Assembly (NCBI GenBank): GCA_947561715.1
Contig: OX387202.1
Location: 5,035,001 to 5,099,000 of the forward strand
Reading direction: 5' to 3'
DNA length: 64,000 bases
Source: Ascidia mentula
Taxonomy: Eukaryota; Chordata; Ascidiacea; Phlebobranchia; Ascidiidae
The notes beneath the pieces were generated by a model, which did not search any database, was not told the DNA's origin, and was given only the letters and a program-made list of their open reading frames with translations. This document shows positions 1 through 64,000 of the stretch, piece after piece. A program made the position numbers and the translations under genes. Each line of letters starts with the position of its first letter. Positions within the stretch are counted from its first letter, which is position 1.

Positions 1-536
1 AATCTTGTGGTTAAATATACATTAAGTAATTAACACCAACTCGCTGCTTTATTGTTGATTTATGTCAGTTAAAATGGTTGGTTATGATATTTCATAAATC
101 CAAATACTAGGTATCGAATTATCAAAGCCTTGTTTCGAATTACCAAACCAACCTAACTTGTTTAAAGATGTCTGTTTTCTCTCAATCTCCTGTTATAATT
201 TCATATACCACCACACGCTTATCACCCACTCTGTTACTCTTACTGGTCGTTCATTCACACAGTTCTCTGCGCGATTTTCACATAGTTTCGTGTCTTGTCG
301 GTCTCAAACACTACAGCTTTGCTGGACAGGAAATTATCATTACTTTACACTCATTTACCACCACGGCTTGCATAGAGTTGTCTTTGTGTTCTGTAGTAAT
401 AATTCAGCCACATGTGTTGCAAGGACAGCAATGTTGCACCGCTATAACTTGTACACATTTTATGTCAGTTGTTAACACACGTGGCAAATTTCTCATTATC
501 TAACTGTTGTATATTTTTGTTCATTCATGCATATAA
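1..536. other. 5' flank module of a lost zinc-finger gene (left arm)
   Basis: Non-coding DNA that matches the 5' flank found upstream of every intact zinc-finger gene in the window, for example 5280-5760 and 13250-13760. It includes one CACGTG site at 478-483. The match stops abruptly at about 537, where the PLE-B fragment begins. The zinc-finger gene itself would lie left of the window. The short open frames here recur as frame shadows in every unit and are not credible genes. Confidence 0.6.
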
Positions 537-540
537 TAGG

Positions 541-1197
541 GAAACAAACACGACGCAGGTGGGTGGTACATTGGAATTCTTGGACGTTCTCCATGTTATT
601 CCACGAGATTCTTGGTTGGATTTTGAAACCAAAGACTTCACTAAGCCGACAAGTGTTGGGCGTACATTCATCAATGGAATGTCACATTATCCCCAGCACA
701 TCTTTAAGGCAATTGTGTACGGGGAGGCTGTAAGGATGCGCCGCTTAAATGAGGAGCAAGAAGATTACATTGAAAGCCTCAATCGCCTCCAGAAAAAGTG
801 TGCTGCCTCAGAATTTCCAATGCGCAAAACGAAAAAACTCATTGCTATTGCGCGTAATTGGAAGGAGAGGTTTGGGCCTAAAAACAACCACGAGGAAAAT
901 ACCGGCGCCAACAAGTGTATATACTGGGGTACATTCTTCCCAAGCTATATGTCGCTTTCTGCCAAAGACAAAGAACTGGAACCGAATGCCAGGGTAACTT
1001 TTAAAAAACCACGGACATTGCAAAGTTGGCTAACTTCCTTTAAAGCAACTGCCACAGTCACCCACACGGGGCCGGGCTATTCAAAGCCTTGTGGTAGCTG
1101 CGGCCTGTGTGGACACTGCAAGGGTCTCAAAAGCATGGTGGATGAGGTTCATCATGTCGGCACTCCGTCTGGTTTGGTGAAGCTCCACGACCAATGA
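541..1197 (+). pseudogene. PLE-B reverse transcriptase C-terminus plus Cys-rich knuckle
   Basis: The open frame reads into the element from flanking DNA; element-type protein begins near 541. Seen in order: an RT tail with a LEFLDV stretch followed by the FTKPT and IVYGEA blocks that match the end of Penelope RTs (YRKPTHT and RAVV regions in other members), a charged linker, and a Cys-rich motif CGSCGLCGHC at about residues 205-214. A Cys-rich knuckle between RT and endonuclease is known in several PLE clades. The palm-domain catalytic motifs are missing because of 5' truncation. One in-frame stop separates this part from the endonuclease, so the copy is dead. Confidence 0.75.
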
Positions 1198-1539
1198 AGC
1201 TGCACCAATTATGGCATATATGTGGCAATATGCAGAATATGTCATGACAAATATGTGGGACAAACTAAAAACAAGTTTTCCACCAGATGGAACCAACATC
1301 GACAAATGTGGAGAACTTTTAACACCAGGGCCACGGGTGACAAAAGTGCATTACTCCGCCATTACGAAGTGCACCACCATCAACAATTCAGCGAAAGACC
1401 AAAGCTAGCTGAATGCTACTCTGTGGTGTTTTTACAACAACCGCCCATGGACCAATTGGACATATACGAGGACAAATGGCACAAACACTTAAACGCAAAA
1501 ATCAACATTCAAAAATTAATTTTACCGTCAGTTACGTGA
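1198..1539 (+). pseudogene. PLE-B GIY-YIG endonuclease domain
   Basis: Same frame as the upstream RT tail, just past the stop. The GIY signature is at 1213-1221 (NYGIYVAICRIC) and the YIG counterpart, YVGQT, at 1252-1266. The expected Arg follows in FSTRWNQH, then an ALLRHY block, the LAECYSVVFLQ strand and a C-terminal INIQKLILP motif. This order is the standard one for the endonuclease that nicks the target in canonical Penelope elements. The same C-terminal block recurs in the PLE-C copy near 25047-25250, showing that the two families are related. The domain looks complete, but it is cut off from its RT. Confidence 0.8.
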
Positions 1540-1773
1540 CCCTCCACCCATTTCATTTCATTTATTTATTTTATTTATTTTATTACAATCTTTTTATCGT
1601 TGTTTCACCTGATTAACCAATGTACGCCTGTGGTGATAAAAAAGTAGGTCACTTGTAACATCTGATCAGAGCGTCGTGCAGTATGTTAGCACCAGAGGTT
1701 TCTACTGTTCGGCCAGTTTTATCGTTTTATCATTTTTAGCGTCTAACTATGTCTTTTCTGTTTATTTTGTTTG

Positions 1774-1816
1774 TAGAACTGAAGATGCTTTAATAAAAAG
1801 CGAAACATGTTTTCTA
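1774..1816 (+). ncRNA. hammerhead-ribozyme-like motif of PLE-B
   Basis: Read 5' to 3': helix I strand UAGAA (1774-1778), core CUGAAGA (1779-1785), one extra U, helix II GCUUU/AAAGC (1787-1791 with 1797-1801), GAA (1802-1804), self-complementary ACAUGU as helix III (1805-1810), a U at the cleavage position (1811), then UUCUA (1812-1816), which pairs perfectly with the first strand. Minimal type-I hammerheads with very short helix III are known in the terminal repeats of Penelope-like elements and can act as dimers. The extra base after A9 departs from the textbook core, so activity is unproven. Confidence 0.6.
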
Positions 1817-1900
1817 AAACCAGAAGCGTGGACACAAAGTTGTAAAAGTAACATTTAAAATTGAATTGATGGTTAACTTGTGTCACGTGAAAGAAGTGCT

Positions 1901-2620
1901 GCTGGTTAGGTAGATTTCATGAAGTAAAAACATTTTATTGCTTTCCCATTATACCACTTTACTTACTATTTCAATGAAAAAAAAGAGTTTTTAATGTTTA
2001 AAAAAGATTATAAACATTTCTCTGTAAACACACGTGACGAAAACACAATGATATGCATGAATCGACACAAACATACGACAGTTAGATTATGAGACATTTG
2101 CCACGTGTGTCAACAACTGACATAAAATGTTTAAAATTATAATTGAGCAACATTGTTGTGTTGGCATTAAAACGACACAAATGAATACTGAAAATCTGTT
2201 CATGCTTCAAGATAATCTGTGCAACACATGCGGCTATTTCTACAGAACACAAAGACAACTAATGCAAGCCGTGGTGCTAAAGAGTGTGGGGTAATAATAA
2301 CTTTCTATCCTGCAAAGCTGCAGCGTTTGTGACCGACAAGACACGAAACTATGTGAAAATCGCACAGGGAACTGTGTGAACGAACGACTAGAAGAGTAAC
2401 AAGCATGTGGTTATATATGAAATTACTACAAGATTTTTGTCCTGTGCCCATGTATATTTATTAGTATAACAAGTTGAAGGAAAGTTTAACGTGGTAATAC
2501 CATCAATTAGGGTTCTTTACAATTCTGTTGCTTCACAGAAGAAAGAATTTGATCTGAATCTCAAAACAAGAAATAAATAGGCAAATGCAAACAAAACTGT
2601 TCTTAAGCTTACTAGCATAT
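1901..2620. other. right arm: mirror copy of the zinc-finger 5' flank
   Basis: Non-coding. From about 1945 it matches the reverse complement of the 5' flank, including the TCCCATTATACCA stretch and a CACGTG site near 2031. It leads into the plus-strand finger relic, as in the other units. No gene is seen. Confidence 0.6.
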
Positions 2621-2624
2621 GTAA

Positions 2625-2960
2625 CGAACCATACTTACCATAAAGATTTCAGTCAATCAAGCCATTTAACGAAGCACTTTCGAACTCACACTGGAAAGAC
2701 CATTTAAATGCAACATTTGTCAAAAATATTATAAAAAATCTTCATCTATTGAAATTCCACCACGCAGGTATCAAACCATATGATTGTGAGGTTTGTAAAA
2801 AAGCTTCCACTGAATTTAAGCAATTAAAGAAAACGCAAACAAACTCATATTGGAGATAAAAACCTTCAACTGTAACCTATGTGATAAAGCTTTCTGCAGT
2901 TTAGTCTCTCACACAAATCACGTTGGAACACAAGGAGTGGAACTGTTTTAGATGTTCTAT
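2625..2960 (+). pseudogene. decayed C2H2 zinc-finger relic, type 2
   Basis: Broken finger pieces lie in several frames: a FSQSSHL-type helix with HFRTHTGK near 2645-2700, a CNIC-type start near 2710, a CEVCKKAST piece near 2790, and CNLCDKAFCSLVS near 2870-2920. Many zinc ligands and the frame are lost. Its closest relative is the inverted relic at 56091-56400 in the last unit, not the relics in units between 7 and 52 kb. This suggests an older subtype at the two ends of the array. Confidence 0.6.
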
Positions 2961-3540
2961 GGGACTGCTAAATGTTTGTATTCTGAAAAAGGATATAGTT
3001 CTGCATTTTTGGGAGAGTTATAACGTACATAGAATGATTGACCGCCTTTGTCGCAAACCACGTTTTGCTACTGAACGAATTTCTAGCCGTTGCAATGGAA
3101 TTAATACTTTCAAATAATTGCCAGGCCACTCGTTGGCTACGCTTGCTTATATATCACAGACGTCAATGTATCACCTCACCAAGCCGATATTCAAAGCCAA
3201 ATGTCGTATTCTGGGAAAAATTCTGAAAGTATTCTTTTCCATCACAACAGCGTTACAATATTCACAATATAATTTTTTATCATTAGTTTTCATGTACATT
3301 TTACTACATAAATCATTGGAAATTTTCCTTGAAGTGCACGTGACATGGAAATTAAATTAAAAAATAACTAAACTATGAAATGGAGTTTTGTCAGGCTTTG
3401 TGCGACATATTTTTTGTTGGAATTTTACTGGCAGTCAGTTACTAGTTCTTTTCTTACATATCCAGGTTTTTATTTGCATACTTTAATTTTTAATTTTTTA
3501 ATCCTTATTTAATTTTTATTGAGGTACTTTCCTTTATTTG
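2961..3540. other. tail block T (type 2)
   Basis: Non-coding tail downstream of the finger relic. It is repeated in reverse at about 55590-56090. The short open frames recur in both copies (the VLLLNEFLAVAMELIL stretch) but have no recognisable domain and sit in decayed sequence. At about 3541 the match switches to block N. Confidence 0.45.
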
Positions 3541-4498
3541 GCATCGCAAGCGACAGCAACCAGGTGATAGTGGATAAGTGAGATACGCCCGTCTTATCGC
3601 AGACAAGATGCCTGCAGGGTTCGTTCAAACCGCATCGAACTGGGTTTCGAGGACATGCATTCAAGCAAAAGATAAGCTCTCCTCTGTCTGAAAAATAGAA
3701 GGAAGCCAGGAACAAAATTATCCGTCGCAAAAACACCAGAGACCCGACTACATAAAGGGAGCAGATGGGTAGCAAGTACAGTGGTTATAATTCCGGCTGA
3801 CAACTTGGTTCGGATAATTGGTCGCGTATCAGAATCAGAGCCCGGTGTGGAGTCATAGCATACTCGGGTATACAACACCTATTTAGTTTCAAAAATCTGA
3901 GACGCATTAGACGTAATGTTTCGAATTTTGTTTCAATGCTGCAACCAAGCATCAAGTCCAACCACCTGTTTTTTTTTCAATTTAGATCTTTACGTTATGT
4001 GCTGACATAAACGCAATGTTTCCTGCCTTTCCATCTAATAATTTATCAGTGTTTTAAAACTATATGGCGTTACTGCTATTTGATTCGTTGTACAAATTCA
4101 GTTGTTGTTAATGAGTGAAATTGGGAAAGTAAAGCTTATGTCAACAACACATGTATTTTTTATTAAATGTTGAATCAGTCCGAAAAGTTCTAAGTAACCT
4201 GCACGAAAATATTTTTCAACTTACATCTGTTAAATTAGCTTTTCATGCATCGTAGCAGAAATCATCAGTATTTATATTTGCATGACTGTGATTGACCTTG
4301 TTTTTACATAAATAATTTCAAAGTAGTCTTCAGATGAATCATCCACGCGAAGATTCCAAATTGTGTTAATTCAAGTTTGTCCATTTCGAATTAATACAAC
4401 GTGCAGTAAGATGTCGCCTTTGACAAAAAAGCTTTGTCACATAAGTTACAGTTGAATTTTTTTACTAAAAATTAAAATATTTTTCACAAAATTTGCAT
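3541..4498. repeat. block N (partial), unclassified repeat
   Basis: Copy of a block also found at about 19890-20640, 29131-30330, 39441-40735 and 55031-55590, and reversed at 60790-61920. It lies immediately 3' of the zinc-finger genes. Several overlapping minus- and plus-strand frames of about 90-100 codons are open in some copies and closed in others, which argues against coding. I recognise no domain. This copy lacks the left part that begins GGCTGATTCCCACTGG elsewhere. Confidence 0.5.
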
Positions 4499-5098
4499 TT
4501 AAATGGTTTCTCCAGTGTGAGTTCGAACGTGTGTCCTCAAATGGCTTGATTGACTGAAAGCTTTATCACAAATCCTGCATTTAAATGGTTTCTCTCCAGT
4601 GTGAATTCGTTGATGAATCTGCAATTGTTGACGAGTTTTGAAACATTTTTCGCATACATCACATCTGAAAGGTTGTTCTCCTGTATGAATTCGAACGTGT
4701 GCCGTTCGAGAACTTGATTGATAAAAAGCTTTATCACAAATCTTACATTTAAATGGTTTCTCTCCGGTATGAATTCGAAAGTGCTTCGTTTGAGAGCTTG
4801 ATGTAGTAAAAGCTTTATCACATATGTTACATTTAAATGGTTTCTCTCCAGTATGAATTCGTTCGTGTACAATTCGATGACTTGATGTACTGAAAGCCTT
4901 ATCGCAAATCCTACACTCAAATGGTTTCTCTCCAGTGTGAATTCGTCCGTGTACCATTCGATCACTTGATGTACTGAATGCTTTATCACAAATGTTGCAC
5001 TTGAATGGTTTCTCTCCTGTGTGAATTCGTAGATGTTTCTTTAGATAAGATTTCTGAGTGAAAACCTTAGAACATAACGTACACTTACAGGGATTCAT
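4499..5098 (-). CDS. seven-finger C2H2 zinc-finger protein (unit A)
   Basis: 199 codons: MNP followed by exactly seven 28-residue C2H2 fingers, with no other domain. All seven keep Cys-Cys-His-His, and linkers are TGEKP except TGEQP after finger 5. Recognition residues at helix positions -1,2,3,6 are QSYK, TSDV, TSHV, TSSK, QSSA, TQQI and QSHT. Fingers 2, 3 and 5 have Arg, and finger 4 Gln, at the position usually held by Leu. The start is the conserved ATG of the MNP-C-K-C-TLC opening shared by all family members; a stop lies about 22 codons upstream in the related gene at 59980. Expected role: nuclear, sequence-specific DNA binding. No effector domain is visible; one could sit on an upstream exon. 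Nearly identical to the gene at 40736-41335. Confidence 0.85.
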   Translation of the reverse strand: MNPCKCTLCSKVFTQKSYLKKHLRIHTGEKPFKCNICDKAFSTSSDRMVHGRIHTGEKPFECRICDKAFSTSSHRIVHERIHTGEKPFKCNICDKAFTTSSSQTKHFRIHTGEKPFKCKICDKAFYQSSSRTAHVRIHTGEQPFRCDVCEKCFKTRQQLQIHQRIHTGEKPFKCRICDKAFSQSSHLRTHVRTHTGETI

Positions 5099-6084
5099 TC
5101 TGTAAACTTTTTCAGAGCAATATTTCAGAACTTTTCCCTCTTTAATTCTTCTTATATATCAGATGTTGTTTGATTCGTAAAACGTTTTTCCACTGTGAAG
5201 CAACAGAATTGCCACTAACCATAATTGAAGGTTTAAATCGATAAACTTTGCTTCTACTTGCTATAGCAACAAATATTTATGTGCAGAACAAAATCCTGTA
5301 GTTAATTATACATTGATTAATTTACAGCAACTCGCTGCTTTATTGTTGATTTTCATCAGTTAAAATAATTAGTTTTGGTATTCATAGTTCCAAATACTAG
5401 GTATCGAATTATCTGTTTTCTGTCAATCTCCTGTTATAATTTCATATACCTCCACATGCTTCCCACTTACTCTGCTAATCTTACTAGTCGTTCGTTCACA
5501 CAGTTCCCTGTGCGATTTTCACATAGTTTCGTGTCTTGTTTGTCACGAACGCTGCAGCTTTGCTGGACAGGAAGTTATTAACACTTTACACTCATTTACC
5601 ACCACGGCTTGCATAGAGTTGTCTTTGTGTTCTGTAGTAATAAATCAACCACACGAGTTGCACGGACAGCAATGTTGCACCTCTATAATTTGTTCACATT
5701 TTATACCAGTTGTTAACACACGTGCAAATTTATCATAAATTATCTGTTGTATATTTGTGTCCATTCATGCATATAATTGGATTCTCGTCACGTGTGTTTA
5801 CAGTAAAATATTTGTAATCTTTTTTAATTATTTGAAACACGTTTTTAAACGGCACAAATATACCGAATTATTAATGTTAACACTCAACACTCCGTTTAGA
5901 ATGTATAACTGTGGTTATCAAAATCATCTTTACATCAATGTAGAAACAATTTCGTATAATTTCGTTGAAAATTATTCATGCATGTCAAGATAAATGAAGT
6001 CAAACTTAAAGTGTTTCCATGGCAAGCTTCCTACAAGATTTTGTTCACAGCTTAATTGATATACACTGGAGATACAACATTACC
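5099..6084. other. 5' flank of the unit A zinc-finger gene
   Basis: Upstream flank of the minus-strand gene, repeated in every unit. It is probably promoter and 5' UTR and holds a CACGTG pair. The small open frames at 5375-5581 and 5757-5993 recur as shadows in other units and lack any domain. Confidence 0.5.
5719..5794. promoter_or_regulatory. paired CACGTG sites
   Basis: CACGTG at 5719-5724 and again at 5789-5794, 70 bp apart start to start, each inside a conserved stretch (TTAACACACGTG and CTCGTCACGTGTG). The same pair is kept in the flanks of other units and in the mirror flanks. CACGTG is the classic E-box bound by bHLH-zipper factors. A regulatory role is inferred; recent duplication alone could explain part of the conservation. 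Confidence 0.35.
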
Positions 6085-6427
6085 CTGCAGTTCTCGCAGC
6101 TAAGTTTTAGTCATGATAGGAAATCCTTCTACACGATAACGGAAACATCCGGCCTGGAACGAAATGCACGCTTTATCCGTTCCAGTGATCGAACAAGGCA
6201 CATTCTAACTCATAATGATGAGAAACCATTCAAGTGCGCAATTTGTTAAAACTTTCCTTTTTTTAACAAATTGCACAGTTGAACTGTTTCCCTCCAGTGT
6301 GAGTCAAAATGTGACTTGTTCGATCACTGGAACGGATAAAGCGTGAATTTCGTTCCAGGCCGGATGTTTCCGCTATCGTGTATTTGATTTCCTATCATGA
6401 CTAAAAACTTAGCTGCGAGAACTGCAG
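6085..6427. repeat. 343-bp palindrome of finger relic sequence (unit A)
   Basis: Both ends are CTGCAG within the same context (TCTCGCAGCTAAG and its reverse complement). The axis is near 6256, where GCAATTTGTTAAAA meets TTTTTTAACAAATTGC across about 6 bp. Arms of about 165 bp differ at only a few sites. Each arm encodes the back half of an old finger (RSSDRTRHILTH) running into a FKCAIC start, both pointing toward the axis. Weaker similarity extends outward into the flanks. It marks the centre of the head-to-head unit. Confidence 0.75.
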
Positions 6428-7690
6428 AGTAAATTTGTACCAATCTGTTTTCGAAAGTTCGTAGGATGCATCGTAAAAAATACTTCTAGTTTGGCTTCGT
6501 TTATCTTTCCATGCATTTTAATAAGCCTTACAAAAATGCGTTTATATACATTGAAAACTATTGCAAATATATATTGCACTGATATTGAATTGGGTGTTAA
6601 CATTTAGCTCTATCAGTTACCAAGCAGTTTCGTTTGGCCATAGTGCGCCTCACGGTGGTTCGTGTCTGTTGTTTGCTAGTATAGGGTAACCACCTGATCA
6701 ACGTGTACCGAAAGGTACCACAAAGCGGAAATCAGTGTGCACACAAGAGTAAAATCTAGCACAGTGCCAACAACTGCACTGATGAGACCCTACAGGTCTG
6801 ATCACTGTTGTCCTGGAGCATGCTGATGAACGTGGTATACGTTAAAATACCAAAATTATTTCGCCGAAATGACAGTCGCGTCGAAACAGTGCATGTATAC
6901 CCTGTCTACAGCTCTCATAGATAATAAACATTTCTGTGTAAACACACGTGACAAGAACCCATTGATATGCATGAATGAACACAAATAAAGGCAGTTAGAT
7001 TATGAGAAATTTGCCACGTGTGCTAACATCTGACATAAAATGTGCCAAATTAAAATTGTGTAACAATGTTGTGTTGGCAAAAAAACGACTCATTTGAATG
7101 TTGAACAATCACCCGATGCTTTTATATAATCCGCACAACACATGTGGCTGATCTATTACTACAGAACACAAAGACTCTATGCAAGCCGTGGTGATAAATA
7201 AGTGTAAAGTAATTATAACTTCCTGTCCAGCAAAGCTGTAGCGTTTGTGACCGGCAAGACACGAAACTATGTGAAAATCGCGCAGCAAAATTATGTGAAA
7301 ATCGCGCAGGGAAGTAAAGTTTACAGTTAAGATATGAAAGGCTTTGATAATTCGATGCCTAGAACTTGGAACCATTAAGTACCAAAACTAACAATTTAAC
7401 TGATGTAAATCAACAAATTATTGCATACCAGACGTTGTAACTACCATGAAGCAATGAGTTTATGTTTGAATTGGTCGGAATAATGTTTATTTTGTCTACA
7501 AGATTTTTGTCCTGTGAACGTATATACTTATTGGTATAACAAGTAGATGCAAGTTTATCGTGGTAATACCTTCAATTGTGTTTCATGGTAATTTTGTTGC
7601 ATCACAGTAGAAAAAACATTATCCGAATCATAAAACAAGAAATAATGAAGGAAATGCAAACAAAACAAGTAAAGGTGTTCTGGCACATGT
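6428..7690. other. mirror flank of unit A
   Basis: Reverse-complement counterpart of the 5' flank, more diverged than the left arm. It includes a local 23-bp tandem duplication near 7270-7315 (the GTGAAAATCGCGCAG stretch twice) that is also present at 15300-15355 and near 50765, marking units A, B and B' as close relatives. No credible gene is seen. Confidence 0.55.
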
Positions 7691-8059
7691 CATCGAATGT
7701 TACACGAGCGAATTCATACTTTACAAATGCAACATTTGTGATAAAGCTTTCAGCACATCAAGCTCTCGAACGATACACTTTCGAAATCATACTAGAGAGA
7801 AACCTTTTAGATACGATGTTTGCGAAAAATATTCCAAAACTCGTCAACAATTGATGATCCATCATCGATTTCACACTGGAAAAAAACTTTTGGATGTAAT
7901 ATTTGTGAAAAGGTTTTTAAAACTTTTGGAGGATTGCGAAAACACCGACGAATTCATACTAGAGAGAAACGATTCAAGTGCAAGATTTGTGGTAAGGCTT
8001 TCAGCCAATCGAGCCATTTAAAGAAACACGTTCGAACTTACATTGGAAAGACCATTTAA
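7691..8059 (+). pseudogene. plus-strand C2H2 finger relic (unit A)
   Basis: About four fingers are traceable. The first reads [17 protein letters not shown], the second has Tyr in place of its first Cys (FRYDVC), the third is [17 protein letters not shown] and the fourth [17 protein letters not shown], ending in a YIGKTI stop. The frame is broken between the second and third fingers, and linkers are eroded (TREKR). The relic is the divergent partner of the gene at 4499-5098 across the palindrome. Confidence 0.75.
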
Positions 8060-9684
8060 ATACAACATTTGTTAAGAATATTTTAAATATCTACATCAGA
8101 GTGACATCACATTGTAACACAAGGAGTGGAACTGTTTTAGATGTTCTATGGGACTGCAAAATATTTGTAAATTGAAAAAGAATATATTTTTGTGCATTTC
8201 GGGAGAGGTATATCGTACGGAGAATGAAGTCGGCCTTTGTCTCATTGCCAGTTTTGAAGGTGAACGAATTTCTAGTCGTTTGCAATAGCATTTATACTTT
8301 TAAAAGCTTGCGAGTCCATTTGTTGGCTACGTTTGCTCAGCCATTATATATCACAGAGTTCAATACAGTTCCGAGACAGCGCTAAAATTTTCACAATATA
8401 ATTTCTGCACTAGTTGGTGATGGATGTCTGGAGTTGGTTTAAAACATTCCTATAATGTTTGGAAGGCCAAAGTGAACACATTTGAGCAGAAAATTCATGT
8501 ACATTTTAACAATTTTTCCTTAAAGTGCATGTGAAATGGAAAATTAAACTAAAAAGTAATTAAACTATGAAATGGTCATTGCTTTTATTCATTTTTGGCG
8601 GAAAACGTAGCTTGATACGGCAACAGGTTTCTGAGATACAGCTGATCAAAGTTGCGTTTTTGCCGTTCCTATCGTAATCGTGCGAAATCGAGAATATTGT
8701 TGCGTGACGTCATACAAGGCGCTTCAGTCGTAAGGGAGCTGCCAGCGAGGCTTATGCGTAGAAATAGCCAGCGAGGCTTATACAGGAGCACAACTAGTGA
8801 ACAAGTGCAACAAACGGATTTTGATTGTTTATTTAAAATGCAAACGGAGGGTGGTTGTTTTGACCTATCAGGTCTTGTTTAGTTTCGTTGTAATAAATCT
8901 GTTGCTGGGACAAGGTGCTTTTGTGGTCAAACCTTATGTGATGTCATACTTTTTAAGTCTTAAAATCAAGGCATTGATGATTGCTAACATCATACATAAA
9001 CTTTTCGAAAACGTCAATTAGTACTTATTGAAGCGTTTTCGTTTTGTCCACTCCCGGCAGAAGATAAGTAATTTAATATTGGGGCTGGCAAACATCGCCG
9101 TGAAAAACCGACCAAACCTACTGAAACGATGTGGTTATTAATTAATCGTAGTTTAAGTACAATATTGGTGTAAAATCCGCTACAATCAACTACTAGTGTA
9201 CAAATTTTAGAGATTACAAAGGTTATGAAATCATCCACTGAGGTTAAAGTAATGACATGACGCATCAGAGTAACGTATTTTTGTATCGTGTCACAGCTTG
9301 ACCTTTGTGTTACCCTTATTTGAAAGTCGACCTATGTTTGAAACTATTCGATATCAACAATATAAGACGGTTTTCTTATGCAAACAATGCATTTATTTGC
9401 ATTGACGTAGAACCGAAATACTTTGAAAATATGTTTATTGTGGATGTAACTTTAGTTTTACGCAAAGTTCCCATGGCCAAATACACGACCAAGGAAACAT
9501 CCGGCTTGGAACGCAATGCATGCTTTATCCGTTCTGGTGATCAAACAAGGCTCATTTGGACTCACACTGGAGAGAAACAGTTCAAGTGCACAATTTGTTC
9601 AAAAATACTTCTCTTTTTGCTGCCAGGCATAGTAATTAATGGGAATTGCACTTCTGGCAATTAAGTTTCGAAAGTGTTTATTTG
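8060..9684. other. tail blocks T and L with a half finger
   Basis: Repeated non-coding sequence between the finger relic and PLE-A. Block L (about 8900-9600) is repeated at about 17000, 26300, 36600 and 52450. Near 9500-9600 it holds a finger remnant (the RSGDQTRLIWTHTGEK stretch then FKCTIC), the same kind of piece that makes up the palindromes. A minus-strand frame of 83 codons at 9014-9265 recurs in all L copies, but these are recent duplicates, so this is weak evidence for coding. Confidence 0.5.
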
Positions 9685-10764
9685 AAACCGACGTTTCGTC
9701 TACCATCTGGCGAGACTTCCTCAGGGTTATGTCAACAATACTCCACCAAGCGTACAAACACTAAAAACGCAAGAAAAACACAAGAAAAAAAGGGAATGGA
9801 TAACACTGGCGCCGCTTGTATCGTCACGTGACCAAGTGTGTAGCTGGGCGTATCACTTACAACAAGTTGTTGTAAACCGCTGGAAAGTACACACATTGCT
9901 CCTTGTCATTCACGCAATGGTTGTTTTTTGGATGTTGAGTGTTTCCAGGAATATACGTTTTGTGTGGTCCTTGGCAATAGCGGATGATGAGTGTATGGTG
10001 TCCTTTGACGTGGTGTCTCTTTTCACCAATTTGCCAATATCGGTAGCTGTTACTAATGTCATGGCACGCTTAGAGGTTGACAGTAACCTTGAGCAGTGCA
10101 CGTTGCTATCCTGTGAGGATATCGCAGAAGGGATGAAATTATGTTTAAACGCCACCTATTTTTCCTTCGCGGTGTGTTTTACCAACAGGTTTTTGGTACG
10201 GCGATGGGTTTTCTTATCTCTGTGGTAGTGGCGAATGTAGTTATGGAAACAATCGATCATAAGGCACTCGCCACTTTTGCGCATTCTCCCCGTTACTGGA
10301 AGCGTTATGTCGACGACACCTTCGTCATCGTTGATGAAGCACAGCTCCAGTTGTTCCTTACACACATTAACCGTGTGGAAGATTCTATGAAATTTACTTT
10401 AGAAAAGGAAAGGGGTGGTACACTACCATTTTTGGATACAGAGGTTATCCGTGATGAGAATGGGTTGATTAGCACTCGTGTGTATCACAAGCCGACGCAC
10501 ACCAATCGGTACTTATCGTTTAAGTCGGCACATCCGATATAGCATAAGACAGCGGTAGTGCGGTCGCTGATGGATAGAGACGAGGATCTGGCTTCCAGAG
10601 AAGAAGACCGTGAAAAAGAGGTGAAGTTCATCAAGAATGCACTGCGGAAGAATCTGTATCTGTCATGGATGTTTAGAAGAAAGCCCGCGGTCAAGCCACA
10701 AGAAACAGCGCCAACTACCGGTACGATATTTTTGCCATACGTTCTTGTTTTAACAACCTTATAA
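9620..10764 (+). mobile_element. Penelope-like element fragment PLE-A, copy 1
   Basis: RT fragment of a Penelope-like element in three overlapping or adjacent frames: 9836-10228, 10141-10542 and 10558-10764. Visible RT blocks are ECMVSFDVVSLFTNLP (motif A, near 9985), GTAMGFLISVVVANVVME (motif B), YVDDTF (motif C, 10306-10320), and TLPFLDTEV followed by KPTHTNRYLSFKSAHP. It is truncated at both ends: no N-terminal region beyond the PLVSSRDQV block and no GIY-YIG domain. Upstream, at 9685-9729, lies an antisense hammerhead-like motif, as expected for an inverted terminal repeat at the 5' end. Interrupted and inactive. All six copies share these ends, so they descend from one insertion. Confidence 0.8.
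9685..9729 (-). ncRNA. hammerhead-ribozyme-like motif of PLE-A (copy 1, antisense)
   Basis: On the minus strand: AACC before CUGAGGA, one extra A, helix II GUCU/AGAC extended by GCC/GGU-type pairs across a bulged C, GAA, self-complementary ACGU, C at the cleavage position, then GGUUU. Helix I has four pairs here; in the copy at 63854-63898 it has five. It lies antisense to the RT, as expected for an inverted 5' terminal repeat. Confidence 0.55.
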
Positions 10765-11940
10765 TTTCAACAAAAAAATATCTCTCCATACTTTCTCTAC
10801 AGAATGCAAGCAAGAACATCGGCCAAGTTGTAACATTTTGCGTTTTCTTCAATGCCTGAATTGCATGATAACTTTATCAGTTGTTTTGGCAACGTCAGTC
10901 AAACGGCCGATCCATATATCAAGAAAAAACCTTATTTGGATTCGTGACTAGGGTAACCTGGATTCGGATTCCGTTGCGGACGAAAAAACTGAAAATATAC
11001 GAAAAAAAGGTGCAATTCTATACAAACAAATTCCTATGTGATAAATGGCACAGGCATCACTGTTTGAATAGTTTTTTTATTCTAGTTAAGTTTATTTTTA
11101 ATTCCAAATATATACCCTCGAATTTAAATTTATGTGAGACATAAGTACTAAAATTCAGAAAAATATGATTTTCAGTCATGAAGTTTTTAATATAGTTCCT
11201 AAGGCCTGGAAAGGATTCGAAACTAACCTTCTCATTGATCAAACACTCTTTTAGCGATGCGAAATGACAAAAGTTGTTCGTTATCTTTTGTCAAAAGAAG
11301 GTGATTGCTTATCCCACGTATTAAGTTTACAGTTAATGCTATGCAAAGGCCTCGAACACTATGTTTGTGAACAGTCTGAATTGTGTGAAGCCTTCTATTA
11401 GCACTACTAAAACACATTTAGATAAACGTGTGTGGATAAGCAGGCGGCTAAGTCGCAGATAAAGATCAAGACGTTCCCAATAAGGTCGTTGATTCGTTGC
11501 TTTGAACGTGATGCAATATAGGTCGTTCGACATGAAGGTGATTTGCACACAGCGATCATTAACTGCACTCAATCCAAAACCATACATGGAAGTAACGTAT
11601 GGGATATAGCTCGAGAAAATGTCAAAAATGACTACAGGAATCAACCTGTACAGGTCGGTTTATTTCAAAACCACACAAGCAAAAGCAATCAACTAGCTGT
11701 AAAGTTAAATATTGTTTGACCTTGTTTTTACAAAAAAAATTTCAAAGTTAACAGTCTTCAGATGATCATCGACTCGAAGATTCCAAATTCTGTTAATTCA
11801 AGTTCGTCCATTTCGAATTAACAAAACGTGCAGTAAGATGTCGCATATGACAGAAAAGCTTTATCACATAAGTTAAAGTTTTATCATATAAGTTACAATT
11901 TTTTTGCTAAAAATTAGAATATTTTTCACAAAATTTGCAT
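10765..11940. repeat. block M and zinc-finger 3' flank (unit B)
   Basis: Non-coding repeat between PLE-A and the zinc-finger gene, also at about 18890, 28111, 38467, 43650, 46300 and 54241, and reversed at 61921. It holds a minus-strand frame of 101 codons (11339-11644) opening with TTG rather than ATG, recurring nearly unchanged in five units. An overlapping frame at 11232-11417 is equally conserved, which points to duplication rather than selection on protein. Block N is missing here: M runs straight into the zinc-finger 3' flank at about 11700. Confidence 0.5.
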
Positions 11941-13044
11941 TTAAATTCTCTGTCCAGTGTGAGTTCGAACGTGTGTCCTCAGATTGCTTGATTGATTGAA
12001 AGCTTTATTACAAATCCTGCGTTTAAATGGTTTCTCTCCAGTGTGAATTCGTTGATGGATTTTCATTTCTGAACAAGTTTTGAAACATTTTTCGCAAATA
12101 TCGCATCTGAAAGGTTTTTCTCCTGTATGAATTCGAACGTGTGTCGTTCGAGAGCTTGATTGATTGAAAGCTTTATTACAAATCCTGCATTTAAATGGTT
12201 TCTCTCCAGTGTGAATTCGTTGATGGATTTTTAATTTTGATCCAGTTTTAAAACATTTTTCGCATACATCGCATCTGAAAGGTTTTTCTCCAGTGTGCAT
12301 TCGAACGTGTGTCGCTAGATGGCCAGATTGATTGAAAGCTTTTTCACAAATCTTACATTTAAATGGTTTCTCTCCAGTGTGAGATCGTATGTGTATTGTT
12401 CGAGAGCTTGATGTAGTGAAAGCTTTATCACAAATGTTACATTTAAATGGTTTCTCTCCAGTATGAATTCGAAAGTGCTTCTTTCGAGAGCTTGTTGTAG
12501 TGAAAGCTTTATCACAAATGTTACATTTAAATGGTTTCTCTCCAGTGTGAGATCGTATGTGCTTTGTTCGTTTATCTGTATCAATAAAAGTCTTATCGCA
12601 CATGTTGCACTTGTAAGGTTTCTCTCCAGTATGAATTCGTTCGTGTACCATTCGATGACTTGATGTACTGAAAGCCTTATCGCAAATCCTACACTCAAAT
12701 GGTTTCTCTCCAGTGTGAATTCGTTCGTGTACCATTCGATAACTTGATGTACTGAAAGCCTTATAGCAAACACTACACTTAAATGGTTTCTCTCCAGTGT
12801 GAATTCGTTGATGGATTTTCAATTCTGAGCGATTGTTGAAACATTTTTCGCAAACATCGCATCTGAAAGGTTTTTGTCCAGTATGAGTTTGAAAGTGCCT
12901 CGTCCGAGAGCTTGATGTACTGAATGCTTTATCACAAATATTGCACTTGAACGGTTTCTGTCCAGTGTGAATTCGTAGATGTGTCTTTAGATAAGACTTC
13001 TGAGTGAAAACCTTAGAACATAACGTGCACTTATAGGGATTCAT
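11941..13044 (-). CDS. thirteen-finger C2H2 zinc-finger protein (unit B)
   Basis: 367 codons: MNP then thirteen 28-residue fingers in perfect register. Recognition residues (-1,2,3,6) are QSYT, TSSR, NSEI, TSYV, TSHV, DDKK, TSSK, TSSI, QGHT, TSKI, QSST, TSEI and QSNT. Fingers 2, 4-8 and 11 have Arg at the usual Leu position of the helix; finger 12 has Met. Linkers are TGEKP, or TGQKP after fingers 1 and 2. Finger 13 has Arg instead of its first Cys (FKRRIC), so it probably does not bind zinc; the other twelve keep all ligands. A long array should contact an extended DNA site. It is probably nuclear, with no effector domain in this exon. Start chosen at the conserved MNP. It has a near-identical twin at 47398-48501. 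Confidence 0.88.
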   Translation of the reverse strand: MNPYKCTLCSKVFTQKSYLKTHLRIHTGQKPFKCNICDKAFSTSSSRTRHFQTHTGQKPFRCDVCEKCFNNRSELKIHQRIHTGEKPFKCSVCYKAFSTSSYRMVHERIHTGEKPFECRICDKAFSTSSHRMVHERIHTGEKPYKCNMCDKTFIDTDKRTKHIRSHTGEKPFKCNICDKAFTTTSSRKKHFRIHTGEKPFKCNICDKAFTTSSSRTIHIRSHTGEKPFKCKICEKAFNQSGHLATHVRMHTGEKPFRCDVCEKCFKTGSKLKIHQRIHTGEKPFKCRICNKAFNQSSSRTTHVRIHTGEKPFRCDICEKCFKTCSEMKIHQRIHTGEKPFKRRICNKAFNQSSNLRTHVRTHTGQRI

Positions 13045-14172
13045 TCTGTAAACTTTTTCAGAGCAATATTTTAGAACATTTCCCTCTTTAATTCTCCTTA
13101 CGTCTCAGATGTTGTTTGATTCGTAAAAAGTTCTTCCACTGTGAGAAACAGAATTGCCACTAACCATAATTGAAGGTTTAAATCGATAAAATTTGCTTCT
13201 ACTTGCTATAGCAATAAATATTCATGTGCGCAGAACAAAATCTTGTAGTTAAATATACATTAATTAATTAACAGCAACTCGCTGCTTTGTTGTTGATTTC
13301 CATCAGTTAAAATAAATAGTTTAGGTATTCATAGTTCCAAATACTAGGTATCGAATTATCAAAGGCTTGTTTCGAATTACCAAACCGACCACGTTTAAAG
13401 ATGACTGTTTTCTGTCAATCTCCTGTTATAATTTCATATACCTCCACATGCTTCCCACTTACTCTGCTAATCTTACTAGTCGTTCGTTCACACAGTTCCC
13501 TGTGCGATTTTCACATAGTTTCGTGTCTTGTTTGTCACGAACGCTGCAGCTTTGCTGGACAGGAAGTTATTGACACTTTACACTCATTTAGCACCACGGC
13601 AGCATACAGTTGTCTTTGTGTTCTGTAGTAGTAAATCAACCACACGTTTTGCACGGACAGCAATGTTGCACCGCTATAATTTGTACACATTTTATATCAG
13701 TTGTTAACACACGTGCAAATTTATCATAATTTATCTGTTGTATATTTGTGTCTATTCATGCATATAATTGGGTTCTCGTCACGTGTGTTTACAGTAAAAT
13801 ATTTGTAATCTTTTTTAATTATTTGATACACGTTTCTAAACGGCACAAATATATATATATTAAATTATATGGTATAATGGAAAACACTTGTAAGCACAAC
13901 ATATCACAGGAGTAATATAGACCAATTGTGATTTAATGCAGTAATTACCCAGAATCATGTTTGACCGAATTATTAATGTTAACACTCAACACTCCGTTTA
14001 GAATGTATAACTGTGGTTATCAAAATCCTCTTTACATCAATGTAGAAACAATTCCGTATAACTTCGTTGAAAATTATTCATGCATGTCAAGATAAATGAA
14101 GTCAAACTTAAAGTGTTTCCATGGCAAGCTTTATATAAGAATTTTTTAATACACTGGAGGTACAACATTACC
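13045..14172. other. 5' flank of the unit B zinc-finger gene
   Basis: Repeat of the common 5' flank, with a short TA-rich run near 13848-13860. The small frames at 13367-13628 are shadows shared by all units. Nothing else is recognisable. Confidence 0.5.
13710..13785. promoter_or_regulatory. paired CACGTG sites
   Basis: CACGTG at 13710-13715 and 13780-13785, the same 70-bp spacing as in unit A. It lies upstream of the divergent zinc-finger gene. Candidate E-boxes; function inferred only. Confidence 0.35.
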
Positions 14173-14515
14173 CTGCAGTTCTCGCAGCTAAGTTTTAGTC
14201 ATGATAGGAAACCCTTCTACACGATAACGGAAACATCCGGCCTGGAACGTAATGCAAGCTTTATCCGTTCCAGTGATCGAACAAGGCACATTCTGACTCA
14301 TACTGATGAGAATCCATTCAAGTGCGCAATTTGTTAAAACTTTCCTTTTTTTAACAAATTGCACAGTTGAATTGTTTCCCTCCAGTGTGTGTCAGAATGT
14401 GACTTGTTCGATCACTGGAACGGATAAAGCTTGCATTACGTTCCAGGCCGGATGTTTCCGCTATCGTGTATTTGATTTCCTATCATGACTAAAAACTAAG
14501 CTGCGAGAACTGCAG
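14173..14515. repeat. 343-bp palindrome (unit B)
   Basis: Same structure as the unit A palindrome: ends in CTGCAG, axis near 14344, arms of about 165 bp with few mismatches, each arm holding a half finger followed by a FKCAIC-type start. The arms differ slightly (for example TGATGAG in one and the mirror of CTGGAGG in the other), so it is not an exact recent inversion. Confidence 0.75.
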
Positions 14516-15736
14516 AGTAAATTTGTACCAATCTGTTTTCGAAAGTTCCATGCATTTTAACAAGCCTTACAAAAACGCGTTTATATACATTGAAAACTAT
14601 TGCAAATATATATTGCACTGGTATTGAATTGGGTGTTAACATTTAGCTCTATCAGTTACCAAACAGTTTCGTTTGGCCATAGTGCGCCTTACGGTGGTTC
14701 GTGTCTGTTGTTTGCTAGTATAGGGTAACCAGCTGATCAACGTGTACCGAAAGGTACCACAAAGCGGAAATCAGTGTGCACACAAGAGTAAAATCTAGCA
14801 CAGTGCCAACAACTGCACTGATGAGACCCTACAGGTCTGACCACTGTTGTCCTGGAGCATGCTGATGATCGTGGTATAAGTTAAAATACCAAAATTATTT
14901 TGCCGAAATGACAGTCGCGTCGAAACAGTGCATGTATACCCTGTCTGCAGATCTCATAGACTACAAACATTTCACTGTAAACACACGTGACAAGAACCCA
15001 ATGACATGCATGAATGAACACAAATATAGGCAGTTAGATTATGAGAAATTTGCCACGTGTGCTAACATCTGACATAAAATGTGCCAAATTAAAATTGTGT
15101 AACAATGTTGTGTTGGCAAAAAAAACGACTCATTTGAATGTTGAACAATCACCCCATGCTTTTATATAATCCGCACAACACATGTGGCTGATCTATTACT
15201 ACAGAACACAAAGACGCTATGCAAGCCGTGGTGATCAATGAGTGTAAAGTAATTATAACTTCCTGTCCAGCTAAGCTGCAGCGTTTGTGACCGGCATGAC
15301 ACGAAACTATGTGAAAATCGCGCAGCAAAATTATGTGAAAATCGCGCAGGGAAGTAAAGTTTACAGTTAAGATATGAAAGGCTTTGATAATTCGATGCCT
15401 AGAACTTGGAACCATTAGGTACCAAAACTAACAATTTAACTGATGTAAATCAACAAATTATTGCATACCTGACGTTGTTCCTACCATGAAGCAATGAGTT
15501 GATGTTTGAATTGGTCGGAATAATGTTTATTTTGACTACAAGATTTTTGTCCTTTGAACGTATATACTTATTGGTATAACAAGTAGATGCAAGTTTATCG
15601 TGGTAATACCTTCAATTGTGTTTCATGGTAATTCTGTTGCATCACAGTAGAAAAAACATTATCCGAATCATAAAACAAGAAATAATGAAGGAAATGCAAA
15701 CAAAACATGTAAAGCTGTTCTGGCACAAGTCATCGA
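14516..15736. other. mirror flank of unit B
   Basis: Reverse-complement counterpart of the 5' flank, with CACGTG sites near 14986 and 15053 and the 23-bp tandem duplication near 15300-15355. No credible gene. The minus-strand frame at 15149-15415 is a shadow that recurs in units A and B'. Confidence 0.55.
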
Positions 15737-16111
15737 ATGTTACACGAACGAATTCATACTGGGGAGAAACCTTACAAATACAACATTTGTGATAAAGCTT
15801 TCAGCACATCAAGCTCTCGAACGATACACTTTCGAAATCATACTAGAGAGAAACCTTTTAGATACGATGTTTGCGAAAAATATTCCAAAACTCGTCAACA
15901 ATTGATGGTCCATCAACGATTTCACACTGGAAAAAAACTTTTCGATGTAATATTTGAGAAAAAGGTTTTTAAAACTTTTGGAGGATTGCGAAAACACCGA
16001 CGAATTCATACTGGAGAGAAACCATTCAAGTGCAAGATTTATGATAAAGCTTTCAGCCAATCGAGCCATTTAAAAAAACACGTTCGAACTTACATTGGAA
16101 AGACCATTTAA
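15737..16111 (+). pseudogene. plus-strand C2H2 finger relic (unit B), still open but ligand-poor
   Basis: An open frame of 124 codons with about four finger repeats and one finger tail. Zinc ligands are damaged: YKYNIC and FRYDVC have Tyr for the first Cys, the third finger has lost its Cys pair (DVIFEKKVF), and the last has KIYDKAF with Tyr for the second Cys. Linkers are eroded (TREKP, TGKK). It could still make a short protein, but the loss of at least four ligands suggests it is no longer a working DNA-binding protein. It is the divergent partner of the gene at 11941-13044. Confidence 0.7.
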
Positions 16112-17744
16112 ATACAACATTTGTTAAAAATATTTTAATTATCTCCATCCATTAAAATTCCACCACCGAATGCATACAGGTAATAAACCATATTATTGTA
16201 AGATTTGTTATGAAACTCTCACTGAAATCAAACAATCAAAGAATACACGAGCAAATTAACTCATATGGGAGAAAAAAACTTGAACTGTAGCGCATGTGAT
16301 AAAGCTTTCTGCAGTTTAGTCTCTTACCCAAATCACATTGTAACACAAGGAGTGGAACTGTTTAAGATGTTCTGTGGGACTGCAAAATATTTGTATATTA
16401 CAAAAGAGTATATTTTTCTGCATTTCGGGAGAGGTATAGGTATGTATAAGTTTTGACGGTGTACGAATTTCTAGTCGTTTGCAAAAGAATTTATACTTTT
16501 AAAAGGTTGCCAGTCCATTTGTTGGCTGCGTTTGCTCAGCAATTATATATCACAGAGTTCAATACAGTTCCGAGACAGCGCTACAAATTTCACAATATAA
16601 TTTTGTCACTAGTTGGCGATGGATGTCTGGAGCTGGTTTAAAACTCTCCTATCATGTTTGGAAGGCCAAAGTGAACACGTTTGTGCAGAAATTTCATGTA
16701 AATTTTTGACAATTTTTCCTTAAAGTGCATGTGAAATGGAAAATTTTATTAAAAAATAATTAAACTATGAAATGGTCATTGCTTTCAACAACTTTTGGCG
16801 GAAAAAGGTAGCTTTATACGGCAACAGGTTTCTGAGATACAGCTGAACAAAGTTGCATTTTTGCAGTTTCTATCGTAATCGTGCGAAATCTTCAGTCGTA
16901 AGGGAGCTGCCAGCGAGGCTTATACAGGTGCACAACTAGTGAACAAGTGCAACATACGGATTTTGATTGTTTATTTAAAATGCAAACAAAGGGCGGTTGT
17001 TTTGACCTATTAGGTCTTGTTTAGTTTCTTTGTAATGAAAACTGTTGCTGGGACAAGGTGCTTTTGTGGTCAAACCATATGTGATGTCATCTTTTTTAAG
17101 TCTTAAAATCAAGGCATTGATGATTGCTAATATCAGACATAAACTTTTCAAAAACGTCAATTAGTACTCATTGAAGCATTTTCGTTTTGTCCACTCCCGG
17201 CAGAAGATAAGTAATTTTATATTGGAGCTGGCAAACATCGCCGTGAAAAACAGAACAAACCTACTGAAACGATATGGTGCTTAATTAGTTGTGTTTTACG
17301 TATAATATTGGTATAAAATCCGCTACAATCAACTACTAGTGTACAAATTTTAGAGATTACAAATATTATGAAATCATCCGCTGAGGTTAAAGTAATGACA
17401 TGACACATCAGAGTAACATATTTTTGTATCATGTCACAGCTTGGCCTTTGTGGTAACCTTATTTATAGGTCGCCGTAAGTTTGAAACTATTCGATATCAA
17501 CAACATAAGACTTTCTTCCTATGCAAACAACGCATTTTTTACATTGACGTAGAACCGAAATACTTTGAAAGTATGTTTATTGTGGATGTAACTTTAGTTT
17601 TACGCAAAGTTGCCATGGCCAAATACACGACCAAGGAAACATCCGGCCTAGAACGCAATGCATGCTTTATCCGTTCTGGTGATCAAACAAGGCTCATTCG
17701 GACTCCATTCAACTGCGCAATTTGTTCAAAAATACTTCTCTTTT
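16112..17744. other. tail blocks T and L (unit B)
   Basis: Repeat sequence with further eroded finger pieces near 16200-16340 (CKICYETLTEIK and CSACDKAFCSLVSYPNH) and, in block L, the half finger near 17640-17740. Compared with unit A, about 30 bp near 16890 (the GAGAATATTGTTGCG region) is missing. No gene is seen. Confidence 0.5.
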
Positions 17745-18889
17745 GACTGCCAGGCATAGTAATTAATGGCAATTGCTCTTCTGGCACTTAAGTTTCTAAA
17801 GTGTTTATTTGAAACCGACTTTTCGTCTACCATCCGGCGAGACTTCCTCAGGGTTATGTCAACAATAATCCACCAAGCGCACAAACACTAAAAACGCAAG
17901 AAAAACACAAGAAAAAAAGGGAATGGATAACACTAGCGCCGCTTGTATCGTCACGTGACCAAGTGTGTAGCTGGGCGTATCACTTACAACAAGTTGTTGT
18001 AAACCGCTGGAAAGTACACACATTGCTCCTTGTCATTCACGCAATGGTTGTTTTTTGGATGTTGAGTTTTTCCAGGAATAGACGTTTTGTGTGGTACTTG
18101 GCAATAGCGGATGATGAGTGTATGGTGTCCTTTGGCGTGGTGTCTCTTTTCACCAATGTGCCAATATCGGTAGCTGTTACTACTTTCATGGCACGCTTAG
18201 AGGTTGACAGTAACCTTGAGCAGTGCACGTTGCTATCCTGTGAGGATATCGCAGAAGGGAAGAAATTATGTTTAAACGCCACCTAATTTTCCTTTCGCGG
18301 TGTGTTTTACCAACAGGTGTTTGGTACGGCGATGGGTTCTCTTATCTCTGTGGTAGTGGCGAATGTAGTAATGGAAACAATCGAGGATAAGGCACTCACA
18401 ACTTTTGCGCATTCTTCCCTTTACTGGAAGCGTTATGTCGACTACACCTTCGCCATCGTTGATGCACAGCTTCAGTTGTTCCTTACCCACATTAACCGTG
18501 TGGAAGATTCCATCAAATTTACTTCAGAAAGAGAAAGGGGTGGTACACTACCATTTTTGGATACAGAGGTTATCCGTGATGAGAATGGGTTGATTAGCAC
18601 TCGTGTGTATCGCAAGCCGACGCACACCAATCGGTACCAGTCGTTTAAGTCGGCACATCCGATATAGCACAAAACAGCGGTAGTGCGGTCGCTGATGGAT
18701 AGAGACGAGGCTCTGGTTTCCAGAGAAGAAGACCGTGAAAAAGAGGTGAAGTTCATCAAGAATGCACTGCGGAAGAATCTGTATCTGTCATGGATGTTTA
18801 GAAGAAAGCCCGCGGTCAATCCACAAGAAACAGCGCCAACTACCGGTACAAACGTTTCGCCATATGTTCTTGTTTTAACAACCTTATAA
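17745..18889 (+). mobile_element. Penelope-like element fragment PLE-A, copy 2
   Basis: Same 5'- and 3'-truncated RT fragment as copy 1, with RT pieces at 17963-18286, 18302-18667 and 18683-18889. It is interrupted, and its catalytic YVDD box is altered. An antisense hammerhead-like motif lies at 17812-17855, with helix III changed from ACGU so that it is no longer self-complementary. A dead passenger of the array. Confidence 0.8.
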
Positions 18890-20686
18890 TTTCAACAAAA
18901 AAATATCTCTCCATACTTTCTCTACAGAGTGCAAGCAACAACATCGGCCAAGCTGTACGCACTTTGCGTTTTCTGTTGTTTGGCAACGTCAGTCAAACGC
19001 ACTTTGCGTTTTCTTCAATGCCTGATATCAATTGCATGATAACTTTTTCAGTTGTTTTAGCAACGTCAGCCAAACGGCCGATCCATATATGAAGAAAAAA
19101 CCTTATTGGGATTCGTGACTAGGATAACATATGTTGGGATTCCGTTGCGGAAAAAAATAAAAATATAACAAAAAAAGATGCAATTGTATACAAACAAATT
19201 CCAATGTGATAAATGGCCAAGAAGAATTTCTACTTAGGCATCACTGTTTGAATAGTTTGTTTATTCTGGTTAAGTTTATTTTTTATTCCAAATATATACC
19301 CTCGAATTTAAGTTTATGTGAGACATAAGTACTAAAATTCAGAAAAAATGAATTTCAGTCATGAAGTTTTTAATAGTTCCTAAGCCTGGAAAGGATGCGA
19401 AACTAACCTTCTCATTGATTAAACACTCCTTTAGCGATGCGAAAGGACAAAATTGTCCCTTATCTTTTGTTAAAAGAAGGTAATTGCTTGTCCCTTGTAT
19501 TAAGTCTACAGTTAATGCTATACAAAGGCCTCGAACACTATGTTTGTAAACAGTCTGAATTGTGTGAAGCCTTCCATTAGCACAACAAACACATTTAGAT
19601 AAACGTGTGTGGATAAGCAGGCGGCTAAATCGCAGACAAAGATCAAGATGTTCCCAATAAGGTCGTTGACTCGTTGCTTTGAACGTTATGCAATATAGGG
19701 CGTTCGACATGGGGGTGATTTGCACACAACGATCGTTAACTGCACTCAATCCAAAACCATAGATGGAAGTAACGTATGGGATATAGCTCGAGAAAATGTC
19801 AAAAATGACTACAGGAATCAACCAGTACAAGGCAGTTTATTTCAAAACCACACAAGCAAAAGCAATCAACTAGCTGTAAAGTTAAATATTTGTTAAGGCT
19901 GATTCCCACTGGCTAACGATAGGACAACGATTGGGAAATACACACGCCGTGCCCGATTTCGCATAGGACACTGCAAAACCGTGTGTACACAGAAATACAA
20001 AAATATTTGATAAAGTTCCAAGCACACAATCAATGCCAACACTTTAGAAATTCGTACAGTTTGTTAAAACAATTCCAAACATGCTGCTGTAATGTTCACT
20101 ATTATTACTGTATCCTATAATATAATGTTTCTGTTGCTGCCAGGCATATAACGTCGCGTGATGTCACAAGCGGTCATGGATTTCAGAACATTTAAATTTT
20201 TGCCCGCCAAAAAGGCTGGTTGGCAATCGTGGCCTCCGGTCGCCATCGCAAGCGACAGCAACCAGGTGATAGTGGGTAGGTGAGATACGCCCGTCTTATC
20301 GCAGACAAGATGCCTGCAGGGTTCGTTCAACAACACGTGCCTTTGTTACAAAATTCTGGACCAGTCCGAAAAGTTCTTAGTAACCTGCGCGAAAATATTT
20401 TTCGCCTTAGATCTTTTAAATTACCTTTTCATGCATCGTAACAGAAGTCATCAGTATTTATATTTGCACGACTGTGGTTGACCTTGTTTTTACAAAAAAT
20501 TGTCAAAGTTAACAGTCTTCAGATGAATCATCGATTCGAAGATTCCAAATTATGTTAATTCAAGTTTGACCATTTCGAATTAAAAGAACGTGCAGTAAGA
20601 CGCTGTTTTTGACAAAAATACTTTACCACATACGTTACAGTTGAAGGTCTGTGCTACAATTTAAATATTTTTCACAAATTTTGCAT
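18890..20686. repeat. blocks M and N (unit C)
   Basis: M contains a 163-codon minus-strand frame (19339-19830), the longest version of the recurrent M frame. It has no recognisable domain and other copies are closed by frame changes, so I leave it as non-coding. A 42-bp tandem duplication near 18953-19010 (ACGCACTTTGCGTTTTCT twice) is shared only with the unit at 28190. N starts near 19893 with GGCTGATTCCCACTGG and is internally deleted at about 20330. Confidence 0.5.
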
Positions 20687-22667
<1,981 letters not shown>

Positions 22668-23014
22668 CTGCAGTTTTCGCAGCTAAGTTTTAGTCATGAT
22701 AGCAAATCCTTCTACACGATAACGGAAACATCCGGCCTGGAACGAAATGCACGCTTTATCCGTTCCAGTGCACATTCTAACAAGGCACATTCTAACTCAT
22801 AATGTTGAGAAACCATTCAAGTGCGCAATTTGTTAAAACTTTCCTTTTCTTAACAAATTGCACAGTTGAACTGTTTCCCTCCAGTGTGAGTCAAAATGTG
22901 ACTTGTTCGATCACTGGAACGGATAAAGCGTGCATTTCGTTCCAGGCCGGATGTTTCCGTTATCGTGTAGAAGGATTTCCTATCAAGACTAAAACTTAGC
23001 TGCGAGAACTGCAG
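22668..23014. repeat. 347-bp palindrome (unit C)
   Basis: Counterpart of the palindromes at 6085 and 14173, with CTGCAG ends and an axis near 22846. The left arm has a local rearrangement (a repeated GCACATTCTAACAAGGCACATTC), so the arms match less well than in units A and B. Confidence 0.7.
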
Positions 23015-24258
23015 AGTAAATTTGTACCAATCTGTTTTCGAAAGTTCTTAGGAAGTATCGTAAAAAATACTTTTAGTTTGGCTTCGTTTATCTTTCCATG
23101 CATTTTAATAAGCCTTACAAAAACGCGTTTAAATACATCGGAAACTATTGCAAACATATATTGCACGGATATTGAATTGGATGTTAGCATTTAGCTCTAT
23201 CAGTTACCAAGCAGTTTCGTTTGGCCATAGTGCGCCTCACGCTGGTTCGTCTCGGTGGTTTTGTAGTATAGGGTAACCAGCTGATCAACGTGTACCGAAA
23301 GGTACCACAAAGCGGAAATCAGTGTGCACGCAATAGTAAAATCTAGCACAGTGCCAACAACTACACTGATGAGACCTTACAGGTCTGACCACTGCTGTCC
23401 TGGAGCATACTGATGAACGTGGTATAAGTTAAAATACCAAAATTATTTCGCCGAAATGACAGTCGCGTCGAAACAGTGCATGTATACCCTGTCTGCAGAT
23501 CTCATAGATTACAAACATTTCTCTGTAAACAAACGTGAAAAGAATCCAATGATATGCATGAATAAGCACAAATATACGTCAGTTGGATTATGAGAAATTT
23601 GCCACGTGTGTTAACAACTGACATAAAATGTGCCAAATTGAAATTGTGCAACAATGTTGCGTTAGCAAAAAACAACACATTTGAATGTTGAACAATCACC
23701 CCATGCTTTTATATAATCCGCACAACACATGTGACTGATCTATTATTACAGAACACAAAGACAAATCTATGCAAGTCGTGGTGCTAAATGAGTGTAAAGT
23801 AATAATAACTTCCTGTCCAGCAAAGCTGTAGCGTTTGTGACCGACAAGCCACGAAACTATGTGATAATCGCGCAGGGAAGTAAAGTTTGCAGTTCAGATA
23901 TGAAAGGCTTTGATAATTCGATGCCTAGAATTTGAAACCATTCAGTACCAAAACTAACAATTTTAACTGATGTAAATCAACAAATTATTGCATTATCTGA
24001 CTTTGTAACTACCACGATGCACTGAGTTAACGTTTAAATTGGTCACACTAATGCATATGTTGACTGCAAGATTTTTTTCCAGTAAACAAGTATGTTTATT
24101 GGTATAACAAGTAGAAGCAAAGTTTATCGTGGTAATACAATCAATTGTGGTTCGTTGCAATTCTGTTGCTTCACAGCAGAAAGAACATTATCCGAATCAT
24201 AAAACAAGAAATAAAGAGGGAAATGCAAACAAAACAATAAAGCTGTTCTGGCACAAGT
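23015..24258. other. mirror flank of unit C
   Basis: Reverse-complement counterpart of the 5' flank. It lacks the 23-bp tandem duplication of units A and B. No credible gene is seen. Confidence 0.5.
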
Positions 24259-24617
24259 CATCGAATGTTACACGAACGAATTCATACTGGGGAGAAACCT
24301 TACAAATACAACATTTGTGATAAAGCTTTCAGTACATCAAGCTCCCGAGCGATACACTTTGGAAATCATACCAGAGAGAAACCTTTCAGATACGATGTTT
24401 GCGAAAAATGTTCCAAAACTCGTCAACAATTGATGATCCATCATCGATTTCACACTGGAAAAAAACTTTTCGATGTAATATTTGTGAAAAGGTTTTTAAA
24501 ACTTTTGGAGGATTGCGAAAACACCGACGAATTCATACTGGAGAGAAACGATTCTAGTGCAAGATTTGTGATAAGGCTTTCAGCCAATCGAGCCATTTAA
24601 AGAAACACGTTCGAACT
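24259..24617 (+). pseudogene. plus-strand C2H2 finger relic (unit C)
   Basis: Same four-finger relic as in other units, with Tyr replacing the first Cys of fingers 1 and 2 (YKYNIC, FRYDVC). The frame breaks after RFHTGKK, although finger-coding sequence continues in another frame to SQSSHLKKH. Its last codons are interrupted by the PLE-C insertion at 24632, and the remainder resumes at 25441. Confidence 0.75.
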
Positions 24618-24680
24618 TACATTGGAAAGACTAAAAAAGCAGTAGCTTTTTATACAGGATCAGCCTGGCTTATAAATCAG

Positions 24681-24719
24681 GAATATATATTTCGCCCCAT
24701 GGGCATCTTCAGTTCCTTC
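24681..24719 (-). ncRNA. hammerhead-ribozyme-like motif, PLE-C 3' repeat
   Basis: Sense with respect to the element. AGGAA, CUGAAGA, extra U, helix II GCCC-AUG-GGGC, GAA, self-complementary AUAUAU, A at the cleavage position, then UUCCU, pairing perfectly with AGGAA. It is identical to the mirror motif at 25263-25301. Confidence 0.65.
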
Positions 24720-25046
24720 AGTAAACACATTAAATGATATAAAAACGTCTGAAAAACAGCAACATTAGAGAAAGGGCTAGTGATAAAAAACAACAACAAC
24801 TTCGACCTCTTGCAATGCTACTATGCGAAGGCAAAACACTGAGTTACCCGCCTTGCATTAGAAGGTAAGAGATTTGCGTACACTGTGGAGAAACCGCATC
24901 AGACGCGGGTGGAGATAAGGAACGCGGCGATAAGTCGAACGGCGTAAAACCACCTTAAAAACACACACGAAAAACACGAAAAAACATGTAGCCATTAAAA
25001 CGATTAAAAGCAATGAAAACGAGAGAACGATTTTTAAGAAAACACA

Positions 25047-25250
25047 TCAACGCACCCTAGGCAATATCATTTTTTGTATGTTAATGGTGGCACCTGTAAG
25101 GTGAAGCCACTTTGCCTCGCACATGTCTAAATCCCGAAAATGTGGTTGTTCCACAAAAATTACATAAAAACAATCCGCCATGTTCGGTTGATTTGCAAAA
25201 GTGGACTTGTGCTGGGTTGCGTAGTGCTTTAGCAGAGCTGGGTTGCGTAT
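25047..25250 (-). pseudogene. PLE-C GIY-YIG endonuclease C-terminal fragment
   Basis: Part of an open frame (25047-25409) whose first half only translates the inverted terminal repeat. The element part reads ALLKHYATQHKS, then MADCFYVIFVEQP, and closes with INIQKMILP, matching block by block the end of the PLE-B endonuclease at 1340-1539. The GIY-YIG catalytic core itself is missing because of 5' truncation, so this copy cannot encode an enzyme. Confidence 0.75.
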
Positions 25251-25262
25251 GTGTTTACTGAA

Positions 25263-25301
25263 GGAACTGAAGATGCCCATGGGGCGAAATATATATTCCT
25301 G
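25263..25301 (+). ncRNA. hammerhead-ribozyme-like motif, PLE-C inverted 5' repeat
   Basis: AGGAA 25263-25267, CUGAAGA 25268-25274, extra U, GCCC 25276-25279, loop AUG, GGGC 25283-25286, GAA 25287-25289, AUAUAU 25290-25295, A 25296, UUCCU 25297-25301. Antisense to the element. Same architecture as the PLE-A and PLE-B motifs, with different helix sequences. Confidence 0.65.
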
Positions 25302-25440
25302 ATTTATAAGCCAGGCTGATCCTGTATAAAAAGCTACTGCTTTTTTAGTATTATAAAATAAGTTGCAGTGATCGCTAGGCCTGCATCTGCAGTTTTGGGT
25401 AGATCCCAATATTTCAATTTTTGAAGTACATTGGAAAGAC

Positions 25441-27000
25441 CATTTAAATACAACATTTGTTAAGAATATTTCAAATATCTACATCAGAGTGACATCACAT
25501 TGTAACACAAGGAGTGGAACTGTTTTAGATGTTCTATGGGACTGCAAAATATTTGTAAATTGAAATAGAGTATATTTTTGTGCTTTTCGGGAGAGGTATA
25601 TCGTACGGAGAATGAAGTCCGCCTTTGTCTCATTGCCAGTTTTGACGGTGAACAAATTTCTAGTCGTTTGCAATAGCATTTATACTTTTGAAAGCTTGTC
25701 AGTCCACTTGTTGGCTACGTTTGCTCAGCCATTATATATCACAGAGTTCAATACAGTTCCGAGACAGCGCCACAATTTTCACAATATAATTTTTTTTTCA
25801 CTAGTTGGTGATGGATGTCTGTAGCTGGTTTAAAACTCTCCTATAATGTTTGGAAGGCCAAAGTGAACACATTGTGCAGAAATTTCATGCACTTTTTAAC
25901 AATTTTTACTTAAAGTGCATGTGAAATGGAAAAGTAAATTACAAAATAATTAAACTATGAAATGGTCATTGCTTTTATTCATTTTTGGCGGAAAAAAGTA
26001 GCTTGATACGGCAACAGGTTTCTGAGATACAGCTGATTAATGTTGCGTTTTTGCCGTTTCTATCGCAATCGTGCGAAATCGAGAATATTGTTGCGTGACG
26101 TCATACAAGGCGCTTCAGTCGTAAGGGAGCTGCCAGCGAGGCTTATGCGTTGGAATGACCAGCGAAGCTTATGCGTTGGAATGACCAGCGAGGCTTATAC
26201 AGGAGCACAACTAGTGAACAAGTGCAACAAAGGGATTTTTATTGTTTATTTAAAATGCAAACGGAGGGCGGTTGTTTTGACCTATTAGGTCTTGTTTAGT
26301 TTCGTTGTAATGAAAACTGTTGCTGGGACAAGGTGCTTTTGTGGTCAAACCTTATGTGTTGTCATATATTTTAAGTCATAAAATCAAGGCATTGATGATT
26401 GCTAACATCAGACATAAACTTCTCAAAAACGATAATTAGTACTTATTGAAGCATTTTCGTTTTGTCCACTCCCGGCAGAAGATAAGTAATTTAATATTGG
26501 AGCTGGCAAACATCGCCGTGAAAAACAGAACAAACCTACTGAAACAATATGGTGCTTAATTAGTTGTAGTTTAAGTACAATATTGGTATAAAATCCGCTA
26601 CAATCAACTACTAGTGTACAAATTTTAAAGATTTCAAATATTATGAAATCATCCGCTGAGATTAAAGTAATGACATGACACATCAGAGTAACATATTTTT
26701 GTATCATGTCACAGCTTGGCCTTTGTGGTACCCTTATTTATTGGTCGCCTTAAGTTTGAAACTATTCGATATCAACAACATAAGACTTTCTTCCTATGCA
26801 AACAATGCATTTTTTACATTGACGTAGAACCGAAATACTTTGAAAGTATGTTTATTGTGGATGTAACTTTAGTTTTACGCAAAGTTGCCATGGCCAAATA
26901 CACGACCAAGGAAACATCCGGCCTAGAACGCAATGCATGCTTTATCCGTTCTGGTGATCAAACAAGGCTCATTCGGACTCCATTCAACTGCGCAATTTGT
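25441..27000. other. tail blocks T and L (unit C)
   Basis: Repeat sequence resuming after the PLE-C insertion. No gene is seen. Block L keeps the half finger near 26910-27000, where the tail of the finger has been shortened (the HTGEK linker is lost compared with 9560). Confidence 0.5.
26131..26212. repeat. short variable tandem repeat
   Basis: The motif CCAGCGAGGCTTATGCGT plus TGGAATGA is present as two tandem copies of about 30 bp and a partial third. Unit A (8740-8785) has a shorter array and units B and D have one copy. A length marker between units, not a gene. Confidence 0.6.
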
Positions 27001-27019
27001 TCAAAAATACTTCTCTTTT

Positions 27020-28110
27020 TACTGCCAGGCATAGTAATTAATGGCAATTGCTCTTCTGGCACTCAAGTTTCTAAAGTGTTTATTTGTAACCGACGTTTCG
27101 TCTACCATCCGGCGAGACTTCCTCAGGGTTATGTCAACAATAATCCACCAAGCGCACAAACACTAAAAACGCAAGAAAAACACAAGAAAAAAAGCGAATG
27201 GATAACACTAGCGACGCTTGTATCGTCACGTGACCAAGTGTGTAGCTGGGCGTATCACTTACAACAAGTTGTTGTAAACCGCTGGAAAGTACACACATTG
27301 CTTCTTGTCATTCACGCAATGGTTGTTTTTTGGATATTGAGTGTTTCCAGGAATAGACGTTTTGTGTGGTACTTGGCAATAGCGGATGATGAGTGTATGG
27401 TCTCCTTTGGCGTGGTGTCTCTTTTCACCAATGTGCCAATATCAGCAGCTGTTACTACTTTCATGGCACGCTTAGAGGTTGACAGTAACCTTGAGCAGTG
27501 CACGTTGCTATCCTGTGAGGATATCGCAGAAGGGATGAAATTATGTTTAAACGCCACAGATTTTTCCTTTCGCGGTGTGTTTTACCAACAGGTGTTTGGT
27601 ACGGCGATGGGTTCTCTTATCTCTGTGGTAGTGACAAATGTAGTAATGGAAACAATCGAGGATAAAGCACTCGCCACTTTTGCGCATTCTTCCCTTTACT
27701 GGAAGCGTTATGTCGACGACACCTTCGCCATCGTTGATGATGCACAGCTCCAGTTGTTCCTTACCCACATTAACCGTGTGGAAGATTCCATCAAATTTAC
27801 TTTAGAAAGGGAAAGGGGTGGTACACTACCATTTTTGGATACAAAGGTTATCCGTGATGAGAATGGGTTGATTAGCACTCGTGTGTATCGCAAGCCGACG
27901 CACACCAATCGGTACCTATCGTTTAAGTCGGCACATCCGATATAGTACAAGACAGCGGTAGTGCGGTCGCTGATGGATAGAGACGAGGCTCTGGTTTCCA
28001 GAGAAGAAGACCGTGAAAAAGAGGTGAAGTTCATCAAGAATGCACTGCGGAAGAATATGTATCTGTCATGGATGTTTAGAAGAAAGCCCGCGGTCAATCC
28101 ACAAGAAACA
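27020..28110 (+). mobile_element. Penelope-like element fragment PLE-A, copy 3
   Basis: The best-kept RT fragment. A frame open from 26716 to 27945 (409 codons, TTG at its left end) covers RT motifs A, B and C (YVDD at 27709-27720) up to KSAHP, but it is a chance fusion: its first half translates block L, the half finger and the inverted terminal repeat. A short RT tail follows to about 28110, where the C-terminal end seen in other copies is deleted. The antisense hammerhead-like motif at 27087-27131 has UAACC/GGUUA as helix I, five clean pairs. Inactive. Confidence 0.8.
27087..27131 (-). ncRNA. hammerhead-ribozyme-like motif of PLE-A (copy 3, antisense)
   Basis: Same layout as copy 1. Helix I is UAACC with GGUUA, where copy 6 has AAACC with GGUUU: both bases of the outer pair differ and pairing is kept. 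Core CUGAGGA, helix III ACGU and cleavage-site C are intact. Confidence 0.55.
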
Positions 28111-30353
28111 GCCTTATAATTTCAACAAACAAAGATCTCTCCATATTTTCTCTACAGACTGCAAGCAACAACATCGGCCAAGCTGTACGCACTTTTCGTT
28201 TTCTGTTGTTTGGCAACGTCAGTCAAACGCACTTTGCGTTTTCTTCAATGCCTGATATCAATTGCATGATAACTTTTTCAGTTGTTTTAGCAACGTCAGC
28301 CAAACGGCCGATCCATATATGAAGAAAAAACCTTATTGGGATTCGTGACTAGGATAACATATGTTGGGATTCCGTTGCGGACAAAAAATAAAAATATAAC
28401 AAAAAAAGATTCAATTGTATACAAACAAATTCCAATGTGATAAATGGCCAAGAAGAATTTCTACTTAGGCATCACTGTTTGAATAGTTTGTTTATTCTGG
28501 TTAAGTTTATTTTTTATTCCAAATATATACCCTCGAATTTAAGTTTATGTGAGACATAAGTACTAAAATTCAGAAAAAATGATTTTCAGTCATGAAGTTT
28601 TTAATGTAGTTCCTAAGCCTGGAAAGGATTCGAAACTAACCTTCTCATTGATCAAACACTCCTTTAGCGATGCGAAATGACAAAAGTTGTTCGTTATCTT
28701 TTGTCAAAAGAAGGTGATTGCTTATCCCACGTATTAAGTCTACAGTTAATGCTATGCAAAGGCCTCGAACACTATGTTTGTGAACAGTCTGAATTGTGTG
28801 AAGCCTTCTATTAGCACAACTAAAACACATTTAGATAAACGTGTGTGGATAAGCAGGCGGCTAAGTCGCAGATAAAGATCAAGACGTTCCCAATAAGGTC
28901 GTTGATTCGTTGCTTTGAACGTGATGCAATATAGGGCGTTCGACATGTAGGTGATTTGCACACAACGATCGTTAACTGCACTCAATCCAAAACCATAGAT
29001 GGAAGTAACGTATGGGATATAGCTAGAAAAAATGTCAAAAATGACTACAGGAATCAACCTGTACAGGTCGGTTTATTTCAAAACCACACAAGCAAAAGCA
29101 ATCAACTAGCTTTAAAGTTAAATATTTGTTAGGGCTGATTCCCACTGGCTAACGATAGGAAAACGATTGGGAAATACCCACGCCGTGCCCGATTTCGCAT
29201 AGGACACTGCAAAAGCGTATGTACACAGAAATATAAAAATATTTGATAAAGTTCCAAGCACACAATCAATGCCAACGCTTTAGAAATTCGTACAGTTTGT
29301 TACACAATCCCAAAAATGCTGCTGTAATGTTCACTATTATTACTGTATCCTATAATATAGTGTTTCTGTTGCTGCCAGACATACAACATCACGTGCTGTC
29401 ACAAGCAGTCATGGATTTCAAAACATTTAATTTTTTTCCGGCTAAAACGGCTGGTGGCTACCGTGGCCTCCGGTCGCCATCGGAAGCGACAGCAACCAGG
29501 TGATAGTGGATAAGTGAGATACGCCCGTCTTATCGCAGACAAGATGCCTGCAGGGTTCGTTCAAACCGCATCGAATTGGGGTTCGAGGACATGCATTCAA
29601 GCAACAGATAATCTCTCCTCTGTCTGAAAAAGAGAAGAAAGCCAGGAACAAAATCCTCCGTCGCAAAAACACCAGAGAGCTGACTACCTAAAGGGAGCAG
29701 ATGGGTAGCAAGTACAGTGGTTATATTCCGGCCGACAAAAAATCTGAGACGCATTAGAGGTAATTTTTCGAATTTGTCTCAATGCTGCAACCAAGCATGA
29801 AGTCCAACCACCTGTTTTTTTTTTCAATTTAGATCTTTACGTAATGTGCTGACATAAACGCAATGTTTCCTGCCTTTCCATCTAATAATTTATCAGTGTT
29901 TTAAAACTATATGGGGTTACTGCTATTTGATTCGTTGTACAAATCCAGTTGTTGTTATTGAGTGTAATTGGAAAAATAAAGCTTATGTCAACAACACATG
30001 CCTTTGTTACAAAATTCTGGATCAGTCCGAAAAGTTCTCAGTAACCTGAGAGAAAACATTTTTCACATTACATCTGTTAAATTAGCTTTTCATGCATCGT
30101 AACAGAAGTCATCAGTATTTATATTTCCAAGACTGTGTTCGACCTTGTTTTTGCAACAAAAAAAACTTCAAAGTTAACAGTCTTCAGATGAATCATCGAC
30201 TCGAAGATTCCAAATTATGTTAATTCAAGTTCGTCCATTGTGAATTAAAAGAACGTGCAGTAAGATGTCGCATATGACAAAAATGCTTTACCACATACGT
30301 TACAGTTGAAGCTCTGTTCTATACAATTGAAATATTTTTCAGAATTTTTGCAT
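28111..30353. repeat. blocks M and N (unit D)
   Basis: M carries the recurrent 101-codon minus-strand frame (28752-29057, TTG start), not considered coding. N is close to full length and runs from the GGCTGATTCCCACTGG edge near 29131 to the zinc-finger 3' flank. The 17.0-20.3 kb and 26.3-29.5 kb intervals are close duplicates at a shift of about 9275 bp. Confidence 0.5.
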
Positions 30354-30953
30354 TTAAATGTTTTCTCCAGTGTGAGTTCGTTGATGGATTTTCAATTTTG
30401 AGCGAGTCTTATAACATTTTTCGCATACATCGCATCTGAAAGGTTTTTCCCCAGTGTGAATTCGAATGTGTGTCGTTAGATGGCCTGATTGATTGAAAGC
30501 TTTATCACAAACCTTACACTTAAATGGTTTCTCTCCAGTATGAATTCGAAAGTGCTTCGTTCGAGAGCTTGATGTACTGAAACCTTTATCACAAATGTTG
30601 CATTTGTATGGTTTCTCTCCAGTGTGAGTTCGAACGTGCATTGATCGTTTATTTGCATCAATAAAGGGCTTATCACAGATGTTGCACTTGTAAGGTTTCT
30701 CTCCAGTATGAATTCGTTCGTGTACCATTCGATTACTTGATGTTCTGAAAGCCTTGTGACAAATCCTGCACTCAAACGGCTTCACTCCAGTGTGAATTCG
30801 TAGATGGATTTTCAATTCCGAGCGAGTTTTAAAACATTTTTCGCAAATATCGCATCTGAAAGGTTTCTTTCCAGAGTGAATTCGAAGATGTCTGTTTAGA
30901 TAGGTTTTCTTAGTGAACACTTTAGAACATAACGTGCACTTGCAGGGCTTCAT
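30354..30953 (-). CDS. seven-finger C2H2 zinc-finger protein (unit D)
   Basis: 199 codons: MKP and seven 28-residue fingers, all with four zinc ligands. Recognition residues (-1,2,3,6) are KTYR, TSEI, TSNV, DNKM, TSSK, QGHT and TSKI, a clearly different set from the unit A gene. Arg replaces the usual helix Leu in fingers 3, 4 and 5. Linkers include SGKKP after finger 1 and TGVKP after finger 2. The frame ends after a FRCDVC-type finger (HTGENI), whereas most relatives end in a SQSSHL or NQSSNL finger, so it probably lost its last finger. The most diverged of the minus-strand genes in this window. Expected role: nuclear DNA-binding protein. Confidence 0.85.
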   Translation of the reverse strand: MKPCKCTLCSKVFTKKTYLNRHLRIHSGKKPFRCDICEKCFKTRSELKIHLRIHTGVKPFECRICHKAFRTSSNRMVHERIHTGEKPYKCNICDKPFIDANKRSMHVRTHTGEKPYKCNICDKGFSTSSSRTKHFRIHTGEKPFKCKVCDKAFNQSGHLTTHIRIHTGEKPFRCDVCEKCYKTRSKLKIHQRTHTGENI

Positions 30954-32164
30954 TCTGTAAACTTTATCAGAGTAACTATTCAGATTACTTGTATCCTAAA
31001 TGTAAGTATGGTTTGTTACATATGCTAGAAAAGTCTTATTGTTTTGTTTGCATTTCCATCTTTATTTCTTGCCATCCCTCAGATGTAGTTTGACTCGTAT
31101 AAAGTTCTTCTACTGTGAAGCAACAGAACTGCCACGAACTATGATGAAAGGTTTATATTGATAAACTTTGCTTCTGCTTGTTATAGCAATAAATTTACAT
31201 GTACGCAGGACAAAAATCTTCTGGTCAAATAAACATTAAAATATTGACACCAACTCGCTGTTTTATTGTTGATTTATATCAGTTAAAATGGTCAGTATGG
31301 TATTTCATAGTTCCAAATACTAGGTATCGAATTATGAAAGGTTTGTTTCGAATCACCAAACCGACCACGTTTAAAGATGACTGTTTTCTGTCAATCTCCT
31401 GTTGTAATTTCATATACCTCTACATGCTTCCCACTTACTCTGCTACTCTTACTAGTCGTTCGTTCACACAGTTCCCTGTGCGATTTTCACATAGTTTCGT
31501 GTCTTGTTGGTCACAAACGCTGCAGCTTTGCTGGACAGGAAGTTATTATTTCTTTACACTCATTTAGCACCACGGCTTGCATACAGTTGGTATTGTGTTC
31601 TGTAGTAATAGATCAACCACATGTGTTGCAAGGACATCTAGGTTACACCGCTGTAATTTGTACACATTTTATATCAGTTGCTAACACACGTGGCAAATTT
31701 CTCATAATTTAACTGTTGTATATTTGTGTTCATTCATGCATATCATTGGATTGTCTTCACGTGTGTTAACAGTGAAATGTAATCTTTTTGCAATTGTTTG
31801 TTACACGTTTTTGAAAGGCCCAAGAAAATAGTAAGTTATATGGTATAATGGGGAAACACTTATAAGTCTAACATATCACAGGAGTAATATAGGCCAATTG
31901 TGATTTAATGCAGTAATCACTCAGAATCATGTTTGACCGAATTAATAATTTTAACAATCAATTTTTCGGTTCAGAATCTAGAATTGTGGTTATCAAAATC
32001 ATATGCACATCAGTGTAGAAATAACTCCGTGTAACGCAATTCAAAATCATTCATGGATAACTAGATAAATAAAGTCAAATTTAATGTGTTTTATGGAAAG
32101 TTTTCTACAATTTTTTGTTCACAGCTTAATTGAGGACCTATACACACTAGAGATATACATAACC
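30954..32164. other. 5' flank of the unit D zinc-finger gene
   Basis: Common 5' flank, in a version closer to the inverted flank at 58836-59979 than to units A-C. CACGTG sites lie near 31688 and 31759. The frames at 31199-31712 are shared shadows. Confidence 0.5.
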
Positions 32165-33092
32165 CTGCTGTTTTCACGACTAAGTTTTAGTTATGATGGG
32201 AAATTCAAATACACGATCACGCAAACTTCACGCTCAAAACGCAATGCACGCTTTATCCGTTCTGGTGATCGAACAAAGCACATTCGGAATCATACTGGAG
32301 AGCAACAATTCAAGTGCACAATTTGTTAAAAAAGGGGCCAAACTGGCAATCTAAATATACACGTCCTATTTCATATTTAGAGAGTTGCCATTCCGATGCG
32401 AAATTTATAAATAACTATTCCGACCCTCGTCGCAAGTCAAAATCCGCAGACAAAATCATACTGGGAAAAACCACTCAAGTGCAACACATGTAATAAAGCT
32501 TTAGAGCGAATCAAGACATCAAACAAATCATGTAATAACTCACACTGGAAAAAAAACATTAAGATGAAAACCTTGCGAAAATATTTGAGAAACGTCAAAA
32601 AGTTGTGTTGGAACATTTCTTCAGTATAACTAGACGTCGTCTTTTTTCAACTGCCTCGATTTAGCGATCTAGAAGTGTTCCACTCCATGTGTTCTTATGT
32701 GACTTGTGTAAGGCCCTGAATTGCAGAAAGCTTTATGACATGGGATACACATACAAGGTTTTTTTTACGCTCTGAGTTCGTTCGATTGCTTAAGGATGAA
32801 AACCTTATCACAAATATTGTACTGATATGTTTTTTCCCCTGTATGAATTCCATGTATTTTAGATTTTCAATTCTTGGTCAAGTTTCAATTCTTCTCAAAA
32901 CGTACCTATTTAGATTGCCACTTTTTTAACAAATTGCGCAGTTGAATGTTTTCTCTCCACTATGATTCAGAATGTACCTTGTTCGATCACTGGAACGTCA
33001 ACAACGTGCATTGCGTTCTAGACCTGATGTTTCCGTGATCGTGTATTTGGATTTCCTATCTAGATTAAAAGTTAGTTGCGAGAACTGCAGAG
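32165..33092. repeat. long-form unit centre with finger relics in both directions
   Basis: In place of the 343-bp palindrome there is a centre of about 930 bp. From the left come plus-strand finger pieces (RSGDRTKHIRNHTGEQ, FKCTIC, CNTCNKALERIKTSNKSC), from the right minus-strand pieces (CIPCHKAFCNSGPYTSH when reversed), meeting near 32640. It is the reverse complement of 57898-58835. This looks like the ancestral longer centre from which the short palindromes arose by loss of the middle. Confidence 0.65.
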
Positions 33093-35284
33093 TAAAGTTG
33101 TATGAACCTGTTTTGGAAAGTTTATAGAAAGCATCGCAAAAAATACTTCTAGTTTGGCTTCATTCATCTTGCCATGCATTTTAATAAGCCTTTTGAAAAC
33201 GCGTGTCTAAACATTGAAAACTATTGCAAACATATATTGCATATACATTGAATTAGGTTCTAGCCTTTAGCACTATCGGTTACCAAGCAGATCCGTTTGG
33301 CCAGAGTGCGCTGGTTCGTCTCTGTTGTTCGGTACTCAGTAGAGGGTACCCAACGGATCGACGTCTACTGAAAGGTACCACAAAGTGGTAATTAGTGTTC
33401 CCGCTAGTGTAAAATCTAGGACAGTGCCACAGTCAACAGTTGCACTGGTGAAAACAAAACACAAGATAATCAGCATTTTAGCTCTGGTTTTCCTTTTTAG
33501 GCCTGTCAACTCGAGATATTTCGCACCCAAAAACACAATTATATACACAGATTAGAACACAATGACTATCCAAATATATCAAATGTAAATTTAGCACCCC
33601 TATGCTATCATTCCTGACTATTTTTGTTCATACAAGGTACACGTTAAGGCAAAATAACTTGTATATTTCGATGCGATCATACATCAAGCTGATAGTGGTG
33701 TAGTCGCTTGATATAGGCGAACAATTCAAACCTTTCCGGTCCAGACGATTTGTTTAATTTTGCACGGAGCTTGCCTGCAACACACTGATGAAAGTGGTGT
33801 AAGTTAAAATACCAAAATTATTTCGCTAAAATGACAGTAGTGTCGTAACAGTGCGTGTACAACCTGTCAGCAGCTCTCGTAGACTATAAATACTTCTCGG
33901 TAAATACACGTGACGAGAATCTAATGATATGTATGAATGGACACAAATATACGACAGTTGAATATGAGAAATTTGCCACTGGAACGGATAAAGCGTGCAT
34001 TTCGTTCCAGGCCGGATGTTTCCGCTATCGTGTATTTGATTTCCTATCATGTCTAAAACTTAGCTGCGAGAACTGCAGAGTAAATTTGTACCAATCTGTT
34101 TTCGAAAGTTCATGGGAAGTATCGTAAAAAATACTTCTAGTTTGGCTTCATTTGTCTTTCCATGCATTTTAACAAGCCTTAAAAAAACGCGTTTATATAC
34201 ATTGAAAACTATCGCAAACATATATTGCACTGATATTGAATTGGGTGTTAACATTTAGCTCTATCAGTTACCAAGCAGTTCCGTTTGGCCATAGTGCGCC
34301 TCACGCTGGTTCGTCTCTGTTGTTTGGTAGTATGGGGTAAACAGCGGATCAATGTGTACCGAAAGGTACCACAAAGCGGAAATCAGTGTGCACACAAGAG
34401 TAAAATCTAGCACAGTGCCAACAACTGCACTGATGGGACCTTACAGGTCTGACCACTGTTGTCCCGGAGCATGCTGATGAACGTGGTATAAGTTAAAGTA
34501 CCAAAATTATTTCGCCGAAATGACAGTCGCGTCGAAACAATGCATGTATGCCCTGTCTGCAGATCTCATGGATTACAAACGTTTCTCTGTAAACACACGT
34601 GACAAGAACCCAATGATATGCATGAATGGACACAAGTATAGGCAGTTAGATTATGAGAAATTTGCCACATGTGTTAACCAACTGTGTAACAATGTTGTGT
34701 TGGCAAAAAAACGACACATTTGAATGTTGAACAATCAACCCATGCTTTTATATAATCCGCACAACACATGTGGCTGATCTATTACTACAGAACACAAAGA
34801 CAAATCTATGCAAGCCGTGGTGTTAAATGAGTGTAAATAATAATAAATTCCAGTCCAGCAAAGCTGCAGCGTTTGTGATCGACAAGCCACGAAACTAAGT
34901 GATAATCGCGCAGGGAATTAAAATTTGCAGTTCAGATATGAAAGGCTTTGATAATTCGATGCCTAGAATTTGAAACCATTCAGTACCAAAACTAACAATT
35001 TTGACTGATGAAAATCAACAAATTATTGCATTACCTGACGTTGTAACTACCACGATGCAATGAGTTGATGTTTAAATTGGTCACACTAATGTATATGTTG
35101 ACTACAAGATTTTTGTCCTGTAAACAAGTATGTTTATTGGTATAACAAGTAGAAGCAAAGTTTATCGTGGTAATACCATCAATTGTGGTTCGTGGTAATT
35201 CTGTTGCATCACATTAGAAAAAACATTATCCGAATCATAAAACAAGAAATAATGAGGGAAATGCAAACAAAACAATAAAGCTGT
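33093..35284. other. mirror flanks of unit D joined by a chimeric junction
   Basis: To about 33976 the sequence follows the long-form mirror flank. It then jumps within GAAATTTGCCACTGGAACGG to the right arm of a short-form palindrome (CACTGGAACGG onward) and runs through a second complete mirror flank. Two stretches of the same flank are therefore present in tandem (33840-33976 and 34515-34670). This indicates unequal exchange between a long-form and a short-form unit. No gene is seen. Confidence 0.6.
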
Positions 35285-35640
35285 TCTGGCAAAAATCATC
35301 GAATGTTACACGAACGAATTCATACTGGGGAGAAACCTTGCAAATACAACATTTGTGATAAAGCTTTCAGTACATCAAGCTCCCGAACGATACACTTTCG
35401 AAATCATACCAGAGAGAAACCTTTCAGATACAATGTTTGCGAAAAAGTGTTCTAAAACTCGTTAACAATTGATAATCCATCAACGATTTCACACTGGAAA
35501 AAAAAACTTTTTTATGTAATATTTGTGAAAAGGTTTTTGAAACTTTCGAGGATTGAGAAAAGATTTGTCATAAAGCTTTCAGCTAATCAAGCCATTTAAA
35601 AAAACACATTCGAATTTACGTTGGAGAGACCATTTAAATA
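35285..35640 (+). pseudogene. plus-strand C2H2 finger relic (unit D)
   Basis: Same relic family as at 15737, more decayed: CKYNIC and RYNVC openings, a frame break at the second finger, and a deletion that removes the [17 protein letters not shown] segment. No long frame remains. Confidence 0.7.
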
Positions 35641-37319
35641 CAACATTTGTTAAAAATATTTTAAATTTCTCCATCCATTAAAATTCAACCATAGAACGCA
35701 TACAGGTAATAAACCACATTATTGTAAGATTTGTTATGAAACTCTCACTGAAATCAAACAATCAAGAGTACAAATTAACTCATATTGGAGAAAAAACATT
35801 CAAATGTAACGTATGTGATAAAGCTTTCTGCAGTTTTTTCTCTTACCAAAATCTTGTTGGAACCCAAGGAGTGGAACTGTTTTAGATGTTCTATGGGAAT
35901 GCAAAATATTTGTAAATTGAAAAACAGTATATTTTTCATCATTTCGGGAGAAGTATATCGTACGTAGAATGAAGTCCGCCTTTGTCTCATTGCAAGTTTT
36001 GATGGTGAACGAATTTCTAGTCGTTTGCAATAGCATTTATACTTTTGAAAGCTTGTCAGTCCTTTTGTTGGCTACGTTTGCTCGGCCATTATATATCACA
36101 GAGTTTAATACAGTTCCGAGACAACGTTACAATTTTCACAATATAATGTTGTCACTAGTGGGCGTTGGATGTCTGGAGCTGGATTGAAAAACAACCTATC
36201 ATGTTTGGAAGGCCAGAGTGAACACATTTCTCTACAAATTTGATGTACATTTTTACAATTTTTCCTTAAGGTGCATGTAAAAAAAATTAAATTAAAAAAT
36301 AATTATACTATGAAATGGTCATTGCTTTATTCATTTTTGGCGGAAAAAGGTAGCTTGATACGACAACAGGTTTTTGAGATACAGCTGATCAATGTTGCGT
36401 TTTTGGCCGTTTCTATCGTAATCGTGCGAAATCGAGAATATTGTTGCGTGACGTCATACAAGGCGCTTCAGTCGTAAGGGAGCTGCCAGAGAGGCTTATA
36501 CAGGACCACAACTAGTGAAGAAGTGCAACAAACGGATTTTGATTGTTTTTTTAAAATGCAAACGGAGGGCGGCTGGTTTGACCTATTAGGTCTTGTTTAG
36601 TTTCGTTGTAATGAAAACTGTTGCTGGGACAAGGTGCTTTTGTGGTCAAACCTTATGTGATGTCATATTTTTTGAGTCTTAAATTCAAGGCATTGATGAT
36701 TGCTAACATCAGACATAGACTTTTCAAAAACGTCAATTAGTACTTATTGAAGCATTTTCATTTTGTCCACTCCCGGCAGAAGATAAGTAATTTAATATTG
36801 GGGCTGGCAAACATCGCCTTGAAAAACAGACCAAACCTACTGAAACGATATGGAGCTTAATTAGTTGTAGTTTAAGTACAATATTGGTATAAAATCCGCT
36901 ACAATCAACTACTAGTTTACAAATTTTAGAGATAACAAATATTATGAAATCATGAAAAAGTAATGACATGACACATCAGAGTGACACATTTTTGTATCAT
37001 GTTTGACATTTGTGGTACCCTTATTTAACAGTCGCCCTAAGTTTGAAACTATTCGATATCAACAATATAAGACGGTTTTCCTATGCAAACAAGGTATTTT
37101 TTTACTTTGACGGAGAACCGAAATACTTTGAAAATATATATATTGTGGATGTAACTTTAGTATTACGCAAAGTTGCCATGGCCAAATAGACGACCAAGCA
37201 AACATCCGGCCTAGAACGCAATGATTTTATCCGTTCTGGTGATCAAACAAGGCTCATTCGGACTCACACTGGAGAGAAACCATACAACTGCGCAATATGT
37301 TCAAAAATGCTTTTCTTTT
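35641..37319. other. tail blocks T and L (unit D)
   Basis: Repeat sequence. Eroded fingers near 35715-35860 (CKICYETL, CNVCDKAFCSFFSYQN). Block L has the half finger near 37200-37300 with an intact [12 protein letters not shown] continuation. No gene is seen. Confidence 0.5.
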
Positions 37320-38466
37320 TACTGCCAGGCATAGTAACTAATGAGGAATTGCTCTTCTGGTACTTAAGTTTCTAAAGTGTTTATTTGAAACCGACGTTTC
37401 GTCTTCCATCCGGCGAGACTTCCTCAGGGTTTTGTCAACATTAATCCACCAAGCGCACAAACACTAAAAACGCAAGAAAAACACAAGAAAAAAGGGAATG
37501 GATAACACTGGCGCCGCTTGTATCGTCACGTGACCAAGTGTGTAGCTGGGCGTATCACTTACAACAAGTTGTTGTAAACCGCTGGAAAGTACACACATTG
37601 CTCCTTATCATTCACGCAATGGTTGTTTTTTGGATGTTGAGTGTTTCCAGGAATATACGTTTTGTGTGGTCCTTGGCAATAGCGGATGATGAGTGTATGG
37701 TGTCCTTTGACGTGGTGTCTCTTTTCACCAATGTGCCAATATGGGTAGCTGTTACTAATGTCGTGGCACGCTTAGAGGTTGACAGTAATCTTGAGCAGTG
37801 CATGTTGCTATCCTGTGAGGATATCGCAGAAGGGAAGAAATTATGTTTAAACGCCCCTATTTTTCCTTTCGCGGTGTGTTTTACCAACAGGTGTTTGGTA
37901 CGGCGATGGGATCTCTTATCTCTGTGGTAGTGGCGAATGTAGTAATGGAAACAATCGAGGATAAGGCACTCGCCACTTTTGCGCATCCTCCCTGTTACTG
38001 GAAGCGTTATGTCGACGACACCTTCGCCATCGTTGATGAAGCACAGCTCTAGTTGATCCTTAACCACATTAACCGTGTGGAAGATTCCATCAAATTTACT
38101 TCAAAAAGGGAAAGGGGTGGTACACTACCATTTTTAGATACGGAGGTTATCCGTGATGAGAATGGTTTGATCAGCACTCGTGTGTATCGCAAGCCGACGC
38201 ACACCAATCGGTACCTATCGTTTAAGTCGGCACATCCGATATAGCACAAAACAGCGGTAGTGCGGTCGCTGATGGATAGAGACGAGGCTCAGGTTTGCAG
38301 AGAAGAAGACCGTGAAAAAGAGGTGAAGTTCATCAAGAATGCACTGCGGAAGAATCTGCATCTGTTATGGGTGTTTAGAAGAAAGCCCGCGGTCGAGCCA
38401 CAAGAAACAGCGCCAACTACCGGTACGATCGTTTTGCCACACGTTCTTCTTGTAAAAACCTTATAA
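37320..38466 (+). mobile_element. Penelope-like element fragment PLE-A, copy 4
   Basis: RT pieces at 37538-37930, 37843-38052, 38053-38244 and 38260-38466, with YVDDTF present and the same outer truncations as the other copies. Several interruptions. The antisense hammerhead-like motif at 37388-37432 has a complete five-pair helix I (AAACC/GGUUU). Confidence 0.8.
37388..37432 (-). ncRNA. hammerhead-ribozyme-like motif of PLE-A (copy 4, antisense)
   Basis: AAACC, CUGAGGA, extra A, helix II starting GUCU with AGAC, GAA, ACGU, C, GGUUU. All elements match copy 6, making these two the best-preserved PLE-A motifs. Confidence 0.6.
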
Positions 38467-40735
38467 TTTCAACAAAAAAAGATCTCTCCATACTTTCTCT
38501 ACAGAGTGCAAGCAACAACATCGGCCAAGCTGTAGCACTTTGCGTTTTCTTCAAAGCCTGATATCAATTGCATGATAACTTTATCAGTTGTTTTAGCAAA
38601 GTCAGTCAAACACCCGATCCATATATCAAGAAAAAACCTTATTGGAATTTGTGAGTAGGGTAACCTGGGTTCGGATTCCGTTGCGGACAAAAAAATCAAA
38701 AAATATAATAAAAAAGTTGCAATTCTATACAAACAAATTCCAATGTGATAAATGGCCAAGAAGAATTTCTACTTAGGCATCACTGTTTGAATAGTTTTTT
38801 TTATCTAGTGAAGTTTATTTTTAATTTCCAATATATACACTCGAATTTAAATTTATGTGAGACATAAGTACTAAAATTCAGAAAAAACGATTTTCAGTCA
38901 TGAAGTTTTTAATATAGTTCCTAAGCCTGGAAAGGATTCGAAACTAACCTTCTCATTGATTAAACACTCCTTTAGTGATTCGAAAGGACAAAAGTTGTTC
39001 GTTATCTTTTGTCAAAAGAAGGTAATTGCTTATCCCACGTATTAAGTCTACAGTTAATGCTATGCAAAGGCCTCGAACACTATGTTTGTAAACAGTCTGA
39101 ATTGTGTGAAGCCTTCTATTAGCACAACTAAAACACATTTAGATAAACGTGTGTGGATAAGCAGGCGGCTAAGTCGCAGATAAAGATCAAGACGTTCCCA
39201 ATAAGGTCGTTGATTCGTTGCTTTGAACGTGATGCAATATAGGGCGTTCGACATGAAGGTGATTTGCACACAACGATCGTTAACTGCACTCAATCCAAAA
39301 CCATAGATGGAAGTAACGTATGGGATATAGCTCGAGAAAATGTCAAAAATGACTACAGGAATCAACCTGTACAGGTCGGTTTATTTCAAAACCACACAAG
39401 CAAAAGCAATCAACTAGCTGTAAAGTTAAATATTTTTTAGGGCTGATTCCCACTGGCCAACGATAGGACAACGATTGGGAAATACCCACGCCGTGCCCGA
39501 TTTCACATAGGACACTGCAAAAGCGTATGTACACAGAAATACAATATTTGATAAAGTTCCAAGCACACAATCAATGCCAACACTTTAGAAATTCGTCCAG
39601 TTTGTTAAAACAATTCCAAAAGTGCTGCTGTAATGTTCACTATTATTACTGTATCCTATAATATAATGTTACTGTTGCGGCCAGGCATATAACATCACGT
39701 GATGTCACAAGCAGTCATGGATTTCAGAACATTTAATTTTTTGCCCGCTAAAAAGGCTGGTTGGCAACCGTGGCCTTCGGTCGCCATCGCAAGCGATAGC
39801 AACCAGGTGATAGTGGGTAGGTGAGATACGCCCGTCTTATCGCGGACAAGATGCCTGCAGGGTTCGTTCAAACCGCATTGAACTGGGGTTCGAGGACATG
39901 CATTCAAGCAAGAGATAAGCTCTCTGTCTGAAAAATTGAAGGAAGCCAGGAACAAAATCCTCCGTCGCAAAAACACCAGAGAACCGACTACCTATAGGGA
40001 GCAGATGGGTAGCAGGTACAGTGGTTTTAACCCCGGCCGACAACTTGGTTCGGATAATTGGTCGCGTATCAGAATCAGAGCCCTGTGTGGAGCCATAGCA
40101 CACTCGGGTATGCAACACCTATTTAGTTTCAAAAATCTGAGACGCATTAGACGTAATGTTTCGAATTTTCTCTCAATGCTGCAACCAAGCATGAAGTCCA
40201 ACCACCTGTTTTTGTTTAAGTTTATATCTTTACGTAATGTGCTGACATAAACACAATGTTTCCTTTCCATCTAATAATTTAACAGTGTTTTAAAACTATA
40301 TGGGGTTACTGCTATTTGATTCGTTGTAGAAATTCAGTTGTTGTTAATTGGCGAAATTGGGAAAATAAAGCTTATGTCAACAACACATGCCTTTGTTACA
40401 AAATTTTGAATCAGTCCGAAAAGTTCTCAGTAACCTGCACGAAAATATTTTTCAACTTACATCTGTTAAATTTGCTTTTCATGCATCGTAACAGAAATCA
40501 TCAGTATTTATATTTGCATGACTGTGATTGACCTTGTTTTTTACAAAAATAATTTCAAAACAGTCTTCAGATAAATCATCCACACGAAGATTCCAAATTG
40601 TGTTAATTCAAGTTTGTCCATTTCGAAATATCAGAACGTGCAGAAAGATGTCGCCTTTGACAAAAAAGATTTGTCACATAAGTTACAGTTGAGTTTTTTT
40701 ACTAAAAATTAAAATATTTTTCACAAAATTTGCAT
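38467..40735. repeat. blocks M and N (unit E)
   Basis: M with its recurrent minus-strand frame (39060-39365), then a full N from about 39441. N here has open frames on both strands of about 93-104 codons (for example 39936-40250 on + and 39992-40270 on -). They overlap each other and are broken in sister copies, so neither is called. Confidence 0.5.
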
Positions 40736-41335
40736 TTAAATGGTCTGTCCAGTGTGAGTTCGAACGTGTGTCCTCAAATGGCTTGATTGACTGAAAGCTT
40801 TATCACAAATCCTGCATTTAAATGGTTTCTCTCCAGTGTGAATTCGCTGATGAATCTGCAATTGTTGACGAGTTTTGAAACATTTTTCGCAAATATCACA
40901 TCTGAAAGGTTGTTCTCCTGTATGAATTCGAACGTGTGCCGTTCGAGAACTTGATTGATAAAAAGCTTTATCACAAATCTTACATTTAAATGGTTTCTCT
41001 CCGGTATGAATTCGAAAGTGCTTCGTTTGAGAGCTTGATGTAGTGAAAGCTTTATCACATATGTTACATTTAAATGGTTTCTCTCCAGTGTGAATTCGTT
41101 CGTGTACCATTCGATGACTTGATGTACTGAAAGCCTTATCGCAAATCCTACACTCAAATGGTTTCTCTCCAGTGTGAATTCGTCCGTGTACCATTCGATC
41201 ACTTGATGTACTGAATGCTTTATCACAAATGTTGCACTTGAACGGTTTCTCTCCAGTGTGAATTCGTAGATGTGTCTTTAGATAAGATTTCTTAGTGAAC
41301 AGTTTAAAACATAACGTGCACTTATAGGGCATCAT
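40736..41335 (-). CDS. seven-finger C2H2 zinc-finger protein (unit E)
   Basis: 199 codons, MMP plus seven complete fingers. Recognition residues (-1,2,3,6) are KSYT, TSDV, TSHV, TSSK, QSSA, TQQI and QSHT: identical to the unit A gene (4499-5098) in fingers 2-7, so the two probably see nearly the same DNA site. Differences cluster in finger 1 (CFKLFTKKSYLKT) and at the very end (TGQTI versus TGETI). The first finger resembles the unit D gene, suggesting local gene conversion. Arg sits at the helix Leu position in fingers 2, 3 and 5, Gln in finger 4. Flanking DNA from about 39785 to 42505 also matches unit A. Confidence 0.86.
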   Translation of the reverse strand: MMPYKCTLCFKLFTKKSYLKTHLRIHTGEKPFKCNICDKAFSTSSDRMVHGRIHTGEKPFECRICDKAFSTSSHRMVHERIHTGEKPFKCNICDKAFTTSSSQTKHFRIHTGEKPFKCKICDKAFYQSSSRTAHVRIHTGEQPFRCDICEKCFKTRQQLQIHQRIHTGEKPFKCRICDKAFSQSSHLRTHVRTHTGQTI

Positions 41336-42317
41336 TCTATAAACTTATTCAGAGCAATATTTCAGAACATTTCCCTCTTTAATTCTTCTTATATCTCAGA
41401 TGTTGTTTGATTCGTAAAAAGTTCTTCCACTGTGAAGCAACAGAATTGCCACTAACCCTAATTGAAGGTTTAAATCGATAAACTTTGCTTCTACTTGCTA
41501 TAGCAATAAATATTTATGCAGAACAAAATCCTGTAGTTAAATATACATTAATTAATTAATTAACAACAACTGGCTGCTTTATTGTTGATTTTCATCAGTT
41601 AAAATAATTAGTTTTGGTATTCATAGTTCCAAATACTAGGTATCGAATTATCTGTTTTCTGTCAATCTACTGCTATAATTTCATATACCTCCACATGCTT
41701 CCCACTTACTCTGCTAATCTTACTAGTCGTTCGTTCACACAGTTCCCTGTGCGATTTTCACATAGTTTCGTGTCTTATTTGTCACGAACGCTGCAGCTTT
41801 GCTCGACAGGAAGTTATTAACACTTTACACTCATTTAGCACCACGGCTTGCATAGAGTTGTCTTTGTGTTCTGTAGTAATAAATCAACCACACGTGTTGC
41901 ACGGACAGCAATGTTGCACCGCTATAATTTGTACACATTTTGTACCAGTTGTTAACACACGTGCAAATTTATCATAAATTATCTGTTGTATATTTGTGTC
42001 CATTCATGCATATAATTGGATTCTCGTCACGTGTGTTTACAGTAAAATATTTGTAATCTTTTTTAATTATTTGAAACACGTTTTTAAACGGAACAAATAT
42101 ACCGAATTATTAATGTTAACACTCAACACTCCGTTTAGAATGTATAACTGTGGTTATCAAAATCATCTTTACATCAATGTAGAAACAATTCCGTATAACT
42201 TAGTTGAAAATCATTCAGGCATGCCAAGATAAATGAAGTTAAAGTGTTTCCATGGCAAGCTTTCTATAAGATTTTGTTCACAGCTTAATTGATATACACT
42301 GGAGATACAACATTACC
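41336..42317. other. 5' flank of the unit E zinc-finger gene
   Basis: Common 5' flank, nearly the same as 5099-6084, with a CACGTG pair near 41958 and 42028. The frames at 41614-41820 and 41996-42232 are shared shadows. Confidence 0.5.
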
Positions 42318-42513
42318 CTGCAGTTCTCACAGCTAAGTTTTAGTCATGATAGGAAATCCTTCTACACGATAACGGAAATATCAGGCCTGGAACGAAATGC
42401 ACGCTTTATCCGTTCCAGTGATGGAACAAGGCACATTCTGACTCACAATGATGAGAAACCATTCAAGTGCGCAATTTGTTAAAACTTTCCTTTTTTAACA
42501 AATTGCACAGTTG
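42318..42513. repeat. half palindrome (unit E), right arm deleted
   Basis: The left arm runs from CTGCAG at 42318 to the axis (AACAAATTGCACAGTTG), then the sequence jumps at about 42513 into the distal mirror flank (TGTTAAATGAGTG). The right arm and about 1.2 kb of mirror flank are lost compared with units A and B. Confidence 0.7.
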
Positions 42514-43000
42514 TGTTAAATGAGTGTAAATAATAATAACTTCCTGTCCAGCAAAGCTGCAGCGTTTGTGACCGGCAAGACACGAAACTATGTGAAAATC
42601 GCGCTGGGAAGTAAAGTTTGCAGTTCAGATATGAAAGGCTTTGATAATTCGATGCCTACAATTTGAAACCATTCAGTACCAAAACTAACAATTTTAACTG
42701 ATGTAAATCAACAAATTATTGCATTACCTGACGTTGTAACTGCCACGATGAAATGAGTTTATGTTTAAATTGGTCACATTAATGTATATGTTGACTACAA
42801 GATTTTTGTCCTGAAAAGAAGTATGTTTATTGGTATAAAAAGTAGAAGCAAAGTTTATCGTGGTAATACCATCAATTTTGGTTCGTAGCAATTCTGTTGC
42901 TTCACAGTAGAAAGAACATTATCCGAATCATAAAACAAGAAATAAAGAGGGAAATGCAAACAAAACATGTAAAGCTGTTCTAGCACATGTCATCGAATGT
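42514..43000. other. remnant mirror flank (unit E)
   Basis: Distal part of the mirror flank only, matching 34830-35280. No gene is seen. Confidence 0.5.
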
Positions 43001-43330
43001 TACACGAACGTATTCTTACTGGGGAGAAACCCTACAAATACAACATTTTTCATAAAGCTTTCAGTACATCAAGCTCCCGAACGATACACTTTCGAAATCA
43101 TACCAGAGAAAAACCTTTCTGATACAATGTTTGCGAAAAATGTTCTAAAACTCGTCAACAATTGATAATCCATCAACGATTTCCCACTGAAAAAAAAAAC
43201 TTTTGGGTGTGATATTTGTGAAAAGGTTTTTAAAACTTTTCGAGGATTGAGAAATGATTTGTGATAAAGCTTTCAGCCAATCAAGCTATTCAAAAAAAAC
43301 ACATTCGAATTTACGTTGGAGAGACCATTT
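43001..43330 (+). pseudogene. plus-strand C2H2 finger relic (unit E)
   Basis: Decayed copy of the common relic, with several frame breaks. The same central deletion seen in unit D (GGLRKH segment lost) is present, so units D and E share this ancestor. Confidence 0.7.
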
Positions 43331-43649
43331 AAATACAACATTTGTTAAAAATATTTTTAATATCTCCATCCATTAAAATTCCACAATCGAACGCATACAG
43401 GTAATAAACCATATTATTGTAAGATTTGTTATGAAACTCTCACTGAAATCAAACAATCAAGAGTACAAATTAACTCATATTGGAGAAAAAACAGATTTCT
43501 GAGATACAGCTGATCAAAGTTGCGTTTTTGCCGTTTTTATCGTAATCTGCGAAATCGAAAATATTGTTGCGTGACGTCATACAATGAGCTCCAGTCGTAA
43601 GGGAGCTGCCAACGAGGCTTATGCGTAGGAATGACCAGCGAGGTCAATG
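43331..43649. other. truncated tail block T
   Basis: The tail jumps at about 43493 (GGAGAAAAAACA joined to GATTTCTGAGATACAGC), losing some 0.5 kb, and again near 43645 (GACCAGCGAGG joined to TCAATGCCTGA), losing all of block L and PLE-A. The second junction is identical to the one at 46288. Confidence 0.6.
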
Positions 43650-44540
43650 CCTGATTTCAATTGCATGATAACTTTATCAGTTGTTTTGGCAACGTCAGTC
43701 AAACGGCCGATATATATAACAAGAAAAAACCTTATTGGGATTCGTGACTACGGTAACCTGGGTTCGGATTCCGTTGCGGACAAAAAAAAAATAAGAAAAA
43801 ATGGTGCCATTCTATACAAACAAATTCCTATGTGATAAATGGCTAAGAAGAATTTCTACTTAGGCATCACTGTTTGAATAGTTTTTTTTATCTAGTGAAG
43901 TTTATTTTTAATTTCAAATATATACACTCGAATTTAAATTTATGTGAGACATAAGTACTAAAATTCAGAAAAATATGATTTTCAGTCATGAAGTTTTTGA
44001 TATAGTTCCTAAGGCCTGGAAAGGATTCGAAACTAACCTTCTCATTGATCAAACACTCCTTTAGCGATGCGAAATGACAAAAGTTGTTCGTTATCTTTTG
44101 TCAAAAGAAGGTGATTGCTTATCCCACGTATTAAGTTTACAGTTAATGCTATGCAAAGGCCTCGAACACTATGTTTGTGAACAGTCTGAATTGTGTGAAG
44201 CCTTCTATTAGCACTACTAAAACACATTCAGATAAACGTGTGTGGATAAGCAGGCGGCTAAGTCGCAGATAAAGATCAAGACGTTCCCAATAAGGTCGTT
44301 GATTCGTTGCTTTGAACGTGATGCAATATAGGGCGTTCGACATGAAGGTGATTTGCACACAGCGATCATTAACTGCACTCAATCCAAAACCATACATGGA
44401 AGTAACGTATGGGATATAGCTCGAGAAAATGTCAAAAATGACTACAGGAATCAACCTGTACAGGTCGGTTTATTTCAAAACCACACAAGCAAAAGCAATC
44501 AACTAGCTGTAAAGTTAAATATTTGTTAGGGCAGATTCCC
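43650..44540. repeat. block M, extra copy 1
   Basis: Block M without an upstream PLE-A and without a zinc-finger gene after it. It carries the recurrent minus-strand frame (44149-44454). It ends a few bases into block N at about 44540, where the sequence jumps to a palindrome right arm. Confidence 0.55.
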
Positions 44541-45640
44541 ACTGGTTAACGACTGGTTAACAAGCAACATTCTGACTCATACTGATGAGAAGGCTGTATG
44601 TTTCCGCTATCGTGTATTTGATTTCCTATCATGACTAAAAATTAGCTGCGAGAACTGCAGAGTACATTTGTACCATTCTGTTTTCGAAATTTCATGGGAA
44701 GTATCGTAAAAAATACTTCTAGTTTGGCTTCGTTTATCTTTCCATGCATTTTAATAAGCCTTACAAAAATGCGTTTATATACATTGAAAACTATTGCAAA
44801 CATATAGTGCACTGATATTGAATTGGGAGTTAACATTTAGCTCTATCAGTTACCAAGCTGTTTCGTTTGGTCATAGTGCGCCTCACGGTGGTTCGTCTCT
44901 GTTGTTTGGTAGTATAGGGTAACCAGCTGATCAGCGTGTACCGAAAGGTACCACAGAGCGGAAATCAGTGTGCACACAAGAGTAAAATCTAGCACAGTGC
45001 CAACAACTGCACTGATGAGACCCTACAGGTCTGACCACTGTTGTCCTGGAGCATGCTGATCAACGAGGTATAAGTTAAAGTACCAAAATTATTTCGCCGA
45101 AATGACAGTCGCGTCGAAATGACAGTCGCGTGTGTTAACCAACTGTGTAACAATGTTGTGTTGGCAAAAAAACGACACATTTGAATGTTGAACAATCAAC
45201 CCATGCTTTTATATAATCCGCACAACACATGTCGCTGATCTATTACTACAGAACACAAAGACAAATCTATGCAAGCCGTGGTGTTAAATGAGTGTAAATA
45301 ATAATAACTTCCTGTCCAGCAAAGCTGCAGCGTTTGTGACCGACAAGCCACGAAACTAAGTGATAAACGCGCAGGGAGGTAAAGTTTGCAGTTCAGATAT
45401 GAAAGGCTTTGATAATTCGATGCCTAGAATTTGAAACCATTCAGTACCAAAACTAACAATTTTAACTGATGTAAATCAACAAATTATTGCATTACCTGAC
45501 GTGGTAACTACCACGATGCATTGAGTTGATGTTTAAATTAGTCACACTAATGTATATGTTGACTACAAGATTTTTGTCCTGTAAACAAGTATGTTTATTG
45601 GTATAACAAGTAGAAGCAAAGTTTATCGTGGTAGAACATT
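44541..45640. other. collapsed unit: palindrome right arm and mirror flank
   Basis: Short-form right arm from about 44590, then mirror flank. Two internal scars: a 17-bp direct repeat (GAAATGACAGTCGCGT twice, 45099-45131) joined to the distal flank, and a jump near 45633 from TTTATCGTGGTA to GAACATTTTTCGC, which removes the whole finger relic. No gene is seen. Confidence 0.55.
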
Positions 45641-46299
45641 TTTCGCAAACATTGTTGGAACACAAGGTGTGGAACTGTTTTAGATGTTCTATGGGAATGC
45701 AAAATATTTGTAAATTGAAAAAGAGTATATTTTTCTGCATTTCGGGAGAAGTATATCGTACGGAGAATGAAGTCCGCCTTTGTCTCATTGCAAGTTTTGA
45801 TGGTGAACGAATTTCTAGTCGTTTGCAATAGCATTAATACTTTCAAAAGCTTGCCAGTCCATTTGTTGGCTACGTTTGCTCAGCCATTATATATCACAGA
45901 GTTCAATACAGTTCCGAGACAGCGCTACAAGTTTCACAATATAATTTTTTTGACACTAGTTGGCGTTGGATGTCTGGAGCTGGTTTAAAACATTCCTATC
46001 ATGGTTGGAACGCCAAAGTGTAAACATTTCTGAACAAATTTTATGTGCATTTTAAAATAAAAAATAATCAAACTATGAAATGGTCATTGCTTTTGAAAAC
46101 TTTGGGCGAAAAAATGTAGCTTGATTCGGCAACAGGTTTCTGAGATACAGTTGATCAAAGTTGCATTTTTGCCGTTTCTATCGTAATCATGCGAAATCGA
46201 GAATATTGTTGCGTGACGTCATACAAGGAGCTTCAGTCGTAAGGGAGCTGCCAACGAGGCTTATGCATAGGAATGACCAGCGAGGTCAATGCCTGATAT
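45641..46299. other. tail block T without a finger relic
   Basis: Tail T continues to about 46288 and then joins block M through the same junction as at 43645. The frames at 45492-45988 are shared shadows. Confidence 0.5.
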
Positions 46300-47397
46300 C
46301 AATTGCATGATAACTTTATCAGTTGTTTTGGCAAGGTCAGTCAAACGGCCGATCCATACCTCAAGAAAAAACCTTATTGGGATTCGTGACTAGGGTAACC
46401 TGGGTTCGGATTCCGTTGCGGACAAAAAAATAAAAAAATAAGAAAAAATGGTGCAATTCTATACAAACAAATTCCTATGTGATAAATGGCTAAGAAGAAT
46501 TTCTACTTAGGCATCACTCTTTGAATAGTTTTTTTTATCTAGAGAAGTTTATTTTTAATTTCAAATGTATGCACTCGAATTTAAATTTATGTGAGACATA
46601 AGTACTAAAATTCAGAAAAAAATGATTTTCAGTCATGAAGTTTTTAATGTAGTTCCAAAGGCCTGGAAAGGATTCGAAACTAACCTTCTCATTGATCAAA
46701 CACTCTTTTAGCGATGCGAAATGACAAAAGTTGTTCGTTATCTTTTGTCAAAAGAAGGTGATTGCTTATCCCACGTATTAAGTTTACAGTTAATGCTATG
46801 CAAAGGCCTCGAACACTATGTTTGTGAACAGTCTGAATTGTGTGAAGCCTTCTATTAGCACTACTAAAACACATTTAGATAAACGTGTGTGGATAAGCAG
46901 GCGGCTAAGTCGCAGATAAAGATCAAGACGTTCCCAATAAGGTCGTTGATTCGTTGCTTTGAACGTGATGCAATATAGGTCGTTCGACATGAAGGTGATT
47001 TGCACACAGCGATCATTAACTGCACTCAATCCAAAACCATACATGGAAGTAACGTATGGGATATAGCTCGAGAAAATGTCAAAAATGACTACAGGAATCA
47101 ACCTGTACAGGTCGGTTTATTTCAAAACCACACAAGCAAAAGCAATCAACTAGCTGTAAAGTTAAATATTGTTTGACCTTGTTTTTACAAAAAAAATTTC
47201 AAAGTTAACAGTCTTCAGATGATCATCGACTCGAAGATTCCAAATTCTGTTAATTCAAGTTCGTCCATTTCGAATTAACAAAACGTGCAGTAAGATGTCG
47301 CATATGACAGAAAAGCTTTATCACATAAGTTAAAGTTTTATCATATAAGTTACAATTTTTTTGCTAAAAATTAGAATATTTTTCACAAAATTTGCAT
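46300..47397. repeat. block M, extra copy 2, and zinc-finger 3' flank (unit B')
   Basis: Block M and 3' flank almost identical to 10840-11940, including the lack of block N. It holds the same 101-codon minus-strand frame (46796-47101). From about 46660 it belongs to the right copy of the 6-kb duplication. Confidence 0.55.
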
Positions 47398-48501
47398 TTA
47401 AATTTTCTGTCCAGTGTGAGTTCGAACGTGTGTCCTCAGATTGCTTGATTGATTGAAAGCTTTATTACAAATCCTGCGTTTAAATGGTTTCTCTCCAGTG
47501 TGAATTCGTTGATTGATTTTTATTTCTGAACAAGTTTTGAAACATTTTTCGCAAATATCGCACCTGAAAGGTTTTTCTCCTGTATGAATTCGAACGTGTG
47601 TCGTTCGAGAGCTTGATTGACTGAAAGCTTTATTACAAATCCTGCATTTAAATGGTTTCTCTCCAGTGTGAATTCGTTGATGGATTTTTAATTTTGATCC
47701 AGTTTTAAAACATTTTTCGCATACATCGCATCTGAAAGGTTTTTCTCCAGTGTGCATTCGAACGTGTGTCGCTAGATGGCCAGATTGATTGAAAGCTTTT
47801 TCACAAATCTTACATTTAAATGGTTTCTCTCCAGTGTGAGATCGTATGTGTATTGTTCGAGAGCTTGATGTAGTGAAAGCTTTATCACAAATGTTACATT
47901 TAAATGGTTTCTCTCCAGTATGAATTCGAAAGTGCTTCTTTCGAGAGCTTGTTGTAGTGAAAGCTTTATCACAAATGTTACATTTAAATGGTTTCTCTCC
48001 AGTGTGAGATCGTATGTGCTTTGTTCGTTTATCTGTATCAATAAAAGTCTTATCGCACATGTTGCACTTGTAAGGTTTCTCTCCAGTATGAATTCGTTCG
48101 TGTACCATTCGATGACTTGATGTACTGAAAGCCTTATCGCAAATCCTACACTCAAATGGTTTCTCTCCAGTGTGAATTCGTTCGTGTACCATTCGATAAC
48201 TTGATGTACTGAAAGCCTTATAGCAAACACTACACTTAAATGGCTTCTCTCCAGTGTGAATTCGTTGATGGATTTTCAATTCTGAGCGATTGTTGAAACA
48301 TTTTTCGCAAACATCGCATCTGAAAGGTTTTTGTCCAGTATGAGTTTGAAAGTGCCTCGTCCGAGAGCTTGATGTACTGAATGCTTTATCACAAATATTG
48401 CACTTGAACGGTTTCTGTCCAGTGTGAATTCGTAGATGTGTCTTTAGATAAGACTTCTGAGTGAAAACCTTAGAACATAACGTGCACTTATAGGGATTCA
48501 T
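47398..48501 (-). CDS. thirteen-finger C2H2 zinc-finger protein (unit B')
   Basis: 367 codons with the same thirteen fingers and recognition residues as the gene at 11941-13044. I see four amino-acid differences: Asn to Ser in finger 11 (AFSQSSSR), Met to Ile and His to Asn in finger 12 (SEIKINQRIH), and Arg to Lys near the C-terminus (TGQKI). The His to Asn change removes the first zinc-binding His of finger 12, so here fingers 12 and 13 are probably both non-functional, against only finger 13 (FKRRIC) in the twin. Arg again replaces the helix Leu in seven fingers. Expected role: nuclear DNA-binding protein with the same core target as its twin. Confidence 0.88.
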   Translation of the reverse strand: MNPYKCTLCSKVFTQKSYLKTHLRIHTGQKPFKCNICDKAFSTSSSRTRHFQTHTGQKPFRCDVCEKCFNNRSELKIHQRIHTGEKPFKCSVCYKAFSTSSYRMVHERIHTGEKPFECRICDKAFSTSSHRMVHERIHTGEKPYKCNMCDKTFIDTDKRTKHIRSHTGEKPFKCNICDKAFTTTSSRKKHFRIHTGEKPFKCNICDKAFTTSSSRTIHIRSHTGEKPFKCKICEKAFNQSGHLATHVRMHTGEKPFRCDVCEKCFKTGSKLKIHQRIHTGEKPFKCRICNKAFSQSSSRTTHVRIHTGEKPFRCDICEKCFKTCSEIKINQRIHTGEKPFKRRICNKAFNQSSNLRTHVRTHTGQKI

Positions 48502-49628
48502 TCTGTAAACTTTTTCAGAGCAATATTTTAGAACATTTCCCTCTTTAATTCTCCTTACGTCTCAGATGTTGTTTGATTCGTAAAAAGTTCTTCCACTGTG
48601 AGAAACAGAATTGCCACTAACCATAATTGAAGGTTTAAATCGATAAAATTTGCTTCTACTTGCTATAGCAATAAATATTCATGTGCGCAGAACAAAATCT
48701 TGTAGTTAAATATACATTAATTAATTAACAGCAACTCGCTGCTTTGTTGTTGATTTCCATCAGTTAAAATAAATAGTTTTGGTATTCATAGTTCCAAATA
48801 CTAGGTATCGAATTATCAAAGGCTTGTTTCGAATTACCAAACCGACCACGTTTAAAGATGACTGTTTTCTGTCAATCTCCTGTTATAATTTCATATACCT
48901 CCACATGCTTCCCACTTACTCTGCTAATCTTACTAGTCGTTGGTTCACACAGTTCCCTGTGCGATTTTCACATAGTTTCGTGTCTTGTTTGTCACGAACG
49001 CTGCAGCTTTGCTGGACAGGAAGTTATTGACACTTTACACTCATTTAGCACCACGGCAGCATACAGTTGTCTTTGTGTTCTGTAGTAATAAATCAACCAC
49101 ACGTTTTGCACGGACAGCAATGTTGCACCGCTATAATTTGTACACATTTTATATCAGTTGTTAACACACGTGCAAATTTATCATAATTTATCTGTTGTAT
49201 ATTTGTGTCTATTCATGCATATAATTGGGTTCTCGTCACGTGTGTTTACAATAAAATATTTGTAATCTTTTTGAATTATTTGATACACGTTTCTAAACGG
49301 CACAAATATATATATATTAAATTATATGGTATAATGGAAAACACTTGTAAGCACAACATATCACAGGAGTAATATAGACCAATTGTGATTTAATGCAGTA
49401 ATTACCCAGAATCATGTTTGACCGAATTATTAATGTTAACACTCAACACTCCGTTTAGAATGTATAACTGTGGTTATCAAAATCCTCTTTACATCAATGT
49501 AGAAACAATTCCGTATAACTTCGTTGAAAATTATTCATGCATGTCAAGATAAATGAAGTCAAACTTAAAGTGTTTCCATGGCAAGCTTTATATAAGAATT
49601 TTTTATACACTGGAGGTACAACATTACC
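48502..49628. other. 5' flank of the unit B' zinc-finger gene
   Basis: Near-identical to 13045-14172, with the CACGTG pair at 49167-49172 and 49237-49242. Confidence 0.5.
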
Positions 49629-49971
49629 CTGCAGTTCTCGCAGCTAAGTTTTAGTCATGATAGGAAACCCTTCTACACGATAACGGAAACATCCGGCCTG
49701 GAACGTAATGCAAGCTTTATCCGTTCCAGTGATCGAACAAGGCACATTCTGACTCATACTGATGAGAATCCATTCAAGTGCGCAATTTGTTAAAACTTTC
49801 CTTTTTTTAACAAATTGCACAGTTGAATTGTTTCCCTCCAGTGTGTGTCAGAATGTGACTTGTTCGATCACTGGAACGGATAAAGCTTGCATTACGTTCC
49901 AGGCCGGATGTTTCCGCTATCGTGTATTTGATTTCCTATCATGACTAAAAACTAAGCTGCGAGAACTGCAG
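49629..49971. repeat. 343-bp palindrome (unit B')
   Basis: Exact counterpart of 14173-14515, axis near 49800. Confidence 0.75.
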
Positions 49972-51191
49972 AGTAAATTTGTACCAATCTGTTTTCGAAA
50001 GTTCCATGCATTTTAACAAGCCTTACAAAAACGCGTTTATATACATTGAAAACTATTGCAAATATATATTGCACTGGTATTGAATTGGGTGTTAACATTT
50101 AGCTCTATCAGTTACCAAACAGTTTCGTTTGGCCATAGTGCGCCTTACGGTGGTTCGTGTCTGTTGTTTGCTAGTATAGGGTAACCAGCTGATCAACGTG
50201 TACCGAAAGGTACCACAAAGCGGAAATCAGTGTGCACACAAGAGTAAAATCTAGCACAGTGCCAACAACTGCACTGATGAGACCCTACAGGTCTGACCAC
50301 TGTTGTCCTGGAGCATGCTGATGATCGTGGTATAAGTTAAAATACCAAAATTATTTTGCCGAAATGACAGTCGCGTCGAAACAGTGCATGTATACCCTGT
50401 CTGCAGATCTCATAGACTACAAACATTTCACTGTAAACACACGTGACAAGAACCCAATGACATGCATGAATGAACACAAATATAGGCAGTTAGATTATGA
50501 GAAATTTGCCACGTGTGCTAACATCTGACATAAAATGTGCCAAATTAAAATTGTGTAACAATGTTGTGTTGGCAAAAAAACGACTCATTTGAATGTTGAA
50601 CAATCACCCCATGCTTTTATATAATCCGCACAACACATGTGGCTGATCTATTACTACAGAACACAAAGACGCTATGCAAGCCGTGGTGATAAATGAGTGT
50701 AAAGTAATTATAACTTCCTGTCCAGCTAAGCTGCAGCGTTTGTGACCGGCATGACACGAAACTATGTGAAAATCGCGCAGCAAAATTATGTGAAAATCGC
50801 GCAGGGAAGTAAAGTTTACAGTTAAGATATGAAAGGCTTTGATAATTCGATGCCTAGAACTTGGAACCATTAGGTACCAAAACTAACAATTTAACTGATG
50901 TAAATCAACAAATTATTGCATACCTGACGTTGTTCCTACCATGAAGCAATGAGTTGATGTTTGAATTGGTCGGAATAATGTTTATTTTGACTACAAGATT
51001 TTTGTCCTTTGAACGTATATACTTATTGGTATAACAAGTAGATGCAAGTTTATCGTGGTAATACCTTCAATTGTGTTTCATGGTAATTCTGTTGCATCAC
51101 AGTAGAAAAAACATTATCCGAATCATAAAACAAGAAATAATGAAGGAAATGCAAACAAAACATGTAAAGCTGTTCTGGCACAAGTCATCGA
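49972..51191. other. mirror flank of unit B'
   Basis: Near-identical to 14516-15736, including the 23-bp tandem duplication. No gene is seen. Confidence 0.5.
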
Positions 51192-51560
<369 letters not shown>

Positions 51561-53219
51561 AATACAACATTTGTTAAAAATATTTTAATTATCTCCATCC
51601 ATTAAAATTCCACCACCGAATGCATACAGGTAATAAACCATATTATTGTAAGATTTGTTATGAAACTCTCACTGAAATCAAACAATCAAAGAATACACGA
51701 GCAAATTAACTCATATGGGAGAAAAAAACTTGAACTGTAGCGCATGTGATAAAGCTTTCTGCAGTTTAGTCTCTTACCCAAATCACATTGTAACACAAGG
51801 AGTGGAACTGTTTAAGATGTTCTGTGGGACTGCAAAATATTTGTATATTACAAAAGAGTATATTTTTCTGCATTTCGGGAGAGGTATAGGTATGTATAAG
51901 TTTTGACGGTGTACGAATTTCTAGTCGTTTGCAAAAGAATTTATACTTTTAAAAGGTTGCCAGTCCATTCGTTGGCTGCGTTTGCTCAGCAATTATATAT
52001 CACAGAGTTCAATACAGTTCCGAGACAGCGCTACAAATTTCACAATATAATTTTGTCACTAGTTGGCGATGGATGTCTGGAGCTGGTTTAAAACTCTCCT
52101 ATCATGTTTGGAAGGCCAAAGTGAACACATTTGTGCAGAAATTTCATGTAAATTTTTGACAATTTTTCCTTAAAGTGCATGTGAAATGGAAAATTTTATT
52201 AAAAAATAATTAAACTATGAAATGGTCATTGCTTTCAACAACTTTTGGCGGAAAAAGGTAGCTTTATACGGCAACAGGTTTCTGAGATACAGCTGAACAA
52301 AGTTGCATTTTTGCAGTTTCTATCGTAATCGTGCGAAATCTTCAGTCGTAAGGGAGCTGCCAGCGAGGCTTATACAGGTGCACAACTAGTGAACAAGTGC
52401 AACATACGGATTTTGATTGTTTATTTAAAATGCAAACAAAGGGCGGTTGTTTTGACCTATTAGGTCTTGTTTAGTTTCTTTGTAATGAAAACTGTTGCTG
52501 GGACAAGGTGCTTTTGTGGTCAAACCATATGTGATGTCATCTTTTTTAAGTCTTAAAATCAAGGCATTGATGATTGCTAATATCAGACATAAACTTTTCA
52601 AAAACGTCAATTAGTACTCATTGAAGCATTTTCGTTTTGTCCACTCCCGGCAGAAAATAAGTAATTTAATATTGGAGCTGGCAAACATCGCCGTGAAAAA
52701 CAGAACAAACGTACTGAAACTATATGGTGCTTAATTAGTTGTAGTTTAAGTACAATATTGGTATAAAATCCGCTACAATCAACTACTAGTGTACAAATTT
52801 TAGAGATTACAAATATTATGAAATCATCCACTGAGGTTAAAGTAATGACATGACACATCAGAGTAACATATTTTTGTATCATGACACAGCTTGACCTTTG
52901 TGGTACCCTTATTTGAAGGTCGCCCTATGTTTGAAACTATTCGATATCAACAATATAAGACGATTTTCCTATGCAAACAATGCATTTTTTACATTGACGA
53001 AGAACCGAAATACTTTGAAAATATGTTTATTGTGGATGTAACTTTAGTTTTACGCAAAATTGCCATGGCCAAATACACCACCAAGGAAACATCCGGCCTA
53101 GAACGCAATGCATGCTTTATCCGTTCTGGTGATCAAACAAGGCTCATTCGGATGGAGACACAATGGAGAGAAACCATACAACTGCGCAATTTGTTCAAAA
53201 ATACTTCTCTTTTTACTGC
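51561..53219. other. tail blocks T and L (unit B')
   Basis: Twin of 16112-17744 up to about 52655, then a different version of block L. The half finger near 53090-53190 is frame-disturbed. No gene is seen. Confidence 0.5.
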
Positions 53220-54240
53220 CAGGCATAGTAATTAATGGGAATTGGTCTTCTGGCACTTAAGTTTCTAAAGTGTTTATTTGAAACCGACTTTTCGTCTACC
53301 ATTCGTCGAGATTTCTTCAGGGTTATGTCAACAATAATCCACCAAGCCCACAAACACCAAAAACGCAAGAACTACGTTAAAAAAACACAAGAAAAAGGGG
53401 GAATGGAAAACAGTGGCGCCGCTTGTATCGTCACGTGACCAAGTGTGTAGCTGGGCGTATCACTTACAACAAGTTGTTATAAACCCCTGGAAAGTACACA
53501 CATTGCTCCTTGTCATTCACGCAATGGTTGTTCTTTGGATGTTGAGTGTTTCCAGGAATAGACGTTTTGTGTGGTCCTTGGCAATAGCGGATGATGAGTG
53601 TATGGTGTCCTTTGACGTGGTGTCTCTTTTCACCAATGTGCCAATATCGGTAGCTGTTACTAATGTCATGGCACGCTTAGAGGTTGACAATAACCTTGAG
53701 CAGTGCATGTTGCTATCCTGTGAGGATATCGCAGAAGGGAAGAAATTATGTTTAAATGCCACCTATTTTTCCTTTCACGGTGTGTTTTACCAACAGGTGT
53801 TTGGTACGGCAATGGGTTCTCTTATCTCTGTGGTAGTGGCGAATGTAGTAATGGAAACAATCGAGGATAAGGCACAGTTGTTCCTTACCCACATTAACCG
53901 TGTGGAAGATTCCATGAAATTTACTTTAGAAAAGGAAAGGGGTGGTACACTACCATTTATGGATGCAGAGGTTATCCGTGATAAGAATAGGTTGATTAGC
54001 ACTCGAGTGTATCGCAAGCCGACGCACACCAATCAGTACCAGTCGTTTAAGTCGGCACATCCGATATAGCATAAGACAGCGGTAGTGCGGTCGCTGATAG
54101 AAGGAGACGAGGCTCTGGTTTCCAGATAAGAAGACCATGAAAAAGAGGTGAAGTTCATCAAGAATGCACTGCGGAAGAATCTGCATCTGTCATGGATGTT
54201 TGGAAGAAAGCCCGCGGTCTAGCCACAAGAAACAGCGCCA
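53220..54240 (+). mobile_element. Penelope-like element fragment PLE-A, copy 5
   Basis: A 218-codon RT frame (53413-54069) with motif A (MVSFDVVSLFTNVP) and motif B (GTAMGSLISVVVANVVME). An in-frame deletion joins EDKA directly to QLFLTHINR, removing the YVDD catalytic box. The C-terminal part lies at about 54070-54240 and is interrupted. The antisense hammerhead-like motif near 53281-53324 is degenerate in its core and in helix II. Inactive. Confidence 0.8.
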
Positions 54241-55590
54241 ACTACCGGTACGATCGTTTTGCCATACGTTCTTATTTTAACCACCTGATAATTTCAACAC
54301 AAAAAGATCTCTCCATACTTTCTCTAGAGCAACTACATCGGCCAAGTTGTAGCACTTTGCGTTTTCTTCAATGCCTGATATCAATTGCATGATAACTTTA
54401 TCAGTTGTTTTGGCAACGTCAGTCAAACCGCCTATCCATATATCAAGAAAAAACCTTATTGAAATTCGTGACTAGTGTAACCTGGGTTCAGGTTCCGTTG
54501 CGGACAACAAAATAAAAATATAAGAAAAAAAGGTGCAATTCTATACAAACAAATTCCAATGTGATAAATGGCTAAAAAGAATTTCTACTTAGGCATCACT
54601 GTTTGAAAAGTTTTTTTTATTCTAGATAAGTTTATTTTTAATTCCAAATATATACCCTCGAATTTAAATTTATGTGGGACATAAGTACTAAAATTCAGAA
54701 AAAAATGATTTTCAGTCATGAAGTTTTTAATATAGTTCCTAAGCCTGGAAAGGATTCGAAACTAACCATTTCATTGATTAAACACTCCTTTAGCGATGCG
54801 AAAGGACAAAAGTTGTTCGTTATCTTTTGTCAAAAGAAGGTAATTGCTTATCCCTCGAATTAAGTCTACAGTTAATGCTACACAAAGGCCTCGAACACTA
54901 TGTTTGTAAACAGTCTGAATTGTGTGAAGCCTTCCATTTGCACAACTAAAACACATGCAGATAAACGTGTGTCGATAAGCAGGCGGCTAAGTCGCAGATA
55001 AAGATCAAGACGTTCCCAATAAGGTCGTTGAAAAATAGAAAGAAGCCAGGAACAAAATCCTCTGTCGAAAAACACCAGAGACCCCACTACCTAAAGGGAG
55101 CAGATGGGTAGCAGGTACAGTGCTTATAATTCCGGTCGACAACTTGGTTCGGATAATTAGTCGCGTATCAGAATCAGAGCCCGGTGTGGAGTCATAGCAT
55201 ACTCGGGTATGCAACACCTATTTAGTTTAAAAAATCTGAGACGCATTAGACGTAATGTTTCCAATTTTGTCTCAATGCTGCAACCAAGCATGAAGTCTAA
55301 CCACCTGTTTTTTTTTCAATTTAGATCTTTGCGTTATGTGCTGACATAAACGCAATGTTTCCTGCCTTTCCATCTAATAATTTATCAGTGTTTTGAAACT
55401 ATATGGGGTTACTGATATTTGATTCGTTGTACAAATTCAGTTGTTGTTATTGAGTGAAATTGGAAAAATAAAGCTTATGTCAACAACACATGCCTTTTTC
55501 ACAAAATTTTGGATCAGTCCTAAAAGTTCTCAGTAACCTGCGCGAAAATATTTTTCACCTTACGTCTGTTAAATTAGCTGTTCATGCAAA
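54241..55590. repeat. blocks M and N, internally deleted
   Basis: M is cut at about 55031 (AAGGTCGTTGA joined to AAAATAGAAAG), running into the middle of N. N stops at about 55588 (GCTGTTCATGCA), where the array flips orientation. Confidence 0.55.
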
Positions 55591-56090
55591 TAAAAAAGAG
55601 GTCGCACAAAGCCTGACAAAACTCCAATTAATAGTTTAATTATTTTTCAATTTAATTTCCATGTCACGTGCACTTTAAGGGAAATTTCCAATGATTTATG
55701 TAGTAAAATGTACATGAAAACTAATGACAAAAAATTATATTGTGCAAATTGTAACGCTGTTGTGATGGAAACGAATACTTTTAGAATTTTTCCTGAATAC
55801 GACATGTGGCTTTGAATATCGGCTTGGTGAGGTGATACATTGAACTCTGTGATATATAAGCAAGCGTAGCCAACAAGTGGCCTGGCAATTATTTAAAAGG
55901 ATTAATTCCATTGCAACGGCTAGAAATTCGTTCACCAGCAAAACGTGCTTTGCGACAAAGGCGGATTTGGTCAATCATTCTATATACGTTATAACTCTCC
56001 CAAAAATGCAGAATAATATCCTTTTTCAGAATACAAACATTTAGCAGTCCCCTAGAACATCTAAAACAGTTCCACTTCTTGTGTTCCAAC
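55591..56090. other. tail block T in reverse orientation (unit F)
   Basis: Reverse complement of about 2955-3420. It marks the start of the inverted unit. The minus-strand frames at 55735-55974 and 55889-56089 mirror the plus-strand ones at 2923-3226. Confidence 0.55.
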
Positions 56091-56400
56091 GTGATTTGTG
56101 TAAGAGACTAAACTGCAGAAAGCTTTATCACATAGGTTACAGTTGAAGGTTTTTATCTCCAATATGAGTTTGTTCGCCTTTTCTTTAATTGCTTAAATTC
56201 AGTGGAAGCTTTTTTACAAACCTTACAATCATATGGTTTGATACCTGCATGCGTTGATGGTGGAATTTCAATAGATGGAGATTTTTGAGATACATTTGAC
56301 AAATGTTGCATTTAAATGGTCTTTCCAGTGTGAGTTTGATAGTGCTTCGTTAAATGGCTTGATTGACTGAAAGCTTTATGGTAAATATGATTCGTTACAT
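56091..56400 (-). pseudogene. C2H2 finger relic, type 2 (unit F)
   Basis: Reverse counterpart of the relic at 2625-2960. Traceable pieces, reading on the minus strand, are a FSQSSHL-type helix, a CNIC-type start, CKVCKKASTEFKQLK and CNLCDKAFCSLVSYTNH. Broken in several places. It is the decayed partner of the intact gene at 59980-60663. Confidence 0.65.
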
Positions 56401-57897
56401 ATGCTAGCAAGCTTTAGAACAGTTTTGTTGCATTTGCCTCTGTATTTTTCTTGTTTGTGATTCAGATAAAGTTTTTTCTTCTGTGAAGCAATATAATTGT
56501 AAAGAACCCTAATTGAAGGTATTACCACGATAAACTTTCCTTCTACTTGTTATACTAATAATTATACTTGGGCACAGGACAAAAATCTTGTAGTAATTTC
56601 ATATATCACCACATGCTTGTTACTCTTCTAGTCGTGCGTTCACACAGTTCCCTGCGCGATTTTCACATAGTTTCGCGCCTTGTCGGTCACAAACGCTGCA
56701 GCTTTGCTGGAAAGGAAGTTATTATTACTGCACACAGATATAGCACCACGGCTTGCATAGAGTTGTGTTTGTGTTCTATAGTAAAAGATCAGCTACATGT
56801 GTTGCACGGATTATCTGAATGCATGGGTTGATTGTTCAATATACAAATGTGTCGCTTTTTTGCCAACACACCAATGTTGCACAATTGTAATTTTACACAT
56901 TTTATGTCAGTTGTTAACATACGTGGCAAATTTATCATATTCTAACTGTCGTATATTTGTGTCCATTCATACATATCATTAGGTTCTCGTCACGTGTGTT
57001 TACCGAGAAGTATTTGTAATCTATGAGAGCTGCAGACAGGTTGTACACGCACTGTTTCGACACTACTGTCATTTCTGCGAAAAAATTTTGGTATTTTAAC
57101 TTATAACGCGTTCATCAGCATGCTCCAGGCAAGCTCTGTGCAAAATTAAAAAAATCGTCTGGATCGGAAAGGTTTGAAATGTTCGCCTGTATCAAGCGAC
57201 TACACCACTATCAGCTTGATGTATGATCGCATCCAAATTTACAAGTTATGTTGTCTTAACGTGTACCTTGTATGAACAAAAATAGTCAGGAATGATAGCA
57301 TAGAGATGATAAATTTACATTTGATATTTTTGGATAGTCATTGTGTTCTAATTTGTGTATATAACTGTGTTTTTGGGTGCGAAATATCTTTGAGTTGACA
57401 AGTTGTTGATTGCTAATTATCTTGTGTTTTGTTTCTGATAAATCCCTTGAAGTTGTGTAGAGTCTTGCGTGAAATATATTTAGTCAAAAAATATTATTTC
57501 GCCTAAATGACAGGAGTGTTACGACCTGCAAGGTCTCATCAGTGCAGCTGTTGACTGTGGCACTGTGCTAAATTTTACACTAGCGGGCACACATATTTTC
57601 ACTGTGTGGTACCTGTCCGGTCAACGTCGATCTGTTGGGTACCCTATACTGAGTACCAAACAACAGAGACGAACCAACGCACTATGGCCAAACGGATCTG
57701 CTTGGTAACCGATAGTGCTAAAGGCTATAACCTAATTCAATATATGTGCAATATATGTTTGCAATAGTTTTCAATGTTTAGACACGCGTTTTTAAAAGGC
57801 TTATTAAAATGCATGGCAAGATAAATTAAGCCAAATTAGAAGTATTTTTTAAGATACTTTCTATAAACTTTCCAAAACAGATTCATACAACTTTGCT
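56401..57897. other. flank of unit F, decayed side
   Basis: Repeat flank corresponding, in reverse, to 33093-33976 and to the left edge of the window. No gene. About 300 bp (57130-57480) matches 33480-33760 in reverse, a stretch absent from the short-form units. Confidence 0.5.
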
Positions 57898-58835
57898 CTG
57901 CAGTTGTCGCAGCTAAGTTTTAGTCATGATAGGAAATCCAAATACACGATAACGGAACATCCGGCATGGAACGCAATGCACGCTTTAACCGTTCTGGTGA
58001 TCGAACAAGGCACATTCTGACTCATACTGGAGAGAAACCATTCAACTGAGCAATTTATTGAAAAAGTGGCAATCCAAATAGATACGTTTGAGAAGAATTG
58101 AAACTTGGCCAAGAATTAAAAATCTAAAATACATGTAATTGATACAGGGGAAAAACCATATCAGTACAAGATTTGTGATAAGGTTTCCATCCTTAAGCAA
58201 TCGAACGAAACACGAACGAACTCACAGCGTAAAAAACTCTTGTATGTGTATCCCATGTCATAAAGCTTTCTGCAATTCAGGGCCTTACACAAGTCACACA
58301 AGAACACATGGCATAAGAACACAACACTTCTAGATCGCTAAATCGAGGCAGTCGAAAAAAGACGACGTCTAGTTATACTGAAGAAATGTTCCAACACAAC
58401 TTTTTGACGTTTCTCAAATATTTTCGCAAGGTTTTCATCTTAATGGTATTTTTCCAGTGTGAGTTATTACATGATTTGTTTGATTTCTTGATTCGCTTGA
58501 AGCTTTATTACATGTGTTGCACTTAAATGGTTTTTCCCAATATAATTTTGTCTGCAGATTTTGAATTACGACGAGGGTCGGAATAGATATTTATAAATTT
58601 CGCATCGGCATGGCAACTGTCTATTATGAAATCGGACGTATCTATTTAGATTGCCACTTTGGCTTTGTTTTAACAAATTGCGCGCTTGAATTGTTGCTCT
58701 CCAGTATCAGTTCGAATGAGCTTTGTTCGATCACCAGAACGGATAAAGCGTGCATTGCGTTTTGAGCCTGATGTTTCCGTGATCGTGTATTTGAATTTCC
58801 CATCATAAATAAAACTTAGCCGTGAGAACTGCAGG
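57898..58835. repeat. long-form unit centre (unit F)
   Basis: Reverse complement of 32165-33092. Plus-strand relic pieces (RSGDRTRHILTHTGEK near 57990-58040, CKICDKVSILKQSNETR near 58170, CIPCHKAFCNSGPYTSH near 58250) face minus-strand pieces on the right side (58440-58740). Confidence 0.65.
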
Positions 58836-59979
58836 GTTATGTTATATCTCCAGTGTGTATATGCCCTCAATTAAGCGGTGAACAACAATTTGTAGAAAAC
58901 TTTCCATAAAACACCTGAAGTTTGACTTAATTTATTTAGTCATGCATGAATGATTTTTGACTACGTTACACGGAATTATTTCTACATTGATGTGGAGATG
59001 ATTTTGATAACAACAATTGTACATTCTGAACAGAATGTTGATTGTTAACATTAATAATTCGGTCTAACATGATTCTTAGTGATTACTGCAATAAATTACA
59101 ATTGGCCTATATTACTCCTGTGATATGTTAGACTTACAAGTGTTTCCCACTGTACCACATAACTTAATATTTTTTTGGGCCTTTCAAAAACGTGTAAAAA
59201 ATTATGACAAAAAGATTACAAACATTTCACTGTTAACACACGTGACGACAATCCAATGATATGCATGAATGAACACCAATATACAACAGTTAAATTATGA
59301 GAAATTTGCACGTGTGCTTACAACTGATATAAAATGTGTACAAATTATAGCGGTGCAACATTGCTGTCCGTGAAACACGTGTGATATATTACTACAGAAC
59401 ACAATACCAACTGTATGCAAGCCGTGGTGCTAAATGAGTGTAAAGTAATAATAACTTCCTGTCCAGCAAAGCTGCAGCCTTTGTGACCGGCAACACACGA
59501 AACTACGTGAAAATCGCACAGGGAACTGTGTGAACGAACGACCAGTAAGATTAGCAGAGTAAGTGGGAAGCATGTGGAGGTATATGAAATTATAACATGA
59601 GATTGACAGAAAACAGACATCTTTAAACACGATTGGCGTGGTAATTAGAAACAAGCCTTTGATAATTCGATACCTAGTATTTGGAACTATGAATACCTTA
59701 ACTAATTATTTTAACTGATATTAATCAACAATAAAGCAGCGAGTTGCGGTTAATTAATTAATGCGTATTTAACTGCAAGATTTTTGTTCTGCGCACATGA
59801 ATATTTATTGCTATATCAAGTAGAAGCATTGTTTATCGTGTTAATACCTTCAATTATGGTTAGTGGCAATTCTGTTGCTTCACAGTGGAAGAACGTTTTA
59901 CGAATCAAACAACATCTGAGACGTAAGAAGAATTAAAGAGGGAAATGTTCTGAAATATTGCTCTGAAAAAGTTTACAGA
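58836..59979. other. 5' flank of the unit F zinc-finger gene
   Basis: Common 5' flank in reverse orientation, with CACGTG sites near 59239 and 59310. In-frame with the gene there is open sequence back to a stop about 22 codons upstream of the ATG, with no second ATG, which supports the MNP start. Confidence 0.55.
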
Positions 59980-60663
59980 ATGAATCCCTATAAGTGCACG
60001 TTATGTTCTAAAGTGTTCACTCAGAAGTCTTATCTAAAGACACATCTACGAATTCACACTGGAGAGAAACCGTTCAAGTGCAACATTTGTGATAAAGCAT
60101 TCAGTACATCAAGCTCTCGAACGAGGCACCTTCAAACTCATACTGGACAAAAACCTTTCAGATGCGATGTTTGCGAAAAAAGTTTTAAATCTTGCTCAGA
60201 ATTGAAACTCCATCAACGAATTCACACTGGAGAGAAGCCGTTTAATTGTAAAATTTGTGATAAAGCTTTCAATCAATCTAGCAATCTAACGACACACGTT
60301 CGAATTCACACTGGAGAAAAACCTTTCAGATGCAATGTATGCGAAAAATGTTTCAAAACTTGTTCAGAATTGAAAATCCATCAACGAATTCATACCGGAG
60401 AGATGCCGTTTAATTGTAAAATTTGTGATAAAGCTTTCAATCAATCTGGCAATCTAACGACACACGTTCGAATTCACACTGGAGAAAAACCTTTCAGATG
60501 CAATGTATGTGAAAAATGTTTCAAAACTTGTTCAGAATTGAAAATCCATCAACGAATTCACACTGGAGAGAAACCATTTAAATGCAGGATTTGTGATCGA
60601 GCTTTCAGTCAATCAAGCCATCTAAGGCTACACGGTCGAACTCACACTAGAGAAACCATTTAA
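59980..60663 (+). CDS. eight-finger C2H2 zinc-finger protein (unit F, inverted)
   Basis: 227 codons: MNP plus eight complete fingers. Recognition residues (-1,2,3,6) are QSYT, TSSR, SSEL, QSNT, TSEI, QGNT, TSEI and QSHL. Only finger 2 has Arg at the helix Leu position. Fingers 4-5 and 6-7 are a tandem duplication: 60241-60408 and 60409-60576 are nearly identical, and fingers 5 and 7 share the same recognition set. The last linker is TRETI. It is the only intact plus-strand member, because the whole unit is inverted. Fingers 4-8 resemble the 3' half of the unit C pseudogene. Expected role: nuclear DNA-binding protein; no effector domain in this exon. Confidence 0.88.
   Translation: MNPYKCTLCSKVFTQKSYLKTHLRIHTGEKPFKCNICDKAFSTSSSRTRHLQTHTGQKPFRCDVCEKSFKSCSELKLHQRIHTGEKPFNCKICDKAFNQSSNLTTHVRIHTGEKPFRCNVCEKCFKTCSELKIHQRIHTGEMPFNCKICDKAFNQSGNLTTHVRIHTGEKPFRCNVCEKCFKTCSELKIHQRIHTGEKPFKCRICDRAFSQSSHLRLHGRTHTRETI
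60241..60576 (+). repeat. 168-bp two-finger tandem duplication
   Basis: Two direct copies of 168 bp inside the coding sequence, each encoding a NQSxNLTTH finger followed by a TCSELKIH finger. They differ at only a few bases (for example the SSN versus SGN helix and EKP versus EMP linker). Confidence 0.85.
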
Positions 60664-61920
60664 ATGCAAAATGTGTGATAACTATTTAAATTGTAGAACA
60701 GACCTTCAACTGTAACGTATGTGGTAAAGTATTTTTGTCAATGGCAGCGTCTTACCGCACGTTCTTTTGATTCGAAATGGACAAACATGAATTAACAGAA
60801 TTTGGAATCTTCGAGTCGATGATTCATCTGAAGACTGTTAACTTTGACAATTTTTTGTGAAAACAAGGTCAATCACAGTCGTGCAATATAAATACTGATG
60901 ACTTCTGTTACGATGCATGAACAGCTAATTTAACAGATGTAAGTTGAAAAATATTTCCAGGCAGGTTACTGAGAACTTTTCGGACTGATCCAGAGTTTAG
61001 TAACAATGGCATGTGTTGTTGACATAGGCTTTATTTTCCCAATTTCACTCATTAACAACAACTGAATTTGTACAACGAATCAAATAGCAGTAACCCCATA
61101 TAGTTTTAAAACACTGATAAATTATTAGATGGAAAGACAGGAAACATTGCGTTTATGTCAGCACTTTATGTCAGCACATTACGCAAAGATCCAAATTGAA
61201 AAAAAAACAGGTGGTTAGACTTCATGCTTGGTTGCAGCATTGAGACAAAATTCGAAACATTACGTCTAATGCGTCTCATATTTTTGAAACTAAATAGGTG
61301 TTGCATACCTTATATGCTATGGCTCCACACCGGGTTCTGATTCTGATACGCGACCAATTATCCGAACCAAGTTGTCGGCCGGAATTATAACCACTGTACT
61401 TGCTACCCATCTGCTCCCTTTAGGTAGTCGGGTCTCTGGTGTTTTTTGACGGAGGATTTTGTTCCTGGCTTCCTTCTATTTTTCAGACAGAGGAGAGCTT
61501 ATCTCTTGCTTGAATGCATGTCCTCGAACCCTAGTCCGATGCGGTTTGAACGAACCCTGCAGGCATCTTGTCTGCGATAAGACGGGCGTATCTCACTTAT
61601 CCACTATCACCTGGTTGCTGTCGCTTGCGATGGCGACCGGAGGCCACGGTTGCCAACCAGCCTTTTTGGCGGGCAAAAAATTAATTGTTCTGAAATCCAT
61701 GACTGCTTGTGACATCACGTAATGTTATATGCCTGGCAGCAACAGAAAAATTATATTATATATTATGTATATATATTGATTGTGTGCTTCGAACTTTATC
61801 AAATATTTTTGTATTTCTGTGTACATAGGCTTTTGCAGTGTCCTATGCGAACTCGGGCACGGCGTGGGTATTTCCCAATCGTTGTCCTATCGTTAGCCAG
61901 TGGGAATCAGCCCTAACAAA
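60664..61920. repeat. zinc-finger 3' flank and block N in reverse (unit F)
   Basis: Reverse of block N, ending at CCAGTGGGAATCAGCC near 61911. The frames here (61459-61722 and 61722-61916) are not conserved as frames in other copies. No gene is called. Confidence 0.5.
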
Positions 61921-62884
61921 TATTTAACTTTACAGCTAGTTGATTGCTTTTGCTTGTGTGGTTTTGAAATAAACCGACCTGTACAGGTTGATTCCTGTAG
62001 TCATTTTTGACATTTCCTCGAGCTATATCCCATACGTTACTTTCATCTACGGATTTGGGTTGAGTGCTAACGATCGCTGTGTGCAAATCACCTTCATGTC
62101 GAACGCCCCTATATTGCAGAACGTCCAAAGCAACGAGTCAACGACCTTATTGGGAACGTCTTGATCTTTATCTGCGACTTAGCCGCCTGCTCATCCACAT
62201 ACGTTTATCTAAATGTGTTTTAGTTGTGCTAATGGCAGGCTTCACACAATTCAGACTGTTTACAAACATAGTGTTCGAGGCCTTTGTATAGCATTAACTG
62301 TAGACTTAATACGAGGGATAAGCAATTACCTTCTTTTGACAAAAAATAACGAACAACTTTTGTCCTTTCGCATCGCTAAAGGATTGTTTAATCAATGAGA
62401 AGGTTAGTTTCGAATCCTTTCCAGGCTTAGGAGCTATATTAAAAACTTCATGACTGAAAATCATTTTTTCTGAATTTTAGTACTTATGTCTCACATAAAT
62501 TTATATTCGAAGGTATATATTTAGAATTAAAAATAAACTTATCTAGAATAAAAAAACTATTCAAACAGTGATGCCTAAGTAGAAATTCTTCTTAGCCATT
62601 TATCACATTGGAATTTGTTTGTATAGAATTGCACCTTTTTTCTTACATTTTTACTTTTTTGTCCGCAACGGAATCCGAACGCAGGTTACCCTAGTCACGA
62701 ATCCCATTAAGGTTTTTTTCTTGATATATGGATAGGCCGTTTGACTGACGTTGCCAAAACAACTGATAAAGTTATCATGCAATTGATATCAGGCATTGAA
62801 GAAAACGCAAAGTGCTACTGCTTGGCCGATGTTGTTGCCTGCACTCTGTAGAGAAAGTATGGAGAGATCTTTTTTTTGTTAAAA
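61921..62884. repeat. block M in reverse (unit F)
   Basis: Reverse of block M, with its recurrent frame broken into pieces at 62064-62398. No gene is called. Confidence 0.5.
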
Positions 62885-63960
62885 TTATAAGGTTGTTAAA
62901 ACAAGAACGTATGGCAAAAATATCGTACCGGTAGCTGGCGCTGTTTCTTGTGGCTTCACCGCGGGCTTTCTTCTAAACATCCATGACATATACAGATTCT
63001 TCCACAGTGCATTCTTGATGAACTTCACCTCTTTTTTACGGTCTTCTTCTCTGGAAACCAGAGCCTCGTCTCCATCCATCAGCGACCGCACTACCGCTGT
63101 CTTATGCTGTATCGGATGTGCCGACTTAAACGATAAGTACCGATTGGTGTGCGTCGGCTTGCGATACACACGAGTGCTAATCAACCCATTCTCATCACGG
63201 ATAACCTCCGTATCCATACGTGGAAGTGTACCACCCCTTTCCTTTTCTAAAGTAAATTTTATGGAATTTTCCACATGGTTAATGTGGGTAAGAAACAACT
63301 GGAGCTGTGCTTCATCAACGATGGCGAAGGTGTCGTCGACATAACGCTTCCAGTAACGTGGAGAATGCGCAAAAGTGGCGAGTGCCTTATCCTCGATTGT
63401 TTCATCACTACATTCGCTACCACAGAGATAAGAGAACCCATCGCCGTACCAAAAACCTGTTGGTAAAACACTGCTCAAGGTTACTGTCAACCTCTAAGCG
63501 TGCCATGACATTAGTAACAGCTACCGATATTGGCACATTGGTGAAAAGAGACACCACTTCAAAGGACACCATACACTCATCATCTGCTATTGCCAAGGAC
63601 CACGCAAAATGTCTACTCTTGGGAACACTCAACATCCAAAAAACAACCATTGCGTGAATGACAAGGAGCAATGTGTGTACTTTCCAGCGGTTTACAACAA
63701 CTTGTTGTAAGTGATACGCCCAGCTACACACTTGGTCACGTGACGATACAAGCGGCGCCAGTGTTATCCATTCCCTTTTTTTCTTGTGTTTTTCTTTTTT
63801 TTTTTTTCTTGTGCGTTTTTGCTGTTTGTGCGCTTGGTGGATTATTGTTGACAAAACCCTGAGGAAGTCTCACCGAATTGTAGACGAAACGTCGGTTTCA
63901 AATAAACACTTTAGTAACTTATGTGCCAGAAGAGCAATTTTCATTAATTACTATGCCTGG
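62885..63960 (-). mobile_element. Penelope-like element fragment PLE-A, copy 6
   Basis: The inverted copy: RT pieces at 62885-63490 and 63417-63854, with YVDDTF and an uninterrupted run from there through KSAHPIQHKTAVV to the RT tail. It lacks one disabling change near the end of the RT that all five plus-strand copies share, but has its own internal deletion between motifs A and B. Ends and flanks match the other copies. Inactive. Confidence 0.8.
63854..63898 (+). ncRNA. hammerhead-ribozyme-like motif of PLE-A (copy 6)
   Basis: AAACC 63854-63858, CUGAGGA 63859-63865, extra A, GUCU 63867-63870 pairing with AGAC 63882-63885, GAA 63886-63888, ACGU 63889-63892, C 63893, GGUUU 63894-63898. Helix I pairs over all five bases, and the C at the cleavage position is the preferred base. 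Antisense to the RT, as in all PLE-A copies. Confidence 0.6.
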
Positions 63961-64000
63961 CAGTAAAAAGAGAAGTATTTTTGAACAAATTGCGCAGTTG
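63961..64000. other. start of block L in reverse, half finger
   Basis: The window ends in the reverse of the half-finger region next to PLE-A (CAAATTGCGCAG reversed reads as the CAIC start). The inverted unit evidently continues beyond the window. Confidence 0.5.

What the first reader, a model, noticed from the sequence alone, without database searches (positions are those of the whole stretch)
1774..1816. Three distinct PLE families share one hammerhead-like fold
Seen: at 1774-1816 (PLE-B), 25263-25301 and 24681-24719 (PLE-C), and 63854-63898 and 37388-37432 (PLE-A), the same order occurs: a 5-nt helix I strand, CUGA(A/G)GA, one extra base, a helix II hairpin, GAA, a short self-complementary helix III (ACAUGU, AUAUAU, ACGU), one base, and the exact complement of the first strand. 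Helix I sequences differ between families (UAGAA, AGGAA, AAACC), yet each pairs perfectly, so the fold rather than the sequence is conserved. Known: hammerheads occur in PLE terminal repeats, often with a helix III that needs a dimer. The one extra base after A9 in all three is unusual; an extra base there has been described in a viroid hammerhead.
Basis: partly seen in the sequence, partly recalled or inferred. Interest (0 to 1): 0.75.

Follow-up and report, generated by a model that had tools for sequence, protein, structure and literature searches.

The report
Penelope hammerheads with an extra base
Jumping genes of the Penelope type in this genome carry a small, probably self-cutting RNA motif whose shape is kept while its letters change, and nearly every copy found has one additional base in the catalytic centre, which gives chemists a clear thing to test in an otherwise known kind of ribozyme.

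Summary
A strict descriptor finds seven hammerhead motifs in the window, each with one extra base after A9; shuffled windows give 0.12. B and C are Penelope-like elements with RT and GIY-YIG parts; A is a more distant, weakly matched Penelope RT remnant. The motif is general here: 33 of 40 stretches downstream of Penelope ORFs carry it, 0 of 40 on the opposite strand. Between families helices change by compensation (8 of 12 pairs). Helix III is a loopless palindrome, so it should form only between two hammerheads. The extra base is close to obligatory: 1278 pattern matches with it, 1 without; 746 against 0 for the AUAUAU type. It is mostly U with short and A with long helix II, with exceptions. 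Best reading: minimal dimeric type I hammerheads of Penelope pseudo-LTRs, a known kind, in a lineage that has fixed an extra residue 10. In a viroid hammerhead U there is reported to speed cleavage 3-4-fold (a review). Cleavage was not tested, folding support is partial, and the two key papers were not readable here.

The parts
1774..1816 (+). Hammerhead B: helix I 1774-1778/1812-1816, core CUGAAGA 1779-1785, extra U 1786, helix II 1787-1791/1797-1801, GAA 1802-1804, helix III ACAUGU 1805-1810, U17 1811, predicted cut 1811|1812
550..1533 (+). Penelope ORF remnant of B (RT thumb and GIY-YIG region, one in-frame TGA), sense with the motif, 42% identical to the C protein over 331 columns; Pfam names no family in its first ORF
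25262..25300 (+). Hammerhead C in the inverted pseudo-LTR copy; extra U 25274, helix III AUAUAU 25289-25294, predicted cut 25295|25296
24679..24717 (-). Hammerhead C, sense with the ORF remnant at 25050-25265
25050..25265 (-). C-terminal end of the C Penelope ORF (92% identical to the L090 ORF over 72 aa)
24627..24730 (.). left arm of the 104-nt inverted pseudo-LTR pair (99% identical)
25249..25352 (.). right arm of the 104-nt inverted pseudo-LTR pair
63854..63898 (+). Hammerhead A: extra A 63866, helix II region 63867-63885, helix III ACGU 63889-63892, C17 63893
37388..37432 (-). Hammerhead A
27087..27131 (-). Hammerhead A (UAACC/GGUUA helix I)
9685..9729 (-). Hammerhead A with 4-bp helix I
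17812..17856 (-). Hammerhead A, decayed (helix III AAGU)
53219..53394 (-). stretch holding a decayed A copy (helix III AAGU)
27574..28011 (+). Penelope RT remnant (KRYVDD) beside A, 26% identity, E 1.3e-5; strand opposite to the motif at 27087
10171..10608 (+). Penelope RT remnant (KRYVDD), E 1.4e-4, opposite strand to the motif at 9685
37873..38310 (+). Penelope RT remnant (KRYVDD), E 4.2e-4, opposite strand to the motif at 37388
18299..18733 (+). Penelope RT remnant (KRYVDY), E 0.005, opposite strand to the motif at 17812

Best explanation
These are minimal type I hammerhead ribozymes of the pseudo-LTRs (pLTRs) of endonuclease-bearing Penelope-like retroelements. Shown by sequence: core, covarying helices, place 3' of the ORF and in both pLTRs of a head-to-tail copy, palindromic loopless helix III, and one extra base (mostly U10, or A10) between A9 and helix II. 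Inferred: transcripts across tandem units hold two sense hammerheads about 3.4-3.5 kb apart; their helix III palindromes pair with each other, the double hammerhead cuts after H17, and unit-length RNA is released. Also inferred: the extra base is kept by selection as part of the core, U10 mostly with short helix II and A10 mostly with a long bulged helix II. Copies of B and C end about 50-60 or about 130 nt beyond the cut site, so the RNA used for insertion was uncut there, or had been closed again into a circle.
For: Strict descriptor 7 hits against 0.117 in shuffles. 33 of 40 ORF-downstream stretches carry the motif, all 33 with one extra U although 0 to 3 extra bases were allowed; 0 of 40 on the opposite strand, 0 of 40 reversed. 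Covariation in 9 family sequences: 96.3% of 108 cells paired, 8 of 12 pairs changed on both sides, score 0.495 against 0.174 in shuffles and at most 0.111 in slid versions. Helix III types AUAUAU, AUCGAU, AUUAAU, ACAUGU, ACGU; the scan did not require a palindrome (it ranked by it), those did. Head-to-tail copy L090: two identical 357-nt pLTRs, same direction, hammerheads 3387 nt apart around a 954-aa open frame. Extra base: 1278 matches with one, 1 without; 746 against 0, of the 746 731 U, 9 C, 4 A, 2 G. Family A: extra A in 25 of 26. Viroid precedent: extra A10; U10 faster, C and G harmful (PMC3705267 passage). Known kind: PMC6155905 section 8, passages of PMC7761336 and PMC6466107.
Against: No cleavage data. 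Minimum-energy folding gives helices I and II for C only (there U10 is drawn paired with G12); B folds with a shifted helix I and A into another fold. Co-folding of two B copies does pair the two ACAUGU palindromes but runs on through GAA and the helix I strand, which is not an active form; co-folds of A and C do not use helix III. In 14 of 30 fetched C loci (some overlap) hammerheads stand as inverted pairs on opposite strands, which does not place two sense motifs on one RNA. Insertions end beyond the cut site, and in the one Penelope element tested hammerhead mutants did not change insertion in vitro and the ribozyme needed protein (PMC11167929), so a role of cleavage in mobility is not shown. 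Within family A no covariation is seen. Helix I of at least 4 pairs was a search condition, which inflates its pairing rate. U/A is not absolute: C occurs in 9 of 746 and in 4 of 100 listed places, and 4 A cases have a short helix II. Full-length C ORFs score below Pfam's cut-offs for both RVT_1 and GIY-YIG.
Confidence: 0.8

Rival explanations
1. The extra base is inherited from one Penelope ancestor and neutral; it has no effect on the ribozyme.
For: The families are related (most non-C matches 36-52% identical to the C protein), so shared descent is likely for most of them; 15 of 746 copies have another base there, and a few short-stem types carry C (3 of 46 distinct strings).
Against: N7, inside the core, shows all four bases across the listed types while the extra base is U in 33 of 36 distinct short-stem strings, and helices have been replaced by compensatory change. 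U or A rather than C or G agrees with the viroid mutational data.
Confidence: 0.3
2. The motif is kept as a signal of retrotransposition (template recognition near the start of reverse transcription), and the hammerhead core is retained for shape, not for cleavage.
For: Most B and C copies end at two set distances beyond the cut site, 49-61 nt (21 of 38 and 23 of 45 BLAST rows) and 128-141 nt (16 of 38 and 20 of 45), so the motif sits at a set distance from the start of copying; in Anolis PAc hammerhead mutants insert normally.
Against: Catalytic residues and H17 are kept across families whose helices differ, though both were search conditions; a shape signal would not require them. PAc does cleave when protein is present.
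Confidence: 0.15
3. Chance matches to a loose descriptor in AT-rich repeats.
For: A, B and C copies in the window are few independent insertions.
Against: Shuffles 0.117; 1278 matches against 0 for the reversed pattern; 33 of 40 against 0 of 40; 2 matches in the viral contig collection, neither with helix I by eye.
Confidence: 0.01

Closest known systems
Minimal type I hammerheads of Penelope-like elements (Cervera and De la Pena 2014; Lunse, Weinberg and Breaker 2017)
   Same: Place in pLTRs, type I order, weak or absent helix III, tandem copies, possible cleavage as dimers (as told in PMC7761336, PMC6155905 and PMC6466107; the two papers themselves were not held)
   Different: Here an extra base after A9 is close to obligatory; whether those papers show it could not be checked
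PAc, Poseidon of Anolis carolinensis (PMC11167929; section 3 part 1 and passages seen)
   Same: RT plus GIY-YIG ORF, tandem pLTRs, hammerhead, tail structure, internal start of reverse transcription, both target strands extended
   Different: In PAc the hammerhead overlaps the start of the ORF; the sequence of its core was not seen here
Chrysanthemum chlorotic mottle viroid (+) hammerhead
   Same: One extra base (A10) between A9 and helix II; U at that place raises the trans-cleaving rate 3-4-fold (PMC3705267 passage)
   Different: A viroid ribozyme with loop-loop interactions (same passage); here a whole retroelement lineage with an open helix III
Penelope families of Adineta vaga (PMC3846280, passages)
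   Same: Inverted and direct pLTRs, optional tail, palindromic junctions
   Different: Hammerheads are not mentioned in that paper (0 occurrences)
Rfam RF00163 Hammerhead_1
   Same: Core and order
   Different: No match in the window or in the genome (whose controls also rang nowhere)

Membership tests
Hammerhead ribozyme, type I | CUGANGA ... GAA core with A15.1-U16.1 and H17, helix I open-ended | tested here: met
   7 window hits; 33 of 40 ORF-linked stretches
Hammerhead ribozyme, type I | at most one or two bases between CUGANGA and its stems (as stated in PMC10085705, passage) | tested here: met
   one extra base: 1278 matches against 1 with none; it departs from the consensus, which has none
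Hammerhead ribozyme, type I | three helices supported by covariation | tested here: met
   4, 2 and 2 pairs with changes on both sides in helices I, II, III, 9 sequences, family A left out
Hammerhead ribozyme, type I | self-cleavage after H17 | not testable with these tools
   needs an assay
Minimal dimeric hammerheads of Penelope-like elements | helix III too short to close in one molecule but self-complementary | tested here: met
   palindromes of 4 or 6 nt without loop in the types tabulated; required by the scans
Minimal dimeric hammerheads of Penelope-like elements | location in pLTRs of elements with RT and GIY-YIG | tested here: met
   L090 pLTR-ORF-pLTR; GIY-YIG above cut-off in two C pieces (L046, L043) and a third ORF in L065, RVT_1 below cut-off; full-length ORFs below both cut-offs; B by 42% identity to C, A only by weak RT similarity
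Minimal dimeric hammerheads of Penelope-like elements | cleavage as dimer | not testable with these tools
   co-folding inconclusive; assay needed
Metazoan retrozymes | short (150-300 bp) non-coding tandem repeats with type I hammerheads (PMC7761336) | tested here: not met
   the ORF-linked motifs lie beside Penelope ORFs, in L090 3387 nt apart; the other genome copies were not examined for this

The most novel reading that the evidence does not exclude
An entire Penelope lineage has fixed a non-consensus hammerhead core with an added residue 10 and tuned it to the architecture of helix II: U10 with short stems, A10 with a long stem made of 4 bp, a one-base bulge, about 3 bp and a loop. The added base would compensate for the missing helix III and missing loop contacts, and is the same change that speeds up a viroid hammerhead.
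Probability: 0.35. Interest if true: 0.6.

Novelty: new variant of a known kind. Interest (0 to 1): 0.45.

Why it matters
Why Penelope elements keep hammerheads is an open question (PMC7761336 calls their role a mystery). A genome with more than a thousand pattern matches in which one core position departs from the textbook consensus, nearly always to U or A, gives a direct mutational test of what that position does, and a simple way to find such ribozymes that present Rfam models missed in this window.

Tried and rejected
Rfam: nothing at gathering score or E<=10 over the window; small stretches gave weak unrelated families plus, once, HH9 at 15.3 bits. RF00163 in the genome gave nothing, but its controls rang nowhere, so this is no evidence of absence. 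Pfam named nothing in the B ORF P0001 or in three A-side ORFs; PDB gave nothing for P0001 and only three weak unrelated chains for the 954-aa frame. Viral contigs gave 2 pattern matches, by eye without helix I, taken as chance. The single match without extra base (C73:1496319) does not, by eye, continue as a hammerhead. Very long open frames reported for some RT matches are at least partly due to N stretches and were left there. A script for per-position tallies gave nothing usable; a fold script crashed (redone). Alignments A1 and A2 misplaced family A's helix III, so A was left out of the covariation count. A covariance model was considered and not built. Of 112 Penelope matches 40 were fetched, chosen as reaching the C-terminus and mostly not of the C family; 5 of 40 had no motif (L091, L100, L114, L120, L126) and 2 had one defect (L103 in the core, L109 with G17). 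The U/A split rests on the first 100 of 1278 places, all on contig C1.

Full report
What is there. A descriptor with core CUGANGA, 0-2 extra bases, helix II of at least 2 bp, GAA, a self-complementary helix III of A...U type, H17 and at least 4 pairs in helix I finds seven places in the window: 1774 (+), 25262 (+), 63854 (+), 37388 (-), 27087 (-), 24679 (-), 9685 (-). All seven have exactly one extra base. Sixty dinucleotide shuffles gave 0.117 hits per window.

Surroundings. The window lies in a genome of 196 Mb, not named, and is largely an array of C2H2 zinc-finger genes in repeated units of roughly 7-10 kb. B follows a Penelope ORF remnant at 550-1533 (RT thumb, then GIY-YIG region, one in-frame TGA), 42% identical to the C protein; Pfam names no family in it. 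C is an insert of about 0.7-0.8 kb with 104-nt inverted repeats at 24627-24730 and 25249-25352, each holding a hammerhead, around the last 72 residues of a Penelope ORF. A motifs stand beside RT remnants found by tblastn at 27574, 10171 and 37873 (KRYVDD, 26-28% identity, E 1.3e-5 to 4.2e-4), 18299 (KRYVDY, E 0.005) and 53614 (E 0.16), with composition correction and masking off. In all five the motif is on the strand opposite to the RT. I read this as an inverted 5' pLTR on a truncated element, as in the C copy.

Elements elsewhere in the genome. Pieces of family C ORFs (L046, L043) score above Pfam's GIY-YIG cut-off, and one has a YIDD motif; RVT_1 is below cut-off. The full open frames of L089 (771 aa) and L090 (954 aa) score below both cut-offs. 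L090 has two identical 357-nt pLTRs in the same direction around the 954-aa frame, with hammerheads 3387 nt apart. L089 is a 5.28-kb palindrome, 99% identical to its own reverse complement, with an open frame in each arm and a hammerhead near each end pointing outward. A related family stands in direct arrays with a spacing of 3493 bp. These shapes agree with Penelope elements in Adineta (PMC3846280, passages) and with PAc of Anolis, which extends both strands of its target (PMC11167929, section 3 part 1).

Generality. A Penelope protein fragment found 112 matches in the genome. I fetched 600 nt downstream of 40 of them. A strict scan found the motif in 33 of 40, on the opposite strand in 0 of 40, and in 0 of 40 reversed sequences; the extra base was U in all 33, with 0 to 3 extra bases allowed. 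Two more have a single defect and five have none.

Covariation. Nine sequences of types B, C, D1, D2, E, E2, F, G and H were aligned. 96.3% of 108 cells pair; 8 of 12 pairs change on both sides; the covariation score is 0.495 against 0.174 in shuffles, reached by 0 of 500, and at most 0.111 in slid structures. Helix III changes too, and stays a palindrome: AUAUAU, AUCGAU, AUUAAU, ACAUGU. Helix I pairing of 4 or more was a search condition, and a palindromic helix III was one but not, where the types were first read. So the pairing rates are partly by construction; the kinds of change are not. Within family A (26 aligned copies) no covariation is seen, as expected for decaying copies.

The extra base. 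Exact patterns over the whole genome: CTGANGA-N-GC...GCGAAATATAT 746 matches, reversed pattern 0; the same without the extra base 0. CTGANGA-N-GCC...GGCGAAA 1278 matches, reversed 0; without the extra base 1, with 1 for the reversed pattern, and that one place does not by eye continue as a hammerhead. These patterns cover only stems that begin GC or GCC; two extra bases were not searched genome-wide. Of the 746, 731 have U, 9 C, 4 A and 2 G. Among the first 100 listed places (46 distinct strings, all on contig C1), 33 distinct strings with U and 3 with C have a helix II region of 10-17 nt and all 10 with A have 19-20 nt. The 4 A cases have short stems and go against a strict rule. The strings are related, so the Fisher value (5e-10) is not a fair probability. 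Most strings of the A type show 4 proximal pairs, a one-base bulge on the 5' side and 2-4 distal pairs, as in window family A (GUCU C GCC GGAU GGC AGAC). In the chrysanthemum viroid hammerhead an extra A10 sits at this place; A to U raises the trans-cleaving rate 3-4-fold and C or G is harmful (PMC3705267, passage). U and A are what these elements mostly carry.

How it most likely works. Transcripts over head-to-tail units would hold two sense hammerheads. Helix III cannot close in one motif but can between two, so a double hammerhead would form and cut after H17 to release unit-length RNA. This is inferred. Energy folding supports helices I and II for C only. Co-folding pairs the two helix III palindromes for B, but in a longer duplex that swallows GAA and helix I; for A and C it does not use helix III. 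Copies of B and C mostly end at two set distances beyond the cut: 49-61 nt (21 of 38 BLAST rows for B, 23 of 45 for C) and 128-141 nt (16 of 38, 20 of 45); 2 C rows end at 18 nt and one B row, the window itself, runs on; rows overlap between loci. The template of insertion therefore ran past the cut site: it was uncut there or had been circularised. In PAc hammerhead mutants insert normally and the ribozyme needs protein (PMC11167929, passages), so cleavage may serve another step.

Place among known things. Penelope elements are known to carry minimal type I hammerheads that may act as dimers (PMC6155905 section 8; PMC7761336 passages; PMC6466107 passages). Insertions of one or two bases between CUGAnGA and its stems are allowed for in known alignments (PMC10085705, passage). 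I did not see it stated that residue 10 is a fixed part of Penelope hammerheads, in the listings of seven searches and the passages or sections I opened of fifteen papers. Cervera 2014 and Lunse 2017 were not held, so this is not a claim of priority.

Noticed in passing
L089 (G000:C70:2586700-2592200): A C-family element is a 5.28-kb near-perfect palindrome with two 771-aa open frames head to head and hammerheads pointing outward near both ends.
   Followed up: partly
G000:C52:9243754-9259872: Penelope ORF matches repeat at 3493-bp spacing, three on one strand followed by three on the other, a head-to-head pair of direct arrays.
   Followed up: no
loci L009-L068: Most copies of B and C end at two set distances 3' of the hammerhead cut (about 50-60 and about 130 nt), as if reverse transcription starts at two set sites; the longer form resembles the 'tail' of other Penelope elements.
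   Followed up: partly
window 4470-60700: Array of C2H2 zinc-finger genes (84-nt repeats) in duplicated units of roughly 7-10 kb, which seems to have multiplied one ancestral insertion of the A element.
   Followed up: partly
listing, e.g. G000:C1:7197848 and G000:C1:1082728: Further hammerhead types with extra A and a helix II of 19-20 nt, mostly with a one-base bulge, like window family A; their elements were not examined.
   Followed up: no
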